Positions 1 through 64,000 of a DNA stretch of 64,000 nucleotides are shown here, in pieces. The notes under the pieces are model-generated. The model was not told the DNA's origin, did no database searches, and saw nothing but the letters and a program-made list of their open reading frames with translations. A program made the translations under genes and the position numbers. Position 1 is the first letter of the stretch, and the number at the start of each line of letters is the position of its first letter. Source of the DNA: Sinimarinibacterium sp. NLF-5-8 (GTDB lineage Bacteria > Pseudomonadota > Gammaproteobacteria > Nevskiales > Nevskiaceae); assembly GCF_010092425.1 (NCBI RefSeq), contig NZ_CP048030.1:2305501-2369500 (forward strand). Direction: 5' to 3'.

Positions 1-298
1 CGAGCTGTGCCAGCGGATTTGGCAGATTCTGCGTCGGGTCGATGCCAAAGCCACCCAGATTGAAGAACTGGGTCTTGCTGCCGAGGAACAAGCGCGATTC
101 TTCGATGCCGTCGATCTGCGTCTGTTCGGGCGTGACCACTACCTTGGCCGCACCGGCGCACCATTGATCGGCCGCACAGCTTCCGTGTTCCGAGACGCTG
201 CGCCCGTGCATGTCGCTGCTGCTGCCACACGCCCCCAGCAGCAGCGCCAATGCAGGCAGACTGCTGCGTAACCAGAGCTGTCGACGGGGCGATGACAC
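1..298 (-). CDS. Putative lipoprotein, 3' part beyond window edge
   Basis: About 99 codons are visible and the gene runs off the left edge. The GTG start at 298 has an AAGAGA ribosome-binding sequence just upstream. The N-terminus is a lipoprotein signal: an arginine-rich n-region (SSPRRQLWLR), a hydrophobic core and the lipobox LGAC, followed by GSSSD, so the mature protein should be lipidated and exported. The visible mature part contains two cysteines (SCAADQWC) and the string FFNLGGFGIDPTQN. I do not recognise the family. It is divergent from the AraC-type regulator at 462, which could control it. The start codon and lipobox are seen in the sequence; function is unknown. Confidence 0.6.
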   Translation of the reverse strand, partial: MSSPRRQLWLRSSLPALALLLGACGSSSDMHGRSVSEHGSCAADQWCAGAAKVVVTPEQTQIDGIEESRLFLGSKTQFFNLGGFGIDPTQNLPNPLAQL

Positions 299-461
299 CA
301 GGTGTTTCTCTTGCAGGTTTCAGGGATCGGGGCGGCAAGCGATGGTCAATAGCGGATCAGCACGATCGGCGCTGTCTACCCCTTGTCGTGAACCGATTCT
401 GCGCAGCCTTTGCCGGGCAGGTCTTGACGAATGCTGCCTTTTGATTGAGAAATCACGCCAT

Positions 462-1505
462 ATGAGCATTTCGATTCATCATTCGATCCCTGGCGGGCTG
501 ATCGCATCCCTGTACGCGCGCGGCCTGCTCGACTACCTGCGCGGGCGCGGCATCGACCCCTGTGCGCTGTATGCCGAATCGCGCGTGCGCCAGCTGGAAG
601 CCGCCAGCGGTCAGGATCAGATTCCGCTGGCCGAATGGGTCGCGATGTTCGACCGCGCCATCGCGCATACGGGCGAAGCCGACCTGCCCCTCAAGGCCGG
701 GGCCAGCCTGCATGTGCGCCATCTCGGCGTACTCGGACATGTGCTGATGAACTGCGCAACGCTGGGCGAAGTGGCCCAGCAGTTGATCCGCTACATCCGT
801 CTGCTCGGGCAGATCGGCGAACCGGAGGTCGTGGATGTGGGGGATCAGACCCACCTGATCTGGCATTGGCCGCACACCATCGAAGCCTCTCCGTCCGTTG
901 CCCAGTTCATGCTGGGCGCGCGCGCCATGTTCATGCGCTGGCTGGCCGATCGCAGTGACCTGATCTATGACGCTCATCTGCACTTTCCACGCCCGGCAGA
1001 CACCAGCGCCTACGCGCGCATCTTCGGTGGCGCACTGCATTTTGATCAGCCCGCCAGCAAGATGGTGTTTGCGCGCAGCTACCAACAGTTGCCGGTCGCC
1101 AGTGCCGACGAGGATCTGCGCCAGCAGGTCGAAGCGCGCGCGCAATCCCTGCTGCAACATCTGTCGGGCGAGCCGATGCTGATCACCCAGCTCAAACAAG
1201 TGCTGGCGCGCAACCTCGCCAATGGCCGCGTCTCGCTGGAGTCGGCGGCGCAGGCGCTGCAAACCTCACCGCGCACCCTGCAACGCCGTCTCAATGAACT
1301 GGAGCGGCCATTCCAGTGCGTACTCGGCGAGGTTCGCCAACAGGTTGCCGAAAACCTGCTGCGCGAGCCGCACATTTCGCTGACCCAGATTGCCTTTTTG
1401 CTCGGCTATACCGAGCAAAGCACATTTCATAACGCATTCCGGCGCTGGACCGGCCTGTCACCCGGGCACTATCGCCGCCAGCACGGCCGCGCGCAGGGGC
1501 ACTGA
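462..1505 (+). CDS. AraC family transcriptional regulator
   Basis: A 347-residue regulator. The N-terminal ~200 residues look like the AraC-binding/arabinose-binding-like domain found in OruR/ArgR-type regulators. The C-terminal ~100 residues form the double helix-turn-helix, with SLESAAQALQTSPRTLQRRL as the first HTH and LTQIAFLLGYTEQSTFHNAF as the second, closing with the typical GLSPGHYRR. The ATG at 462 was chosen because homologous regulators begin near here and the upstream extension is low-complexity and overlaps the divergent lipoprotein start. The gene probably controls the divergent lipoprotein or a linked pathway. The ligand cannot be deduced; the family often regulates amino-acid, fatty-acid or ester catabolism. 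Confidence 0.85.
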   Translation: MSISIHHSIPGGLIASLYARGLLDYLRGRGIDPCALYAESRVRQLEAASGQDQIPLAEWVAMFDRAIAHTGEADLPLKAGASLHVRHLGVLGHVLMNCATLGEVAQQLIRYIRLLGQIGEPEVVDVGDQTHLIWHWPHTIEASPSVAQFMLGARAMFMRWLADRSDLIYDAHLHFPRPADTSAYARIFGGALHFDQPASKMVFARSYQQLPVASADEDLRQQVEARAQSLLQHLSGEPMLITQLKQVLARNLANGRVSLESAAQALQTSPRTLQRRLNELERPFQCVLGEVRQQVAENLLREPHISLTQIAFLLGYTEQSTFHNAFRRWTGLSPGHYRRQHGRAQGH

Positions 1506-1563
1506 ACATGGCGCGCGCCGCGATGTTGCAGCCTGCCGGTGCACGGCGTAAGGTGCGCGCCGC

Positions 1564-2940
1564 ATGAAGATCGTCATTCTCGGCGCCGGTCAGGTTGGCT
1601 CGTCGATTGCCGAAAATTTAGCCAGCGAACGCAACGATGTGACGGTCGTGGACACCCACCACGCCTCGCTGCTGGCACTGCATGAACGGCTGGATATCCG
1701 CACCGTGCGCGGCAATGCGGCGCATCCCAGCATCCTGCGCCAGGCCGGGGTGGACGATGCCGACCTGCTGATTGCCGTCACCAGCAGCGATGAAACCAAC
1801 ATGCTGGCGTGCCAGATTTCCAGCGTCCTGTTCAACACCCCGACCAAGATCGCGCGCGTGCGCGCCACCGATTATCTGCGCGAAGACAAGCTGTTCGGCG
1901 CGCAATCGCTGGCGGTGGACATGCGCATTTCGCCGGAACAGCTGGTCACCGATCTGATCCAGCGGCTGATCGAATACCCCGGCGCGTTGCAGGTCTCGGA
2001 GTTTGCCGACGGCCGCGTGCGTCTGGTCGGGGTCAAGGCGTACTACGGGGGGCCGCTGGTCTCGCGCCAACTGCGCGAGTTGCCCGACCATCTGCCGGGC
2101 GTCGATGTGCGCGTGGCCGCGATCTATCGCCGGGGACGGGCGATCATTCCCGAAGGCAGCACCATCATCGAGGCCGAGGACGAGGTGTTTTTTGTTGCCG
2201 CGCGCGACCATATTCCCAAGATCATCGCTGAGCTGCGGCGACAGGATCGGCCGGTGCGGCGTGTCATGCTGGCCGGTGGCGGCAACATTGGCGTGCGGCT
2301 GGCCAAGGCGCTGGAAAAGCACAAGATCCAGGTCAAGATCATCGAAAAATTCCGCGAGCGCGCGCACGTCCTCGCCGACATGCTCGAACACAGCATCGTG
2401 CTCACCGGCGATGCCGCCAATGAAGCCCTGCTGCGCGAGGAAAACATCGAGGATGTCGATGTGTTCTGCTCGATCACCAATGATGATGAAGTCAACATCC
2501 TTTCGGCGATGCTGGCCAAGCGGCTGGGCGCGCGCAAGGTGATGAGCCTGATCAACCGGCCGTCGTATATCGACCTGGTCGAAGGCGGCAGCATCGACGT
2601 GGCGATCTCGCCCCAGCAATCCACCGTATCGGCGGTACTGGCGCGCGTGCGCCGGGGAGATGTGGTGCGCGTCCACTCACTGCGCCGGGGCGCGGCCGAG
2701 GCGATCGAAGCCATCGCCCACGGCGACAAACACGGCTCCAAGGTCGTCGGCAAGCGGGTCGAGGAAATCAAACTGCCGCCCTCCTGCACGATCGGGGCGA
2801 TCGTGCGCGGTGAGGCAGTGATCATCGCCCATCACGACACGCTGATTCAGGCCGAAGATCATGTGATCTTGTTCATGATCGACAAAAAACGGGTCAAGGA
2901 TGTGGAAAAACTGTTTCAGGTCGGCCTGAACTACTTCTGA
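1564..2940 (+). CDS. trkA: Trk system potassium uptake protein TrkA
   Basis: A 458-residue cytoplasmic regulatory subunit of the Trk potassium channel. It has two tandem RCK units, each a Rossmann TrkA-N domain plus a TrkA-C domain. Nucleotide-binding glycine motifs are GAGQVG near residues 7-12 and GGGNIG near 238-243, with the acidic strand ends VVD and IIE. NAD(H)/ATP binding gates the TrkH pore in this family. Length matches E. coli TrkA (458). trkH follows 12 nt downstream, so the two are almost certainly an operon. The start has TAAGG upstream. Nothing is missing. Confidence 0.97.
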   Translation: MKIVILGAGQVGSSIAENLASERNDVTVVDTHHASLLALHERLDIRTVRGNAAHPSILRQAGVDDADLLIAVTSSDETNMLACQISSVLFNTPTKIARVRATDYLREDKLFGAQSLAVDMRISPEQLVTDLIQRLIEYPGALQVSEFADGRVRLVGVKAYYGGPLVSRQLRELPDHLPGVDVRVAAIYRRGRAIIPEGSTIIEAEDEVFFVAARDHIPKIIAELRRQDRPVRRVMLAGGGNIGVRLAKALEKHKIQVKIIEKFRERAHVLADMLEHSIVLTGDAANEALLREENIEDVDVFCSITNDDEVNILSAMLAKRLGARKVMSLINRPSYIDLVEGGSIDVAISPQQSTVSAVLARVRRGDVVRVHSLRRGAAEAIEAIAHGDKHGSKVVGKRVEEIKLPPSCTIGAIVRGEAVIIAHHDTLIQAEDHVILFMIDKKRVKDVEKLFQVGLNYF

Positions 2941-2952
2941 AGACCACGACAC

Positions 2953-4437
2953 ATGCCTGCCCCGCCCCCTCACCGACTCGCCGCACACCGCTTCGCATCG
3001 GTTCAGCGAGTCAACGGCCTGCTGGCGATGCTGTTTTCCTCGACGATGCTGCTGCCGCTGCTGATTGCTCAGTGGCTGCACGAAGCCTCGCGCGCGGCGT
3101 TTTTGATCGGCTTTGCCTTGACCTTTGCCATCGGCACGCTGCTGTGGTGGCCGGTGCGGCACCATCGCGCCGATCTGAAGATCCGCGATGGTTTTTTGGT
3201 CGTCGTGCTGTTCTGGGTGGTATTGTCAGTTCTCGGCGCCATTCCGTTTTACGTCTACGACGGCGGCTGGCCTGATCTGGTCGATGCCATCTTTGAATCA
3301 ACCTCCGGGCTGACCACCACCGGCGCAACCGTCGCCAGCGGCCTGGATACGATGCCCCGGTCGATCCTGTTTTATCGCGTGCTGCTGCACTGGCTGGGCG
3401 GCATGGGTGTGATCGTGCTCGCCGTGGCCTTGCTGCCGATGCTCGGCATCGGCGGCATGCAGCTGTTCCGCGCCGAAGTGCCGGGGCCGATGAAAGACAC
3501 CAAGCTGACCCCGCGCATTGCCGGCACCGCGCGCGCGCTATGGCTGATCTATGTGGCACTGACGCTGGGCTGCGCGTTGACCTACTGGCTGCTGGGCATG
3601 TCGTTTTTCGACGCGCTCTGCCACGCCATGAGCACCATCGCCACCGGCGGATTTTCCAATCATGACGCCAGCCTGGGACACTTCAACAGTCCCCTGATCG
3701 AAGCCGCCAGCATGGTGTTCATGGTGCTCGGCGCCACCAGTTTCACCTTGCATTTTGCCGCCTGGCGCGGGCGCTCCATCCGCACCTATGTACGCGACAG
3801 CGAGTTTCGCGCCTATCTGCTGATCCTGTTGATCTTTGGTCTGCTGACCGTCATCCCGCTGGCATTGTTCGGCCCGTATGACAGCCTCGGCATGGCCGTC
3901 CGGCTGGGGCTGTTTCAACTGATTTCATTTGGCACCAGCACCTGCTTCAGCACTGCCGATGTCACCGTCTGGCCGCTGTTTGTGCCGATGCTGCTGATGC
4001 TGTCCACGTTCATGGCCGGCTGCGCCGGCTCGACCGCAGGCGGCGTCAAGGTCGCGCGCGTGGTGCTGTTCCTGAAGCAGGCCACGCGCGAGTTCAAACG
4101 CCTGCTGCATCCCAACGCCACGATTGCCATCAAATTCGGCGGACGCACCGTACCCGATGACATCGTTTACGCCGTGGGTGGCTTTTTTTCGGTCTATGTG
4201 GGACTGACCATCGTGCTGACCTTTGTGATGATCGGCAGCGGCCTGGATCCCATCACCGCCGGTTCTGCCATCACCGCCGCCATCACCAACGCCGGCTCGG
4301 CGCTGGGCGAGCTGAGCGGCTCGATGGCCCATCTGAGCGTTTTTGGCAAATGGGTGTTGATCGTCACCATGGTCATGGGCCGGCTGGAAATCTTCACGTT
4401 CCTGATCATCTTCACCCCCGCGTTCTGGCAACGCTGA
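2953..4437 (+). CDS. trkH: Trk potassium uptake channel TrkH
   Basis: A 494-residue inner-membrane pore-forming subunit of the potassium transporter. It has about ten hydrophobic segments and the repeated membrane-pore-membrane architecture of the SKT superfamily. Selectivity-filter segments are visible: SGLTTTGATV (first pore loop), ATGGFSNHD (second), TSTCFSTAD (third) and TNAGSALGE (fourth). The loop with CAGSTAGGVKVAR is also a TrkH hallmark. It sits directly behind trkA. Potassium uptake would be driven with protons and regulated by TrkA. Length and motifs are complete. Confidence 0.96.
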   Translation: MPAPPPHRLAAHRFASVQRVNGLLAMLFSSTMLLPLLIAQWLHEASRAAFLIGFALTFAIGTLLWWPVRHHRADLKIRDGFLVVVLFWVVLSVLGAIPFYVYDGGWPDLVDAIFESTSGLTTTGATVASGLDTMPRSILFYRVLLHWLGGMGVIVLAVALLPMLGIGGMQLFRAEVPGPMKDTKLTPRIAGTARALWLIYVALTLGCALTYWLLGMSFFDALCHAMSTIATGGFSNHDASLGHFNSPLIEAASMVFMVLGATSFTLHFAAWRGRSIRTYVRDSEFRAYLLILLIFGLLTVIPLALFGPYDSLGMAVRLGLFQLISFGTSTCFSTADVTVWPLFVPMLLMLSTFMAGCAGSTAGGVKVARVVLFLKQATREFKRLLHPNATIAIKFGGRTVPDDIVYAVGGFFSVYVGLTIVLTFVMIGSGLDPITAGSAITAAITNAGSALGELSGSMAHLSVFGKWVLIVTMVMGRLEIFTFLIIFTPAFWQR

Positions 4438-4497
4438 TCCTCACCGTTCGGGGTCTGCCACTACAATGGTCACATCCTCATTGCAGATCCTGAGTTC

Positions 4498-5439
4498 ATG
4501 TCCGTTTTTACCAAAGTCAGCCATACCGAACTGCACCAGTTTTTACAGCAATACCCGGTCGGCGAGCTGATCGGGTATCAGGGCATTGGCGAAGGCGTTG
4601 AAAACACCAACTACTTTGTCGATACCACCGATGGTCGCTGGGTGCTGACCCTGTTTGAACGGCTCAACTACGCTGATCTGCCGTTCTTTCTGGGTTTGAT
4701 GGAACACGTTGCCGAGCGCGGGTTGCCCAGCGCCATGCCCGCACACACCCATAACGGGCAAACCCTGACCACGCTCAACAGCAAACCCGCAGCCCTGGTG
4801 CGCCGTCTCACCGGACAAAGCGTGCTGTTTCCCACCCTGGCCCACTGCGCCCAGGTCGGACGCGCACTGGCCGATCTGCATGTTTACACCCAGTCCTACG
4901 ACGGATTTTGCGAAAACTCGCGGGGCGCCCCATGGCGCGCGCAAACCGGCGCACAACTGGTGCAGGTCATCGACGACGCCGCAGCGCGCGCGCTGATCGA
5001 AGATGAGTTGCGCGCGCAGCAGGCGCTGGATTTACCGGCGCTGCCGCAGGGCGTGATCCACGCTGACCTGTTCCGCGACAACGTGCTGTTCGTCGATCAG
5101 CGCCTGACCGGGGTCATCGACTTTTACTACGCCTGCAACGATTCGCTGGCCTATGACCTCGCCATCACGCTCAACGACTGGTGCTTTGAGCCTGATGGCA
5201 CGCTCAACAGCGCGCGCTGGCAGGCGATGACCGAGGCGTACTGCGCGCGCCGCAACCTCAGCGAGGCCGAGCGCGCGCACTGGCCGTTGATCCTGCGCGC
5301 AGCGGCATTGCGCTTCTGGCTGTCACGCCTGTACGACTGGACCTTCCCGCGTGAAGGCGACGTGGTGCACGTCAAGGACCCGGAACAATATCGACGGATT
5401 TTGCAGCATCACCGCGACAATCTCCCGCCGCCACTTTAG
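4498..5439 (+). CDS. thrB: Homoserine kinase, type II (APH-fold ThrB)
   Basis: A 313-residue enzyme phosphorylating L-homoserine with ATP in threonine synthesis. This is the kinase of Pseudomonas-type proteobacteria that has the aminoglycoside-phosphotransferase fold rather than the GHMP fold of E. coli ThrB. The catalytic loop VIHADLFRDNVLF (around residues 183-195) and the metal-binding VIDFYYA segment (around 204-210) are intact, and the N-terminal GIGEGVENTNYFV matches this subfamily. A TACAAT -10-like hexamer lies 30 nt upstream of the ATG. A transporter gene follows after 43 nt. Confidence 0.94.
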   Translation: MSVFTKVSHTELHQFLQQYPVGELIGYQGIGEGVENTNYFVDTTDGRWVLTLFERLNYADLPFFLGLMEHVAERGLPSAMPAHTHNGQTLTTLNSKPAALVRRLTGQSVLFPTLAHCAQVGRALADLHVYTQSYDGFCENSRGAPWRAQTGAQLVQVIDDAAARALIEDELRAQQALDLPALPQGVIHADLFRDNVLFVDQRLTGVIDFYYACNDSLAYDLAITLNDWCFEPDGTLNSARWQAMTEAYCARRNLSEAERAHWPLILRAAALRFWLSRLYDWTFPREGDVVHVKDPEQYRRILQHHRDNLPPPL

Positions 5440-5482
5440 ATTTTGTCGCGGCGCGCTGCGCGCCGGTCGTCTGGAAAAACCC

Positions 5483-6766
5483 ATGTCCACAGCCCAACCC
5501 AAAAACTCACCCGCGCGCGTGCTGTTTGCCAGTTTGATTGGCACCACCATCGAGTTTTTTGATTTTTACGTTTACGCCACCGCCGCAGTATTGGTGTTTC
5601 CGCATCTGTTTTTTCCCAATGCCGACCCCACCTCCGGGGTGCTGCAATCGCTGGCGACGTTTGCACTGGCCTTTTTTGCGCGGCCTTTGGGTTCGGCACT
5701 GTTCGGACACTTTGGCGACCGGATCGGACGCAAGGCAACGCTGGTGGCGGCGCTGATGACGATGGGGATTTCAACCGTCGTCATCGGCTTTTTGCCGACT
5801 TATGCCCAAATTGGCGTGGCCGCACCGCTGTTGCTGGCACTGTGCCGCTTTGGGCAGGGGTTGGGGCTGGGCGGCGAATGGGGTGGCGCGGTACTGCTGG
5901 CCACCGAAAATGCACCGCCGGGCAAGCGCGCGTGGTATGGCATGTTTCCGCAGCTGGGCGCGCCGCTGGGGTTCATCGGCTCGGCGGGCACGTTTCTGAT
6001 CCTCTCCGAGATGCTGAGCAACGAGCAGTTTTTAAGCTGGGGCTGGCGCATTCCGTTTATTGCCAGCGCGGCGCTGGTGGTCGTGGGCTTGTGGGTACGC
6101 TTGCACCTGCATGAAACGCCCGAGTTTCAAAAAGCACTGGATCAGGGCGAGCGGGTCAAGATGCCGATGGTCAGCGTCTTTGCCGATCACCGCCGCGCGC
6201 TGGTGCTGGGCACGGTGATTGCCCTGGCCACCTTTGTGCTGTTTTACCTGATGACGGTGTTCACCCTGACCTGGGGCACCACCGAGCTGGGCTACTCGCG
6301 CGAAACCTTTTTGATGCTGCAACTGGTGGGAATCGTGTTTTTTGCCATCACCATCCCGATCTCGGCCCTGTATGCCGATCGCCATGGCCGCCGCCGTACC
6401 CTGATCTGGGTCAGTGTGGCCATCGCCCTGTTCGGCCTGCTGCTGGCGCCGCTGATGGCCGCAGGCACCTGGGGCGTGCTGGCCACACTGATCATCGGCC
6501 TGGCACTGATGGGCTATACCTACGGCCCGCTGGGAACGATCCTGTCGGAGCTGTACCCGACGGCGGTGCGCTATACCGGCTCGTCGCTGAGCTTCAATCT
6601 GTCGGGCATTTTTGGCGCATCGCTGGCGCCGTACATTGCCACCTGGCTGGCACAGCATCATGGGCTGCAATTTGTCGGTTATTACCTGTCGATTGCGGCG
6701 TTGCTGAGCCTGGGCGCGTTGCTGCTGATCAACGAAACCGACGATTCACCCACGCGCGAGGGGTGA
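5483..6766 (+). CDS. MFS transporter, metabolite:H+ symporter (MHS) family
   Basis: A 427-residue inner-membrane transporter with about 12 predicted membrane spans. The N-terminal GTTIEFFDFYVYATAAVL segment and the GEWGGAVLLATENAP motif are typical of the metabolite:H+ symporter family (ProP, ShiA, PcaK relatives). The MFS signature GDRIGRK follows TM2 and a second ADRHGRR lies between TM8 and TM9. Substrate cannot be assigned; relatives import osmolytes, dicarboxylates, shikimate or aromatic acids by proton symport. The ATG at 5483 is chosen because the longer frame overlaps thrB and adds no family sequence. Confidence 0.88.
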   Translation: MSTAQPKNSPARVLFASLIGTTIEFFDFYVYATAAVLVFPHLFFPNADPTSGVLQSLATFALAFFARPLGSALFGHFGDRIGRKATLVAALMTMGISTVVIGFLPTYAQIGVAAPLLLALCRFGQGLGLGGEWGGAVLLATENAPPGKRAWYGMFPQLGAPLGFIGSAGTFLILSEMLSNEQFLSWGWRIPFIASAALVVVGLWVRLHLHETPEFQKALDQGERVKMPMVSVFADHRRALVLGTVIALATFVLFYLMTVFTLTWGTTELGYSRETFLMLQLVGIVFFAITIPISALYADRHGRRRTLIWVSVAIALFGLLLAPLMAAGTWGVLATLIIGLALMGYTYGPLGTILSELYPTAVRYTGSSLSFNLSGIFGASLAPYIATWLAQHHGLQFVGYYLSIAALLSLGALLLINETDDSPTREG

Positions 6767-6831
6767 ATGCCCCAGACACTTGCAGTATGATCGCGCGCTT
6801 GTTTGGCTTGTTTTGACAGTGAGTAAGAACC

Positions 6832-7005
6832 ATGGCGTTCAAAAAATGGCGGTGCATGATCTGTGATTACGTCTATGACGAAGAAAAAGGGGCACCCGAT
6901 GACAACATCGCGCCCGGCACCCGCTGGGAAGATATTCCCGAAGACTGGACCTGCCCCGACTGCGGTGCAGCCAAAAGCGATTTCATGATGGTCGAGGTGG
7001 ATTGA
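6832..7005 (+). CDS. rubA: Rubredoxin
   Basis: A 57-residue one-iron electron carrier. Two CxxC pairs ligate the iron: C8-M-I-C11 and C41-P-D-C44, within the usual rubredoxin frame ([19 protein letters not shown] and [14 protein letters not shown]). In related bacteria such rubredoxins feed electrons to alkane hydroxylases or oxygen-detoxifying enzymes. No hydroxylase or rubredoxin reductase gene lies in this window. A TATGAT -10-like hexamer is at 6786-6791. ppnP starts 8 nt downstream, so the two may be co-transcribed. Small size and all four cysteines make this secure. Confidence 0.95.
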
Positions 7006-7013
7006 AGCGCGCC

Positions 7014-7325
7014 ATGACTTCACTCGATCAGGTCAGCGTCGCCGCCAAAGCCAATATTTACTTTGACGGCAAGTGCATCAGCCACAGCGTGGTGATGGCC
7101 GACGGCGTCCGCAAAAGCGTGGGCGTGATCCTGCCGTCCACGCTGACGTTCAACACCGACGCACCGGAAATCATGGAACTGATCGAAGGCCACTGCCGGG
7201 TCACGCTGGCGGGCGAAACCGATGCGCGCGCCTACCAGGGCGGGCAATCGTTCTCGGTGCCCGGCAACTCGTCGTTCGTCATCGAAGCACTGGAGCCGGT
7301 GCATTACATCTGCCATTTCGGCTGA
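7014..7325 (+). CDS. ppnP: Pyrimidine/purine nucleoside phosphorylase PpnP
   Basis: A 103-residue single-domain cupin of the DUF1255/YaiE family. E. coli PpnP cleaves purine and pyrimidine nucleosides with phosphate to give the base and ribose-1-phosphate. The family pattern is visible throughout: SHSVVMADGVRKSVGVILP, FNTDAPEIMEL and the C-terminal FVIEALEPVHYICHF. The ATG at 7014 is preferred over the in-frame TTG at 7002, which overlaps the rubredoxin stop region. A clear terminator follows at 7347, ending the rubA-ppnP unit. Confidence 0.92.
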   Translation: MTSLDQVSVAAKANIYFDGKCISHSVVMADGVRKSVGVILPSTLTFNTDAPEIMELIEGHCRVTLAGETDARAYQGGQSFSVPGNSSFVIEALEPVHYICHFG

Positions 7326-7346
7326 TGTCGATCCGCTGTTGCTGCC

Positions 7347-7373
7347 AAAACGCCGACTCCGCTCGGCGTTTTT
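7347..7373 (+). terminator. Rho-independent terminator after ppnP
   Basis: An 8-bp perfect stem, AACGCCGA / TCGGCGTT, with a 6-nt loop is flanked by AA on the left and TTT on the right. The A and T flanks let it work in both directions. It closes the rubA-ppnP unit. Confidence 0.8.
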
Positions 7374-7656
7374 GCTGTGCGCCACATCGGATGCCACGAC
7401 TGCCGGGCATTGTCGCAACCCGCCGATTTGCCGCACAATGCCGCGCTTTTTCGGCTTTACCCACGCCAAGGGCTGCGCCCGACACAAAGCACGCACGATC
7501 TGCTCAAGCCCGACTGATCCCACCTGCATCTTGACAATGCAGTGAGATTTCTATGGTTTTTCCGTTAGACTTGCGGGCTTTGATATGTCGGCGGCTGGCA
7601 TTTTGCTGGCGGCAGGGCACGTAAAAAGTTTTTCTAACCGATTCAGGGAGTCGTTC
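7374..7656. other. Intergenic region upstream of pntAA
   Basis: No gene is recognisable here; the open frames lack family signals and good starts. A consensus -35 hexamer TTGACA sits at 7531-7536, followed by a weak TATGGT at 7552-7557. The spacer is only 15 bp, so this is a tentative promoter for the pnt operon. The stretch from 7540 to 7640 is less GC-rich than its surroundings. The pntAA ribosome-binding sequence CAGGGAG is near 7644-7650. Confidence 0.4.
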
Positions 7657-8787
7657 ATGCCGGTCAAAATTGCCGTGCTCAAGGAAACGCACGATAACGA
7701 ACGTCGCGTTGCCATGGTGCCCGCCGTTGCGGACAAACTCGCCAAGCTGGGCTGCGAGATTCACATGCAGGCCGATGCAGGCGCCAACAGCCGCATCCCC
7801 GACAGTGCGTTCAAAAACGTCACCGTCGCCGCCAACCCGCAAGGACTGGCTTCGGATGCCGATATTGTCGTTGCCGTGCAGCCGCCGAGTGCTGAAACCG
7901 TTGGCGCGATGAAAGAAGGCGCGATCTTGATGTCGTTTGTCTACGCGCACCGCGAACCGGAACTGGTCAAGCAATTGCGCGACAAAAAAATCACCACCTT
8001 TGCGATGGAACTGGTGCCGCGCATCACCCGCGCACAGGCGATGGACGCCCTGTCCTCACAGGCCGCACTGGCGGGTTATTACGGCGCACTGATCGGCGCG
8101 ACCAACCTCGCCCGCATCCTGCCGATGATGACCACTGCGGTCGGCTCCATCCGCCCGGCCAAGGTGCTGGTGATGGGGCTGGGTGTGGCCGGTTTGCAGG
8201 CCATTGCCACCGCGCGCCGTCTCGGTGCCATCGTCGAAGGCTATGACGTGCGCCCCGAAACCAAGGAACAAGCCGAATCACTCGGCGCCAAGTTTGTCGA
8301 TACCGGCGTGGACGCGCGCGGTGCCGGCGGCTATGCGCGCGAACTGACGCAGGAAGAAAAAGACAAGGTCGCTGCGGTGGTCACCAAGCACATCCAGCAG
8401 GCCGACATCATCATCACCACCGCCGCCATTCCCGGCCGGCCGTCACCCAAGCTGATTTCCAAAGCGCAGGTCGATGGCATGAAAAACGGCGCGGTCATTG
8501 TGGACATGGCCGGTGAAGGCGGCGGTAACTGCGAATACACGCAGCCAGGCGAAACCATCCAGGTCGGCCAGGTCACCATTGTCGCCCCGCTGAACATTCC
8601 GTCGTCGCTGGCCGAACACGCCTCCGAGCTGTACGCCAAAAACCAGTACAACCTGATCGAACTGTTCGTCAAGGACGGCGCCCTCAACATCGACTGGGAA
8701 GACGAAGTGCTGGCCAAGGCTTGCCTGACCCACGCCGGTGAAATCAAAAACGAAGCGGCCAAAAAAGCCATTGAAGCCGCCGCCTGA
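7657..8787 (+). CDS. pntAA: NAD(P) transhydrogenase subunit alpha, part 1 (PntAA)
   Basis: A 376-residue soluble domain I of proton-translocating transhydrogenase, which binds NAD(H). Alanine-dehydrogenase-like N-terminus (VAVLKET-type start, here MPVKIAVLKETHDNERRVA) and the dinucleotide-binding stretch VLVMGLGVAGLQAIATARR are present. The enzyme couples hydride transfer from NADH to NADP+ with proton entry and supplies NADPH. Here alpha is split into two genes, as in Rhodospirillum and Pseudomonas, whereas E. coli has one PntA. The ATG at 7657 has CAGGGAG upstream; an in-frame start at 7585 lacks one. Confidence 0.95.
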   Translation: MPVKIAVLKETHDNERRVAMVPAVADKLAKLGCEIHMQADAGANSRIPDSAFKNVTVAANPQGLASDADIVVAVQPPSAETVGAMKEGAILMSFVYAHREPELVKQLRDKKITTFAMELVPRITRAQAMDALSSQAALAGYYGALIGATNLARILPMMTTAVGSIRPAKVLVMGLGVAGLQAIATARRLGAIVEGYDVRPETKEQAESLGAKFVDTGVDARGAGGYARELTQEEKDKVAAVVTKHIQQADIIITTAAIPGRPSPKLISKAQVDGMKNGAVIVDMAGEGGGNCEYTQPGETIQVGQVTIVAPLNIPSSLAEHASELYAKNQYNLIELFVKDGALNIDWEDEVLAKACLTHAGEIKNEAAKKAIEAAA

Positions 8788-8847
8788 CGCACGCGCCTCA
8801 AGCTTTGTTTTGATTTTGACAACAGTTACCCCTTTTAGGAGCAAACC

Positions 8848-9135
8848 ATGATTACCGGCTTTGTTGCCATTTATATCTTCATGCTCGCCGCCTTTACCGG
8901 CTACGAAATCATCGGCCGCGTGCCGTCGATCCTGCATACCCCCTTGATGTCCGGCTCCAACTTCGTCCACGGCATCGTCGTCGTCGGCGCGATGTGGGCG
9001 CTGATCAACGCCAGCTCAGGCCTCGAACAGATCATCGGCTTTTTCGGTGTGCTGCTCGGCGCCGGTAACGCCGCCGGTGGCTATGTGGTCACCGAACGCA
9101 TGCTGGAAATGTTCAAACCCTCCGACAAGAAGTGA
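8848..9135 (+). CDS. pntAB: NAD(P) transhydrogenase subunit alpha, part 2 (PntAB)
   Basis: A 95-residue membrane protein forming the alpha-derived part of domain II. Hydrophobic helices include the segment GFVAIYIFMLAAFTGYEIIG and the region around IIGFFGVLLGAGNAAGGYVV. It anchors PntAA and, with the PntB helices, forms the proton channel. An AGGAG ribosome-binding sequence sits 7 nt before the ATG. It lies 60 nt after pntAA and 76 nt before pntB. The downstream gap contains a strong hairpin plus T-run (9142-9170). Confidence 0.95.
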   Translation: MITGFVAIYIFMLAAFTGYEIIGRVPSILHTPLMSGSNFVHGIVVVGAMWALINASSGLEQIIGFFGVLLGAGNAAGGYVVTERMLEMFKPSDKK

Positions 9136-9141
9136 AGACCA

Positions 9142-9170
9142 CAGCGCGCGCCTCGCGCGCGCTGATTTTT
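9142..9170 (+). terminator. Terminator-like hairpin inside the pnt operon
   Basis: A perfect 10-bp stem, CAGCGCGCGC / GCGCGCGCTG, with a CTC loop is followed by A and five T residues. By form it is an intrinsic terminator, yet it lies between pntAB and pntB, whose products are needed in one complex. It may attenuate pntB, protect the 3' end of a pntAA-pntAB message, or be read through. Confidence 0.65.
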
Positions 9171-9211
9171 AGATCTCGCCTCGTTATCTTCACCTTGAAA
9201 GGTCTTAATCC

Positions 9212-10630
<1,419 letters not shown>

Positions 10631-10650
10631 ACGCCGCTGCACGCAGTCGC

Positions 10651-10679
10651 AAAAAGGCCGCCCCTCGGGCGGCCTTTTT
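10651..10679 (+). terminator. Rho-independent terminator after pntB
   Basis: An 8-bp stem, GGCCGCCC / GGGCGGCC, with a CTC loop is flanked by AAAAA and TTTTT. It is a textbook intrinsic terminator, 20 nt after the pntB stop, and could act in both directions. Confidence 0.9.
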
Positions 10680-10891
10680 GCTGCGCGCGAGTAACTGCGG
10701 CAACACCCCTGCGCCCACCGTCCGTCTCATGTCATCCCGTGCAACGCTTCGCGCAGCGGCGGCCATCACCGCTGGCATCGGCGGAAAAATGTTCGCCGGA
10801 AAATCCAAAGACAGCGGGACGCATTCCACCCCCGCCGAGGTGTCAGATCCCTGGCCGCAGACCGCGCGCCGGACATTTTTCCCATCCAAAC
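10680..10891. other. Intergenic stretch with no recognised feature
   Basis: This sequence lies between the pntB terminator and the terminator of the opposite-strand TraT-like gene. Short open frames exist on both strands but have no ribosome-binding site, no family resemblance and no neighbour logic. I see no RNA gene or repeat here. Confidence 0.4.
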
Positions 10892-10918
10892 AAAAGCCCA
10901 CGATCAACGTGGGCTTTT
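10892..10918 (-). terminator. Rho-independent terminator of the TraT-like gene
   Basis: The stem AAAAGCCCACG / CGTGGGCTTTT closes over a 5-nt loop, ATCAA. Read on the minus strand it lies 20 nt beyond the stop of the lipoprotein gene and ends in a T-run. Confidence 0.8.
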
Positions 10919-10938
10919 GAACTGCCAGCGCAACGGCA

Positions 10939-11775
10939 TCACATCGGCAACAACTGGGTCACGACGCGTTCGATACGGCTGGTGATCAGCGGCAACGCCT
11001 CGGTTTCTTTCATCGCCATCTGATTGGCCCACGCTGACAGGCGCACCCCATGCGGGAAGTAGTGGCCGCTGCGGGTCATCGACGCCGAACTGCTGTTGCC
11101 CTGCTGCTGCGCCCCGCCACTGCCCATGCGCGTACTGCCCGTCCCTGCGGTATCGGTTGCGCCGCTGCTGGATTCGGTGGCCACCGTAAAGGTCAGCGAC
11201 TTGGCACTGTATTCCTCAAGCACGAAATCGACGATGGCGGCGTATTCACGCGGGCGCGAGGCATTGGACAAGCCCTGCGCCACCAGACCGCCGACCAGAC
11301 CACCTGCGGCCACGCCCATGCCGCCACTGTTGGTCACGCGTGACGTGGCCACGCCCACGCCCACACCCACCACGGCGGCACCGGCAATCGCGCCGAGGCT
11401 GCTGGCCTGCGCCGCGCCGCCGCTTTCAGGCTCGACCTCACCAAAGAAGCGCAGCGATGCGCGCAGGCGGAATTTGGCTTGCGTCGGATCATTGACCAAT
11501 GTCCAGCCCTGCTGCTGCGCCGATGTGCGCATGATCGGCAACAGATCAATATCCTGGGCGTCGCTGATGTTGCGATACGAGATGTAAACCGTACGCTCGC
11601 CACCCAGTGGCTCCAGCTGCGGCGGTGCCACCGCCCATACCGTCCCACTGCGCGCTTCGGCATATTTGTTTGAAGTGATGGTGCCAACACCGCGCGATAC
11701 CGCCGCGCAGCCGCTGACCATTGCTGCTGCCGTCATGACAACGGCCAGTCGCGTGGCAATTCGTGCTTTTTTCAT
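10939..11775 (-). CDS. TraT-like complement-resistance lipoprotein
   Basis: A 278-residue exported lipoprotein. The start MKKARIATRL at 11775 follows an AGGGAGA ribosome-binding sequence. A signal peptide ends in the lipobox VSGC, giving a lipidated cysteine at about residue 22. The mature part matches the TraT family: VYISYRNISDAQDIDLLP, a glycine-rich membrane-spanning stretch around GAIAGAAVVGVGVGVATS and GGMGVAAGGLVGGLVAQGLS, and a C-terminal region close to LITSRIERVVTQLLP. F-plasmid TraT gives surface exclusion and serum resistance. Here no conjugation genes are nearby. A longer frame to 11874 lacks a ribosome-binding site. Family assignment is firm; role is unknown. Confidence 0.82.
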   Translation of the reverse strand: MKKARIATRLAVVMTAAAMVSGCAAVSRGVGTITSNKYAEARSGTVWAVAPPQLEPLGGERTVYISYRNISDAQDIDLLPIMRTSAQQQGWTLVNDPTQAKFRLRASLRFFGEVEPESGGAAQASSLGAIAGAAVVGVGVGVATSRVTNSGGMGVAAGGLVGGLVAQGLSNASRPREYAAIVDFVLEEYSAKSLTFTVATESSSGATDTAGTGSTRMGSGGAQQQGNSSSASMTRSGHYFPHGVRLSAWANQMAMKETEALPLITSRIERVVTQLLPM

Positions 11776-11924
11776 TCCGTTCTCCCTGAAACCCAATCTA
11801 CAGCGTTGAAATGCAATGCGCCGAAACACGCGGCGACTGCCGATAAGGTTAGCGACTTTAGCAGATCGCCTCACCTGTCCTTCACGATGAAAAGCTTTGC
11901 AGGCTCCGTGCCCTGTTTTTTTGT

Positions 11925-11954
11925 TTGCGGTTTATCCAATCTGCCCCTTACTAT
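11925..11954 (+). promoter_or_regulatory. Candidate sigma-70 promoter for the DUF3015 gene
   Basis: TTGCGG at 11925-11930 and TACTAT at 11949-11954 are separated by 18 bp, about 55 nt before the start codon at 12010. The surrounding DNA is less GC-rich than average. Confidence 0.4.
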
Positions 11955-12009
11955 CCATGCGCAAGCATTCGGCTTGCTCAACATCAATCCGTTTTTTGGG
12001 AGACATCAC

Positions 12010-12486
12010 ATGTTCAAATTCTTGGCTGGCGCCGGTCTGCTGGTTGCATCCTCGGCGGCATTTGCTGTTGCCCCCGGCGGCCCCAACTGCGGCTGGGGCA
12101 ACATGCTGTTCCAGGGTCAATCCGGCATCGTTTACCACTTTCTTGCCAGCACCACCAACGGCACCTCGGGCAACAACACCTTTGGCATGACCTCCGGCAC
12201 CAATGGATGCTCGGTCGACGGCAAGCTGACCTACGGCGGCAAGGCCATGGTCACGGCCATGATCGACGAGTTCAGCGCCGATGTGGCCGCCGGTGAAGGC
12301 AATGCACTGACCGCCGTGGCCGTGGCCTACGGCATCGACCAGGCCGATCGCGCTGCGTTTGCCGAACTGGCACACCGCAACTTTGCAACCTTGTTCCCCA
12401 GCGAATCCGTGACCGCCGATCAGGTCGTGGCGACGTTGGAAAATCTGATGCAGGCTGACGCACAGCTTGCCAAGTATGTGATCTAA
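12010..12486 (+). CDS. DUF3015 family exported protein
   Basis: A 158-residue periplasmic protein. A signal peptide (MFKFLAGAGLLVASSAAFA) is followed by the family core CGWGNMLFQGQSGI and TTNGTSGNNTFGMTSGTNGC, which identifies DUF3015. The C-terminal half is helical and rich in acidic and alanine residues. No biochemical function is known for this family. A GGGAGA ribosome-binding sequence lies 7 nt upstream. The gene stands alone between a divergent TraT-like gene and its own terminator at 12514. Confidence 0.85.
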   Translation: MFKFLAGAGLLVASSAAFAVAPGGPNCGWGNMLFQGQSGIVYHFLASTTNGTSGNNTFGMTSGTNGCSVDGKLTYGGKAMVTAMIDEFSADVAAGEGNALTAVAVAYGIDQADRAAFAELAHRNFATLFPSESVTADQVVATLENLMQADAQLAKYVI

Positions 12487-12513
12487 GCCGCGCACAGCTT
12501 GAATTGATGCAGG

Positions 12514-12542
12514 CCCGGCATCGGTATGGTGCCGGGTTTTTT
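12514..12542 (+). terminator. Rho-independent terminator after the DUF3015 gene
   Basis: The stem CCCGGCA / TGCCGGG has a 9-nt loop and is followed by six T residues. It lies 27 nt after the stop codon and 24 nt before the next start. Confidence 0.85.
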
Positions 12543-12565
12543 ATTGCCTCCGAAACAACAGCCCG

Positions 12566-14467
12566 ATGAATCATTCCGTGCCGATCCGCTCCCTGCTGTT
12601 GCTGCTGTGCGCGCTGAGACTGATTGCGCCGATCCCCGCCAACGCGGCGGATACGCCGCCTGCATGGCAAGCCGCACAGGCGCGCGCCCTGTGGGCAGAC
12701 CCCCATTGGCTCAATCTGGGGCATTACCAGCCTTTGGCATGGCCGGACACATGGCAAAGCCCGGCCGATCCAAGCTTTTTTCTGGCGCCCGACGGCGCCA
12801 CCGATCCGCGCGCAGAGCTGCACGCCACACTGGCCGCCTTCAACGCGCCTGCCAGCCAGGGCGACGCACACGCGCAATGCCGGTTTCCGGCGCGGCTGGC
12901 GTGGCTGCGCGAACAGCTTGATCTGGACGCGCTGCCGCAGCCGGCTTGCGCGGCATACACGGTCTATCGCCAGCAGGTTCGGGCCGACCGGACGGTGCTG
13001 GTGTTTCCGTCGTACTACCTGAACAGCCCATCGTCGATGTTCGGTCACACGTTGCTGCGACTGGACAGCATCGACGCCGATTCGCCCTATCTGTCGCATG
13101 CCGTCAACTTTGGTGCGGTGGTCGATGCGACGGACAACGGCATGTTCTTTGCGTTCAAAGGCTTGACCGGCGGCTATCCCGGACGCTTTGAGGTCGATCA
13201 CTACTACAAGAAAATCCAGGAATACAACCGGGGCGAAAACCGCGATATCTGGGAATACCCGCTGAACCTGAGCGCGCAGGAAACCGAGCGGCTGATCGCG
13301 CACGTCTGGGAGCTGCAAGGCATCAACTTTGCCTATTACTTTTTTGACGAAAACTGCTCCTACCGGGTGCTGGAACTGCTGCAAGTGGCACGCCCCGGCA
13401 TCGACCTGACTTCCGGTTTTCCGCTGACCGCGATCCCCATCGACACCCTGCGCGCGGCGCAACGCGCCGGGCTGGGGCAAGGCAAACACTACCGCCCGTC
13501 ACAGGGCAGCGTGCTCAAACAGCGCCTGGCGGCACTGCCGCCCGCCCTGCATCCGCTGGTGTATGAATTGAGCCAATCCAACGATGTGGCGAGCGCCGTA
13601 TTGACCGACGCGCGCCTCACCGATCTGCCCGCCGCGCAGCGCGCGCAGGTGATCGAAGCGGCCTACAAATATCTGCGCTACACCCAGACCAACACAGCGC
13701 GCGATGACGCCATCGCCAAACGCAGCTTTACCCTGCTGCGCGCGCTGCAAGCCAGCGCCGACGCGCTGCCCAAGGTGGCGGACGACACGCTGGCCGACCC
13801 CGATCAATCGCCCGACTTGAGCCACGGCAGCCGTCGCCTGTCGGTGGGCGCGTGGCATCAGGATGGCCTCAACTATCTGACGCTGGGACTGCGCCTGTCG
13901 CTGCACAGTCTGGAAGAAAACCGCACCGGCTTTCCGCTGGGTGCGCAGATCAACCTGGGCAACTTCGATGCGCGGCTGGATCGGCATGGCAGGGTCGATG
14001 TGCAACAGTTCGACGCGGTGGACATTACCTCGCTGAGCCCGCGCAACCGCTTCTTTGCGCCCTTGTCCTGGTCGGTACAAACCGGCGTGGATCGGCAATG
14101 GGTCGATGGCCGCGAACACCGCACGCCGCAGGTCAACGGCGGGGTTGGCGCGGCCTACGCGCTGGGCGGCAACGGCCTGTGGTATGCCCTGGGCGCGGCA
14201 CGGCTGGAATACAACCACGGCTATCAGACGCGCCTGCAACCCGGCATCGGCCTACGCAGCGGCCTGCTGTGGGACTGGCAGCCGCTCACGCTGCACGCCG
14301 AAGCCGCCGTGGAACACTTGGCCAACGGCGACAGCCGCCACCGCCTCGAACTGCGCCAGAACCTGCAACTGGCACGCCAGCACGCGCTGCATCTGGCGTT
14401 GCGGTGGCAGGATCGCCAGCCGGGCGATCACCTGACGCTGGGTTTGCGTTACCAGTTTTATTATTGA
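12566..14467 (+). CDS. DUF4105 (Lnb N-terminal-like) periplasmic/outer membrane protein
   Basis: A 633-residue exported protein with a signal peptide ending near IPANA (residue ~27). The central region carries the DUF4105 hallmark: YYLNSPSSMFGHTLLRLD (around residues 149-166), followed by GRFEVDHYYKKIQEYNRGENRDIWEY and FFDENCSYRVLELL, with the conserved His and Cys expected for a cysteine-peptidase-like fold. The C-terminal ~220 residues alternate like outer-membrane beta strands and end in aromatic FYY, so a beta-barrel is likely. The last 29 codons including the stop (14381-14467) are repeated in the following DNA. The function of this family in proteobacteria is not established. Confidence 0.8.
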   Translation: MNHSVPIRSLLLLLCALRLIAPIPANAADTPPAWQAAQARALWADPHWLNLGHYQPLAWPDTWQSPADPSFFLAPDGATDPRAELHATLAAFNAPASQGDAHAQCRFPARLAWLREQLDLDALPQPACAAYTVYRQQVRADRTVLVFPSYYLNSPSSMFGHTLLRLDSIDADSPYLSHAVNFGAVVDATDNGMFFAFKGLTGGYPGRFEVDHYYKKIQEYNRGENRDIWEYPLNLSAQETERLIAHVWELQGINFAYYFFDENCSYRVLELLQVARPGIDLTSGFPLTAIPIDTLRAAQRAGLGQGKHYRPSQGSVLKQRLAALPPALHPLVYELSQSNDVASAVLTDARLTDLPAAQRAQVIEAAYKYLRYTQTNTARDDAIAKRSFTLLRALQASADALPKVADDTLADPDQSPDLSHGSRRLSVGAWHQDGLNYLTLGLRLSLHSLEENRTGFPLGAQINLGNFDARLDRHGRVDVQQFDAVDITSLSPRNRFFAPLSWSVQTGVDRQWVDGREHRTPQVNGGVGAAYALGGNGLWYALGAARLEYNHGYQTRLQPGIGLRSGLLWDWQPLTLHAEAAVEHLANGDSRHRLELRQNLQLARQHALHLALRWQDRQPGDHLTLGLRYQFYY

Positions 14468-14720
14468 TGCTCGCCATGCGCCAACAACCGTCAGCAATCA
14501 CCCCAACCCTCTCCCGCGCGCGGGAAAGGGCGCCGGTTCTCGACGTGGGAGCACGCGCTGCATCTGGCGCTGCGGTGGCAGGATCGCCAGCCGGGCGATC
14601 ACCTGACGCTGGGTTTGCGTTACCAGTTTTATTATTGATGCTCACCATGCGCCAACGACCGTCAGCAATCGCCCCAACCCTCTCCCTCGCGCGGGAAAGG
14701 GCGCCGGTTCTCGACGTGGA
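14381..14720. repeat. 171-bp tandem duplication (two copies)
   Basis: Copy 1 spans 14381-14551 and copy 2 spans 14552-14720, with only a handful of mismatches. Each copy contains the last 28 codons and stop of the DUF4105 gene, the short spacer and an imperfect palindrome (14507-14530 and 14678-14701: CCCTCTCCC...GGGAAAGGG). The period is exactly 57 codons, so the overlapping frame of the downstream hydrolase stays open through both copies. Confidence 0.9.
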
Positions 14721-15588
14721 AACGGCTTTAGCCGCGAACGAGCGCGGCTCAAACATCTGGCTCTGCCTCACGTTACTCCTCCTCGCCTGCATCCTCAGCG
14801 GCTGCACCTCGGCGCTGTTTCTGCACCCCAATCAGGTGGATTACTCCACCCGGCGCCCGCTGGACACGCCTGCGCAGGACGTGTGGATCGATGCGCAGGA
14901 CGGCAGCCGCCTGCACGCCCTGTATCTGCCCGCGCAGGCCCCCTTGCGCGGCACCGTGCTGCATCTGCATGGCAACGCCGAAAACATCACCTCGCATATT
15001 CATCTGGTGAGCTGGCTGCCCGCGCACGGTTACGCGGTGCTGGCACTGGACTATCGCGGCTTTGGCCAATCGCAAGGCCACGCCACGCTGGATGCGATTC
15101 ATCAGGACGCCGCCACCGCACTGGCGTGGCTGGCCGCGCAGGATCGCGCGCAGACCGGCGCACTGATCGTGCTGGGTCAGAGCATCGGCGCGTCGGTGGC
15201 GCTGCGCATGGTCGCCACCTCGCCACTGCGCGCACAGGTGGCCGCCGTGATTGCCGACAGCCCGTTTGCCAGCTACCGCCGCATTGCCCGCGAAAAACTC
15301 GGTGACGTATGGCTGACCTGGCCGCTGCAATGGCCGCTGTCGCTGCTGATCTGCGACCGCTACGCCAGCGAGGCGGTGATCGCGCAACTGGCACCAACGC
15401 CGCTGCTGCTGATTCACGGCACCCGCGATCCGGTGATTGCCGACACCCACGCACAGCGTCTGTATGCGCGCGCAGCCCCACCCAAAACCCTGTGGCTGCT
15501 GCCCGATACCGGACATATTCAGGCGCTGCGCCAGCTTTCGGTACAACAGCGGCTGCTGGACTGGCTGAGCCGTACACTGCCGCAGTGA
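14638..15588 (+). CDS. Alpha/beta hydrolase lipoprotein (BEM46-like)
   Basis: A hydrolase of about 316 residues from the start given. After a lipobox (LSGC, Cys at ~56) come an oxyanion-region HLHGNAEN, the nucleophile elbow GQSIG (Ser ~182), an Asp in HGTRDPV and a His in DTGHI, so the triad is complete. It is probably anchored in the envelope and acts on an unknown ester or amide. The start is uncertain: ATG 14638 overlaps the duplicated stop codon, ATG 14467 overlaps the true DUF4105 stop, and GTG 14716 would give a more normal signal peptide. The tandem duplication has probably displaced the original start. Confidence 0.72.
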   Translation: MLTMRQRPSAIAPTLSLARERAPVLDVETALAANERGSNIWLCLTLLLLACILSGCTSALFLHPNQVDYSTRRPLDTPAQDVWIDAQDGSRLHALYLPAQAPLRGTVLHLHGNAENITSHIHLVSWLPAHGYAVLALDYRGFGQSQGHATLDAIHQDAATALAWLAAQDRAQTGALIVLGQSIGASVALRMVATSPLRAQVAAVIADSPFASYRRIAREKLGDVWLTWPLQWPLSLLICDRYASEAVIAQLAPTPLLLIHGTRDPVIADTHAQRLYARAAPPKTLWLLPDTGHIQALRQLSVQQRLLDWLSRTLPQ

Positions 15589-15766
15589 AACGCGCGATGC
15601 CGGCAGACGCCACCACCGCTTATGCACAGCCGCATGCAGATCAACACCTGACGCAAGATGCAAGCCGATTCTTCACCGAAAAGCACAAACATCAATCTAA
15701 CCACATGTTTTCATAACCTTTATTTGATTTTTACCTCACTCCAAAAAGACCTTGCCGGGTTTCTGC

Positions 15767-15781
15767 TGTTGCAATGCAACA
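15767..15781. promoter_or_regulatory. 15-bp inverted repeat upstream of priA
   Basis: TGTTGCA-A-TGCAACA is a perfect inverted repeat with a single central base. It lies between an AT-rich stretch (about 15680-15760) and the DnaA-box pair, and resembles a dimeric repressor operator. The regulator is unknown. Confidence 0.45.
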
Positions 15782-15793
15782 AAACCAGGCGCC

Positions 15794-15814
15794 TCATCCA
15801 CAAAGTTATCCACA
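15794..15814 (+). promoter_or_regulatory. Two tandem DnaA-box-like sites before priA
   Basis: TTATCCACA at 15806-15814 is the perfect high-affinity DnaA box. TCATCCACA at 15794-15802 differs by one base, has the same orientation and is 3 bp away. The pair ends 10 nt before the priA start codon and overlaps the expected leader. Confidence 0.55.
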
Positions 15815-15824
15815 GGTTGATGCA

Positions 15825-17984
15825 ATGCTGTTGATTTCGGTTGCCTTGCCGGTTCCGCTGCCACGTTGCTTCGACTATTGCGTCGAACCGCCGCTGGCGG
15901 CGCAGATCCGGCGCGGCTGCCGGGTTCGCGTTGCGTTTGGCGCGCGCGAACTGGTTGGCGTGGTGGTGCAAGCGCCTTTTGCCGCGGCCGACGATGGCGC
16001 TGAATATCGCCCGATCATCGCCCTGCTCGATGACGCGCCGCTGCTGGGCGAAGAACTGCTGTCGCTGTGCGAGTGGGCGGCACGCTATTACCTGTTCCCC
16101 CTGGGTGAGATCTTGCATCACGCCCTGCCGGGCCGCTTGCGCCAGGGGCAAATGGCGCAGATCCAGTCTGCCGAAGCCTATGCCATCACCGCAGCGGGTC
16201 GTGTTGCACTGACGACGCTCAGCGATCGCGCGCGCGCGCAAAAGACCTTGCTGACGCAGTTGCTGGCCGCGACGCAGCCGCGCGCGGCACTGGCGGCCAC
16301 CGCCGCAACGCTCAAACGCGCGCGCGCGCAGGGCTGGATCGAAGTCGCCGCAGAGCCGCTGCCGCACGCGCCGGACACTGCGGCGCGCCCCACGCCCACG
16401 GCAGAACAGCAGGCGGTGCTGGAACAACTGGCCGCATCCCACGGATTTGCCGTGCACCTGCTCGAAGGCGTCACCGGCAGCGGCAAAACCGAAATCTATC
16501 TGCAACGGATCGAAGCGGTGCTGGCGCAAGGCGCGCAAGCCCTGGTGCTGGTGCCAGAGATCAGCCTGACCCCGCAACTGGAATCACGCTTGCGCGCGCG
16601 CCTGGGCGATGGCGTCTGCGCCTATCACTCCACGCTGACGGCGCGCGCGCGCGAACAGGTGTGGCTGCGCGCGCGCGCGGGGCGCGCGCAGGTGATCATC
16701 GGCACGCGCTCGGCGCTGTGGCTGCCGTTTGCACGGCTGGGCGTGATCGTCGTCGATGAAGAACACGACACCTCTTACAAGCAACAGGAAGGATTCCGCT
16801 ACAGCGCGCGCGATGTGGCCGTGGTACGCGCGCAAAAAAACAATATTCCGGTCTTGCTCGGCAGCGCCACGCCCTCGCTGGAAACGCTCAACCACGCACG
16901 CAGTGGCCGCTATCGGCATCTTCGCCTCAGCCGCCGCGTCCATGAGGTGCCCCCGCCCAAAGTGCAGATCCTGGATGTGCGCGGCCTGTCGCTGGATCAT
17001 GGCCTGTCCGCGCCGCTGCTGGAGGCAACCGCGCATCACTTGCAGGCCGGCGGACAAGTCCTGTTTTTTCTGAACCGGCGCGGCTATGCCCCGGTGCTGC
17101 TGTGCCACACCTGCGGCTGGCGCGCAGCGTGCGCGCATTGTGATGCCCATATGACCCTGCACCGGGGGCGCAATGTGTTACGTTGCCATCACTGCGGCGC
17201 ACAACAAGCCCTTCCACAGACCTGTCCCTCATGCCAGACCCGCACCCTGCTGGCGATCGGCACCGGCACCGAGCGGGTGGAACAGGCACTGGCCAACCGC
17301 TTTCCGCAGTACCGGGTCGCCCGTTTTGATTCAGACCGGATCACCAGCCAGCAGGCCTTGCAGGATCAGCTGGCGGATATTCGCAGCGGCCGCGCGCAGA
17401 TTCTGGTGGGCACGCAAATCCTCGCCAAAGGCCATGATTTTCCAAACCTTTCGATGGTCGGCATCGTCAGCGCCGATCAAGCCTTGTATGGCAGCGATTT
17501 TCGCGCGGTGGAACGGATGGGGCAGCTCGTCACCCAGGTGGCCGGGCGCGCGGGGCGCAGCGGGCAACCGGGCGCGGTGTGGCTGCAAACCCACGAGCCG
17601 GATCATCCGTATCTGCAGATGCTCAGCGAAGGGGGCTACCGCGCGCTCAGTGAGGCATTGCTGGATGAGCGGCGCCAGACCGAGCTGCCGCCGTTTGCCT
17701 ATCTGGCGCTGATTCGCGCCGAAGCCCGCGAAGCGCAGTGGCCGATGCAGTTTTTGCAGGCGGTGCAGCCGTTGTGCCAGGGCGCCGGGGTCAGCGTGCA
17801 CGACGCCCTGCCTTCGGGGATGGAGCGCCGCGCCGGATTTGTGCGCGCCTCGCTGCTGCTGCAGGCGCGCGAACGGCGCGCGCTGCACGCGCTGCTGGCG
17901 CGCGCGATGCCGCAGATCAGCCGCCTGCCACTGGCGCGCAAGGTGCGCTGGTCGCTTGATGTCGATCCTTACGATTTGATGTAG
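15825..17984 (+). CDS. priA: Primosomal protein N' (replication restart helicase PriA)
   Basis: A 719-residue 3'-to-5' superfamily 2 helicase that recognises stalled forks and loads DnaB for replication restart. Family landmarks: the N-terminal fork-binding domain; Walker A GVTGSGKTE; DEEH Walker B in VVDEEHDTSYKQQEGFRYSARD; and zinc-binding CxxC pairs (CHTCGW, CAHC, CHHCGA, CPSC). The helicase C-terminal motif TQILAKGHDFPNL is also present. The ATG at 15825 (MLLISVALPVPLP) is chosen over 15774 because it matches the family N-terminus. Expression could respond to DnaA through the two boxes directly upstream. Confidence 0.96.
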   Translation: MLLISVALPVPLPRCFDYCVEPPLAAQIRRGCRVRVAFGARELVGVVVQAPFAAADDGAEYRPIIALLDDAPLLGEELLSLCEWAARYYLFPLGEILHHALPGRLRQGQMAQIQSAEAYAITAAGRVALTTLSDRARAQKTLLTQLLAATQPRAALAATAATLKRARAQGWIEVAAEPLPHAPDTAARPTPTAEQQAVLEQLAASHGFAVHLLEGVTGSGKTEIYLQRIEAVLAQGAQALVLVPEISLTPQLESRLRARLGDGVCAYHSTLTARAREQVWLRARAGRAQVIIGTRSALWLPFARLGVIVVDEEHDTSYKQQEGFRYSARDVAVVRAQKNNIPVLLGSATPSLETLNHARSGRYRHLRLSRRVHEVPPPKVQILDVRGLSLDHGLSAPLLEATAHHLQAGGQVLFFLNRRGYAPVLLCHTCGWRAACAHCDAHMTLHRGRNVLRCHHCGAQQALPQTCPSCQTRTLLAIGTGTERVEQALANRFPQYRVARFDSDRITSQQALQDQLADIRSGRAQILVGTQILAKGHDFPNLSMVGIVSADQALYGSDFRAVERMGQLVTQVAGRAGRSGQPGAVWLQTHEPDHPYLQMLSEGGYRALSEALLDERRQTELPPFAYLALIRAEAREAQWPMQFLQAVQPLCQGAGVSVHDALPSGMERRAGFVRASLLLQARERRALHALLARAMPQISRLPLARKVRWSLDVDPYDLM

Positions 17985-18001
17985 CGCCTTGCGCGCGCAG
18001 A

Positions 18002-18017
18002 CTTTCCACGTGGAACC
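18002..18017. promoter_or_regulatory. parS-like palindrome (candidate ParB site)
   Basis: The perfect 12-bp palindrome TTCCACGTGGAA, extended to CTTTCCACGTGGAACC, matches 14 of 16 positions of the Pseudomonas-type parS sequence TGTTCCACGTGGAACC as I remember it. It lies in the 45-bp gap between the convergent priA and DUF3187 genes. Confidence 0.5.
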
Positions 18018-18029
18018 TGTGCCCAGAAA

Positions 18030-18986
18030 TCAGGGCGCAGCGCCCCACGCCGCAGCGAGCTGGATCACAAAGTCGGGGGACGATTCGGTGATCAGATCTT
18101 CCTGAAAACCGAGTTCGAGCTGCATCCCGCGCGCGCTGCGGTATTGCAGCCCAAACGTGGTTTGCAGGCCCATGCGGGTCAGCGCGTCGATCTGGCTGCT
18201 GCCGTACAGCGGCGCGTGCGCGTAAAGCTGCGCGCCCAGTGCCCAGCGCGGCGTCAGCGCATAGCCCATCGACGCCCAGCCAAACGGCGTCACGCTGCGC
18301 TGCATCGGCTTGAGTGCACCCACGCGCCGCTGCACGCTGCTGCCCGCCGCCAGCACGCCGCTGAAGCGCGGCCCCAGTGCGTAGGCGCTGGAATACCACA
18401 GGGCAGCGCCGAGGCCGCCGCCGAGCAAGCGATCTTCGTCGCCGGTCGGCAGTTGCAGCAGGGCGTGCCAGCAGCCGCGCGCGCCGCATTGCTGCACCCC
18501 GGCGCGCACATCGCCCAGCGCCACATCGCTGCCGTGCACATCGAGCACGGTCACGCCGTTGCGTTGATACCGGTATTGATAGGCGTCACGCGGCTGCGCC
18601 GTGCGCGCGCCATTGGGCAGGCCAAACCAGCGATGCCAGTCCTCGATGCGCTGGTCGAGGATGCCGCCGCCGGTCACCATCAGCGGTAATTCGGCCAACC
18701 ATTGCAGCCCCTGCCACGTCCACTGCCGGGTGTACGACAGGCGCATGATTTCGCCGTCCAGCGATAACGTCTCGATGGCTTGCGCGTCTTGATGCGCCTC
18801 GGAAGTCCAGTCCAGTTGCACGCGCGCGCCATCGCCCTGGGCGTGCCCCGCCGCCGGCAGCGGCGCAAAGCGCGCGAGGCTGGCCTGATTGAAACTGTGA
18901 AAAACAAAGGCAGGGGTCGCCTCGGCGCCGCGCGCGCTCAGCGGCAGAATCAAAACCGTCAGCACCAACCAGATCGGGCGAATCAT
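18030..18986 (-). CDS. DUF3187 family exported protein
   Basis: A 318-residue protein with an N-terminal signal peptide (IWLVLTVLILPLSARGAEA). It matches DUF3187: an early FHSFNQASLARF segment, a central GGGILDQRIEDWHRWFGLP motif and the closing GFQEDLITESSPDFVIQLA. Alternating hydrophobic strands through the C-terminal half suggest an outer-membrane beta-barrel. The family has no known activity. It is convergent with priA, and the DAHP synthase gene is divergent 114 nt upstream. Start and signal peptide are clear. Confidence 0.8.
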   Translation of the reverse strand: MIRPIWLVLTVLILPLSARGAEATPAFVFHSFNQASLARFAPLPAAGHAQGDGARVQLDWTSEAHQDAQAIETLSLDGEIMRLSYTRQWTWQGLQWLAELPLMVTGGGILDQRIEDWHRWFGLPNGARTAQPRDAYQYRYQRNGVTVLDVHGSDVALGDVRAGVQQCGARGCWHALLQLPTGDEDRLLGGGLGAALWYSSAYALGPRFSGVLAAGSSVQRRVGALKPMQRSVTPFGWASMGYALTPRWALGAQLYAHAPLYGSSQIDALTRMGLQTTFGLQYRSARGMQLELGFQEDLITESSPDFVIQLAAAWGAAP

Positions 18987-19100
18987 TGATCAAAAATCCC
19001 AGGGCAAATCCGCGCCCATTGTGCCGTGATTGCTGCGATGCGCGCGCGCATTCTGCTAGAGTCGCGCCCCTTATCGAGTCTGTCATGGAATGTAGTGGTC

Positions 19101-20162
19101 ATGCGCTTTGTCACTGAAAACACGCGAATCGGGTCGATCCGCGAAGTCTCCACACCCGATCAAATCCAGGCCGAATTGCCAATGACCAACGCGGCCTCGC
19201 AAGCGGTATTCAGCGCGCGCAGCGAGATCGAAAAAATCCTGCATGGCGAAGATGACCGATTGCTGGTGGTGGTCGGCCCCTGCTCGATTCACGACACCGG
19301 GGCGGCGCTGGAATACGCCGCGCGCCTGCTGCCGCTGCGCACGCAGTTGGGTCAGGATCTGCTGATCGTGATGCGTGTGTATTTTGAAAAACCGCGCACC
19401 ACTGTCGGCTGGAAAGGGCTGATCAACGACCCCGATCTGAACGACAGCTACGACATCAACAAAGGGCTGCGCAAGGGCCGCGAACTGCTGCTCAAGCTCA
19501 ATGAAATGGGCATGCCCGCCGGCGTTGAATACCTGGACATCCTCACCCCGCAATACCTGGCCGATCTGGTGGCCTGGGGCGCCATTGGCGCGCGCACCAC
19601 CGAATCGCAGCTGCACCGCGAACTGGCCTCTGGCCTGTCCTGCCCGGTGGGGTTCAAGAACGGCACCGAAGGCAGCGTCAAGGTGGCGGTGGATGCGGTG
19701 ATGTCGGCCTCGCACCCGCATCGCTTTTTGTCGCTGACCCACACCGGCCAGGTGGCGATTTTTGAAACCACCGGCAACAAGGACTGCCACATCATTTTGC
19801 GCGGCGGCAGCAGCGGCACCAACTTTGACGCCGCCAGCGTCGAAGCGGCTGGTGCGGCAATGGCAAAAGCCAGGCTGCGACCCAACATCATGATCGACCT
19901 GTCGCACGCCAACTCCAGTAAACAGCACAAGCGCCAGATCACTGTGGCCGACGATGTGGCCGGACAAATCGGCGGCGGCGACGCGCGCATCATCGGCGTG
20001 ATGATCGAATCGCATCTGGTCGAGGGCCGTCAGGACATCTGCGAGCCCGAAAAAATGGTCTACGGCCAGTCCGTCACCGATGCCTGCATCAGCTGGGATG
20101 ACACCGTCACCGTGCTCAACACCCTCGCCGCGGGCGTTGCCAAACGCCGTGCCCACGGCTGA
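19101..20162 (+). CDS. aroG: 3-deoxy-7-phosphoheptulonate (DAHP) synthase, class I
   Basis: A 353-residue enzyme condensing phosphoenolpyruvate and erythrose-4-phosphate in the first shikimate step. It belongs to the E. coli AroG/AroF/AroH type: VVVGPCSIHD, MRVYFEKPRTTVGWKGLINDP (split here by residue order), GAIGARTTESQLHRELASGLS and the metal-site region ICEPEKMVYGQSVTD are all intact. The segment LDILTPQYLADL resembles AroG more than AroF, hinting at phenylalanine-type feedback control, but this is inference. ATG 19101 fits the family start although its ribosome-binding site is weak. It is followed by a terminator at 20189. Confidence 0.93.
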   Translation: MRFVTENTRIGSIREVSTPDQIQAELPMTNAASQAVFSARSEIEKILHGEDDRLLVVVGPCSIHDTGAALEYAARLLPLRTQLGQDLLIVMRVYFEKPRTTVGWKGLINDPDLNDSYDINKGLRKGRELLLKLNEMGMPAGVEYLDILTPQYLADLVAWGAIGARTTESQLHRELASGLSCPVGFKNGTEGSVKVAVDAVMSASHPHRFLSLTHTGQVAIFETTGNKDCHIILRGGSSGTNFDAASVEAAGAAMAKARLRPNIMIDLSHANSSKQHKRQITVADDVAGQIGGGDARIIGVMIESHLVEGRQDICEPEKMVYGQSVTDACISWDDTVTVLNTLAAGVAKRRAHG

Positions 20163-20188
20163 ACATCGGTGCCAGAAACGCCAGTCGG

Positions 20189-20211
20189 CGGGCGCGCGCG
20201 CCCGTCTTTTT
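20189..20211 (+). terminator. Rho-independent terminator after DAHP synthase
   Basis: The stem CGGGCG / CGCCCG has a CGCG loop and is followed by TCTTTTT. It ends only 13 nt before the next start codon, so either the downstream lipoprotein has little independent leader or this element attenuates it. Confidence 0.65.
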
Positions 20212-20224
20212 GCCGGGGACACAG

Positions 20225-21184
20225 ATGAAAAGCAGCGCAATCGTCGGACTGGTCACAGGCGCCCTGCTGGCCGCAGGCTGTGCCGCCCCCACGCCGGCGC
20301 CCGTCTCCGTACCGGCGTTGTCCCAGAATGAATCCGCCGAAACCGTGCGCGAACCGCTGACCTGGGAACAACTGGCGGCACTGACCGCCCCTGCGCCCGC
20401 CGTCGAGCATCTGCCGTATGCCGGCGATGCGCCGCAGCAGTTTGGCGAACTGCGTTTTCCGCAAACCGGCACCGGCCCGTTTCCTCTGGTGATGCTGATC
20501 CACGGCGGCTGCTGGCGCGCGCGCATCGGCTACGAACACATGCGTCCGCTGGCGCAGGCGCTCACCGGGCTGGGCGTGGCGACGTGGACGGTGGAATACC
20601 GTCGCCTGGGTGACGACAACGGCGGCTGGCCACGCACTTTCCGCGATGTGGGGCTGGCGGCGGATTATGTTCGCACCCTCGCCCGCTACTACCCGATTGA
20701 CCCGCAGCGCGTCATTGCACTTGGCCATTCGGCCGGCGCACAGATCGCCTTGTGGCTGCCAACCCGCGCGCGCCTGCCCGAGAGCAGCCCCCTGTATCGC
20801 CCTGATCCACTGCCCTTGCGCGGGGTGATCGGCCTGTCTGCGGTGACCGATCTGGCCGCCTATCGCATTGGCCCGCGCCAGGGCGGCTGCCACTCTGCGG
20901 TGGACAAGGTCATCGGCGCCGATCCCGAGCAAAAACCACAACGCTATGCGCAGGTCTCACCGATCCAACGCCTGCCGCTCGGCACACCGCAATGGCTGAT
21001 TCACGGCGCGCTGGACGCGGTGGTTTCACCGGAATCGGCAGCGGTGTACGCCGATCGCGCGCGCCGCGCCGGTGATCGCGTCACGCTGCAAGGCATTGCC
21101 GACGCCGGACACTTTGAAACCATCGCCCCGCAAGGCGACGCCTGGCAGGCCGTGCGCGCGGCCGTGGCGCAGGCGCTCAAATAA
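20225..21184 (+). CDS. Esterase-like alpha/beta hydrolase lipoprotein
   Basis: A 319-residue lipoprotein. The signal peptide ends in AAGC (Cys19), followed by a Pro/Ala-rich linker. The catalytic domain has the HSL/BD-FAE-like oxyanion motif HGGCW (residues 93-97), nucleophile elbow GHSAG (Ser169), an Asp in HGALDAVVSPES and a C-terminal His in DAGHFE. Relatives include esterases and kynurenine-formamidase-like enzymes; the substrate is unknown. GGGGAC lies 8 nt upstream of the ATG. A terminator lies immediately before the gene, so it needs its own promoter or read-through. Confidence 0.8.
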   Translation: MKSSAIVGLVTGALLAAGCAAPTPAPVSVPALSQNESAETVREPLTWEQLAALTAPAPAVEHLPYAGDAPQQFGELRFPQTGTGPFPLVMLIHGGCWRARIGYEHMRPLAQALTGLGVATWTVEYRRLGDDNGGWPRTFRDVGLAADYVRTLARYYPIDPQRVIALGHSAGAQIALWLPTRARLPESSPLYRPDPLPLRGVIGLSAVTDLAAYRIGPRQGGCHSAVDKVIGADPEQKPQRYAQVSPIQRLPLGTPQWLIHGALDAVVSPESAAVYADRARRAGDRVTLQGIADAGHFETIAPQGDAWQAVRAAVAQALK

Positions 21185-21227
21185 GCGCAACGGCGCGCGC
21201 ATCAGGCGTTGCCACGACGGGGTTGCC

Positions 21228-23315
21228 TCACCCGGCTGCATCGCGGCGGTCGGCCTGCACCGCCGTGAGCGCGATCGTGTAGACGATGTCATCCACCAGG
21301 GCGCCGCGTGAAAGATCGTTGACCGGCTTGTTCAGCCCTTGCAGCATCGGCCCGACGCTCAGGCAATTGGTGCTGCGTTGTACGGCTTTGTAAGTGGTGT
21401 TGCCGGTGTTCAGATCGGGGAACACGAATACGGTGGCACGACCGGCAACCGGGCTGTCGGGGGCTTTTTGCCGCCCCACGCTTTCGGTGGCGGCGGCGTC
21501 GTATTGCAACGGCCCGTCAATCAGCAGATCAGGCCGTGCCGCGCGCGCCAGCGCCGTGGCTTCGCGCACTTTTTCAACCTCGGCACCGCCGCCGGAGGCG
21601 CCGGTGGAATAGCTGATCATCGCCACCCGTGGGGTGATGCCAAAGGCCTCGGCTGAAGCGGCGCTTTGCAGCGCGATTTCGGCCAGCTCCGGTGCCGTGG
21701 GATGCGGATTGACGGCGCAGTCGCCATACACCAGCACCTGCTCCGGCAGCAGCATGAAAAACACCGACGACACCAGCTGGTACCCCGGCGCGGTCTTGAT
21801 CAGTTGCAGTGCCGGGCGGATGGTGTTGGCGGTGGTGTTGATGGCGCCGCTGACCAGCCCGTCCACGTCGTCTTGCGCCAGCATCATGGTGCCCAGCACC
21901 ACCGGATCTTCGAGCTGCGCCAGCGCCATCGGCTCATTCAGGCCCTTGCCTTTGCGCAGGGCGACCATCGGCGCAACGTATTGTTTGCGCAAGGCTTTGG
22001 GATCCAGGATTTCCAGATCCGCAGGCAATTCCAGCCCTTGCGCGCGCGCCACGTCTTCAACCTCCTGACGCGATGCCAGCAGCACGCAGCGGGCAATGCC
22101 ACGGGTGTGGCAAATGATGGCGGCCTGCACCGTGCGCGGCTCGGCACCTTCGGGCAGCACGATGCGCTTGTTGGCGGCTTGCGCGCGCTTGACCAGTTGA
22201 TAGCGAAACGCCGGTGGCGACAGGCGCGCCTCGCGCGGGGTGCCGCTGCGCGCGCGCAGCCAGTCCTGATCGAGATGGCTGGCAACAAACTCGGTGACTT
22301 GCTCGGCGCGCGCGCGGTCGTCAATCGGAATCTCGCGGTTCATCCGGTTGAGCCGGGTGGCGGTGTCGTAGGAATTGGTGGTGACGGTGTAAACCGGCAA
22401 GCCGCTTTGCAGCGCCCCCCGGCACAAATCCAGAATGCGCGCGTCCGGCGCAAAGTTGCTGCACAAGAGCAGCCCGGCCAGCGGCACCCCGTTCAGGGCG
22501 GCGAGGCTGGCGGCCATGATGATGTCGTCACGATCGCCGGGCGTGACCACCAGCACTCCGGCCTGCAACAGCGGCACCGTGTTGGGCACCGCGCGCGCAC
22601 ACAGCATGATGGTTTGCACGCGGCGCTTTTCATGCTCACCGGCGTTGACGATGTGCGCGCCCATCTGCGTGGCCACGTCGTACATGCGCGGGGCGTTGAG
22701 CGCGTCATGCCACGGCACCTGGCCGAGCAGGCGAAAACCGTCATGCCGCAGCAAATGCGTCTGGCTGCGCAATTGCTCGGCAAAATCGTCATCGCGGATT
22801 TTGTTGACGATGACGCCCACCACCTTGGGATGGCTGACGCCGCCAAAGGTCTGTGCATGAATCTCAACCCGATCGGCAAAGACCTTGATGCCTTCTTCCA
22901 CCGGCGCCGAGACCAGAATCACATCGGCATCCAGACTGCGCGCAAGCTGCTGGTTGATCTGCGCGGCGTAAGACACCTGCCGCGTCGGCACCATGCCTTC
23001 GACCACCACCACATCCTTGTCCTGCGCCGCCTGGGCAAAGCCTTGCACGCAGGCTTCCATCAACTCATCGAGCTGATCCTCGCCCAGCATCCGCTCCACC
23101 TGTGCCAGCGGCAGCGACACCGGCGGTTGCAGGCCATGGGTGCGCGCCACCAGCTCGGACGAGCGTTCCGGCCCTGCATCGCCGGGATGGTGCTGGGCAA
23201 TCGGCTTGTAAAAACCCACCTTGAGGCCGCCACGCTCCAGCGCGCGCAGCAAACCCAGACTGGTGGAGGTCAGACCCACGCCAAAGCCGGTGGGGGCGAT
23301 GAAAAAGGTTTGCAT
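21228..23315 (-). CDS. pta: Phosphate acetyltransferase
   Basis: A 695-residue long-form Pta that interconverts acetyl-CoA and acetyl phosphate. The N-terminal ~350 residues hold the dethiobiotin-synthase-like P-loop domain (FFIAPTGFGVGLTSTSLGL) and the DRTGG-like domain; the C-terminal ~330 residues form the catalytic PTA/PTB domain (VLPEGAEPRTVQAA, ISYSTGASGGGAEVEKV, DGPLQYDAA). With AckA it forms the acetate overflow/assimilation pathway. ATG 23315 lies 2 nt after the ackA stop, with GGAG upstream, so translation is coupled. An in-frame TTG two codons earlier is disfavoured. Confidence 0.96.
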   Translation of the reverse strand: MQTFFIAPTGFGVGLTSTSLGLLRALERGGLKVGFYKPIAQHHPGDAGPERSSELVARTHGLQPPVSLPLAQVERMLGEDQLDELMEACVQGFAQAAQDKDVVVVEGMVPTRQVSYAAQINQQLARSLDADVILVSAPVEEGIKVFADRVEIHAQTFGGVSHPKVVGVIVNKIRDDDFAEQLRSQTHLLRHDGFRLLGQVPWHDALNAPRMYDVATQMGAHIVNAGEHEKRRVQTIMLCARAVPNTVPLLQAGVLVVTPGDRDDIIMAASLAALNGVPLAGLLLCSNFAPDARILDLCRGALQSGLPVYTVTTNSYDTATRLNRMNREIPIDDRARAEQVTEFVASHLDQDWLRARSGTPREARLSPPAFRYQLVKRAQAANKRIVLPEGAEPRTVQAAIICHTRGIARCVLLASRQEVEDVARAQGLELPADLEILDPKALRKQYVAPMVALRKGKGLNEPMALAQLEDPVVLGTMMLAQDDVDGLVSGAINTTANTIRPALQLIKTAPGYQLVSSVFFMLLPEQVLVYGDCAVNPHPTAPELAEIALQSAASAEAFGITPRVAMISYSTGASGGGAEVEKVREATALARAARPDLLIDGPLQYDAAATESVGRQKAPDSPVAGRATVFVFPDLNTGNTTYKAVQRSTNCLSVGPMLQGLNKPVNDLSRGALVDDIVYTIALTAVQADRRDAAG

Positions 23316-23317
23316 AC

Positions 23318-24511
23318 TCAAGGCTCCAGCAAGGCAAGGGTATCCAACGCAATCTGCCGTTCTTCGTTGGTCGGCACCACCAGCACGCGCGCGCTCGGCG
23401 CGCGCTGAATTTCGCCTTCGGCGCCGCCGGTGCAGGCCAGATTGGCCGCTTCGTCCAGTTGCAGATTCAGCAGGCGCAGATGCGCCACGGTCTTGGCGCG
23501 AATCAGGGCGGAGTTTTCGCCGATGCCACCGGTAAAAATCAGGCCGTCGAGCTGCGGCAGGGCGCAGCTCAGGGCGGCGAGGGATTTGGCCAGCCGGTAG
23601 CAGAACACTTCGATGGCCAGCGTCGCCCCGGCGTGACCGTCGGCGCGCGCTTGCTCCAAAGAGCGCATGTCGTTGGATAAACCCGACAGACCGAGCAGGC
23701 CGGATTCGCGGTTGAGCATGGCGTCAATTTTGTCCAGAGACCAGCCCAGCGCGCGCGCCAGATGGGCGGCCAGGCCGGGGTCAACGTCGCCGCTGCGGGT
23801 GCCCATGACCACGCCTTCCAGCGGGGTCAGCCCCATGCTGGTGTCTTGGCTTTGGCCGTTGACGATGGCGCAGGTGGAGCAGCCGTTGCCCAGATGCGCG
23901 GTGAGCCAGGCGCTGTTGTCCACGGCCAGGCCGCTGATCTGCGCAGCGCGCACGCTGACGTATTGATGCGAGGTGCCGTGAAAGCCGTAGCGGCGCACGC
24001 CGTGATCGCGGTACAGCGCCTCCGGCAGCGCGTAGCGATAAGCGTGTTCCGGCAGGGTTTGGTGAAAGGCGGTGTCGAACACGGCGACTTGTGGCAGATC
24101 GGCAAACAGCGCCAGCGCCGCTTCAATGCCTTGCAAGTTGGCGGGGTTGTGCAGCGGTGCCAGCGGTGCCATGGCGCGGATCGCGTCCAGCGTTTCGCTG
24201 GTGATGCGGGTGGACTGGGCGAAGCGTTCGCCCCCGTGGACAACGCGATGGCCGATGCCGTGCAGCGCGCCGCCGGCGGCTTCCACCGCCAGTGGCAAGA
24301 TCGCCGCCAGGGCTTGTTTGTGATCGGCCTGCGGCAGTGCGCGCGCGTGTTTGTCGCCGTTGCACTGCCAGCGCAGCCGCGCCTCGGCATCATTCAGGCC
24401 GATGCGCTCGGCCAGCCCTTGAATGACAAACCCATCGCGCTGCTCATTGACCAAGGCAAACTTGATCGACGAACTGCCACAGTTGATGACCAGAATATTG
24501 CGCGCGCCCAT
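23318..24511 (-). CDS. ackA: Acetate kinase
   Basis: A 397-residue ASKHA-fold kinase that interconverts acetate plus ATP and acetyl phosphate plus ADP. Key signatures are intact: the N-terminal phosphate-binding [11 protein letters not shown], the catalytic [12 protein letters not shown] and AHLGNGCS, and the C-terminal adenosine loop [13 protein letters not shown]. It is the first gene of an ackA-pta operon, the order found in enterobacteria and pseudomonads, with pta starting 2 nt beyond the stop. Length is typical (~400). Confidence 0.97.
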
Positions 24512-24584
24512 GCTCTCTCACGATGATGGCAAAGCGTGGCAGTGTAACGGCCAACGCACCCCGATATGAGGCACAAAGCAAGCC

Positions 24585-25217
24585 ATGTTGATGTTTTTTA
24601 GCGTATCTGCCGTCATTTGCGCGCTTTTGGCGATTTATGCCGATCGCAACGAAGCGCGCCCCCCGATTTTTTGGCTACTCAAACCGCTGACCACGGTGCT
24701 GATCATCGGCGCCGCCAGCCAGGCGCCGGACAGCGGCTATCGCACGCTGCTGCTGCTCGGCCTGGGATGGTCGCTGATCGGCGACATCGCGCTGGTGATG
24801 ACCTCCGATCGCGCGTTTTTACTGGGGCTGTCCAGTTTTTTGATCGCTCACTTATTGTTCATTCCGGCGTTTTTGCTGGGGCTGCCGAGCCTGCTGCCGC
24901 CGTGGTGGAGCGCCGTATTTGTGCTGGTGAGCCTCGGTTTTTCGGCGCTGCTGCTGCCGCGCGCAGGGGCGCTCAAGATTCCGGTGCTGGTGTATGGCGC
25001 GGTGCTGGTGGCGATGGCGGTCGCCGCCGCCGCGCGCTGGGATCAGCTCGGCCATCCCGCCAGCCTGTATGGCCTGCTCGGTGCCAGCCTGTTTTTAGTG
25101 TCGGATTCGGCGCTCGGCATTCGTCAGTTTGTGCGTTTTTACCGGCATGCCCAGCCACTGATCCTGAGCACTTACTGGAGCGCGATCGGGCTGATGACGG
25201 CTTCGGCGTTTTTTTAG
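24585..25217 (+). CDS. YhhN family membrane protein (lysoplasmalogenase-like)
   Basis: A 210-residue integral membrane protein with about eight hydrophobic helices. It matches the YhhN/TMEM86 family: an N-terminal FWLLKPLTTVLIIG, then GLGWSLIGDIALV and a C-terminal DSALGIRQF. Eukaryotic TMEM86 and a Legionella homologue cleave the vinyl-ether bond of lysoplasmalogens; in most proteobacteria the substrate is unproven. It lies upstream of the ccdAB operon, separated by a palindromic region. Family assignment is good, enzymatic role is inferred. Confidence 0.82.
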   Translation: MLMFFSVSAVICALLAIYADRNEARPPIFWLLKPLTTVLIIGAASQAPDSGYRTLLLLGLGWSLIGDIALVMTSDRAFLLGLSSFLIAHLLFIPAFLLGLPSLLPPWWSAVFVLVSLGFSALLLPRAGALKIPVLVYGAVLVAMAVAAAARWDQLGHPASLYGLLGASLFLVSDSALGIRQFVRFYRHAQPLILSTYWSAIGLMTASAFF

Positions 25218-25248
25218 CGCGCGCCCGCGATATTGGTGTTTTGCGGGT

Positions 25249-25268
25249 ATGCGCACTACAGTGCGCAT
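25249..25268. promoter_or_regulatory. Palindromic operator candidate upstream of ccdAB
   Basis: ATGCGCAC-TACA-GTGCGCAT is a perfect inverted repeat with 8-bp arms, 30 nt before the ccdA start. A related half-site ATACGCAT follows at 25273-25280. CcdA-CcdB complexes repress their own promoter in known systems, so this is the likely operator. Confidence 0.55.
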
Positions 25269-25298
25269 TGTGATACGCATTGATGATGGTTTCTGTCC

Positions 25299-25532
25299 AT
25301 GTCCGACGCCCCCTGCAAGCAACGTCTCAACGTGACCGTGCGCGCCGATCTGATCGAGGCCGCGCGCAAGGCCAAGCTCAATCTGTCGCAATTGCTGGAA
25401 GACTCCCTGCTGCAACGTCTGCGCGAATCGCGCGCAAAACAATGGCAGGAGGAGCATCGCGACGCCCTGGCGGCCTACCGCGCGCGCGTGGCGCACAGCG
25501 GCCCGTGGAACAAGGATCTGGTGCGCTTCTGA
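25299..25532 (+). CDS. ccdA: CcdA-like antitoxin
   Basis: A 77-residue antitoxin. The N-terminal KQRLNVTVRADLIEAARKAK forms the ribbon-helix-helix DNA-binding domain, as in F-plasmid CcdA. The C-terminal half (RAKQWQEEHRDALAAYRARV then GPWNKDLVRF) resembles the flexible tail that wraps and neutralises CcdB. It probably also represses the operon at the upstream palindrome. Its stop overlaps the ccdB ATG (ATGA), the standard arrangement for tightly coupled toxin-antitoxin pairs. The length is close to F CcdA (72). Confidence 0.88.
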   Translation: MSDAPCKQRLNVTVRADLIEAARKAKLNLSQLLEDSLLQRLRESRAKQWQEEHRDALAAYRARVAHSGPWNKDLVRF

Positions 25533-25843
25533 TGCAATTCACCGTCTATCGCAATCTGCGCCGCAGCCAGCAAGACGTGCCGTATTTGCTGGATGTGCAA
25601 TCCGATCTGCTCGACATCGGCACGCGCATGGTGGTGCCGCTGGTGGCGGCCGCGCGCTTTCCCGACCATCTGCGCCGACTCAATCCGAGTTTTACGGTGG
25701 AAGATCAATGTGTGATTGCCAGCACCGCCGATCTTGCCGCCGTCATCAGCAGCGATTTATCCGAGCCGGTGACCTCGCTCAGTGCCGCGCAGCACGACAT
25801 CAGGGCTGCCCTCGAATTTTTACTCACCGGAATTGATCTGTGA
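25532..25843 (+). CDS. ccdB: CcdB-like gyrase-poison toxin
   Basis: A 103-residue toxin aligned along its length with F-plasmid CcdB: MQFTVYRN, YLLDVQSDLLD, RMVVPLVAAARF and the C-terminal helix HDIRAALEFLLTGIDL. CcdB traps DNA gyrase on DNA. In F CcdB the last three residues, Trp99-Gly100-Ile101, are essential for poisoning; here Gly-Ile is kept but Trp is Thr and two residues are added, so potency may differ. The stop overlaps the pyrF GTG start (GTGA), which places pyrF in the same transcript. Confidence 0.87.
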   Translation: MQFTVYRNLRRSQQDVPYLLDVQSDLLDIGTRMVVPLVAAARFPDHLRRLNPSFTVEDQCVIASTADLAAVISSDLSEPVTSLSAAQHDIRAALEFLLTGIDL

Positions 25844-26565
25844 CTTTCATCGCCCCCCAGGAGCGCCTCATTGTGGCGCTCGACGTTGCCACCGCCGATC
25901 AGGCCAAGGCGATGGTCAATCGCCTCGGCAGCGCCGCGCAGTTTTACAAGATCGGCATGGAGCTGAACATGGCGCCGGGCTTTTTCGAGCTGCTCGAATG
26001 GCTCAAGCAGCAGCAGAAAAAAGTCTTTGTCGATCTGAAGTTTTTTGACATCCCCGAAACCGTCGCGCGCGCGGTGCGCAACCTCGCCGAGCGCGGCGCG
26101 GATCTGTGCACCATCCACGGCAATCAGTCGATGATGGAGGCCGCCGCGCAAGCCAAAAGCGGGTCAACGCGGGTGCTGGCGGTGACGGCCTTGACCAGTC
26201 TGGATCAAGGCGATCTGGACGATCTGGGATTTGCCTGCAACGTCGCCGATCTGGTGCTGTCGCGCGCGCGCCGCGCCTTGCAGGCGGGCTGTGATGGCGT
26301 GGTCTCGTCGGGGCTGGAAGTGGCACGTCTGCGCCGCGAAGCACCGCAGGAGCTGATCTGCGTGACGCCGGGGATTCGCCCGGTTGAAAACCGGGTGGAG
26401 GCCGATCAGAAGCGCATCATGACGCCCGCTGCGGCAATTGCCGCAGGTTCTGATTATCTGGTGGTGGGCCGACCGATTCGCGATGCCGCCGATCCATGTG
26501 CGATGGCGCAGCACATTCAAGCTGAAATTGCCGCAGCCATTGCGGCGCATCCGCGCGGGATTTGA
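25840..26565 (+). CDS. pyrF: Orotidine 5'-phosphate decarboxylase
   Basis: A 241-residue TIM-barrel enzyme converting OMP to UMP, the last step of UMP synthesis. The catalytic Asp-Lys network is visible in FVDLKFFDIPETVARA, with RLIVALDVA near the start and VTPGIRP and YLVVGRPI at the phosphate end. The GTG at 25840 overlaps the ccdB stop by 4 nt (GTGA), and there is no strong independent ribosome-binding site, so translation is probably coupled to ccdB. The start matches the usual MTF-type N-terminus. hemE follows after 33 nt. Confidence 0.95.
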   Translation: MTFIAPQERLIVALDVATADQAKAMVNRLGSAAQFYKIGMELNMAPGFFELLEWLKQQQKKVFVDLKFFDIPETVARAVRNLAERGADLCTIHGNQSMMEAAAQAKSGSTRVLAVTALTSLDQGDLDDLGFACNVADLVLSRARRALQAGCDGVVSSGLEVARLRREAPQELICVTPGIRPVENRVEADQKRIMTPAAAIAAGSDYLVVGRPIRDAADPCAMAQHIQAEIAAAIAAHPRGI

Positions 26566-26598
26566 CCGCGTTTACGCAGGCTGATGTAAGACATTGAC

Positions 26599-27654
26599 AT
26601 GACATTGAAAAACGATTTGTTTTTGCGCGCGCTCAAGCGCCAACCCGTAGAACGCACCCCGGTGTGGATGATGCGCCAGGCCGGCCGCTATTTGCCGGAG
26701 TACCGCGCCAGCCGCGCCAAGGCCGGTGATTTTTTGAGTTTGTGCAAAAACGCCGAGCTGTGCTGCGAAGTGGTGATGCAACCGCTGGATCGTTTTGGGC
26801 TGGATGCCGCGATTCTGTTTTCAGACATTCTCACCATTCCCGACGCCATGGGTCTGGGGTTGCGTTTTGTCGAGGGCGAAGGCCCGGTGTTTGACCGCCC
26901 GGTGCGGGACGCCCGCGCCGTTGAAGCCATCGGCGTGCCCGATCCCGAAACCGAATTGCGCTATGTCATGGACGCCGTGCGGGTGATCCGCAAAGGTTTG
27001 GGAGACACGCTGCCGCTGATCGGCTTTTCCGGCAGTCCGTGGACGCTGGCGACTTATATGGTCGAGGGCGCGGGCGGCTCGGATTTTCATACCATCAAAC
27101 GCATGGCCTATGACCAGCCGGAGCTGCTCGAAAGCCTGCTGGCCAAGCTCAGCGCAGCCGCCAGTCTGTATCTGGAGGCGCAGGTGGCCGCCGGTGCCGA
27201 TGCGCTGATGATCTTTGACACCTGGGGCGGCGTTCTCGCGCCACACGATTATGTGCAGTTTTCGCTGGAACCGATGGCGCGCATCGTGGCGCATCTGAAA
27301 AAAGTCCATCCCGATATTCCGGTGATTCTGTTCACCAAAAACGGCGGGCAACATCTGGAAATCATGGCCGATACCGGCGCCGATGCACTGGGACTGGACT
27401 GGACCACCGACCTGACCAGCGCGCGCGCGCGCGTGGGGCACCGGGTGGCTTTGCAGGGCAATCTCGATCCGGTGTTGTTGCTGGCCGACCCCGCCAGAAT
27501 CCGCGCCGGCGTGGCACGCGTGCTGGAGGCTTACGGCAAGGGCGGCGGCCATATCTTCAATCTGGGACATGGCATCTTGCAGCAAACCCCGCCCGAACAC
27601 GCCAAGGCGATGATCGACGCCGTGCGCGAACTGAGCCCTGCCTATCACCGCTGA
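26599..27654 (+). CDS. hemE: Uroporphyrinogen III decarboxylase
   Basis: A 351-residue homodimeric enzyme removing four acetate carboxyls from uroporphyrinogen III to give coproporphyrinogen III. The signature [16 protein letters not shown] lies at residues ~20-35, and [14 protein letters not shown] and [16 protein letters not shown] are also intact. The product is the substrate of HemF, encoded at 54971. The gene lies in a same-strand run with pyrF upstream and an acyltransferase 14 nt downstream. Length is normal (~355). Confidence 0.97.
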
Positions 27655-27668
27655 CACGGAGCCTGGTC

Positions 27669-28583
27669 GTGCTGTCCACCATTCTGCCCCCCGCCTTGTT
27701 GGGTGCACTGTGTGCCTTGCTGACGATTCTGTGGATCATTCTGGCGTTTGTTTTTCTGCTGCCCGGGATTCTGCTGCGGCTGTTGCCGGTGCGCGCGCTG
27801 CAACGCCTCGGCGCCCGCTATTGCGTGCAGGTGGCGGTGCGCTGGGTGCAGGCCAACCGGCTGATTTATGCGCTGATGCACCGCACGCCGTGGCAGCCGG
27901 TGTATCACCAGGCGCTCGATCCGGCGGCCAATTACCTGGTGATCTGCAATCATCAGAGCTGGGCCGACATTCCGTTACTGTTTGATGTGTTACATCGTCG
28001 TGCACCGTTTCCCCGCTTTTTCATGAAATGGGAGCTTTTGTATGTGCCGGTGATCGGGGTGGGTTGCTGGGCCATGGATTTTCCGTTCATGCGCCGTTAC
28101 AGCAAGGCAAAACTGGCGGCGCATCCCGAACTGCGGGGCAAAGACCTGGAAGCCACCCGCCGCGCCTGCGAACGCTATCAATCGGTGCCGGTGTCGGTGA
28201 TCAACTTCATCGAGGGCACGCGCCTGACCCCCGCCAAGCACGCACGCCAGCAGTCGCCTTATCAATATCTGCTGCGCCCCAAGGCCGGCGGCCTGAGCTT
28301 TACCCTCAATGCCATGGGCGAGCAGTTTGCCGGCATCATCGACGTCACCATCGGCTATCAGCCCACGCGCAAACGGCTGCTGTGGAGTCTGTTGTGTGGC
28401 GAGCAAAATCAGGTGCAGATCGACGTTGAAGTCCGACCCATCCCGACGCAGCTGATCCACGGCGACTACGCCCACGATCCCGATCACCGGCAAAACATGC
28501 AGGACTGGATTAACCAGTTGTGGCAGCAAAAAGACGCGCGCCTTGCCCGGATCAAACAAACGCAGCCCTCGGCAGCCCTTTGA
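27669..28583 (+). CDS. 1-acyl-sn-glycerol-3-phosphate acyltransferase-like (PlsC/YihG type)
   Basis: A 304-residue membrane-associated acyltransferase. A hydrophobic N-terminal anchor (residues ~8-40) precedes the LPLAT motifs: NHQSWAD (H95-x4-D100), then FPRFFMKWELLYVPVIG and the glycine motif FIEGTRLTP. The sequence resembles E. coli YihG, a PlsC-family lysophosphatidate acyltransferase homologue. The GTG start is backed by GGAG 8 nt upstream. It lies 14 nt after hemE and 19 nt before a chorismatase. Acyltransferases of this fold also occur in aryl-polyene/xanthomonadin clusters, but no such cluster is present here. Confidence 0.85.
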   Translation: MLSTILPPALLGALCALLTILWIILAFVFLLPGILLRLLPVRALQRLGARYCVQVAVRWVQANRLIYALMHRTPWQPVYHQALDPAANYLVICNHQSWADIPLLFDVLHRRAPFPRFFMKWELLYVPVIGVGCWAMDFPFMRRYSKAKLAAHPELRGKDLEATRRACERYQSVPVSVINFIEGTRLTPAKHARQQSPYQYLLRPKAGGLSFTLNAMGEQFAGIIDVTIGYQPTRKRLLWSLLCGEQNQVQIDVEVRPIPTQLIHGDYAHDPDHRQNMQDWINQLWQQKDARLARIKQTQPSAAL

Positions 28584-28602
28584 TGAACCTTCTGCCTTGA
28601 CC

Positions 28603-29610
28603 ATGCAGCCTGTCCGCATCGCCCGCCCCTACCAGTTGACGGCCTTGTTCAGCCCGCCCGCGAAACTGCCTGCGCGCACGCTGGCCTGCGTGGTGCACGG
28701 CGCACCCCACGCCGTCGGCCACCACGATCCGCGCATCATCAACGTGGCGCTGCCGCTGCTGGCCGGCACCGGCGTGGAATTGTGGCAGGCCACCGCAGCC
28801 GTTGAACACGGCTGGGCAGGTGAGATCGGCTACGCCCACTCCAGCGATGCACTGTTTGTGCAACTGCGGATCGCCGCGCCGGAACTGACCGATGATCCGC
28901 GCGCCGCCAGCCGCCGCGCCTATGCCCTGCTGCGTGACTTTTTTGCCGCGCGCCCGCAGTGGCATTGGGTGCGGGTGTGGAACTACATCGGCAACATCCA
29001 CGCCGGTGACGGCGATGCCGAACGCTATCGGCAATTCAACCTGGGGCGCGCCGACGTGCTCGGACAGACCCCGGACTTCACCCGCCAACTGCCTGCCGCC
29101 ACCGCCATCGGCACGGCGGCCGACGACCTGCTGATCTACGTTCTGGCCACGCGCCAGGCCGGGGTGCAGATTGAAAATCCGCGCCAGGTCAGCGCGTTTC
29201 ACTATCCCCGCCAATACGGGCCGCAAAGTCCGAGTTTTTCGCGCGCGCGCCGACTCGACTGGTGCGATGGCCACGATCTGATCGTCTCCGGCACCGCCAG
29301 CATCGTCGGCCATGAAACCCTGCATGCCGGCAATCCCACCGCACAACTCAACGAAATCATTCATAACATCAGTGAGTTGCAGCGCAATGCCGGCGGTCAG
29401 GGCTGGCGCGCTCCAGCAGCCAAGTTATTTGTCCGCGACCCGGCGATTTTTACCCGTGCGCGCGCGGCGCTGGAAACCCTGCAAACGCGGGTGCAGCACC
29501 CGATCAGCGTGTTGCAAGGCGATGTCTGCCGTACCGATCTGGCGCTGGAAGCCGAGGTGCTGTTTCAGCGCCAGACCCGCCCTGCCCCCGATCCCGCGCG
29601 CGCGCCTTAA
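28603..29610 (+). CDS. Chorismatase (XanB2/Hyg5/FkbO family)
   Basis: A 335-residue protein of the chorismatase family, which hydrolyses or rearranges chorismate. Known members make 3-hydroxybenzoate (Hyg5), 3- and 4-hydroxybenzoate (XanB2) or a dihydroxycyclohexadiene acid (FkbO). Visible landmarks are [37 protein letters not shown] (family-typical centre), [15 protein letters not shown] and [11 protein letters not shown]. In Xanthomonas XanB2 supplies 3-hydroxybenzoate for xanthomonadin and 4-hydroxybenzoate for ubiquinone. The shikimate entry enzyme is at 19101. Product specificity cannot be read here. Its stop overlaps the glpK stop on the other strand. Confidence 0.82.
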
Positions 29611-31079
29611 GCCGTGCGCACGCGGCGCACCGCATCCAGCCAACCGGCATACAGCGTATCGGCCTGATCGCCACGCATCTGCGGGGTAAACCGGCGCTCG
29701 GTCTGCCACAGTGCGGCAATCTCCTCCAGCGAGCCATAGACGCCGGCCTGCAATCCGGCCAGAAACGCCGCGCCCAGTGCGGTGGTTTCCACCGTTTGCG
29801 GCCGCACTGTGTTGACCTGTAACACATCCGCCAGCCACTGCGTCAGCCAGTCATTGACGACCATGCCGCCATCCACGCGCAACTCGGTGGGCGTGACCGC
29901 ATCCTGCGCCATCGCCTGCAACAGATCGCGGCTCTGGTAGCCCACCGACTCCAGCGCCGCGCGGACGATATGGGCAATGCCGGTATCGCGGGTCAGGCCA
30001 AAAATCGCCCCGCGCGCTTCCGGGTCCCAGTACGGCGCGCCAAGGCCGGTAAACGCGGGCACCAGATACACCCCCTGGGTGGTTTGCAGCGAGCGCGCCA
30101 GCGTTTCGGTTTCGCCCGCACCTTTGATCAGCTGAATCGCATCGCGCAGCCATTGCACGGCGGCACCGGCAACAAAAATGCTGCCCTCCAGTGCAAACGT
30201 GGGCTGCCCGTTGAGGCGATAGGCCACGGTGCTGAGCAGACGATTCTGCGAGCGTTTCAACTCGTGGCCGGTGTTGAGCACCATGAAGCAGCCGGTGCCG
30301 TAAGTGGATTTGATCATGCCCGGGGCAAAGCACGCCTGGCCGATGGTGGCAGCCTGCTGATCGCCCGCAATGCCGCCAATGGCAATCGGCGCGCCGAGCC
30401 AATCGGCCTGGGTGCGGCCAAAATCGGCGGCGCTGTCGCGCACCTCCGGCAGCAGCGCGCGCGGCACGTTGAAAAACGCCAGTAGCGCATCGTCCCAGTC
30501 CTGGGTTTGCAGATTGAACAAGGCCGTGCGCGAAGCGTTGGTGGCGTCGGTGGCATGGACGCGACCCCCGCTGAGCTGCCATAGCAGCCAGCTATCCATG
30601 GTGCCAAAGGCCAGTTCACCTTTTTCGGCGCGCGCGCGCGCGCCCGGCACCTGATCCAGGATCCAGGCGATTTTGGTGGCCGAAAAATACGGATCGAGCA
30701 ACAGGCCGGTGCGCTGCGCCAGCCACGCACTGCGATCCTGATGCTGCTGGCAAAACCCGGCGGTGCGGCGATCCTGCCAGACAATCGCACGATGAATCGG
30801 CTCACCCGTGGCACGATCCCAGATCACCGTGGTTTCGCGCTGATTGGTGATGCCGATGGCGGCGATGTCCTGCGCGCGCAGCCTGGCCGCGGTCAGCGCA
30901 TCGCGCAGGCAGCCGAGGGTGTCTTGCCAGATCTGCCCGGCGTCATGCTCGACCCAGCCCGGCTGCGGGAAGTGCTGCGGCAGTTCACGCTGCGCCGTGG
31001 CGCACTTGCGCCCCTTGCGGTCAAACACGATGGCACGGGTGCTGGTGGTGCCCTGGTCGATCGCCAATAAAAAAGTCAT
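29607..31079 (-). CDS. glpK: Glycerol kinase
   Basis: A 490-residue FGGY-family kinase that phosphorylates glycerol to sn-glycerol-3-phosphate. The N-terminal [15 protein letters not shown] phosphate loop, [14 protein letters not shown], the glycerol-binding WQDRRTA and the C-terminal [15 protein letters not shown] signature are complete. No glpF or glpD gene is next to it. It is divergent from a monoglyceride-lipase-like gene across a 66-bp gap, which links glycerol release to glycerol use. Its stop shares the TTAA with the convergent chorismatase gene. Confidence 0.96.
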
Positions 31080-31145
31080 GCCTGTCTCTCCCCGTGGGTG
31101 TGCAACACTGCGCGCCCGTTCCCGTTTGAATCCAGAAGGTACACC

Positions 31146-32075
31146 GTGCGCAGTCAGCCATTCCAGCTTGCTTCATCGCAAAAAGCGCCCTGGCATATCC
31201 ACGCCTGGTTGCCCGAGGGCCCTGCGCGCGCCTGCGTGCAGATTGTGCATGGCATGGCCGAGCACGGCGGGCGTTACGCCTATCTGGCACATGCGCTGAC
31301 GACCCAGGGTTATGCGGTGTATGCGCAGGATTTGCCCGGTCACGGCCACTCCGTTGCCAGCGAAGCCGAACGGGGCCATGACGCGGATCACGGCGGCTGG
31401 GCGCTGGCGCAGCGCGCCATCCACCGCGTGCGCGCCGAGATCGGTGCACGCCATGGCACCTTGCCGCTGGTGATGCTGGGGCACAGTCGCGGCTCGTTTT
31501 TGTTGCAGGCGTATCTGCTCGATCACGCCGCAGGGCTGGCCGGTGCGGTGCTGTCGTCGGGCACCGCCAGCCTCGGCGCCGCGCGCCTGCCGGGTCTGTG
31601 GCTGATGCAGATCGAAGCACGGCTGCGCGGCGCCGCACATCGCAGCGCGTTAGCCGAAAAGCTCACGTTTGCCCGCTTCAATCGCCAATTTTCCCCCAAT
31701 CGCACGGCCTTTGACTGGCTCTCGCGCGATCCGGCACAGGTGGATGCCTACATTGCCGATCCGCTATGCGGGTTTCGCTGCTCGGCGGCGCTGTGGCGAG
31801 ATCTGCTGCGTGAGGCCGGCAAACTCGGCAACCCTGCCCGACTCGCCGCCTTGCCCAAGGATCTGCCGCTGCTGCTGCTCAATGGCAGCGACGACCCCGC
31901 CGCCAACGGCGTCACCGGCGCACAGCGCCTGTTGCAGCGCTATCAACAAGCCGGCCTGACCCGCATCACCGCCCATGTTGAAGCGCAGGGACGGCATGAA
32001 TTGTTCAACGATGTTTGCGCCGATGCCATCACCGCGCGCCTGTCGCTGTGGCTGTCCGATGTCATGGCAACGTGA
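31146..32075 (+). CDS. Alpha/beta hydrolase, monoacylglycerol lipase-like
   Basis: A 309-residue hydrolase of the serine-aminopeptidase/monoglyceride-lipase family (Hydrolase_4). The oxyanion motif [10 protein letters not shown] (35-44), the elbow GHSRG (Ser114), Asp in NGSDDPAA and His in GRHELFND complete the triad. The cap region follows the elbow. Placement opposite glpK suggests release of glycerol from monoacylglycerols or related lysolipids. The GTG at 31146 has GAAGG 8 nt upstream; a GTG at 31098 in frame lacks one. No signal peptide is visible, so it is probably cytoplasmic. Confidence 0.83.
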
Positions 32076-32181
32076 TGGCGATGTGTTACAAAAATTGTGC
32101 TTCACCTTGCGCGCGCGCAGATGTGCAGATGTGCAGAAATGACCAAGAACAACAGGTTCGAGATGGATCGAGCGTGGTTTT

Positions 32182-35100
32182 TCAATCCGGCGTGATCAAT
32201 GCCGCGTCAACCTTGGCCGCACTGGGGGCACCAACCGCGCGCAACTCATTGGCAAACAATGAGATTCTCCATTCTTCCAGAACCCAGCGCGCGGGCTGGA
32301 ACGGCGTTTTCAACTTGCCAGCCAGCGGCGTGAGCTGCTGCGTGAGCTGACCATCGCGCGCCGGCTTGTTGGCCAGCCGCTCCAGCCGCACGCTGATCGC
32401 GCGCAGATAGATCGGGATGCGCGCCCACTGCGGCTCTGGAATCGCGGCGGCAAAACCCGGTGCAAACAGCGTCTCAAGCTGCTGCGCCATATCCGCCAAC
32501 GATTCCGGCCAGCGGGTTCCCAGCGCCTTGACCTGCGCGCGCAGTTCGCGCGCCCGGCCCAGCCAGTTGACCACATCCGCCAGACGCCTTTGCACATCCA
32601 GCGAAAAGTTGCCGCGTTGCTCCAGCGCCGCCTGAAACGCCTCACGGCTGCGCGGCGCGCCTTCATGCAAAAGTGTTACGTTTGCACTACGTTGTGACAA
32701 ATCACCGGCCAACGCCTCGACATCCAGCGCAAACGCCGGTGCCAGCATGCCGATCTTGCTGCGGACACTCTTGCTCACATCACGCAGCCGATCGGGGATT
32801 TGCCTGATCAAGAGCGCGCGCGCACCTGCCTGATGTGCGGTGACGGCCGCGTCGAGGCTTTCAAACAGCTTCAGATCGACGCGCGCACCTTCGACGGCGA
32901 GTGCCGGATACGCCAGCGCGCCGGATGCCAGCGGCACCGACTCCGGCAACTCATCAAAATCCCAGTCCTTGATGTCCTGTCGGCTCCAGCGCGCCAGCAT
33001 CTGGTCGTGGCGCGCGGCCTGATTGAGCGCCGTACGCGCGGCACCGCGGTGGCGGCCTTGCAGCGCCGCCAGCGACGAGGCTGCGCCCAGCCCGTTGCCC
33101 TGTGCATCATGCAGTTCGAAACGTGGCTGAAGATGCGCCTCCAACCGCGCCGGATCAAAATCTTCAACCGTTACCGCCGCGCCGGTCATCGCGGTCAGGG
33201 CGGTGCACAGTTGCGGCAGCAACTCGCCCTGCATGAACGTCAGGCGCGCACTGGCCGCCTGGGCAAACTCGGCGGCGGGGGTGAACGCGCGCCGCAGTTT
33301 GTTGGGCAGCGTGCGAATCAGCCCTTCAATGCGCGCGGTGAGCAGCCCCGGCACCAGCCAATCAAATGCAGATTCGGGCAGCGCATGCACTTGCGCCAGC
33401 GGAATGTGAAACGTTACGCCGTCAGAGTCCGCACCGGGTTCGTGCTGGTAAGACAATGTAAGATCGACGCCGCACACGGTGAGTTGCTGCGGGAACAAGT
33501 CGTCAATATTCGCCACCGCGCCGGGACGCAGGGCGTCGTTTTCACTGAGCGCGAGACTTTGACTACCGGCGCTGTGCAGCCAGTGGCGCAGTGCGGCAAC
33601 GGTGCAAATGTCGGCAGGCAGGCGCGCGTCATAAAACGCAAAAAGTTGCTCATCGCTGGCGAGCAGGTCGGGGCGGCGCAGCCGCACTTCCTTGTCGCGG
33701 ATGTCGTCCAGCAGCGCCAGGTTTTGCTCCAGCACCGCCGGTTTTTTGTGGATGTGCCCGGCCATCAAGCCTTCGCGAATCAAAATCTCGCGCGCCTCGA
33801 CGGGATGGCTGGAACCGTAATGACGGGGGCGCGAGGTCAGCGATAAGCCCAGCAGGCTGATGTGTTCGGTGGCGCTGACTTCACCGCGCGCGACGTTCCA
33901 GGTGGGATGCAGCAGCGTGCGTTTGATCAGGTGTCCGGCGACCTGCTCCAGCCATTGCGGCTCGATGGCGGCATTGCTGCGCGCGAACAACCGCGAGGTT
34001 TGCGCCAGTTGCGCGCTCATCACCCAGGCCGGTGGTTTTTTTGCCAGTGCCGAGCCGGGGTGCAGGTAAAAGCGCCGCCCTTTGGGGCCTTGAAACTCGT
34101 TGCCTTCCGGCAGTTTTTGGCCGATGTGGTCAATCAGTCCGGTGAGCAGGGCTTGGTGGATCAGCGTGTAGTCGGCTTCCAGGGATTCTGCCGTCCACTC
34201 TGGCGCGGTTTTGGTTTTGCCATTGCGGGCTTCGGCGCGCGCTTCGGCGGCGGGCAGTAAATCGTGCAGTTGCCGATACACCTGCTGCCATTCTTCCAGG
34301 CGCAGGTAAGAGACGAAATGTTCGCGGCAAATCTTGCGCAGCGCGCGCGGGTTGTGGGCGCTGCGCCATTGCTGCCAGCGCTGCCATAGCAGCAGCAGGG
34401 AGAAAAAGTCGGAGCGCTTATGCCGCCATTGCGCGTGTTTTTGCCGCGCAGCGTCCTGGGCGTCGGCGGGCACTTCGTGGGGGTCGGGGACGGACAGCGC
34501 CGCCGCCAAGACAAACACGGCTTCGCGCACGGCGCTGCGCTGTCCGGCCAGGGCGATGCGTGCCACGCGCGGGTCCAGCGGCAGGCGCGCCAGTTCGCGC
34601 CCCATTGCGGTGAGCTGGCCGCGCTCGTCAAACGCGCCCACCGTTTGTAACACCCGGTAAGCCTCGGCAATGTGGCGGCCTTCGGGCGCATCGACCCACG
34701 AAAACGCATCGACGCGACCCAGCCCCAGACCGGCCATTTGCAGGATCACACCGGCCAGATTCGCGCGCTTGATTTCGGGATCGGTAAACGGCGCGCGCGC
34801 GGCAAAGTCGTCCTCGGCGTACAGGCGCACGCAGATGCCGGGGCCGAGGCGTCCGCAGCGGCCACTGCGCTGATTGGCGGCGGCTTGCGAGATGGCTTCG
34901 ATCTGCAACTGCTGTACGCCGGTGCGCGGGGCGTAGCGATTCAGGCGCGCGGTGCCGGTGTCGATGACGTAGCGAATCCCCGGCACGGTGAGCGAGGTTT
35001 CGGCGACGTTGGTGGCCAGCACGATGCGCGGTTTTTGCGCGCGGCTAAAGACCAAATCCTGCGCGCTGGCGGCCAGCCGCGAATACAGCGGCAGCACTTC

Positions 35101-36078
35101 GGCGCGCGGGTAGCGGCCTTCAAGCACGCGCGCGCAGTCGCGAATCTCACGCTCACCGGGCAGAAACACCAGAATGTCGCCATTGGGCGTGTTGCGCCAC
35201 AGCGAGTCCACGGCGCGCGCCACGGCGTCTTCAACATCGTCGGCATCGTCCGCGGGCTGGTAGCGGATTTGCACCGGATAGGTGCGCCCGGAGACGTGCA
35301 GAATCGGCGCGTCGTTGAAGTGGCGTGACAGCCGTTCGGGGTCGAGCGTGGCGGAGGTGACGATGACCTTGAGATCGGGGCGCTGCGGCAGGATGCGCTT
35401 GAGCCAGCCGAGCAAAAAGTCGATGTTGAGACTGCGCTCGTGGGCTTCGTCGATGATCAGGGTGTCGTAGGCGTGCAGCAGCGGGTCGCGCCCCAGTTCG
35501 GCCAGCAAAATGCCGTCGGTCATCAGCTTGACCAGGGTGGCATCGCCGCTGCGTCGATCAAACCGGGTTTCGTAGCCGACCAGCGCGCCCAGCGGTGAGC
35601 CGAGTTCCTGGGCAATGCGCTGCGCCACGCTGCGCGCGGCCAGGCGGCGGGGCTGGGTGTGACCGATCACCCCGCGCGCGCCACGTCCCAGCTCCAGACA
35701 CAGCTTGGGCAGCTGCGTGGTTTTTCCGGAGCCGGTTTCGCCGCAAACGACGATGACTTGGTTTTGCTCAATCGCGCGCAGTAATTCCGCGCGCGCTTGC
35801 ACCACCGGCAGCTCGTCGGGGTAGTCGATGTGCTGCGGGCGCAGGCGTTGGCTGTTTTGCGCGCGCAGCTCGGCTTGCGCCAGGTCACGCGCAAAGCGCG
35901 CGCCGTCAAAGCGCTGCGGGTTGGCGCGCGCCAGCAGTTGTTCAAAGCGCGCGCGGTCTTTGCCGAGCAAGCTGGCGCACGCGCGCTGGAGTTGCGCGCG
36001 CAGGGCGGCGAGGTCGGCGCGCGCGGGGGTGTCTGCAAGCGCCGGACTCGCCGCGCGCGGATCAGCGTGTTTACGCAT
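32182..36078 (-). CDS. hrpA: ATP-dependent RNA helicase HrpA
   Basis: A 1298-residue DEAH-box helicase, close to the E. coli length of 1300. Walker A GETGSGKTT is at residues 113-121 and DEAH at 210-213; SAT (VTSATLD), the QR.GR-type motif NQRSGRCGRLG and a DUF3418 C-terminal region follow. E. coli HrpA acts on collided ribosomes and in fimbrial mRNA processing. The start at 36078 is chosen because it gives the family N-terminus and overlaps the yceH stop by 8 nt; a longer frame to 36396 is an artefact of the antisense of yceH. Co-transcription with yceH is likely. Confidence 0.95.
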   Translation of the reverse strand: MRKHADPRAASPALADTPARADLAALRAQLQRACASLLGKDRARFEQLLARANPQRFDGARFARDLAQAELRAQNSQRLRPQHIDYPDELPVVQARAELLRAIEQNQVIVVCGETGSGKTTQLPKLCLELGRGARGVIGHTQPRRLAARSVAQRIAQELGSPLGALVGYETRFDRRSGDATLVKLMTDGILLAELGRDPLLHAYDTLIIDEAHERSLNIDFLLGWLKRILPQRPDLKVIVTSATLDPERLSRHFNDAPILHVSGRTYPVQIRYQPADDADDVEDAVARAVDSLWRNTPNGDILVFLPGEREIRDCARVLEGRYPRAEVLPLYSRLAASAQDLVFSRAQKPRIVLATNVAETSLTVPGIRYVIDTGTARLNRYAPRTGVQQLQIEAISQAAANQRSGRCGRLGPGICVRLYAEDDFAARAPFTDPEIKRANLAGVILQMAGLGLGRVDAFSWVDAPEGRHIAEAYRVLQTVGAFDERGQLTAMGRELARLPLDPRVARIALAGQRSAVREAVFVLAAALSVPDPHEVPADAQDAARQKHAQWRHKRSDFFSLLLLWQRWQQWRSAHNPRALRKICREHFVSYLRLEEWQQVYRQLHDLLPAAEARAEARNGKTKTAPEWTAESLEADYTLIHQALLTGLIDHIGQKLPEGNEFQGPKGRRFYLHPGSALAKKPPAWVMSAQLAQTSRLFARSNAAIEPQWLEQVAGHLIKRTLLHPTWNVARGEVSATEHISLLGLSLTSRPRHYGSSHPVEAREILIREGLMAGHIHKKPAVLEQNLALLDDIRDKEVRLRRPDLLASDEQLFAFYDARLPADICTVAALRHWLHSAGSQSLALSENDALRPGAVANIDDLFPQQLTVCGVDLTLSYQHEPGADSDGVTFHIPLAQVHALPESAFDWLVPGLLTARIEGLIRTLPNKLRRAFTPAAEFAQAASARLTFMQGELLPQLCTALTAMTGAAVTVEDFDPARLEAHLQPRFELHDAQGNGLGAASSLAALQGRHRGAARTALNQAARHDQMLARWSRQDIKDWDFDELPESVPLASGALAYPALAVEGARVDLKLFESLDAAVTAHQAGARALLIRQIPDRLRDVSKSVRSKIGMLAPAFALDVEALAGDLSQRSANVTLLHEGAPRSREAFQAALEQRGNFSLDVQRRLADVVNWLGRARELRAQVKALGTRWPESLADMAQQLETLFAPGFAAAIPEPQWARIPIYLRAISVRLERLANKPARDGQLTQQLTPLAGKLKTPFQPARWVLEEWRISLFANELRAVGAPSAAKVDAALITPD

Positions 36079-36742
36079 CCGCAGACGGCTCGATGCCGAG
36101 TTGGCGCTCCAGTTCGGCCATGCGTTTTTCGAGCTGTTCGACGCGCGCGGCCAGCGCCGTGCTCTGCGCCACGGCATCGGCCGACGCCATGGCCTGCACC
36201 GCGCGCGCGCTGGCTGCGGATGCGGGGGCGATGTCGTCTGCGCTGGGCGTGCCGCACAGCGTATGCGCCCAGCGGCTGGCCGATTGCCCCGGCGCACGCG
36301 GCAGCAGCTGCACCAGCGGGCGGGCGCGATCGGCCAGATCCTGCAAGGCGGCTTCAACGCCAGCGGCATCTTCCGGGCCGTTGAGCGCATCGGCATGCGC
36401 GCGAATTTCGGCCACGGTGAGCGCGCCGCGCAGCATCAGCGCCACCATCACCGCCTGGGTTGGGGTTTTGAGCATCATCTGGTGCATCAGCTGCTGCCGC
36501 CATTTCTGCACCCGTCCGGAAAAGCTGTCGCGCGCGACCAGCCGCTGTTCTTCGAGCTGCGTCAGAGCATTGCCCACTTCGCCTTCGGTCAGGCTCATCA
36601 GCGGATGGCGGGCGTTTTTCTGGTTGGCGGCAACCATCACCGCATTGGCCGTCATCGGGTAGTACTGCGGGGTGGTGATGGATTTTTCGACCATCACCGC
36701 CAGCACCCGTGCCTCAATGGCACTGAGTTCCAGATCGGACAT
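36071..36742 (-). CDS. yceH: YceH family protein (DUF480)
   Basis: A 223-residue protein with the tandem winged-helix fold of DUF480. Landmarks are LSAIEARVLAVMVEKSITTP near the start, YYPMTANAVMVAANQK and RVQKWRQQLMHQMM. A C-terminal coiled-coil-like stretch (TALAARVEQLEKRMAELERQ) is typical. The molecular role is not established. The ATG at 36742 matches the family start (MSDLELSAIEARVL); an upstream start is unsupported. It overlaps hrpA by 8 nt and probably forms an operon with it. Confidence 0.9.
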   Translation of the reverse strand: MSDLELSAIEARVLAVMVEKSITTPQYYPMTANAVMVAANQKNARHPLMSLTEGEVGNALTQLEEQRLVARDSFSGRVQKWRQQLMHQMMLKTPTQAVMVALMLRGALTVAEIRAHADALNGPEDAAGVEAALQDLADRARPLVQLLPRAPGQSASRWAHTLCGTPSADDIAPASAASARAVQAMASADAVAQSTALAARVEQLEKRMAELERQLGIEPSADA

Positions 36743-36807
36743 GAAAAGCCTCGTCGAACGCAAAAGGGTGCAAAGGATACCGAAGGCCGCTGCGCGCGCG
36801 CGAACGG

Positions 36808-37335
36808 CTACGCAATGCCCAGCAACAGCGACAGGGGTTGGGTATTGGCCGATTCTGGTGCGCCAAGCGCAAACGCCTGGTCGCGGCGTTGCTGCGCCAG
36901 GTCGAGGCGGGCTTTGGCTTCCATTTGTGACGCCTGCGCGGCAACGCTGCGATCTTGCGCCGAAGGCTCTGCCGGGGCGCTGGCGGCGGCGCGAATGCGC
37001 TGGGCGCGGGCAATGGTGTCTTCGGGCGTGCGGCCTTCGGAGGTGTCGATGCCGACATCGCCGCCAACGGCATATTGGCGGCCATCGGCGCCGCGCTCAA
37101 AATCAAAACTGGCGCTGCGTGTGACCAGATCCCCGGCGGCGGCCATGTGCGCCTGTTCGTGCGCGCGCACTTCGCGGTCGCGTTGGGCGAGTTGATCGAG
37201 TTTGCGTTGCTCGGCGGGGTCGGGTGCGTCCTGTCGTGAATCTTGTTGCGGCGTCCCCGCGCGCGCCTGCCCAGCCCCCGATTGCGGTAACACCGCAGGG
37301 CTGAACGAACCGACGCTGGCAATTCCAATAGGCAT
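36808..37335 (-). CDS. SprA-related putative metalloprotease
   Basis: A 175-residue protein with a low-complexity, Gln/Asp/Arg-rich N-terminus and the motif REVRAHEQAHMAAAG (H59-E60-x-x-H63), the zinc-metalloprotease-like signature of the SprA-related/CJM1_0395 family. It continues with FDFERGADGRQYAVGGDVGID and SEGRTPEDTIARAQRIR, the conserved block of that family. The C-terminal third is an Ala/Gln-rich helix. There is no signal peptide. Biochemical activity is unproven in the family; homologues have been linked to gliding or surface functions only loosely. It is transcribed alone, 66 nt upstream of yceH. Confidence 0.78.
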   Translation of the reverse strand: MPIGIASVGSFSPAVLPQSGAGQARAGTPQQDSRQDAPDPAEQRKLDQLAQRDREVRAHEQAHMAAAGDLVTRSASFDFERGADGRQYAVGGDVGIDTSEGRTPEDTIARAQRIRAAASAPAEPSAQDRSVAAQASQMEAKARLDLAQQRRDQAFALGAPESANTQPLSLLLGIA

Positions 37336-37391
37336 GGCCGCAGTATGCCATGCGCGCGCGCATTCAGATAAGGCGTTGAATCAATGGGCCT

Positions 37392-37853
37392 TTAGCCGCA
37401 CAGGCGCTTCAGAACGCCGCTGAACAACACCAGAAACCCGCCGATCTCACCGGCCATCAGCAGCAGCATCAACACCAGCAAGGCATGGCGCGGCAAGGGC
37501 CAGCGGGCAATGCGATGCGGCCGTTCGAACTGGTTGTCGGTATCGCGCAGCAGGCCATGCAACACATACGAGCCGATCGCCAGCGCAAAAAAACTCACCT
37601 GCGACAGCACCGCCCAGTAGTTGACCGCATCACGCCACGCCGACAACGCCGCCATCGTCGCCACCAGCAGCGTGGCAAACGCATACATCAGGCTGCTGCG
37701 GTGGGCGATATCGACATACACCGGGGAATGCGCCTGTGGGTGCCGTGCCATGTGCACATATTTCCACACGCCGGTCAGCAGGCCACACAGATAAAAACCG
37801 CCGCTGGCGATCAGCGCCAGACGCACGGCGGGCAGTTGCAAGAAGGAGTCCAT
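37392..37853 (-). CDS. Uncharacterised four-helix inner membrane protein
   Basis: A 153-residue protein with four hydrophobic segments: near residues 10-28, 55-72, 80-98 and 123-146. Between helices 1 and 2 lies the polar, histidine-containing stretch KYVHMARHPQAHSPVYVDIAH, the most conserved-looking part. Codon use and composition match neighbouring genes, and the frame begins with a normal ATG. I do not recognise a named family. Nearby genes (SprA-like, EF-hand lipoprotein) give no functional clue. Histidines in the loop could bind metal or haem, but that is speculation. Confidence 0.65.
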   Translation of the reverse strand: MDSFLQLPAVRLALIASGGFYLCGLLTGVWKYVHMARHPQAHSPVYVDIAHRSSLMYAFATLLVATMAALSAWRDAVNYWAVLSQVSFFALAIGSYVLHGLLRDTDNQFERPHRIARWPLPRHALLVLMLLLMAGEIGGFLVLFSGVLKRLCG

Positions 37854-37934
37854 GAATCGTCAAACCAAGGGAAGGAAAATGCAGTATAGAAGCCGTACAT
37901 GACGCTGTTACCCACCCGCTGCTACGCTAGCCCG

Positions 37935-38255
37935 GTGAATACACCAAATTCCTTGATCTTGCGCCTCCGCGCCGCGCTTGCGCTGTGCGCGCTTTTGTTC
38001 ATCGGCGCTTGCGCGCACGAGCCGCAGCAGCGCCGTGACAGCGCATGGCACGCCGCTTTCGCAGCGGCCGATGGCAACGGCGACGAACAGCTGGATGCGG
38101 CAGAGCTGCGCGCCGGTTTTGCCGCCTACAAAGACGATTTTGCCGCGATTGATACCGATGGCAACGGCTTGATTTCAGAAGCCGAATTGCGCAGTTACAT
38201 CACCTGGCAGCAAGTGCTGCGGCGCGCGCCGGGACGCGATCTGCAAGCGCCTTGA
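37935..38255 (+). CDS. EF-hand domain lipoprotein
   Basis: A 106-residue exported lipoprotein. The signal peptide ends in the lipobox IGAC (Cys ~26). The mature part contains two EF-hand loops with canonical Asp/Asn/Glu spacing: DGNGDEQLDAAE and DTDGNGLISEAE. Calcium binding in the envelope is therefore likely. The GTG at 37935 gives a normal-length signal peptide; ATG 37899 in the same frame is possible and has a TATAGA sequence shortly upstream. The stop overlaps the ATG of the TSUP permease (TGATG-type), suggesting co-expression. Confidence 0.75.
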   Translation: MNTPNSLILRLRAALALCALLFIGACAHEPQQRRDSAWHAAFAAADGNGDEQLDAAELRAGFAAYKDDFAAIDTDGNGLISEAELRSYITWQQVLRRAPGRDLQAP

Positions 38256-39001
38256 TGCTGCCCAGTGTTTTAGATGCGGCGATCGTTGGCGTTGGATTGC
38301 TCAGTGCAACGTTGTCCGGCGTGGCCGGGATGGGCGGCGGCACGCTGCTGATCGGCGTGTTTTATGCGCTGGGCATGAGCACGCTCGAAGCCGTGCCACT
38401 GTTTGCCGCCGTGCAATTAATTTCCAATTCCAGCCGCACGGTGGCGTATTTGCCTGCGGTGCATTGGCCGGCTGCGGGCTGGTTTGCACTGGCGGCGGTG
38501 CCTTGCACGTTTTTGCTGGTGCCGCGGGTGGCACAGGTCAACACACACGCGGTTGAATCGGTGTTAGCGGTTTTGATCCTGCTCTCGCTGTTGCCTGTGG
38601 CACGTCGGCGCATCCTGTTGCCGGCGCGCGCATCGTTTGTTGTGGCGGGTGCGCTCAATGGCAGCCTGGGTCTGTTCATCGGTGCCACCGGGCTGGTGGT
38701 GGGGCGGCTGTTCATGCGTCCGCAATGGAGCAGCCAGACGCTGATTGGCACGCTGGCGCTGACGCATATGATCGGCCACGGCCTGCGCGTGCTGGCGTTT
38801 GGCGTGGCCGGTTTCAGTGCGCTGGCACGCCCTGGGCTGCTGATCGCGCTGGGGGTGGCGGTGATGCTCGGCACGGCGCTGGGCAAGTGGCTGAACGGCA
38901 AGGTCAGCGAGGCGCAGTTTGCGCGCTTGTTTCGCGGCCTGTTGCTGTTACTGTCCTTGCAACTGCTTTATGACGGAGTGTGGAACTTATGGCGGAATTG
39001 A
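38255..39001 (+). CDS. TSUP family permease (TauE/SafE)
   Basis: A 248-residue inner-membrane protein with about eight hydrophobic helices. The first conserved block GVAGMGGGTLLIGVFYALGM and the repeat around AGALNGSLGLFIGATGLVVG are hallmark features of the sulfite/organosulfonate exporter superfamily. Substrates include sulfite, sulfoacetate and related anions, and cannot be assigned. Its ATG overlaps the EF-hand lipoprotein stop by one base, and its 3' end overlaps the thioesterase start by 13 nt. A second TSUP protein is at 58014. Confidence 0.85.
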   Translation: MLPSVLDAAIVGVGLLSATLSGVAGMGGGTLLIGVFYALGMSTLEAVPLFAAVQLISNSSRTVAYLPAVHWPAAGWFALAAVPCTFLLVPRVAQVNTHAVESVLAVLILLSLLPVARRRILLPARASFVVAGALNGSLGLFIGATGLVVGRLFMRPQWSSQTLIGTLALTHMIGHGLRVLAFGVAGFSALARPGLLIALGVAVMLGTALGKWLNGKVSEAQFARLFRGLLLLLSLQLLYDGVWNLWRN

Positions 39002-39414
39002 AATTGTCGGCAGCCGAGGTGCAGGCATTGATTCGTGGCGGCCTGCCGGCGGCGGCGCAACATGGGGTGGAAATTGCCCAGGTCACGCCCCACGAGTCGC
39101 GCATTCGTGTTCCGTTTCACGAGGGCATGTTGCGCCCGGGCGGGGTGATTTCGGGGCCGACCTTGTTTGCCGCTGCCGATACTGCGATGTACGCGCTGGT
39201 TTTAGCGCGCGCGGGGGCGCAGCTGATGGCAGTGACCAGCAACATGACCATCAACTTTCTGAACAAAGCCGCTGCCGGAGATGTCCTCGGCCACGCGCGC
39301 CTGCTCAAGTTTGGGCGGCGGCTGGTGGTGATGGACGTGGCGCTGTCCACCGGTGCGGCGCCCGAGGTGGTGGTGGCACACGCCACCGGCAGTTATGCCC
39401 TGCCGATGGCGTAA
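38989..39414 (+). CDS. PaaI-type hotdog thioesterase
   Basis: A 141-residue single hotdog-fold protein of the PaaI family. Visible features are FHEGMLRPGGVISGPTLFAAADTAMY (active-site helix, with the HEGMLRPG and DTAMY pieces) and VTSNMTINFLNKA on the following strand. Such enzymes hydrolyse acyl-CoAs, often aromatic or medium-chain. The ATG at 38989 has GGAG 10 nt upstream; a GTG at 38980 is too close to that site. Overlap with the TSUP gene indicates co-transcription. Substrate is unknown. Confidence 0.82.
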   Translation: MAELKLSAAEVQALIRGGLPAAAQHGVEIAQVTPHESRIRVPFHEGMLRPGGVISGPTLFAAADTAMYALVLARAGAQLMAVTSNMTINFLNKAAAGDVLGHARLLKFGRRLVVMDVALSTGAAPEVVVAHATGSYALPMA

Positions 39415-39440
39415 CGCACACGGATCACCCAGCACGGCGT

Positions 39441-40526
39441 TCAGGCATCGCGCGCGGCCAGCCAGTCGCCAACCTTGGGCCATAACTCGGTTTGCGCGCG
39501 CGCGCTGGCCAGAATCGCCATATGTCCGGCGGCAATTTCCTGATAGTGCACATCGTCGCTGCTGATCCACTGCAACAGCGCGCGCGCGGCGCTGGGGGTG
39601 ACCACCGGATCGGTGCTGCCTGCCGCCAAAAACACATTGGCGTGGATGTTGGACAGGCGCGCGCGCTCGTCATCCACCGGCAAGCGCCCCTGCGCCAGCA
39701 CGTTTTGCCCCCACAGCTGGACAAAAGTGTCCTGCACCACTGCGCCGGGGTAGGCGACCATATCGTCCAAAAACGCCGCGTTGGTGGCGTGTGAACTGAC
39801 GCGCGCGCGGTCGCCAGCGTCGCGCAGCAAATCAAAATACGGCTTGATGCTGGCCACCGGACTGGTCATTTTGTACAGCGCGCTGTTGACCCAGCCGGGC
39901 GAGCGAAACACGCGCGGGGACAGCTTGCTGGGTTTGATCGGCGCGCGCGCGTCAAGCCAGCGCACCGCGCGGCCAATGGCTTTGTATTGCTGTCCCAGTG
40001 CGCCGTTGTTGTGGTAATCGCAAGGGGCGCCGATCAGCACCAGATTGCGAATGTCCGCATCCTGGCTCCAGGCGGTATAGCCGTAGGCAAACAGCCCGCC
40101 AAAGCTCCAGCCATGCAGCGACAGCACCTGCGTCTGGGCGTGCGCGCGCACCTGCGCCAGCATGTTGGGCAGCAGTTCGGTGATGTAGGTTTGCAGCCGC
40201 CAATGGTCATGGCGCGCGCTGGGGCGACCCCAATCCACCATGTACAGCGCAAACCCGCGCGCCAGCAGATCGCGTACCAGGCTGCGATCGGGAAACAGAT
40301 CGTAAATCGACATGTTCACCGCCAGCGGCGGCACCAGAACCAGCGGCGTTTGCTGCTGCGCAACCCCCGGCAGCGGGGTGTAAGCACGCAGTTGCACGAT
40401 GTCATGCGTGGCAATCACCGTGTACGGCGTTTGCTCCGATTGCACCAGGGTTTGCGGGTGAAAAACGCGGTCGCGCAGATTGGTCAGGCGCGCGCGCAGC
40501 GGGGCAAGGCGGGGAGAGGCAGTCAT
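39441..40526 (-). CDS. PhaC-like alpha/beta hydrolase with serine nucleophile
   Basis: A 361-residue protein resembling class III polyhydroxyalkanoate synthases: PLVLVPPLAVNMSIYDLFPD, VRDLLARGFALYMVDWGRP and the DIRNLVLIGAP strand after the elbow. PHA synthases use Cys in GxCxG. Here the elbow is GWSFGG, with Ser141 in that place, Asp306 in GSTDPV and His335 in AAGHMA. It may therefore be an esterase or transacylase rather than a polymerase. No phaA, phaB, phaE, phasin or depolymerase gene is nearby. ATG 40526 follows TTGGAT; a TTG three codons earlier is less likely. Confidence 0.75.
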   Translation of the reverse strand: MTASPRLAPLRARLTNLRDRVFHPQTLVQSEQTPYTVIATHDIVQLRAYTPLPGVAQQQTPLVLVPPLAVNMSIYDLFPDRSLVRDLLARGFALYMVDWGRPSARHDHWRLQTYITELLPNMLAQVRAHAQTQVLSLHGWSFGGLFAYGYTAWSQDADIRNLVLIGAPCDYHNNGALGQQYKAIGRAVRWLDARAPIKPSKLSPRVFRSPGWVNSALYKMTSPVASIKPYFDLLRDAGDRARVSSHATNAAFLDDMVAYPGAVVQDTFVQLWGQNVLAQGRLPVDDERARLSNIHANVFLAAGSTDPVVTPSAARALLQWISSDDVHYQEIAAGHMAILASARAQTELWPKVGDWLAARDA

Positions 40527-40604
40527 GGCATCCAAATCAAAAAACGGGCGCGCCAGTGTAGAGAATGTAGAGGCTGACAGCGCTTTTTTCGCCGGCGCGC
40601 GCTA

Positions 40605-41864
40605 TCAGTTGCCAAAACGTCGTCCCAGAGAAACCCCTACGGCGTAGGAACCAAAAAAGACATCGGCTTCACCGCCGCCAAAGTCAGCCGGAATCGAACC
40701 CCGGCCACTGACGTGTTCGCGCGGTTGCCACGAGGCATAGCCGCTGGCCTCCCACGCCTGCGAAAACGCATAACTGCCGCCCAGTGTGTAATGCCGCCGC
40801 CCCGCCGATGGCGCCAGCAGATCGAACAAGGTTTCACTGGGACTGATCACGCGGCTGCCGTGGTTGTAGCCTGCACGCAAGGTCAACTGCGGGCTGGCCT
40901 GCCAGATCAGCCCGAGCTTGTAGATCGTCTGGCTGCGCCAGCCAAATCCGGGGCCTTCATCGCTGCCGAGCAAATGCCCTTGCTGCAACTGTGCGATCGG
41001 ATTACCCAGCGCCGCCACCCGCCCAAACAGCAGGCGCTGCGCATCCACCGCAACGGTCAGCGACGAAAACAGCTCATACGCCAGCCCCCCCCCCCAGATC
41101 GCCGGCAAATTGAGCTGCCCCTGGTGTGGCAGCGCCCCGGCATAGTCTTTGAGTTTTTGCATATAGGTTGGCGTGCGCACGGCAATTCCAGCCTTCAGCC
41201 CCGGCGCAATCTGCCCCTGCCAGCCCAGCGACACACTCACCCCCAGCCCGCCCGCCTCGCCCTGGTTGGTGAGCTGTGCAGGCGCTTGCGAAAACCCGGC
41301 AAACGGCTGAATGCCCTTGAGCTCAAAACTGCGATAACTCACATTCAGTCCCAGCCCGAGGCTCTGCCGGGGCGCCACACGCCAAGCCAGCAACCCAGAC
41401 AGCCCCACCTGCATGATGCCGAGTTTGCCGCGCCCTTCCCCACCAAACCGCGCGTATGGATTGTCGCGATATTCGGTGCCCAGACCGGCCGCAAAAAAAG
41501 TCACGCCCGTGCTGAGCTGCGGATTCAGGGGGCGTACCCATGCCGCCTGCGGAATCGGATAATGGCGCTGCACATCCGAATCAAACTGCTGGTCAGCACC
41601 TGCCGCGTTGCCGGTGATGCTGCCGCCGGGATCCACCACGTTCCAGTTCAACCCCAGATCGAGGCGATGCCCCATCAACGCCGCAGCAGCTGGATTTGCG
41701 TTGACCTGATACGCCTCATCGTGCAGGGCGTAGGCGACGCCGCCAGCCCCCAGCGACTTGATGCCATAGCCATGCTCATACGGACCAAAACCAGCCCATG
41801 CGGATGGGCCCAGCCCCACCAGCAGCATCGCCCCAAAGCAAAACCTGCAAAACGTCCCGTGCAT
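40605..41864 (-). CDS. FadL-family outer membrane transporter
   Basis: A 419-residue outer-membrane protein of the OMPP1/FadL/TodX family. A signal peptide ends at SAWA (residue ~23), and the mature N-terminus AGFGPYEHGYGIKSLGAGGVAYA resembles the hatch region that plugs the 14-strand barrel. Strongly alternating strands and a terminal aromatic/asparagine end (GRRFGN) support a barrel. Members import long-chain fatty acids, alkanes or aromatics. CGGAG precedes the ATG. It is divergent from the TrpB-like fusion gene. The string of eight C near 41090 lies in coding sequence and does not break the frame. Confidence 0.85.
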   Translation of the reverse strand: MHGTFCRFCFGAMLLVGLGPSAWAGFGPYEHGYGIKSLGAGGVAYALHDEAYQVNANPAAAALMGHRLDLGLNWNVVDPGGSITGNAAGADQQFDSDVQRHYPIPQAAWVRPLNPQLSTGVTFFAAGLGTEYRDNPYARFGGEGRGKLGIMQVGLSGLLAWRVAPRQSLGLGLNVSYRSFELKGIQPFAGFSQAPAQLTNQGEAGGLGVSVSLGWQGQIAPGLKAGIAVRTPTYMQKLKDYAGALPHQGQLNLPAIWGGGLAYELFSSLTVAVDAQRLLFGRVAALGNPIAQLQQGHLLGSDEGPGFGWRSQTIYKLGLIWQASPQLTLRAGYNHGSRVISPSETLFDLLAPSAGRRHYTLGGSYAFSQAWEASGYASWQPREHVSGRGSIPADFGGGEADVFFGSYAVGVSLGRRFGN

Positions 41865-42075
41865 GAAAAACTCCGATCCATCATTGGATACGCATCGACA
41901 TGGCGCATCACATAGGCACACAAAAATGTTGTGCGACAGTGGCATAACGGCGCGCCGGGCACACCACCCAAAGCCTCGTGCCTGCACCGGAAGCCCCGCA
42001 CAGGCCGCGCAGACTGGCGACCCATGAAGTGGTAACGCAATATGTAGCCCTTAATTTTGTGCAGGGATATCTGTT

Positions 42076-43542
42076 GTGTCGGATTTCAACGAATTGGGCG
42101 CATCTTCGGCAAACGCATTTTTCGAAGATCTGGAAAAACTGCTGGTCAGCGAAATTGCCAAAAAGCCTGATAACAGGGCCTTGCAACTCAAGCTCGCCGA
42201 GCTCTACAGCCAGACCGCGCGGATCACGGATTTTGTCGCCGTTGCGCGGCGCATCCGCGAGCTGGCCGGTCGCCATCCCGAACGCTCGGACGAGTGGCTT
42301 CGGGTGCTCAACATGGGGCGCAGCCTGTGCCCCGACGAGCCACTGTTCACCCTGAACCCCTCCAGCGGCTTTGCCTTTGAAGCGCCCCGGGAAGAACCAC
42401 CACGCCATACGCGCATCGGCGAGGAGCCGCGCTTCAAAAAACCGTTGGAAGAACTGGCGACAGCCTACGATCAGGTGCGCCGCGATCCGCGCTTCATTGC
42501 CGAGCTCGACACCGAAATCATGCAGATCGCCGGAGCACCGTCTGCCCTGCAATGGCTGCAGCGACTGTCCGAACAAGTCGGCGGCGCACAGATTTATGTC
42601 AAACGTGACGACATTGGCACTCGACTGTCACACATCACCAGTGCCGTGGTGGGTCAGGCCTTGCTCGCCAAACGGATGGGCAAGCGCGCCCTGATCAGCT
42701 TCAGCCGCAACGGCCGCAGCGGCGTACTGGTGGCGTCCATCGCCGCGCGCCTGGGGATGAAGGCCACGGTCTACATGAGCGCCGAACAGATCGCCGTACA
42801 GCGCAGCAACGTGTTCCGCATGTGGCTGTGCGGTGCCGACGTTCAGGAAGCCGAATCCGGCGGTCGCATCGGTGGCGATATTCGCAAAGCCGCGTTCGAG
42901 GACTGGGCAGGCCGGGCACAGGACAGCCTGCTGATCATGGGACTGGACGCCGGCCCTCACCCCTATCCGATGCTGACCCTGGAACTGACTTCACTGGTGG
43001 GCCGTGAATGCCGCCGCCAGCTCTACGCGCAAACCCGGCAGGCGCCCGATCTGGTGGTGGCGCGCGGCGGCGAAAATGCCGACGCCATCGGCCTGTTTCC
43101 GGCCTTTCTCCAGGCCGCCAAAACGCGGCTGGTCTGCGTCACCCCGGCGGAGCCGTTCGATTCACCGAGCCCTGACGGCGCCCGAACAGCGCATCAACTG
43201 GACATCCCCGAGCAGCAATCGCTGAGCATCCAGACCCAGCAGCGCGCCACCCAGATCCTCGAAGGCATGGACTATCCACGGGTGGCGCGCGAGCACGCCT
43301 GGCTGCGCGCCACCGGGCGCGTTGAAGACGCCCTGATCGGTGCGGCAGCCGCCAAAAAAGCGATTCGCGACATGAGCCATTTCGAAGGCATCATCCCGGC
43401 TATCGAAACCGCCTACGCCATCGCCTGGGCCTGCCAGACCGCAGCCCGCATGCCGCGCGATCAGACGGTGATGGTTCTGATGGCCGAAAACGTCGATAAA
43501 TACATCTGGGATATTGGCCGTGCGATGGGCATTCCCCTGTAA
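42076..43542 (+). CDS. FimV-like/TrpB-like fusion, probable PLP pseudoenzyme
   Basis: A 488-residue protein. Residues ~15-91 look like FimV helical repeats (LQLKLAELYSQTARITDFVA; EWLRVLNMGRSLCPDEPLF). Residues ~120-488 align with tryptophan synthase beta: IYVKRDD, VVGQALLAKRMGK, NVFRMWLCGADV, AGPHPYP and FEGIIPAIETAYA. The PLP-binding Lys87 of TrpB aligns with Ile187, Glu109 with Phe209, phosphate-loop Ser235 with Glu333 (plus two inserted residues), and Ser377 with Ala470. It therefore cannot form the usual internal aldimine. No trpA lies near. The GTG start has AGGGA upstream. Function is unknown; a scaffold or ligand sensor is possible. Confidence 0.8.
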   Translation: MSDFNELGASSANAFFEDLEKLLVSEIAKKPDNRALQLKLAELYSQTARITDFVAVARRIRELAGRHPERSDEWLRVLNMGRSLCPDEPLFTLNPSSGFAFEAPREEPPRHTRIGEEPRFKKPLEELATAYDQVRRDPRFIAELDTEIMQIAGAPSALQWLQRLSEQVGGAQIYVKRDDIGTRLSHITSAVVGQALLAKRMGKRALISFSRNGRSGVLVASIAARLGMKATVYMSAEQIAVQRSNVFRMWLCGADVQEAESGGRIGGDIRKAAFEDWAGRAQDSLLIMGLDAGPHPYPMLTLELTSLVGRECRRQLYAQTRQAPDLVVARGGENADAIGLFPAFLQAAKTRLVCVTPAEPFDSPSPDGARTAHQLDIPEQQSLSIQTQQRATQILEGMDYPRVAREHAWLRATGRVEDALIGAAAAKKAIRDMSHFEGIIPAIETAYAIAWACQTAARMPRDQTVMVLMAENVDKYIWDIGRAMGIPL

Positions 43543-43597
43543 TCGTCACGGGTGGGCAGGCGTGGCGCGCGCCTGCATCCCCTGCCGTTGGCACGGC

Positions 43598-44509
43598 TCA
43601 GCCCAGAACCCTGCCAACCAGCTTTTGGCCTTGTGCAATTTCCGCCGCCGATAACACCCGCCCACCCGGCCATTGCAGGGACTCGACCTGCAGCGTGCCT
43701 TCGCCGCAGGCAATGCTGAGGCCATCGGCCAGCACTGTTCCAGGTGTTACATTGTGATGGCCTTGCATGTGCGCGCGCGCCGCAAAGAAACGCACCCGCT
43801 GATCACCGAGCAGGCTCCATGCCACCGGCACCGGATTGAACGCGCGAATCCGCCGGGCGATATCGCGCGCGGATGCCTGCCAATCAATCCGCGCCTGATC
43901 CTTGCTGAGCTTGTGTGCGTAGCTGACGCCTTCGGCGGGCTGTGGCTGTGCATCGAGCGCGGGCAGTTGCGCCAGCGTCTGCACGATCAGCCGCGCGCCC
44001 ATTTGCGCCAGTGCGTCGTGCAGCATGCCCGCATTGCTGTGCTCATCGATCGGCAGGCTTTCACGCATCAGCATGGGACCGGTATCCAGCCCGGCATCCA
44101 TGCGCATGATGGTGACACCGGTTTCGGCGTCACCCGCTTCGATCGCGCGCTGGATCGGTGCAGCGCCACGCCAGCGGGGCAACAGGGAGGCATGGATGTT
44201 CAGGCAGCCGTGGGCGGGAATATCCAGCACCGCCTGCGGCAGGATCAGGCCATAGGCGACGACGACCATCACCTCGGGCGCCAGCGCGCGCAGTGTGGCC
44301 TGTGCCTGCGCGTCCAGGCGTTCGGGCTTGTGAACCGTCAGCCCCAGTGCCGTGGCCGTCTCGGCAACGCGGGAGGCCATCAGTTTGCGGCCACGCCCTG
44401 CGGGACGATCAGGCTGGGTGAAAACGCCGACGATCTGGTGCCCGGCAGCATGCAGCGCGCGCAGCGCCTGCGCGGCAAAGTCGGGGGTTCCGGCAAAGAC
44501 GATGCGCAT
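43598..44509 (-). CDS. fmt: Methionyl-tRNA formyltransferase
   Basis: A 303-residue enzyme that formylates initiator Met-tRNA using 10-formyltetrahydrofolate. The N-terminal formyltransferase fold shows FAGTPDFAAQALRAL, the catalytic Asn-His-Asp set in the regions CLNIHASLLPRWRGAAPIQRA and MDAGLDTGPML, and the C-terminal OB-like tRNA-binding domain from about residue 205. The ATG overlaps the def stop by one base (TGATG), so def and fmt are translationally coupled. Length is typical (~310). No rsmB or trkA follows it here, unlike in Pseudomonas. Confidence 0.97.
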   Translation of the reverse strand: MRIVFAGTPDFAAQALRALHAAGHQIVGVFTQPDRPAGRGRKLMASRVAETATALGLTVHKPERLDAQAQATLRALAPEVMVVVAYGLILPQAVLDIPAHGCLNIHASLLPRWRGAAPIQRAIEAGDAETGVTIMRMDAGLDTGPMLMRESLPIDEHSNAGMLHDALAQMGARLIVQTLAQLPALDAQPQPAEGVSYAHKLSKDQARIDWQASARDIARRIRAFNPVPVAWSLLGDQRVRFFAARAHMQGHHNVTPGTVLADGLSIACGEGTLQVESLQWPGGRVLSAAEIAQGQKLVGRVLG

Positions 44510-45015
44510 CAGGCGTTCGCGCGCTGCCGCGCCAGCTTTTTCAGCAGACGATCCCGCTTGAGGCTGGAGAGCTTGTCGATGTAGAGCTTGCCGTCGAGGT
44601 GGTCGATTTCGTGTTGAATGGCCTGCGCCATCAACCCTTGCGCATGCAGTTCGAACGGCTTGCCGTGACGGTCGAGGGCTTTGAGGGTGAGGCGGTTGTA
44701 GCGCTCGACCTTGTCGCCGACGCCGGGAATCGACAGGCAGCCTTCTTCCATGATTTCGGCATCCTGCGGGTCGCTGACTTCGGGGTTGATGATCACCATC
44801 GGCTCGGGCGCGCTTTTGTCATCGGCACAGTCCATCACCGCCAGACGCAGCGCAACGCCGACCTGGGTGGCGGCCAGACCCACACCGGGGGCGTCGTACA
44901 TGGTTTCAAACATGTCGTCGATGAGCTTTTGCAGCACATCGTCAAAGGTTTGAACCGGCAGCGCCTTTTCACGCAGGCGCGGATCGGGGTGTTCGAGAAT
45001 CGTCAGTAAAGCCAT
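44509..45015 (-). CDS. def: Peptide deformylase
   Basis: A 168-residue iron metalloprotease that removes the formyl group from nascent peptides. The three PDF motifs are intact: [18 protein letters not shown] (metal-ligand Cys) and QHEIDHLDG (HExxH). It begins [15 protein letters not shown], the standard N-terminus, from ATG 45015. The gene overlaps fmt by one base and is divergent from the LysM gene across a 90-bp gap. This def-fmt / LysM-dprA arrangement is widespread in Gammaproteobacteria. Confidence 0.97.
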
Positions 45016-45105
45016 GATCGGTTGTCTCAATAATTGACGGCAAACGATTGACGCAACTACAGTTTGGCCGTCATTCAAAGCGTTACCCAAGGGGAAGGCC
45101 ACGCA

Positions 45106-46308
45106 ATGCCTCAGTATAACGGTTCAGCGCTCAAGCTCGGCATTGTGGCGACAGCTTTGTGGGGGGCGGTCGGTTGCACCACGCCGCAGTATGGCCAGCG
45201 CCAGATCATCGCCGCAGCCGCCCCGGAATCCACCGCGATGGCCGCCACGCCGATGGCCGATGAGCCGATTGGCACGATCACGGCGGCAACCGATCAGCCC
45301 GCCCAGCGGCCCGCCGATTCCGCAGCCGACACCGGCGTGAATCTGCAACCCGATGCGCCGCTGCGCTATGTGGTTCAGCGCGGCGATACGCTGTGGGGCA
45401 TTTCCCAGCGCTACCTGATCGAGCCGTGGCAATGGCCGCAGATCTGGTACGTCAACGATCAGGTTGCCAATCCGCATCTGATCTATCCCGGAGACGTGCT
45501 GACCCTGGTCTGGCACCAGAATCGGCCGACCGTGGTGCGCGCGGCCGAGGCGCTGCCCACCGAGCACTGGTCACCCAAGCTGCGTGAATCGGCGCTGGAG
45601 GCTGCGGTGCCGACGATTCCGCTGGATGCCATCCGTGATTTCTTGCGCCGCATCCGCGTCGCATCTGCCGATGAAATCAAGCGCGCGCCCTATGTGCTCG
45701 GCTTTGCCGATCCGCACCTGATCGAAGGCGCAGGGGCGCAGATCTATGTGCGCGGCCTTGGGGATGCCGCGCACGGCGAGTTCGAAGCGGTTCACATCGG
45801 CGAGCAATACCTCGATCCCGACAGCGGCAAGTCTTTGGGCTGGGCGGTGATTCCGGCGGCCAACGTCGCCCTGCTCGCCCATGGCGACCCGGCCACCGCC
45901 TACATCAGCCGCAGCGAACGCGAAGTGCGCGCGGGTGATCGCCTGCTGCCAGCGCAGCCGGATCGCTATACCGCCCACTTTTACCCGCGCCCGGCACCCG
46001 CCGCCCTGAGCGCGCGGATTCTGTCGGTATTCGAAGGCAACACCCACATCGGCCAATACCAGGTCATTGCGCTGAATCTGGGACAGCCTGACGGGCTGGA
46101 AGCCGGACATGTGTTCAATGTCATGCAGTCGGGTCGCCACACCCGCGACCCGTTGACCGGCAAGGCCGTCCAACTGCCGGAGCTGTACGCCGGACAGGCG
46201 ATGGTGTTCAAGGTTGAATCACAGGTCTCGTTTGCGCTGGTTCTGCACGCCCAGCGCGAAATGCACCGGCTCGACCGCCTGCGCAGCCCGGTTGCCGGCG
46301 CGCCGTGA
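45106..46308 (+). CDS. LysM domain lipoprotein
   Basis: A 400-residue exported protein. A signal peptide ends in AVGC (Cys ~24), giving a lipoprotein, followed by an Ala/Pro/Thr-rich linker. A single LysM peptidoglycan-binding domain ([17 protein letters not shown] through [13 protein letters not shown]) lies at about residues 88-135. The remaining ~260 residues are the conserved region of the LysM protein always found beside dprA in pseudomonads; their role is unknown. AAGGGGAAGG is an excellent ribosome-binding sequence. The stop overlaps the dprA GTG start. Confidence 0.9.
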
Positions 46309-47456
46309 CCGCCGCCCTGACGGCGTGGCTGACGCTGCTGCGCGCGCCGGGCATCGGCAGCGTCACCGCCCACCGCCTCATCGAACACTTCGGCAGCCCC
46401 ACTGCGGTGCTTGCCGCCAGTGGCGCGCAGCTGCAGAACCACGCGGGTCTGAGTGCGGCCCAGGTGCGCGCGCTGCTATCACCGGACGCTGCGCTGATTG
46501 CGCAGGATCTGGCCTGGCAGGCGCAGCCCGATCGCACCATCCTCAGCCACGACGATCCGCGCTACCCCGAGACCCTGCGCCAGATCCACGGCGCCCCTGC
46601 CCTGCTGTTCGTCCACGGCGACCCCGACTGGCTGTCGATGCCGCAGATCGCCATCGTCGGCGCCCGCAGCGCCACCGCGCAGGGGCTGGAAAACGCCAAA
46701 GCCTTTGCCCATGCGCTGGCACAGCGCGGCCTGGTCATCACCAGCGGTCTGGCGCTGGGAATTGACGGTGCCGCGCATCAAGGCGCATTGCAGGCAGACG
46801 CCGCCACCGTGGCGGTCTGTGCCACCGGCCTCGATCGGGTCTATCCGGCACGGCACCGGGATCTGGCCACGGCCATCACCCGCAACGGCGCGCTGGTTTC
46901 GGAGTTTGTGACCGGCACACCTGCGCGCGCCGAAAACTTTCCGCGCCGTAACCGCATCATCAGCGGACTGGCGATGGGCGTGCTGGTGGTCGAAGCCACG
47001 CGCGATTCCGGCTCGCTGATCACGGCACGCCTGGCGCTGGAACAGGGGCGCGAGGTGTTGGCCATCCCCGGCTCCATCCACAACCCGATGGCGCGCGGCT
47101 GTCATCAACTGATCCGCCAGGGCGCCAAGCTGGTCGAAACCGTGGATGACGTGCTCGAAGAAATCGGCCCGCGTCTCGGCCTGCTGCGCCAGCGAGCCCG
47201 ACCCGGCACGGCGGCAACGGCGACTACGGCAACCCCACCGGCTGCGGATGCCGCAACCCGGGCGCTGCTGGCTGCACTCGGCGACGATCCCGTCGATGTG
47301 GACACCCTGGCCGCGCGCACCGGCCAGCCATTGCCAGAATTGCAAACCGCGCTAACCTTGCTCGAATTATCCGGCGATCTTGCCGTTGGCAACGATGGCC
47401 GTTACCAGCGCATCGTTCATCCTTTTCAAGGTTCTCATGAAAGAAACCATTCTTGA
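46305..47456 (+). CDS. dprA: DNA processing protein DprA
   Basis: A 383-residue DprA/Smf protein that loads RecA on incoming single-stranded DNA during transformation. An N-terminal SAM/HhH-like region (LRAPGIGSVTAHRLIEHFG) leads to the Rossmann core: IAIVGARSAT, GLALGIDGAAHQGAL, CATGLDRVYP, ENFPRRNRIISGL and VVEATRDSGSLITA. A C-terminal winged-helix (DprA_WH) follows from about residue 320. The GTG start overlaps the LysM stop (GTGA). It suggests at least latent natural competence, although other competence genes are not in the window. Confidence 0.95.
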   Translation: MTAALTAWLTLLRAPGIGSVTAHRLIEHFGSPTAVLAASGAQLQNHAGLSAAQVRALLSPDAALIAQDLAWQAQPDRTILSHDDPRYPETLRQIHGAPALLFVHGDPDWLSMPQIAIVGARSATAQGLENAKAFAHALAQRGLVITSGLALGIDGAAHQGALQADAATVAVCATGLDRVYPARHRDLATAITRNGALVSEFVTGTPARAENFPRRNRIISGLAMGVLVVEATRDSGSLITARLALEQGREVLAIPGSIHNPMARGCHQLIRQGAKLVETVDDVLEEIGPRLGLLRQRARPGTAATATTATPPAADAATRALLAALGDDPVDVDTLAARTGQPLPELQTALTLLELSGDLAVGNDGRYQRIVHPFQGSHERNHS

Positions 47457-47904
47457 TGTGCTGATGTTCCTGTTCGAAAACTACCTGCCCGACGAATTTG
47501 TCGATAGCAGCAACCAGCCCGCGCTCAGCGAGGAACTGACACAGGCCGGCTTTGAAGCCGCCGATGTCCGCCGCGCCTTTGCCTGGATCGACGCGCTGGC
47601 CGAACAGCCGCAAGGCAGTCTCAAACTGGGCGCCAGCAACGCCCTGCGCCTGTACACCGCCGAAGAAACCGACAAGCTCAGCACCGAGTGCCGGGGCTTT
47701 TTGCTGTATCTGGAACAACTCGGACTGCTCGACGCCGAACACCGCGAAACCGTCATCGAGCGGCTGATGGCACTGAAAACCTCGGTCGATCTGGAGCGGG
47801 TCAAATGGGTGTGCCTGCTGGTGATGCTCAACCAGCCCGACGCCGAACAAGCCATCGGCCATCTCGAAGAAATGGTCTATTGCGACGGCCAATTCCTGCA
47901 CTGA
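47437..47904 (+). CDS. smg: Smg family protein (DUF494)
   Basis: A 155-residue acidic helical protein of the Smg family, found next to dprA and topA in many beta- and gammaproteobacteria. The N-terminal MKETILDVLMFLFENYL and the central STECRGFLLYLEQLGLLD are family blocks. The ATG at 47437 lies inside the last codons of dprA (20-nt overlap), indicating coupling. Function is unestablished. topA, its usual downstream partner, is absent; instead a convergent amidotransferase gene follows. Confidence 0.92.
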   Translation: MKETILDVLMFLFENYLPDEFVDSSNQPALSEELTQAGFEAADVRRAFAWIDALAEQPQGSLKLGASNALRLYTAEETDKLSTECRGFLLYLEQLGLLDAEHRETVIERLMALKTSVDLERVKWVCLLVMLNQPDAEQAIGHLEEMVYCDGQFLH

Positions 47905-47944
47905 AAAAAACCCGCGCCGATCACGCCGGCCTGCGCCACAGGCC

Positions 47945-48775
47945 TCACAGCACGCTCATATTGGCGCGGTTGCGCTGCTGCACGGCTTCCGGAATCGGCA
48001 CGATGCGGCGCGCGTGGACACGACCCTCGACAAACTGGATCAACTCGCCGGTGGCAAACGCCTGCCACTGCTCGTTGTCGGTCAGCGGCAGGGTGGCAAT
48101 CACCGAAACACAATCGTCGGGGGTGGTGACATCGGCAAAGTTCACCGACACGTCGGCATCGACCAGATGCGCCTGGGTAAACGGCCATTGGCGGGTGAGG
48201 TGGTACAGGCGCGTGGAGCCGTGCGCGATCAGGCAGCGACCATTGGACAGCAGAAAATTGAAGATGCCGAACACGGTCAGCTCCGCCGTCACCTCGGCAA
48301 CCGCCTCGAACAGCGCATCGTTGTCCGGCTCGCGCAGACCAAAGCGGCCGTTGAGCCGCTCCAGCAGATAGCAAAACGCGCGCTCGCTGTCGGTCTGGCC
48401 GATCGGCAAATGATCGCCGCGCAATGGCGGATCAAAATCGAGCAGATCGCCGTTGTGCGCAAACAACCAGTGCCGCCCCCAGCGCTCGCGCATGAACGGA
48501 TGGCAGTTTTCCAGCTCGACCACGCCTGCGGTGGCCTTGCGGATATGTGCGATGACGTTGCGCGACTTGATCGGATAACGCTTGATCAGATCGGCAATCG
48601 GCGAGTCGCTGCTGGGCGCCGAATCAATGAAACAGCGTGCGCCGCGACGTTCGTAAAAGGCAATGCCAAAACCGTCGGCGTGGCGATCGGTCAGCCCGCC
48701 GCGCGCGGCAAAGCCGGTGAACGAAAACGTGATATCGGTCGGGGTGGCGCAATTCATGCCGAGCAACTGACACAT
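47945..48775 (-). CDS. Class II glutamine amidotransferase (YafJ-like)
   Basis: A 276-residue Ntn-hydrolase of the GATase type 2/YafJ family. After Met removal Cys2 of MCQLLGMNC becomes the catalytic nucleophile. The segments HADGFGIAFYE, VIAHIRKAT, FAHNGDLLDF and GQTDSERAFCYLL match the glutamine-binding architecture. No synthase domain is attached, and YafJ's physiological partner is unknown. It lies 10 nt downstream of uvrD on the same strand, so the two could be co-transcribed. Length is typical (~255-280). Confidence 0.9.
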   Translation of the reverse strand: MCQLLGMNCATPTDITFSFTGFAARGGLTDRHADGFGIAFYERRGARCFIDSAPSSDSPIADLIKRYPIKSRNVIAHIRKATAGVVELENCHPFMRERWGRHWLFAHNGDLLDFDPPLRGDHLPIGQTDSERAFCYLLERLNGRFGLREPDNDALFEAVAEVTAELTVFGIFNFLLSNGRCLIAHGSTRLYHLTRQWPFTQAHLVDADVSVNFADVTTPDDCVSVIATLPLTDNEQWQAFATGELIQFVEGRVHARRIVPIPEAVQQRNRANMSVL

Positions 48776-48785
48776 CGCAGACTCC

Positions 48786-51044
48786 TCAAACGGCGACCAG
48801 ATTGGCCATCGACAGCATCAACCATTTGGTGCCGGTCTGGGCAAACTTGATCTGGATCCGGGTGCGCTCGCCGTCGCCCTCAAACTGCAAGACGGTGCCT
48901 TCTCCAAAGCGTTCATGACGCACGCGCGCGCCCAGCGCAAAGCCAAACCCGGCCGCCTCCTGCGCGCGCATGTTGCCGGGCAGATGGGTGCGCTCAGGGG
49001 CGTCGCTGGCGTTGCGCCACGCGCGCGCGGCTCCAACTTCGGCGGAGCCGGCGGCGGCAAACGCAGGGCGGCTGACGTTGACGCGCGGCCGCAGTTCTTG
49101 CAGGGTTTCCGGCGGCAGTTCACGCAAAAACTGCGAGGGCATGCCGATCTGTTCGATCCCATGCAAACGCCGCAGTTCGGCATAACTCATGTATAGCTGT
49201 TGTCGTGCGCGCGTAATTCCAACGTAACACAGACGTCGTTCTTCTTCGAGATTGCCTTCATCCACCGCGCGCGCGTGGGGAAAAATACCGTTTTCCATGC
49301 CCACCAGGAAAACAAACCTGAACTCCAGCCCCTTGGCGGCATGCAGCGTCATCAATTGCACGCAATCCTCGCCGGGTGCGGCCTGTTGTTCGCCGGATTC
49401 CAGCGCCGCGTGGGTCAGGAAATGGGTCAGCGGATCGAGTTCCGGCGCCCCTTCGATCGGCGCTTCCAGAGCCGACAGCTCGAACGCGCGCGTGGCGCTG
49501 ATCAGTTCATCGAGGTTTTCAAGGCGCGCTTCGGCCTGCTCGGATTTTTCCTTGCCGTAGTGCTCGCGCAGCCCGCTGTGGACGATCACGTCCTCGGTGA
49601 TTTTGGACAGCAACTGGTCTTGCGCGCGCGCCGCCATGGTCTCGATCAACGCGCAAAAGGCCTTGACCTTGCTGGCCGAACGCCCCAGCGCCTCATCGGC
49701 GATCTGGGCGGCCTGCCATAACGAGATCCCTTGCGCGCGCGCAAAACCGCGCAGCCGCTCGACCGTGGTAGCACCAATGCCGCGCGCCGGGGTGTTGACG
49801 ACGCGCTCAAACCCGCTGTCATCATCGCGGTTGTGCAACAGGCGCAAATACGCCAGTGCGTCCTTGATTTCCTGCCGTTCAAAAAAGCGCAGACCGCCAT
49901 AAATCCGATAGGGCAGGCGCGCGCGGATCAGCATTTCTTCCAGCACCCGCGACTGCGCGCCCATACGGTAGAGCACGGCATTTTCGTCGTAGCGCGCGCC
50001 GCTGCCGACCTGCGCCTTGATCCGCGAAACGACAAATTCGGCTTCGTCGTATTCGTTGTAGGCGGCGTAAAGCTGGATCGGTTCGCCATCGCTGCCGTCG
50101 GTCCACAGGTTTTTGCCGAGGCGACCGCTGTTTTTGGCAATCAGGCCGTTGGCCGCTTTCAGGATGGTGCCGGTGGAGCGGTAGTTTTGTTCCAGCCGCA
50201 CCACTTCACAGCCGACAAAATCACGGCTCAGCGCCAGCATGTGTTCGACGCGCGCGCCGCGCCAGGAATACACCGATTGGTCGTCGTCGCCGACGGCAAA
50301 CAGCACGCCGCTGGCACCGGCGAGCACCCGCAACCAGCGATATTGCAAGGTGTTGGTGTCTTGAAACTCGTCGATCAGCAGATGGCGGAAACGCCGCTGG
50401 TAATGCGCCTGGATGTCGCGGTTGTCACGGCACAGTTCGTAGGCGCGCAGCAGCAGTTCGGCAAAGTCCACCACGCCCTGACGTTCACACGCGGCCTGGT
50501 AGGCGCTGTAGATCCGCACCAGCTGGTTCTGGTTGTAGTCGCCCTGGTCCGAGATCTGTTCAGGGCGGCGTGCCTGTTCTTTTTGCGCATTGATCCAGCC
50601 GGTGACGGTCTTGGCCGGCCATTGCTCGTCGGCCAGATCCAGTCCTTTGATGATGCGCTTGACCAGCCGCTGCTGATCGTCGGCATCCAGAATCTGAAAG
50701 TTCTGGATCAGCCCGGCTTCCCTGAAGTGCATCCGCAGCATGCGGTGGGCGATGCCGTGAAAGGTGCCGACCCACATGGCGCGGATCGGCACGTCGATGA
50801 GCTGTTCGATGCGCGCGCGCATCTCGGCGGCGGCCTTGTTGGTGAAGGTGACGGCCAGAATCGACAGCGGCGAGACACCTTCTGCCGCAATCAGATAGGC
50901 AATCCGGTGGGTGAGGACACGGGTTTTGCCCGAACCGGCGCCCGCCAGCACCAGCCGGTGTTCCAGCGGCGCGGTGACGGCAGCGCGCTGTGCAGGGTTG
51001 AGCGCCGCCACCAGCGGGGCAATATCCACGACCGGTTCAAACAT
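48786..51044 (-). CDS. uvrD: DNA helicase II (UvrD)
   Basis: A 752-residue superfamily 1A helicase for nucleotide-excision and mismatch repair. Motifs are complete: the Q-motif region LNPAQRAAV, Walker A AGAGSGKTR (residues 34-42), FTNKAAAEMR, the DEFQDTN Walker B, DDDQSVYSWRGA and the VI motif YVGITRARQQLYM. The C-terminal Tudor-like segment (RVRHERFGEGTVLQFEGDGE) is also present. E. coli UvrD is 720 residues. An amidotransferase gene follows closely. Rep is less likely because of the Tudor-like tail. Confidence 0.95.
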   Translation of the reverse strand: MFEPVVDIAPLVAALNPAQRAAVTAPLEHRLVLAGAGSGKTRVLTHRIAYLIAAEGVSPLSILAVTFTNKAAAEMRARIEQLIDVPIRAMWVGTFHGIAHRMLRMHFREAGLIQNFQILDADDQQRLVKRIIKGLDLADEQWPAKTVTGWINAQKEQARRPEQISDQGDYNQNQLVRIYSAYQAACERQGVVDFAELLLRAYELCRDNRDIQAHYQRRFRHLLIDEFQDTNTLQYRWLRVLAGASGVLFAVGDDDQSVYSWRGARVEHMLALSRDFVGCEVVRLEQNYRSTGTILKAANGLIAKNSGRLGKNLWTDGSDGEPIQLYAAYNEYDEAEFVVSRIKAQVGSGARYDENAVLYRMGAQSRVLEEMLIRARLPYRIYGGLRFFERQEIKDALAYLRLLHNRDDDSGFERVVNTPARGIGATTVERLRGFARAQGISLWQAAQIADEALGRSASKVKAFCALIETMAARAQDQLLSKITEDVIVHSGLREHYGKEKSEQAEARLENLDELISATRAFELSALEAPIEGAPELDPLTHFLTHAALESGEQQAAPGEDCVQLMTLHAAKGLEFRFVFLVGMENGIFPHARAVDEGNLEEERRLCYVGITRARQQLYMSYAELRRLHGIEQIGMPSQFLRELPPETLQELRPRVNVSRPAFAAAGSAEVGAARAWRNASDAPERTHLPGNMRAQEAAGFGFALGARVRHERFGEGTVLQFEGDGERTRIQIKFAQTGTKWLMLSMANLVAV

Positions 51045-51068
51045 CGCGCAATCTCACAACCCGAAACC

Positions 51069-51800
51069 TCACAGTGCGCGCACCTTGCGCAAGCGCAGAT
51101 TGAGCAGCTCCACCACAGTGGAAAAACCCACGGCAAAGTAAATGTAGGCCTTGGGGACATGTACGCCGAGCGCTTCGATCACCAGCGCCACGCCAATCAG
51201 GATCAGAAACGCCAGCGCCAGTACCTTGACCGTGGGGTGATCTTCGACAAAGCGCGCCACCGCACCGGCGAAGAACATCATCACGCCAATGGCGATGACG
51301 ATGGCGGCAATCATCACATAGACGCGGTCGGTCATGCCGACGGCGGTGATCACCGAATCCAGCGAAAACACGATGTCCAGAATCATGATCTGCACGATGA
51401 CCCCGGCAAAACTGGCCGTGGCCTTGCCAAGGCCGGGCTTTTCATCGCCGTGCGTTTCGGCAGGCCGCGCCTGCAAATCGCCCCACAGCTCGATGCCACT
51501 TTTGTAGATGAGAAACAGGCCGCCCAAAAACAGCACCAGATCGCGCCCGGTCACCGGCAGTCCAAACACCGCAAACAGGGGTTTGGTCAGATGCGCCAGC
51601 CATGCCAGCGAAACCAGCAATAAAATCCGCGTCACACAGGCACCGGCCAGCCCCAGGGTGCGCCCCAGCGCGCGCTGATGCTCGGGCAGCTTGTTGGCCA
51701 TGATCGACAAAAAGATGATGTTATCGACCCCCAGCACGATCTCCAGCACCGTCAGCGTAATCAGTGCCGCCCACAGATCGGGCTGTAATAAAACGTCCAT
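51069..51800 (-). CDS. TerC family integral membrane protein
   Basis: A 243-residue membrane protein with about seven hydrophobic helices. The TerC core LEIVLGVDNIIFLSIMANKLP and the second repeat QIMILDIVFSLDSVITAVGM each carry the intramembrane acidic residues linked to metal export. Some homologues (MeeF, MeeY, Alx) export manganese, others confer tellurite tolerance. ATG 51800 gives the usual N-terminus MDVLLQPDLWAALI; a longer frame to 51929 has no support. A yybP-type manganese riboswitch is not visible upstream. Confidence 0.9.
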   Translation of the reverse strand: MDVLLQPDLWAALITLTVLEIVLGVDNIIFLSIMANKLPEHQRALGRTLGLAGACVTRILLLVSLAWLAHLTKPLFAVFGLPVTGRDLVLFLGGLFLIYKSGIELWGDLQARPAETHGDEKPGLGKATASFAGVIVQIMILDIVFSLDSVITAVGMTDRVYVMIAAIVIAIGVMMFFAGAVARFVEDHPTVKVLALAFLILIGVALVIEALGVHVPKAYIYFAVGFSTVVELLNLRLRKVRAL

Positions 51801-51872
51801 GATCAGGCAACAACCATTCAGCAAAAGGGCGCGCAGTTTACGCTGGCTGCCCACCCCACGCCGAAAATTCCG

Positions 51873-52334
51873 ATGACTCCGGCACTCCAGCAGGCCTACC
51901 AGCGCGCGCGCTACGAGATCCTGACCCACCCCCCGATCATGCTGCGCCTGGGCGCATCAGCAGCACCGTCCGCTGCGATCACCGCGCGCCAGACCCGCCC
52001 GATCCGGGCCTTGCTCGGCGCACACCGTGCCGACTGCGCCGCGCTGATCACCGCCGCCAATCCGCGCAGCGTGCGCTTGAGCGACGATCAAAACCGGCAG
52101 CGCCACGCCAATCTTGCGCAATGGCTGCTCAACGCCGGGCTGCCCTGCCTGCCCGCGCGCAGCAGCGATGCCCAGGGCGACTGGGTCGAAGACGGTTTTT
52201 TCATTTTCGGCCTCCACCGCGCGCGCGCCGTGGCGCTGGCCCGGCAGTTCGGACAAAACGCGCTGGTGTGGGTAGCTGCGGACGGGGGCGGCGAACTGCT
52301 ACTGTTGGACGATCAACCTTCTGCCCCTGTCTGA
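51873..52334 (+). CDS. DUF3293 family protein
   Basis: A 153-residue cytoplasmic protein of the DUF3293 family. Features include LITAANPRSVRLSDDQNRQRHANL (early conserved block, longer than shown), WVEDGFFIFGLHRARAVALARQFGQNALVWV and a C-terminal LLLLDD. No function is known. The ATG starts 72 nt from the divergent terC start. The esterase gene follows after 2 nt, so the pair is probably co-transcribed. There is no signal peptide or membrane segment. Confidence 0.82.
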   Translation: MTPALQQAYQRARYEILTHPPIMLRLGASAAPSAAITARQTRPIRALLGAHRADCAALITAANPRSVRLSDDQNRQRHANLAQWLLNAGLPCLPARSSDAQGDWVEDGFFIFGLHRARAVALARQFGQNALVWVAADGGGELLLLDDQPSAPV

Positions 52335-52336
52335 CC

Positions 52337-53254
52337 ATGTCCGCACACAATCCCCCACGTCTGTCGCTGCTGTCACATCTGCTGCGCCCCGCCGTACGAT
52401 TATTGGTGGCGCCTGCGCTGGATACCGCGCGCCCGGTTGCCCAGCGCCGCAAGCAATTGGATCGGGCCTCGCTGACGCTGCGTTATCCGTTGCCGCGCGG
52501 CAGCCAGATCCAGCCGGATGCGTTTGGCGGCGTCCCCGGCCTGTGGGTCACCAACACCCGTCAGCGCGCTAGACGCACGGTGCTGTACCTCCACGGTGGC
52601 GGCTATCAGGTGGGCTCGATGGCGGTCTATCGCGGCTTTGCCGCCCAGTTGGCCGCGCGCTGGCAGGCAGATATTGCGCTGGTGGATTACCGCATGGCGC
52701 CGGAGCATGTCTTTCCAGCCGCCACCGATGACGTGATTGCGGCCTATCGGGCGGTACTGGCGCGCGCGCAGACACCGCTGATCATCGCCGGGGACTCTGC
52801 CGGTGGCGCGCTGACCTTTGCCTGCGCCCTGCAAGTGCGCGATGCCAAACTCCCCGCCCCCAAGGCACTGGTGACGTTCTCACCGTGGACGGACCTGACC
52901 ATCAGCGGCGACTCCGCCAACACCCGCGCCGGGGACGACATGCTCGGCAGCGCCCATCTGCGCAACGCCGCCCAGGCCTATCTGGGCGATGCCGACCCGC
53001 GCACGGCGCTGGCCTCGCCGCTGTTTGCCGATCTGGCCGGGTTGCCGCCCACGCTGATCCAGGCCACCGATAACGAGATTTTGTTTGACGATGGCCGCCG
53101 CATGGCCGAGGCGCTGCGCGCGGCCGGGGTGGACACCACCTTCGATGTCGGCCCCGGCCTGTGGCACGTCTGGCAACTGTTCGTCGGCAAGCTGCCGGAA
53201 GCCGCCACGGCGCTGGCGCGCGCGCGCGCCTTCATCGAACGCCACGCACCATGA
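52337..53254 (+). CDS. HSL-family alpha/beta hydrolase (esterase)
   Basis: A 305-residue carboxylesterase of the hormone-sensitive-lipase family. The oxyanion motif HGGGY (86-90), the elbow GDSAG (Ser154), Asp in QATDNEILFDD and His in GLWHVW form the expected catalytic apparatus; VDYRMAPEHVFPAA is a family marker. An N-terminal helical cap precedes the core. It lies 2 nt after the DUF3293 gene and overlaps the next hydrolase (ATGA). The substrate is an unidentified short- or medium-chain ester. Confidence 0.88.
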   Translation: MSAHNPPRLSLLSHLLRPAVRLLVAPALDTARPVAQRRKQLDRASLTLRYPLPRGSQIQPDAFGGVPGLWVTNTRQRARRTVLYLHGGGYQVGSMAVYRGFAAQLAARWQADIALVDYRMAPEHVFPAATDDVIAAYRAVLARAQTPLIIAGDSAGGALTFACALQVRDAKLPAPKALVTFSPWTDLTISGDSANTRAGDDMLGSAHLRNAAQAYLGDADPRTALASPLFADLAGLPPTLIQATDNEILFDDGRRMAEALRAAGVDTTFDVGPGLWHVWQLFVGKLPEAATALARARAFIERHAP

Positions 53255-54126
53255 ACTTCAAGCGCTGGCACGACACCGGCCAGTTTTTCGACTTTCACGG
53301 CCACGCCATCTTTCACCAGCGCCACGGCAGCGATGCCACCGCCCTGCTGGTGCTGCACGGCTACCCCACGGCGTCCTGGGATTTCGTTCATTTATGGCCG
53401 GCTCTGTGCAGCCGTTTTGCCCACGTCATCGCCCCCGATCTACTGGGGTTTGGCTATTCCGCCAAACCGCGCGCGCACGATTATTCGCTGATGGAACAGG
53501 CCGATCTGTGCGAGGCGCTGCTGGCACATTGCGGCGTCATCCAGGTGCACCTGCTGGTGCATGATTACAGCGTCAGCATCGCCCAGGAGCTGCTGGCACG
53601 GCAGCTTGAACGCGGGACGCCGCAGATCCAGTCGGTGATTTTTCTCAATGGCGCGCTGTTTCCCGAAAGCCACCGTGCCACGGCGCTGCAAAAGCTGATG
53701 AAAAGCCCGCTCGGGCCACTGTGCTCGTTCATGTTCACCGAGCGGCATTTCATCGCCCCGTTCAAACGTATTTTTGGCGCCAGAAGCCAGCCCACCCCCA
53801 TCGAGCTGCATGATTTCTGGCAGCTGATCCGCCACAACGACGGCCATTTCGCGCTGCCCCATCTGCTCCACTACATCGACGATCGCCGCCAGTACCGCGC
53901 GCGCTGGGTGGGCGCACTGCAAAGCACCCGCGTGCCGATGCGCCTGATCAACGGCCCCGATGATCCCGTCTCCGGCGCACACATGGCGCAACGCTACCGC
54001 GAACTGGTGCCCGAGGCCGATGTGATCTCGCTGCCGGGCATCGGCCACTATCCGCAGGTCGAAGCGCCCGATCGGGTCCTGCGCCACCTGGCCGACTTCT
54101 ATCGCAACAACCGGCTCCCCGCATAG
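53251..54126 (+). CDS. MEST-like alpha/beta hydrolase
   Basis: A 291-residue hydrolase of the haloalkane-dehalogenase/epoxide-hydrolase-like group, most like MEST (mesoderm-specific transcript homologue) proteins. HGYPTASWDF supplies the oxyanion region. The elbow HDYSVSIAQELLAR has Asp105 at the nucleophile position, as in epoxide hydrolases and dehalogenases rather than serine esterases. SVIFLNGALFPESHRAT is a MEST-type block, and NGPDDPVSG and GIGHYPQ supply the acid and His. Its ATG overlaps the esterase stop, forming a hydrolase pair. The substrate is unknown. Confidence 0.82.
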   Translation: MNFKRWHDTGQFFDFHGHAIFHQRHGSDATALLVLHGYPTASWDFVHLWPALCSRFAHVIAPDLLGFGYSAKPRAHDYSLMEQADLCEALLAHCGVIQVHLLVHDYSVSIAQELLARQLERGTPQIQSVIFLNGALFPESHRATALQKLMKSPLGPLCSFMFTERHFIAPFKRIFGARSQPTPIELHDFWQLIRHNDGHFALPHLLHYIDDRRQYRARWVGALQSTRVPMRLINGPDDPVSGAHMAQRYRELVPEADVISLPGIGHYPQVEAPDRVLRHLADFYRNNRLPA

Positions 54127-54232
54127 AATCGCCACGCGGTCGGGCACCCGCTGATTCAGCCGCCGCTCAGCCTTGGCGATTACGCTGCCCACTGATTTTC
54201 CCAACTTTGTCTAACCCTGCCTGGACACGCCC

Positions 54233-54802
54233 ATGACTGCTTCAACACATCTGCGTTTACTCTCTGCCGCCGTACTCGCGCTTGCACTGAGCGCCTGTGA
54301 CACCCCCACGGCCAATCCCGCCGCCCAAGCCCAGGCCACCGCCGAAGCCACACCCGAGCCGACGCCGGAACCCACCGCAGCCCCAACGCCCAAACCCAAA
54401 CCAGTTGCACCCAAACCTGCAACCCCCAAACCCACCGCACGCCCGCAAGCGGCAGCACCTGCGCCGGTTTGCGCCAACTGCGGCACCGTGGTCGCCATCA
54501 CCCCGGTACAGATCCAGGGTGAAGGCAGCGGCGCAGGTGCCTTGATCGGCGCAGCGGCCGGCGGCGTTGCCGGCCACCAGATCGGTGGCGGCAAGGGCAA
54601 GGACATTGCCACCGTCGCCGGGGCCATCCTCGGCGCAGCAGCCGGTCATCAGGCCGAAAAGAAAGTGCGCAGCGTCACCGCCTATGACATCACCATTCGC
54701 ATGGACAACGGCAGCCAGCGCAGCATTCAGGTTCCCGACGCCACCTCGCTTGCCGTCGGCACGGCCGTGCAAGTGGATGGCAACAGCATCTATCTGCGCT
54801 GA
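54233..54802 (+). CDS. Glycine-zipper 2TM lipoprotein with Pro-rich linker
   Basis: A 189-residue outer-membrane lipoprotein. The signal peptide ends in LSAC (Cys22). A linker rich in Pro, Thr, Ala and Lys (about residues 35-76; PEPT and PKP repeats) leads to CANCGTVVAITPVQ and then the glycine-zipper segment GAGALIGAAAGGVAGHQIGG and GAILGAAAGHQAEKK, the SlyB/Rick_17kDa_Anti pattern. The C-terminal RMDNGSQRSIQVPD and VQVDGNSIYLR complete that family. Such proteins sit in the outer membrane and influence envelope integrity. It stands alone between the hydrolase pair and hemF. Confidence 0.82.
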   Translation: MTASTHLRLLSAAVLALALSACDTPTANPAAQAQATAEATPEPTPEPTAAPTPKPKPVAPKPATPKPTARPQAAAPAPVCANCGTVVAITPVQIQGEGSGAGALIGAAAGGVAGHQIGGGKGKDIATVAGAILGAAAGHQAEKKVRSVTAYDITIRMDNGSQRSIQVPDATSLAVGTAVQVDGNSIYLR

Positions 54803-54970
54803 TTCCTGCCCTGTTTGCGCTCTTTTCGGGCGCCAACAGCCTTCAATCCCCCTCCAGCAGCCCCGGCACCATGCCGGGGCTGCCGGGGTTTGGCGCGCGC
54901 AGCGCAAGGCCTGCGCACACTCCGGCACCGCCCATTACAATCGCCCCGGACTCAAACGACGGGGATGCCC

Positions 54971-55882
54971 ATGAACCTACAAGCGGTCGAAGATTACCTG
55001 CGCGGCTTGCAAAACAACATTTGCAATACTTTGTCACACATCGACGGCAAAGCCTTTGCGGCCGATCTCTGGCAAAAACCGGCAGACAGTCCCCTGCAAG
55101 GTCACGGTGAAACCCGTGTGCTCAGCGACGGCGCGGTGTTTGAACGCGGCGGCGTCGCGTTTTCCTGCGTGCAGGGTCAGAACCTGCCGCCGTCAGCTTC
55201 GCAACACCGCCCCGAACTGGCGGGGCGCAGTTTTACCGCGATGGGCGTATCGCTGGTGATCCATCCGCGTAATCCCTATGTGCCCACCTCACATGCCAAC
55301 GTGCGCTGTTTCGTCGCCGAAAAACCGGGGGCCGATCCGGTGTGGTGGTTTGGCGGCGGCTTTGATCTGACGCCGTATTACGGCTTTGACGAGGACGCGC
55401 GCGCCTGGCACCAGGCCGCGTCTGACGCCTGCGCACCGTTTGGCGCCGAGATTTATCCGCGCCTTAAAAAGTGGTGCGACGATTATTTTTACCTCAAGCA
55501 CCGCAATGAGCCGCGCGGCATTGGCGGCCTGTTTTTCGATGACTGGAACCAGGGCGGTTTTGCGCAAAGCTTTGCCTTGATGCAAAGCGTCGGCGATCAC
55601 TATCTCAAGGCATATGAACCGATCGTGCGCGCGCGCAAAGACACGCCTTATGGCGCGCGCGAACGCGACTGGCAGCTCTACCGTCGCGGTCGCTATGTGG
55701 AATTCAATCTGGTCTGGGATCGCGGCACCTTGTTTGGCCTGCAATCCGGGGGGCGGACGGAATCGATCCTGATGTCGATGCCGCCACTGGCGGCGTGGCG
55801 CTATGACCACAGGCCCGAAGCCGGTTCAGACGAAGCGCGGCTGATGGAACATTTTCTGGTTCCGCGTGATTGGTTGGATTGA
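54971..55882 (+). CDS. hemF: Oxygen-dependent coproporphyrinogen III oxidase
   Basis: A 303-residue homodimeric enzyme that decarboxylates coproporphyrinogen III to protoporphyrinogen IX using O2. Family blocks are [58 protein letters not shown] and [20 protein letters not shown] (longer in full). The ATG at 54971 has CGGGG 6 nt upstream; ATG 54965 is too close to it. A TACAAT -10-like hexamer is at 54936. It acts two steps after HemE. In Pseudomonas it follows the dprA-yrdC-qor block. Confidence 0.97.
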
Positions 55883-55884
55883 CA

Positions 55885-56715
55885 ATGTCACACAAAAAAT
55901 TGCAAGGACAGGTCATTGTCCTCACCGGCGCCTCCAGCGGCATTGGCGAGCAGGCGGCCTATCAGCTCGCAGACCAAGGCGCGCATTTGTGCCTGTTGGC
56001 GCGCCGCGAAGATGAACTGCGCCGCGTCCAGCAAGCCATTGCCCAGCGCGGTGGGCGCGCGCAGATTTACCCGGTGGATTTATCCGATAAAGCCGGGATT
56101 GACGCCTGCGCCGACAAGCTTCTGGCCGACCACGTGCGCATCGATGTGCTGGTCAACAACGCCGGGCGCTCGATTCGCCGCCCGATCACCGAGGCGCTGG
56201 ATCGCCTGCACGATTACGAGCGCACCATCCAGCTCAATTACCTGGGCGCGGTGCAGCTCACGCTGCGCCTGTTGCCGCGTTTTATTGCGCAGCAGGCCGG
56301 ACAGGTGGTGAACATTTCGACGATGTCCACCCAGGTGCCGATTCCGCTGTTTTCGGCGTATCTGTCGAGCAAATCGGCACTCGAATCGTTCACCCGTTCG
56401 CTGGCGGTTGAGCTGGGCGGCCAGGGCATTGCCGCCACCACGGTGTACTTTCCGATGGTGCGCACGCCGATGTCCTCGCGCACCGCGATTTATCAACACA
56501 TGCCGATGATGGATATGGCGACCGCCGCGCACTGGATCGTGCGCGCGATTGAAACCCGTGGCGCCCGCATCACCAGCCCCGCCGGGTTGCTTGGCAGCCT
56601 GGTTTTGACGGCGCTGCCAGGGCCGATGATTCGCGTCACACGACCTTTGTTTGCATTGATGGACAAGCGGCTTTCGCGCAAATTACGCGCAGATCAAGAC
56701 AAATCAGTGCCATGA
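55885..56715 (+). CDS. Short-chain dehydrogenase/reductase
   Basis: A 276-residue classical SDR. TGASSGIG binds the cofactor dinucleotide, LLARREDE after beta-2 suggests NADP(H) preference, NNAG and the active-site Ser in NISTMSTQ plus YLSSK (Y-x3-K) form the catalytic set. The C-terminal ~60 residues (RITSPAGLLGSLVLTALPGPMIRVTRPLFALM) are hydrophobic and basic, as in membrane-associated lipid-linked SDRs such as acyl-CoA-reductase-related proteins. The substrate is unknown. It starts 2 nt after hemF, so it is co-transcribed with it. Confidence 0.85.
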   Translation: MSHKKLQGQVIVLTGASSGIGEQAAYQLADQGAHLCLLARREDELRRVQQAIAQRGGRAQIYPVDLSDKAGIDACADKLLADHVRIDVLVNNAGRSIRRPITEALDRLHDYERTIQLNYLGAVQLTLRLLPRFIAQQAGQVVNISTMSTQVPIPLFSAYLSSKSALESFTRSLAVELGGQGIAATTVYFPMVRTPMSSRTAIYQHMPMMDMATAAHWIVRAIETRGARITSPAGLLGSLVLTALPGPMIRVTRPLFALMDKRLSRKLRADQDKSVP

Positions 56716-56716
56716 C

Positions 56717-57052
56717 ATGCAAATTCTTGCGCTTTTGATCGTTGTTGCCACGTTGCAGATCGTCCCCGGCTGGTGCTGGTTCAATCGTCGCACAAAGCAG
56801 CCCGCCGTGCTGCTGGCACTGCCCGCATTTGGCATTGCCGTGTGGATGCTGCTGGTGCAGTTTGGCGTGGGCAAACCCGGCCAGGTGAGCTTTGGTGAGC
56901 CGGTCGCCGTAGCCTTGGCTGGCGTGGCGCTGGCGTATCTGAAGTTTTTATCGTGGGACGGCATGGCAGCGATGCGCGCGCACGGCGTCGCAGCGGCTTT
57001 TGGTAGCACCGCCATCGCCGCAGCGCTGGTGCGCGTGGTGTTATCGTCGTAA
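56717..57052 (+). CDS. Small membrane protein of unknown function
   Basis: A 111-residue protein with three or four hydrophobic segments: residues ~2-19, 30-50, 61-78 and 85-110. It starts one base after the SDR stop and ends 25 nt before oxyR, so it fits an SDR-membrane protein pair. Codon composition is similar to that of neighbours. I recognise no family. The short polar stretch WCWFNRRTKQ after helix 1 and GVGKPGQVSFGEP between helices 2 and 3 are the only notable features. Whether it is truly expressed is moderately likely. Confidence 0.6.
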   Translation: MQILALLIVVATLQIVPGWCWFNRRTKQPAVLLALPAFGIAVWMLLVQFGVGKPGQVSFGEPVAVALAGVALAYLKFLSWDGMAAMRAHGVAAAFGSTAIAAALVRVVLSS

Positions 57053-57077
57053 GCCCCCTCGCCGCATCGCCTGCCTT

Positions 57078-58013
57078 ATGACTCTGACCGAACTGCGCTA
57101 TCTGGTGAATCTGGATAAGGATCGCCACTTTGGCCGCGCCGCCGAACGCTCGTTCGTCTCCCAGCCGACGCTTTCGGTGGCCGTCAAAAAACTCGAAGAC
57201 GAGCTGGGCGTCCTGCTGTTTGAACGCCATCGCGGCGAGGTGCGCCCGACGCTGGTGGGTGAACGCATCATCGTCCAGGCCAAACGGGTTCTCGCTGAAA
57301 CCCGGCGGCTCGAAGACATCGCCCGCGAAGGCCAGGACGAAATCAGCGGCCCGCTGCGCTTTGGCGCGATTTACACCGTTGGCCCTTATCTGCTGCCGGC
57401 ACTGGTACCGCTGCTGCACCAGCGCGCGCCACAGATGCCGCTGATCATCGAAGAAAACTTTACCGCGCGGCTGATGGAACAACTGCGCGAAAACGAGCTG
57501 GATGTGATCGCCGTGGCATTGCCGGTGGACCTCACCGGCCTGGTGACCTGGCCGGTTTATGACGAAGAATTTGTCGTCGTCATGCCGCCCGAGCATCCGC
57601 TGGCGGACAAGGCGCAGATCACCTCGCGCCAACTCGGCAGTGAAAAACTGCTGCTGCTCGGCCCCGGCCACTGCTTTCGCGATCAGGTCATCGAAGCCTG
57701 TCCCAAATGCGTCACCGGCGATGAGGAAGGCCCGCGCCCGCAAACCGGCAGCAGTCTGGAAACCATTCGCCACATGGTGGTCAGCGGCCTGGGCATTACC
57801 GTATTGCCGCGCTCATCGGTGGACAGCCGCAGCGACGATCAATGGCTCACCACCCGGCCTTTTGTCGATCCGGTGCCGCAGCGCCGCATCGCCCTGGTCT
57901 GGCGCAAGACGTTCCCCCGCCGCAAGGCCATTCGCGCGCTGCGCGCGGCGATTTTTGACGCCGCCATCGCAGGAGTCAAAAACCTGCCGGATGAAGCCGA
58001 ACCCGGCGAATGA
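57078..58013 (+). CDS. oxyR: Hydrogen peroxide-sensing regulator OxyR
   Basis: A 311-residue LysR-type regulator. The N-terminal winged helix (TELRYLVNLDKDRHFGRAAE, SQPTLSVAVKKLEDELG) is followed by the sensor domain. The redox pair falls exactly on Cys199 and Cys208 (GHCFRDQVIEAC), the same numbering as E. coli OxyR, so disulfide activation by peroxide is expected. Usual targets are catalases and peroxiredoxins, none of which are in this window. The ATG at 57078 matches the family start. It is convergent with and directly abuts the TSUP gene. Confidence 0.95.
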   Translation: MTLTELRYLVNLDKDRHFGRAAERSFVSQPTLSVAVKKLEDELGVLLFERHRGEVRPTLVGERIIVQAKRVLAETRRLEDIAREGQDEISGPLRFGAIYTVGPYLLPALVPLLHQRAPQMPLIIEENFTARLMEQLRENELDVIAVALPVDLTGLVTWPVYDEEFVVVMPPEHPLADKAQITSRQLGSEKLLLLGPGHCFRDQVIEACPKCVTGDEEGPRPQTGSSLETIRHMVVSGLGITVLPRSSVDSRSDDQWLTTRPFVDPVPQRRIALVWRKTFPRRKAIRALRAAIFDAAIAGVKNLPDEAEPGE

Positions 58014-58811
58014 TCACCCCAGCAGCATCTTCACGCCGACGATCACCAGCAACCCGGCAAACGTGCGCTTGAGCAGCAGCGGCGACAACGCATGTGCCAG
58101 GCGCGCGCCGATCGGCGCGCAGGCAACACTGGCCACGGCAATGCTGACAAACGCCGACAGGCTCACATAACCCAGATGCGGTGCCGGTACGCCGGAGACC
58201 TCCCAGCCGGAGACGATGAAACCCAAAGCCCCGGCCCAGGCAATCGGCATGCCGGCGGCGGCGGCCGTGCCCACCGCACGGTGAACCGGCAGGCCGCGAC
58301 CGCTCAGATAAGGCACGGTCAGCGAGCCGCCACCAATGCCAACGACCGCCGACAGCACCCCGATCACCCCGCCACTGGCGACCAGCTCGGCGGCGCCCGC
58401 ACGGATCGAACCGGCATCGGCCGTCACCGCCTTGCGCGACAACAGCATCCTCGCCGCCACCAGCAGCGCCCCCACACCGACACAGCGGCGCAAGGTATCG
58501 CCGCTCAGGGCATCCGCAACAAACGCGCCCACCACCGCCCCCACCGCCAGCCCCGGTGCAAAACGGGCAAACACCCGCCAATCGACACCGCCACGCCGAT
58601 GGTGCGCGCGCGCGCTGGAGATCGAAGTCGCACCAATCACCGCCAGCGAAGTGCCGATCGCCACCTGCATGTAAATCTGCGGCGCAACCCCCTGCGCCGC
58701 CAGCACCAGCGCCAGCGCCGGCACCATGATCAGCCCGCCCCCCACGCCAAACAGCCCGGCCAGAATCCCGGCACCGGCGCCGGTCAGGATAAAAATCAGC
58801 AATGCGCTCAT
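58014..58811 (-). CDS. TSUP family permease (TauE/SafE)
   Basis: A 265-residue inner-membrane protein with about eight helices. Both internal repeats carry the family motif: GAGAGILAGLFGVGGGLIMVP near the N-terminus (split by one residue more in full) and GVLSAVVGIGGGSLTVPYLSGRG in the middle, followed by HRAVGTAAAAGMPIAWAGA. These permeases move sulfite, sulfonates or similar anions. It is a different subgroup from the TSUP protein at 38255. The ATG at 58811 is chosen over the preceding TTG. Its stop abuts the oxyR stop. Confidence 0.87.
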   Translation of the reverse strand: MSALLIFILTGAGAGILAGLFGVGGGLIMVPALALVLAAQGVAPQIYMQVAIGTSLAVIGATSISSARAHHRRGGVDWRVFARFAPGLAVGAVVGAFVADALSGDTLRRCVGVGALLVAARMLLSRKAVTADAGSIRAGAAELVASGGVIGVLSAVVGIGGGSLTVPYLSGRGLPVHRAVGTAAAAGMPIAWAGALGFIVSGWEVSGVPAPHLGYVSLSAFVSIAVASVACAPIGARLAHALSPLLLKRTFAGLLVIVGVKMLLG

Positions 58812-58891
58812 CAAAAGCTCGTTCGCGTAAAAAAATGGCTCACCTACAATGGTGGCGTGGCATCCTACTTCACCCTTGATTCATCAGAAAA

Positions 58892-60871
58892 ATGTACAGG
58901 CACCCGATTTTGCGTCCCCTGTCGATGATCGCGGCAACACTGGCCGGGCTGAGCCTGGCGGCGATGTCTGCGCTCGCGCACGCCCAGCCCGGCAACACCG
59001 ACCCTTCCACTGCACTGCGCGCGCAATTTGCCCAGGCCCTGCAAAACGCCGAAACCGGCACCGCAGCCACCGCCCCGGACAGCGCCGCCCTGCGCAGCCA
59101 CCTGCTGTATCCCGATTTGCAGGGGGTGCGCCTGCTGCAAGCACTCAAATCCGGCAAAAACACTCCGGCAGATGCGCAGATCAGCGCCTATCTCGATGCC
59201 CATCCCGACCTGCCGGTGAGCCTGGATTTACGTCGAAGCTGGCTCGATGCCCTGGCGCAGCGCCAGCAGTGGCGCACATTTCTGCGCTATTTCAACGACA
59301 CCACCGCCACCGATGCCTTGCGTTGTCACGCTTGGCGCGCACGGATCGAAACCACCGAATCAGCCGAACCGCTGGCGGCCGCGCTGCTGGATTTCTGGCG
59401 CACCGCGCCGCGGATGCCAGCGGCCTGCGTGATGCCTTTCGACTGGCTGGCCGCGCGCGGCGTCATCAATGCCGAGGCCCGCGCACAGCGCGCGCGCAAG
59501 GCGCTCACCGATGGCAACCCGGCACTGGCGCGACGGCTGGCGCGCGATGTGCCTGCCGCACAAGCCGCCGCGCTGATCCGCTGGGCCGAGATGCTCGAAA
59601 ACCCCGCCGAAGCGCTGTACGCGCTGGCCGCCGCCCCCACCGATGCGCCGTACAGCTGGGAAGGCGTGCAGGCCGGGTTTGCCAGACTCGCGCGCCGCAG
59701 TCCGCGCCAGGCAGCCGAATTGCTGCCCCGGCTCGGCCTGTCCCGTTTCGGCGAGGCGCGCTACGGCGAGTTGCAACGCAGCGTGGCGCTGGGACTGGCA
59801 TGGAATCGTGATACCGAGGCGCTGCAATGGTTTGCCTCCCTGCCCGAGGCACAAACCGACACCGCCGCCCAGGAATGGCGGGTGCGCGCGGCGCTGTGGG
59901 CCGAGCGCTATGACCTGGCCGCGCAGTGGCTGGCCAAAATGCCCGCCGAAATGGCCGGTGAACAACGCTGGATGTACTGGCGCGCGCGCAGTCTGGAGCG
60001 CATCGGCCAGGCCGAACAGGCAAAGCACATTTTCAAGCCGCTGGCGGCGCAAAACGGTTATTACAGCGTGCTGGCGGCGTGGCGGCTGGATCAGCCGTAT
60101 CAACCGACGATGCGGCCATTTGTGGCACAGCAGGACACGCTCAATACATTGCAACACAATGATGCCATCGCGCGCGCAAAAGCCTGGCACGAACTCGAAC
60201 GCGCGACCTGGGCCAACCGCGAATGGCGGCGTGCCATCAACGACCTCGACGACGAAGCGCGCGTGCAGGCCGCCTGGCTGGCCGCGCAATGGGGCTGGAC
60301 GCTGCAAGCGGTGACCACGCTGGTCACCCTGAACATTCACGATATGTTTGAAATCAGCTATCCCGATCCGTTTGCGCCCGCCGTGGCGCGCGCCGCGCGC
60401 GATGTGGGGGTCCCCGGTGAGTGGATTTACGGCGTGATGCGGCAAGAAAGCCTGTTCAATCCAAACGCCCAGTCATCGGCCCAGGCCTACGGCCTGCTGC
60501 AACTGCTGCTGCCGACCGCGCGCGAAGTGGCCAAACGCAATGGCCGCCCGCTGCCGCAGCGCGCCGACTTGCTGCGTCCCGAGGTCAACATCCCGCTCGG
60601 TGCCGCATTTTTGCGTGAACTGCGTGAACGCTTCGATGGCCAGATCCTGCCCGCACTGGCCGGTTACAACGCCGGCCCCGGCGCGGCAAAACGCTGGTTG
60701 CCAGCCCAGCCGCTGGAACCGGACGTGTGGATCGAAAACATCCCCTACAACGAAACGCGCGGCTATGTGCAGCGCGTGCTGTGGCACATGATCGTGCACC
60801 GCTGGCGCAATACCGGCGAGCCGCAGGACGCCGGCGCCTGGCTGCAAGTGGTGCGAGTCCCCAAGCCATGA
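58892..60871 (+). CDS. slt: Soluble lytic murein transglycosylase
   Basis: A 659-residue periplasmic enzyme that cleaves peptidoglycan to 1,6-anhydromuropeptides. A signal peptide ends near ALAHA (residue ~31). Residues ~40-480 form the helical superhelix ring of Slt70-type enzymes, and the C-terminal lysozyme-like domain carries catalytic Glu519 in [11 protein letters not shown], then [12 protein letters not shown] and LAGYNAGPG. Note LLQLL where most family members have LMQLMP. A TACAAT hexamer is at 58845. The cca ATG overlaps its stop, so the two genes are coupled. Confidence 0.94.
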
Positions 60872-62151
60872 ACGCCGCCCTGCAAATCCCCGGTGCCTGT
60901 TATCTCGTCGGCGGCGCCGTGCGCGATGCGCTGCTGGGTCTGTCCGTCAGCGAGCGCGATTGGGTCGTCGTCGGCACCACGCCCGAGGCCATGCAAGCGG
61001 CTGGCTTTCGCGCCGTAGGGCAGGATTTTCCGGTGTTTTTGCATCCTCAAACACAAGAGGAATATGCACTGGCGCGCACCGAACGCAAATCGGCGCCGGG
61101 TTATCACGGCTTTGTGTTTCATGCCGATGACAACGTCACACTTGAGCAGGATCTCCAGCGCCGCGATCTCACCATCAACGCCATCGCGCGCGCCGCCGAT
61201 GGCACGCTGATCGACCCCTGCGGCGGCCAAAAAGACCTGGCCGACAAAGTTTTGCGTCACGTCTCCGACGCTTTCATCGAAGATCCGGTGCGGGTGCTGC
61301 GGGTGGCGCGCTTTGCCGCGCGCCTGGCGCCGCTGGGCTTCAGCGTTGCCGCAGAAACCCTGGCGCTGATGCGGCACATGGTCGCCAGCGGCGAGGTGGA
61401 TCATCTGGTGCCCGAACGCGTATTCAGGGAAATGAGCCGCGCACTCATGCACAGCGCGCGCCCCAGTGTGTTTTTTGAAACGCTGCGCGCCTGCGGCGCA
61501 TTGGCGCGGATTTTGCCGGAAGTGGACGCCCTGTACGGCGTGCCGCAACGCGCCGATTACCATCCTGAAGTGGATACCGGTATCCACACCATGATGTGTG
61601 TGGATGCGGCCGCGCGCGCCGATGCGCCGCTGGTGGTGCGCTACATGGCGTTGGTGCATGACCTCGGCAAGGCACTGACGCCGCCCGGCGAATGGCCTTC
61701 GCACCGCATGCACGAAACACGCGGCGTGCCGCTGGTCGCCGCAGTGGGTGAACGCCTGCGGGTGCCGACGCTGTTCAGGGCGCTGTCGGCCATTCATACC
61801 CGCGAACACCTCAACGTTCACCGGGTCCGCGAGCTCAAGCCCAGCACCCTGCACGATTTGCTGGAGCGTCTCGGGGGGCTGCGCGGCCCGCAGCGCGAAC
61901 GCTTCGAGTGGATCCTGCTGGCCTGCGAAGCCGACGCCCGCGGTCGGCTCGGCTTTGAAACCTGCGCCTATCCGCAGACGGACTATCTGCGCACCGCCGC
62001 AACACTGGCTCAAAGCATCCAGGCGCGCGACGTGGTTGCCGACGGCTATCAGGGCGCGGCCGTTGGCGAGCAATTGCGGCGGCGGCGAATCAAGGCACTG
62101 GCCGCATTCAAGGCCGGTGCGGGCGCGTCAATCGGTAACGAAGGCCAGTAA
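60868..62151 (+). CDS. cca: CCA-adding tRNA nucleotidyltransferase (multifunctional, with HD domain)
   Basis: A 427-residue enzyme adding or repairing the 3' CCA of tRNAs. The class II polymerase head shows [13 protein letters not shown] and RDWVVVG, the Asp motif in [10 protein letters not shown], and the RNA/ATP-binding [15 protein letters not shown]. The second half holds the HD domain ([18 protein letters not shown]) typical of gammaproteobacterial bifunctional Cca with phosphatase and phosphodiesterase activity. The ATG overlaps the slt stop (ATGA). Its 3' end overlaps the convergent uppP by 24 nt. Confidence 0.95.
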
Positions 62152-62922
62152 CCCGATCCCCAGCACGATCCGGTACACGCCAAACCATTCAAAGCTGTGA
62201 CCGGAGATGTAGCGCAGCAGCCATTTGACCGCCGCAAAGCCCACCAGCGCCGACACGCCGCAGGCCACGCCCAGCTCCAGCCATGATTCATTGACGCTGG
62301 CGCTGTCGCTCATCAGGGTTTTGGCCAGCTCATAGCCGCTGGCGGCAAACATCGTGGGAATACCAACGATGAAGGCAAACTCCGCGGCGCGCGCGCGATG
62401 GGTCAGGCCAAACAGCAGCGCCGCAAAAATCGCCGCCGCCGAGCGTGAGGTGCCCGGAAAAACGCCGGCAATGATCTGTGCCACGCCCACCGCAATCGCC
62501 ACCGTCCAGGTCACGTTTTCCACCACCGGCTGGCGCTTGACCCAGGCTTCCACGGCAAAGATCACGCCACCGCCGATGATCAGCGCCCACGCCACCGGCG
62601 CGACGTTTTCGGGCAGTTCCACGCCGAGTTTTTTCACGATCAAACCGAGTACGCCGGTAATGAAAAACGCGGTGATGAGTTTGAACAGCCAATCGCGGGT
62701 GTCACGATCACTGCGCCACTGGCTGGCGAGTTGCCACAGGCGCTGGCGATAGACCAGCGTCACCGCGATGATCGCGCCGGCCTGGATGGCAATGTTGAAA
62801 AGATCGGAGCGGCGCTCCAGCCAGTGCTGCGCAATCAGCAAATGGCCGGTGCTGGAGATCGGTAAAAACTCGGTAATGCCTTCGATGATGCCGAGCAAAA
62901 TGGCTTGAAGCAGGCTATCCAC
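62128..62922 (-). CDS. uppP: Undecaprenyl-diphosphatase (UppP/BacA)
   Basis: A 264-residue inner-membrane phosphatase that recycles the undecaprenyl carrier for cell-wall synthesis and gives bacitracin tolerance. The two active-site signatures are intact: [16 protein letters not shown] near residues 15-30 and [15 protein letters not shown] in the middle. About eight helices are predicted. The GTG at 62922 ([15 protein letters not shown]) is chosen because it gives the family N-terminus; the longer frame to 63249 is the antisense of the next gene. It is divergent from the pteridine reductase gene. Confidence 0.95.
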
Positions 62923-62971
62923 AGTGCACTTTGGGTCAAAATGAGCGGGCAAGAATAAAGGAGCTTCACCG

Positions 62972-63715
62972 ATGCTGCCCGTCACCCCTTCTGCCACCGT
63001 CCTGATGACCGGCGCCGCGCACCGGGTCGGCGCGCAAACCGCGCGCACGCTGCACGCCCAGGGCTGGAACGTCTTGATCCACGCCCACCGCTCAATCGAC
63101 CAGGCGCGCGCGCTGGCGGCAGAACTGTGTCGCGCGCGCGCGGATTCCGCCGCCGCCGTGCACGCCGATCTCAACGATCCCGCTGCACTGGAACCGCTGG
63201 CCGAGCAGGCGCGCGCGCGCTGGGGGCGGCTGGATGCGCTGGTCAACAACGCCTCCGGTTACGCGCGCACGCCGCTGGGCACGCTCACCAGCGAACAATT
63301 CGATGCGCTGATTTCCAGCAATCTGCGCGCGCCCTTGCTGCTGTCCCAGGCCTGCGCCGCGCGCATGGACGGCGGCGCCATCGTCAATATCGTCGATGCC
63401 CTGCTCGACCGCCCGATGGCGGGCTACTCCGCCTACTACGCCGCCAAGGCCGGGCTGAAAATGGTCACGCAAGTGCTGGCGCTGGAGCTGGCGCCGAAGA
63501 TTCGCGTCAATGCCGTGGCGCCCGGTCACATGATCTGGGCCAGCAGCGGCGGCATCAGCAACGCCGAACAGCAGGCCGAACTGGCACGGATTCCACTGCA
63601 ACGCCTCGGCGGCGCACAGGCCATTGCCGATGCGGTGGCGTACTTGCTGTCTGAGCAAGCCAGCTATGTCACCGGCACGGTACTGCCGGTGGATGGTGGA
63701 TTGCGGCTGGGCTGA
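62972..63715 (+). CDS. Pteridine reductase (FolM/PTR1-like SDR)
   Basis: A 247-residue SDR of the pteridine-reductase group. The cofactor loop TGAAHRVGAQTA with a second basic element HAHRS marks NADPH-dependent pteridine reductases such as FolM, rather than ordinary SDRs with TGxxxGIG. NNASGYARTPLG and YYAAKAGLKM provide the catalytic Tyr-Lys; the C-terminus VTGTVLPVDGGLRLG is standard. It probably reduces dihydropterins or dihydromonapterin. GGAG lies 8 nt upstream of the ATG. It is divergent from uppP. Confidence 0.87.
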   Translation: MLPVTPSATVLMTGAAHRVGAQTARTLHAQGWNVLIHAHRSIDQARALAAELCRARADSAAAVHADLNDPAALEPLAEQARARWGRLDALVNNASGYARTPLGTLTSEQFDALISSNLRAPLLLSQACAARMDGGAIVNIVDALLDRPMAGYSAYYAAKAGLKMVTQVLALELAPKIRVNAVAPGHMIWASSGGISNAEQQAELARIPLQRLGGAQAIADAVAYLLSEQASYVTGTVLPVDGGLRLG

Positions 63716-63752
63716 CGCTGCCGGGAACGCCACCCGGAACGAGGCACTCCAT

Positions 63753-64000
63753 ATGCCCGTACACTTGCTGATTCCCAATCGTCTGGAAACCCCGATGCCC
63801 GATTTCACCCGCGCCGCTGCCTCATGGCTCAGCGGCGCCGTCTTACTCACCAGCACCGCCTTTTCGGCCACCGCCACCGCCGGTGTCGGGACTGATGGCA
63901 TGCCTGACGAGCCGGCCTTTGCCGCACCGCTGGCCGCCACCATCGAAGCCCATAACTACATCTCATGGGTTCACTACAAACCCGAACAGGGTGAAAACAT
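63753..64000 (+). CDS. Putative exported protein, 3' part beyond window edge
   Basis: About 82 codons are visible and the gene runs off the right edge. From ATG 63753, or more likely ATG 63795, comes an N-terminal signal peptide: MPDFTRAAASWLSGAVLLTS leading to AFSATATAG. The mature part so far is Asp/Pro/Ala-rich, with IEAHNYISWVHYKPEQGEN at the truncation. The upstream ATG has GAGG nearby and the second has TGGAAA, so the start is unresolved. No family is recognisable from the fragment. Confidence 0.5.
   Translation, partial: MPVHLLIPNRLETPMPDFTRAAASWLSGAVLLTSTAFSATATAGVGTDGMPDEPAFAAPLAATIEAHNYISWVHYKPEQGEN

Follow-up and report, generated by a model that had tools for sequence, protein, structure and literature searches.

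The window (the whole stretch of 64,000 nucleotides of Sinimarinibacterium sp. NLF-5-8 that was analyzed) encodes a protein that very probably unites a TPR region of the kind found inside FimV with a tryptophan synthase beta (TrpB) domain that has lost its pyridoxal phosphate (PLP) chemistry. TrpB is a textbook PLP enzyme. From comparison of sequences, we estimate about an even chance that this TrpB pseudoenzyme, joined to the FimV internal TPR, serves the FimV/pilus pole system as a non-catalytic binding module. An open literature search found no paper on a FimV/HubP–TrpB fusion.

The gene and its surroundings

The reading frame (Table 1) is unbroken over 488 residues, as judged from the open reading frame and its translation. 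A TAA occurs in frame at 42052-42054, 8 codons ahead of the GTG start. Neither a signal peptide nor a membrane helix could fit in the space between, and the protein is thus cytosolic as encoded. Absent from it are a signal peptide, an Ig-like domain, LysM, a membrane helix and the C-terminal FimV domain. Genes on both flanks lie on the opposite strand. A FadL/TodX-type porin gene adjoins at 40605-41987 (PF03349, E = 4.4e-24), and the other flank holds candidates that look like fmt and def when read from their translations. Within the linker, R113 is invariant in alignment A1 (22 rows).

Table 1. Coordinates of the fusion gene and its parts, numbered within the window.
Feature	Position	Strand	Remarks
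AGGG, possible ribosome-binding site	42063..42066	+	9 nt before GTG; by eye
CDS, FimV-TPR/TrpB-like fusion protein	42076..43542	+	488 aa, GTG start, stop 43540-43542
FimV internal-type TPR region, residues 16-92	42121..42351	+	FimV BLAST, profile and profile-profile matches
Linker, residues 93-117	42352..42426	+	Partly low-confidence in model
TrpB-like (fold type II PLP) domain, residues 118-488, without catalytic residues	42427..43539	+	HMM, alignment, Foldseek
I187 codon, place of PLP-binding lysine (Lys87)	42634..42636	+	Alignments
R330 codon (TrpB Cys230)	43063..43065	+	21/21 in clade A
D336 codon (TrpB Asn236, phosphate loop)	43081..43083	+	21/21 in clade A
R405 codon (invariant Pro in 41 TrpBs)	43288..43290	+	21/21 in clade A, 10/10 other fusions
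E471 codon (TrpB Gly378)	43486..43488	+	21/21 in clade A

A TrpB scaffold lacking its catalytic residues

Residues 122-480 match TIGR00263 (trpB) with E = 6.1e-75 and 252.7 bits, which is below the equivalog cut-off of 392.45. The protein also matches Pfam PALP (E = 1.1e-18), and its best match among solved structures in a sequence search is TrpB LBCA-b (5ey5, E = 1.1e-69). The TrpB2-type, TrpB-like enzymes of TIGR01415 and PRK12391, families named PLP-dependent, are distant relatives. Their matches are weak (E = 1e-14 and 4.8e-14) and far below cut-off, at 54.1 versus 518.85 bits and 51.8 versus 366 bits, respectively. The non-catalytic TrpB motifs LAKRMGK, NVFRM, GPHPYP and EGIIPA are retained.

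Columns of Salmonella TrpB were assigned from HMMER and MAFFT alignments, and TrpB residues are given in Salmonella numbering (K87, E109, Q114, S235, E350, S377 etc.). The preliminary description of this DNA, made from the letters alone, proposed that a TrpB scaffold of ~370 residues had lost its PLP lysine. The extent of the TIGR00263 match and the residue I187 agree with this. In the assigned columns Lys87 is I187, Glu109 is F209 and Ser377 is A470, all as described there. The placing of Ser235 at E333 with a two-residue insertion did not stand, since HMMER pairs GGGSN with G332-E333-N334-A335-D336, so that Ser235 is A335 and the insertion is unneeded. The phosphate loop G232-G233-G234-S235-N236 is lost under either alignment. 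Gln114 has become R214 and Gly378 has become E471, while His86 (H186) and Glu350 (E437) are retained, the latter throughout the 21-member clade that contains the window protein (clade A).

Loss of the lysine, which had been suggested as something to follow across orthologues, is general. In alignment A2 (72 rows, comprising 41 canonical TrpBs and 31 fusions), lysine occupies the Lys87 column in 41/41 canonical TrpBs and 0/31 fusions. Among the 30 relatives of the window protein, K87 is found in none (three are gapped there), E109 in none, S235 in one and S377 in seven; the lysine, E109 and S235 are retained in 12/12 canonical TrpBs of the order in the same alignment. Three relatives carry unconserved lysines off the column, one column earlier in L041 and L042 and seven columns earlier in L045. 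On this basis, the TrpB half should not run PLP chemistry.

The N-terminus is of FimV internal-TPR type

The resemblance of the N-terminus to FimV, also proposed in the preliminary description, is confirmed by several kinds of comparison. Searched against its own genome, the protein has a single match outside TrpB, namely FimV (residues 11-96, E = 4.6e-6). A profile of the internal TPR from 12 canonical FimVs of the order matches residues 16-92 with E = 1.5e-13 (search space 30). A profile-profile comparison by hhalign, with 14 fusion TPRs against 12 FimV TPRs, returned a probability of 99.2% and E = 1.1e-19, and both sets share the stretch W..I..MGR.L.P...LF. Finally, six relatives carry a FimV N-terminal domain ahead of the TPR (see below).

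The matched part is the internal TPR of FimV rather than its C-terminal ‘FimV domain’. That C-terminal domain (TIGR03504) is not among the matches of the window protein with E up to 1, and was not reported in the nine relatives scanned with E up to 0.01. Pseudomonas FimV is described as having a second, internal TPR besides its C-terminal FimV domain, and HubP as being without it (PMC12918733).

The internal-TPR profile matches 27/30 relatives with E < 1e-5. The signal is weak in L042 (E = 0.0082) and L041 (E = 0.027), values close to the lowest obtained from 600 shuffles (0.025). L038 gives no match, its TPR being in a different frame. FimV and fusion TPR profiles also match other TPR proteins in the PDB.

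Predicted structure

An AlphaFold2 model computed with 72 rows has a mean pLDDT of 86.5 and a pTM of 0.73; a first model with 22 rows behaved similarly. Blocks of the model from residue 21 to 90 average above 90 in pLDDT, and residues 1-9, 95-106, 263-266 and 365-381 fall below 50. Helices are predicted in the TPR part at 3-29, 34-46, 50-64 and 72-84.

All 50 Foldseek matches listed are tryptophan synthase beta, the best with E = 1.3e-28. Superposition on TrpB, an earlier suggestion, thus recovered the TrpB fold, but the overlay is only moderate (TM-score on the target 0.57-0.69, rmsd 6.3-8.9 Å, for the matches listed), which indicates that sub-domain placement differs or is poorly predicted. 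Identity to TrpB (TIGR00263; PDB 6ami, 5t6m, 1x1q) is 32-35% over 371-397 columns among those matches, and likeness extends over the whole fold. No FimV structure is among the 50 Foldseek matches listed, and none was found by name in PDB sequence searches.

Fusions in the order and their architectures

A homologue search keeping only proteins with both regions, as had been proposed, was run with profile A1 on 85 genomes of the order, and a locus was counted as a fusion when its match began at query position 16 or earlier. It yielded 30 unbroken fusion loci, the window's included, in 25 genomes. A 31st fusion, L038 (G023:C55), is frame-broken in a draft genome, with the TPR and the TrpB-like part in different frames; the break may be real or an assembly error. 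Fusions are spread over 11 of the 21 genus codes and 4 of the 6 family codes of the order.

The architectures fall into three forms. A FimV N-terminal domain is present in 6/30 relatives (L043, L044, L046, L048, L049 and L121; profile of FimVs of the order, E = 3.1e-11 or better). Four of these six were run against Pfam; in L043, L046 and L049 a single chain scores over cut-off for FimV_N as well as PALP, and L048 does so for FimV_N only. LysM was found in two relatives (L048 and L049), and NCBIfam FimV_core in L048 is just below its cut-off. The most hydrophobic segment ahead of the TPR is an internal helix in L043, L044, L046 and L048 and lies near the N-terminus, resembling a signal peptide, in L049 and L121. 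A second form (L040, L045 and L047) has a strong hydrophobic helix at the start and no FimV domain. The remaining fusions, including that of the window, have neither; note that the hydrophobicity scan had no input for proteins with under 19 residues ahead of the TPR. One genome, G021, has two of the forms, the FimV-bearing L046 (G021:C20) and the cytosolic L031.

Two profile searches covered 369 genomes sampled from the class, with at least four from the same order among them, and gave no second fusion among the matches listed. With the profile of the N-terminal half, the window protein scored 307.8 bits and the next match listed 176.6 bits. That second match begins at query position 72 and crosses a stop, and we take it for a canonical TrpB.

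Selection and a probably rebuilt site

Values of dN/dS were 0.058-0.460 in all 23 pairs of relatives sharing more than 62% identity. Note that these pairs have members in common, that the window protein, 60% identical to its nearest relative, is not among them and that dS ranges up to 1.12. Some fusion members evolve fast, with end branches of up to 3.3 in the tree.

Among the 166 TrpB-invariant columns of A2, clade A retains 25 throughout and abandons 41. Four columns with full coverage have switched to a new fixed residue, in each case a charged one: C to R330, N to D336, P to R405 and G to E471 (each 21/21). A fifth switched column was dropped because it was based on one sequence. The arginine at 405 is also found in all ten fusions outside clade A. 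Three of the four residues (R330, D336 and E471) are at TrpB positions that, by their numbering, we presume to lie around the PLP. The fixed charged residues are the strongest sign that the site has been rebuilt and is not rotting, and together with dN/dS below 1 they point to a new function rather than to decay.

Probable origin at the fimV-trpB locus

The order of genes in the window's own genome is fimV, membrane protein, truA, trpF, trpB, trpA, accD, folC, where names besides fimV and trpB were read from translations by eye. Between fimV and truA lies a hydrophobic-looking protein of 220 aa (L051:6123-6785, minus strand). The statement in the preliminary description that fimV lies near truA-trpF-trpB therefore holds in this genome, and it extends to the order. 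FimV_Cterm was found in 76/85 genomes, 73 of which also have a listed trpB; one of these (G443) was counted through a lower-scoring trpB that is possibly a non-canonical copy. In all 67 genomes that have both on one contig, fimV precedes trpB in the same orientation, 1.5-4.3 kb away (spacing of matches 1484-4303 bp, median 1608). In the other six they are on different contigs. This arrangement makes a fimV-trpB fusion the natural origin.

Fusion genes are now found away from that locus; where one shares a contig with trpB, the shortest distances between them are 63 kb (G037) and 95 kb (G009). The earlier idea of fusion at the fimV-trpB locus followed by relocation is borne out in part, in that a fusion origin fits the locus order in 67/67 genomes and the gene now resides elsewhere. 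In a tree of the TrpB domain, the 31 fusions lie on one side of a branch with support of 100/99 and in 100% of 200 bootstrap trees, although end branches are long and the bootstrap had not settled. The order's own TrpBs do not enclose the fusions, and the tree therefore does not single out the exact parent copy. The FimV-bearing state changes three times on it. The tree is compatible with a course in which the C-terminus of FimV was replaced by TrpB and the envelope part was lost later, a direction that we infer.

The events can be arranged as follows. In an ancestor within the order, a copy of fimV-truA-trpF-trpB would have lost truA-trpF, a step that we regard as strongly supported; trpB would thereby have come to follow the cytoplasmic portion of fimV, taking the place of the C-terminal TPR of FimV. 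The TrpB half then lost the PLP lysine and Glu109, neither of which is present in any member examined, and nearly all members lack the phosphate loop as well. The relatives are under purifying selection, and new charged residues have become fixed in the former PLP site or close to it. Forms with the FimV N-terminal domain would have given rise to membrane-anchored forms and these to cytosolic forms like that of the window. The dead TrpB fold would now be a module that binds either a partner protein or some small, charged ligand, and the TPR may let the protein join or compete with FimV-dependent complexes, e.g. the type IV pilus machinery, whose marker is present throughout the order's genomes.

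Genomic context

Neighboring genes recur only in subgroups and indicate no pathway. Twelve proteins of the window (37.9-48.8 kb) were compared by BLAST with 26 loci, ~6 kb each side, and only the fusion gene and TrpB relatives were recovered; no neighbor from the window recurs beside the gene in those loci. A PEP synthase-type gene lies directly upstream of the fusion in L036, L038 and L039, from three genera (Pfam was run on L039 only). Within the genus, the fusion has beside it a radical SAM gene, assigned with Pfam in L033 only, and also carA/carB, identified by eye. A PAS-GGDEF-EAL gene (L031:2439-5423, plus strand) ends ~43 nt before the start of L031, the nearest orthologue, which has the same orientation. 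The neighbors of L031, L046 and L036/L038/L039 are none of them general across fusions. Since the context is not general, a polar or pilus role is argued from the FimV parts and not from context.

The pilus marker PilQ was matched in 85/85 genomes (over cut-off in 84/85) and, being universal in the order, does not discriminate among roles for the fusion. A flagellar link was considered because L046 lies within 4 kb of fliG. It was rejected as a rule: FliG was found in 62/85 genomes, and among the 26 fusion-bearing genomes fliG was not matched in six (G023, G025, G031, G033, G428 and G437), several of which are drafts.

Alternative readings and possible role

The reading as a non-catalytic binding module has a narrower form, in which the rebuilt pocket binds a small charged metabolite (amino acid, nucleotide or polyphosphate) and signals via the TPR to the FimV system. 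The four charged residues fixed in 21/21 members and E437 kept in all of clade A favor such a sensor, as does the PAS-GGDEF-EAL gene preceding L031. However, the balanced set R, D, R, E could just fill the cavity with salt bridges and the GGDEF-EAL neighbor is unconserved, so that we consider a sensor possible without expecting it. The protein might instead be an allosteric partner of tryptophan synthase that docks on TrpA or pairs with TrpB and alters the output of indole or tryptophan. There is a precedent in eudicots, where a TrpB pseudoenzyme (TSB-like) activates TrpA (PMC12727527); it resembles the fusion in that a TrpB lost catalysis and retained its fold for a new role. The window's own genome has trpF, trpB and trpA. 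TSB-like is described there as retaining its interaction with TrpA (PMC12727527), whereas the fusion has a FimV TPR attached and is unlinked to the trp locus.

The surface that would contact TrpA is poorly kept. The TrpB residue occurs in 1/30 fusions at the K167 column and in 4/30 at the R175 column, and the window protein has G267 and E275 there; we take K167 and R175 to be TrpA contacts in the Salmonella complex. Segment 258-277, which contains these two columns, retains 0.25 of the TrpB-invariant residues in clade A, versus 0.82 for 158-177, and only 358-377, 378-397 and 478-488 retain less. With these presumed TrpA contacts mostly lost, a TrpA activator becomes less likely, and we judge this reading improbable. 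That the gene is a decaying duplicate on its way to a pseudogene could be argued from its patchy presence (an unbroken copy in 25/85 genomes), the frame-broken copy in G023 and the fast-evolving members. Against this are the dN/dS values of 0.06-0.46 in 23 pairs, 29 relatives with unbroken frames and the residues newly fixed in 21/21, and we consider decay very unlikely. An active enzyme of a new type, with PLP bound in the absence of the lysine or with another cofactor, would account for a fold retained over ~370 residues and for purifying selection among the relatives. It would have to do so after the joint loss of the lysine, Glu109 and the phosphate loop, with no aligned lysine in any fusion and the off-column lysines of L041, L042 and L045 unconserved; such an enzyme seems to us highly improbable.

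Returning to the non-catalytic binding module, the window protein departs from both of its parent families. It differs from TrpB in falling below the TIGR00263 cut-off, in the loss of the PLP lysine, of Glu109, of the phosphate loop and of most presumed TrpA contacts, and in the added FimV TPR. It is like FimV/HubP (TIGR03504, TIGR03505, PF25800) in its internal-type TPR and through the six relatives with a FimV N-terminal domain, and unlike them in its TrpB-like C-terminus and in having no periplasmic region with LysM and no membrane helix. Tentatively, the fusions may constitute a new class of polar hub, in which a dead TrpB has taken the place of FimV's client-binding C-terminus and either detects a charged metabolite or retains a client at the pole. 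Such a hub would couple metabolism to pilus or c-di-GMP behavior, with the cytosolic descendants serving as soluble adaptors. If the binding-module reading is correct, a bacterial lineage captured an operon neighbor and repurposed it, making TrpB a fixed non-catalytic module on a cell-pole organizer. Apparent intermediate architectures (FimV N-terminus retained, membrane-anchored and cytosolic) are still alive. The fusion would also provide a handle on the poorly understood cytoplasmic part of FimV, because it ties one FimV TPR to a separable module.

Additional TrpB-type genes

A second trpB copy in the window's own genome (L003 and L004, C1:85429-86555, minus strand) is split over two frames near the C-terminus and retains the lysine, the glutamate and the GGGSN loop. 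A scan of genome contigs with window-specific peptides returned six distant TrpB-type relatives. Unbroken additional TrpB-type copies are also present in G020 and G052.
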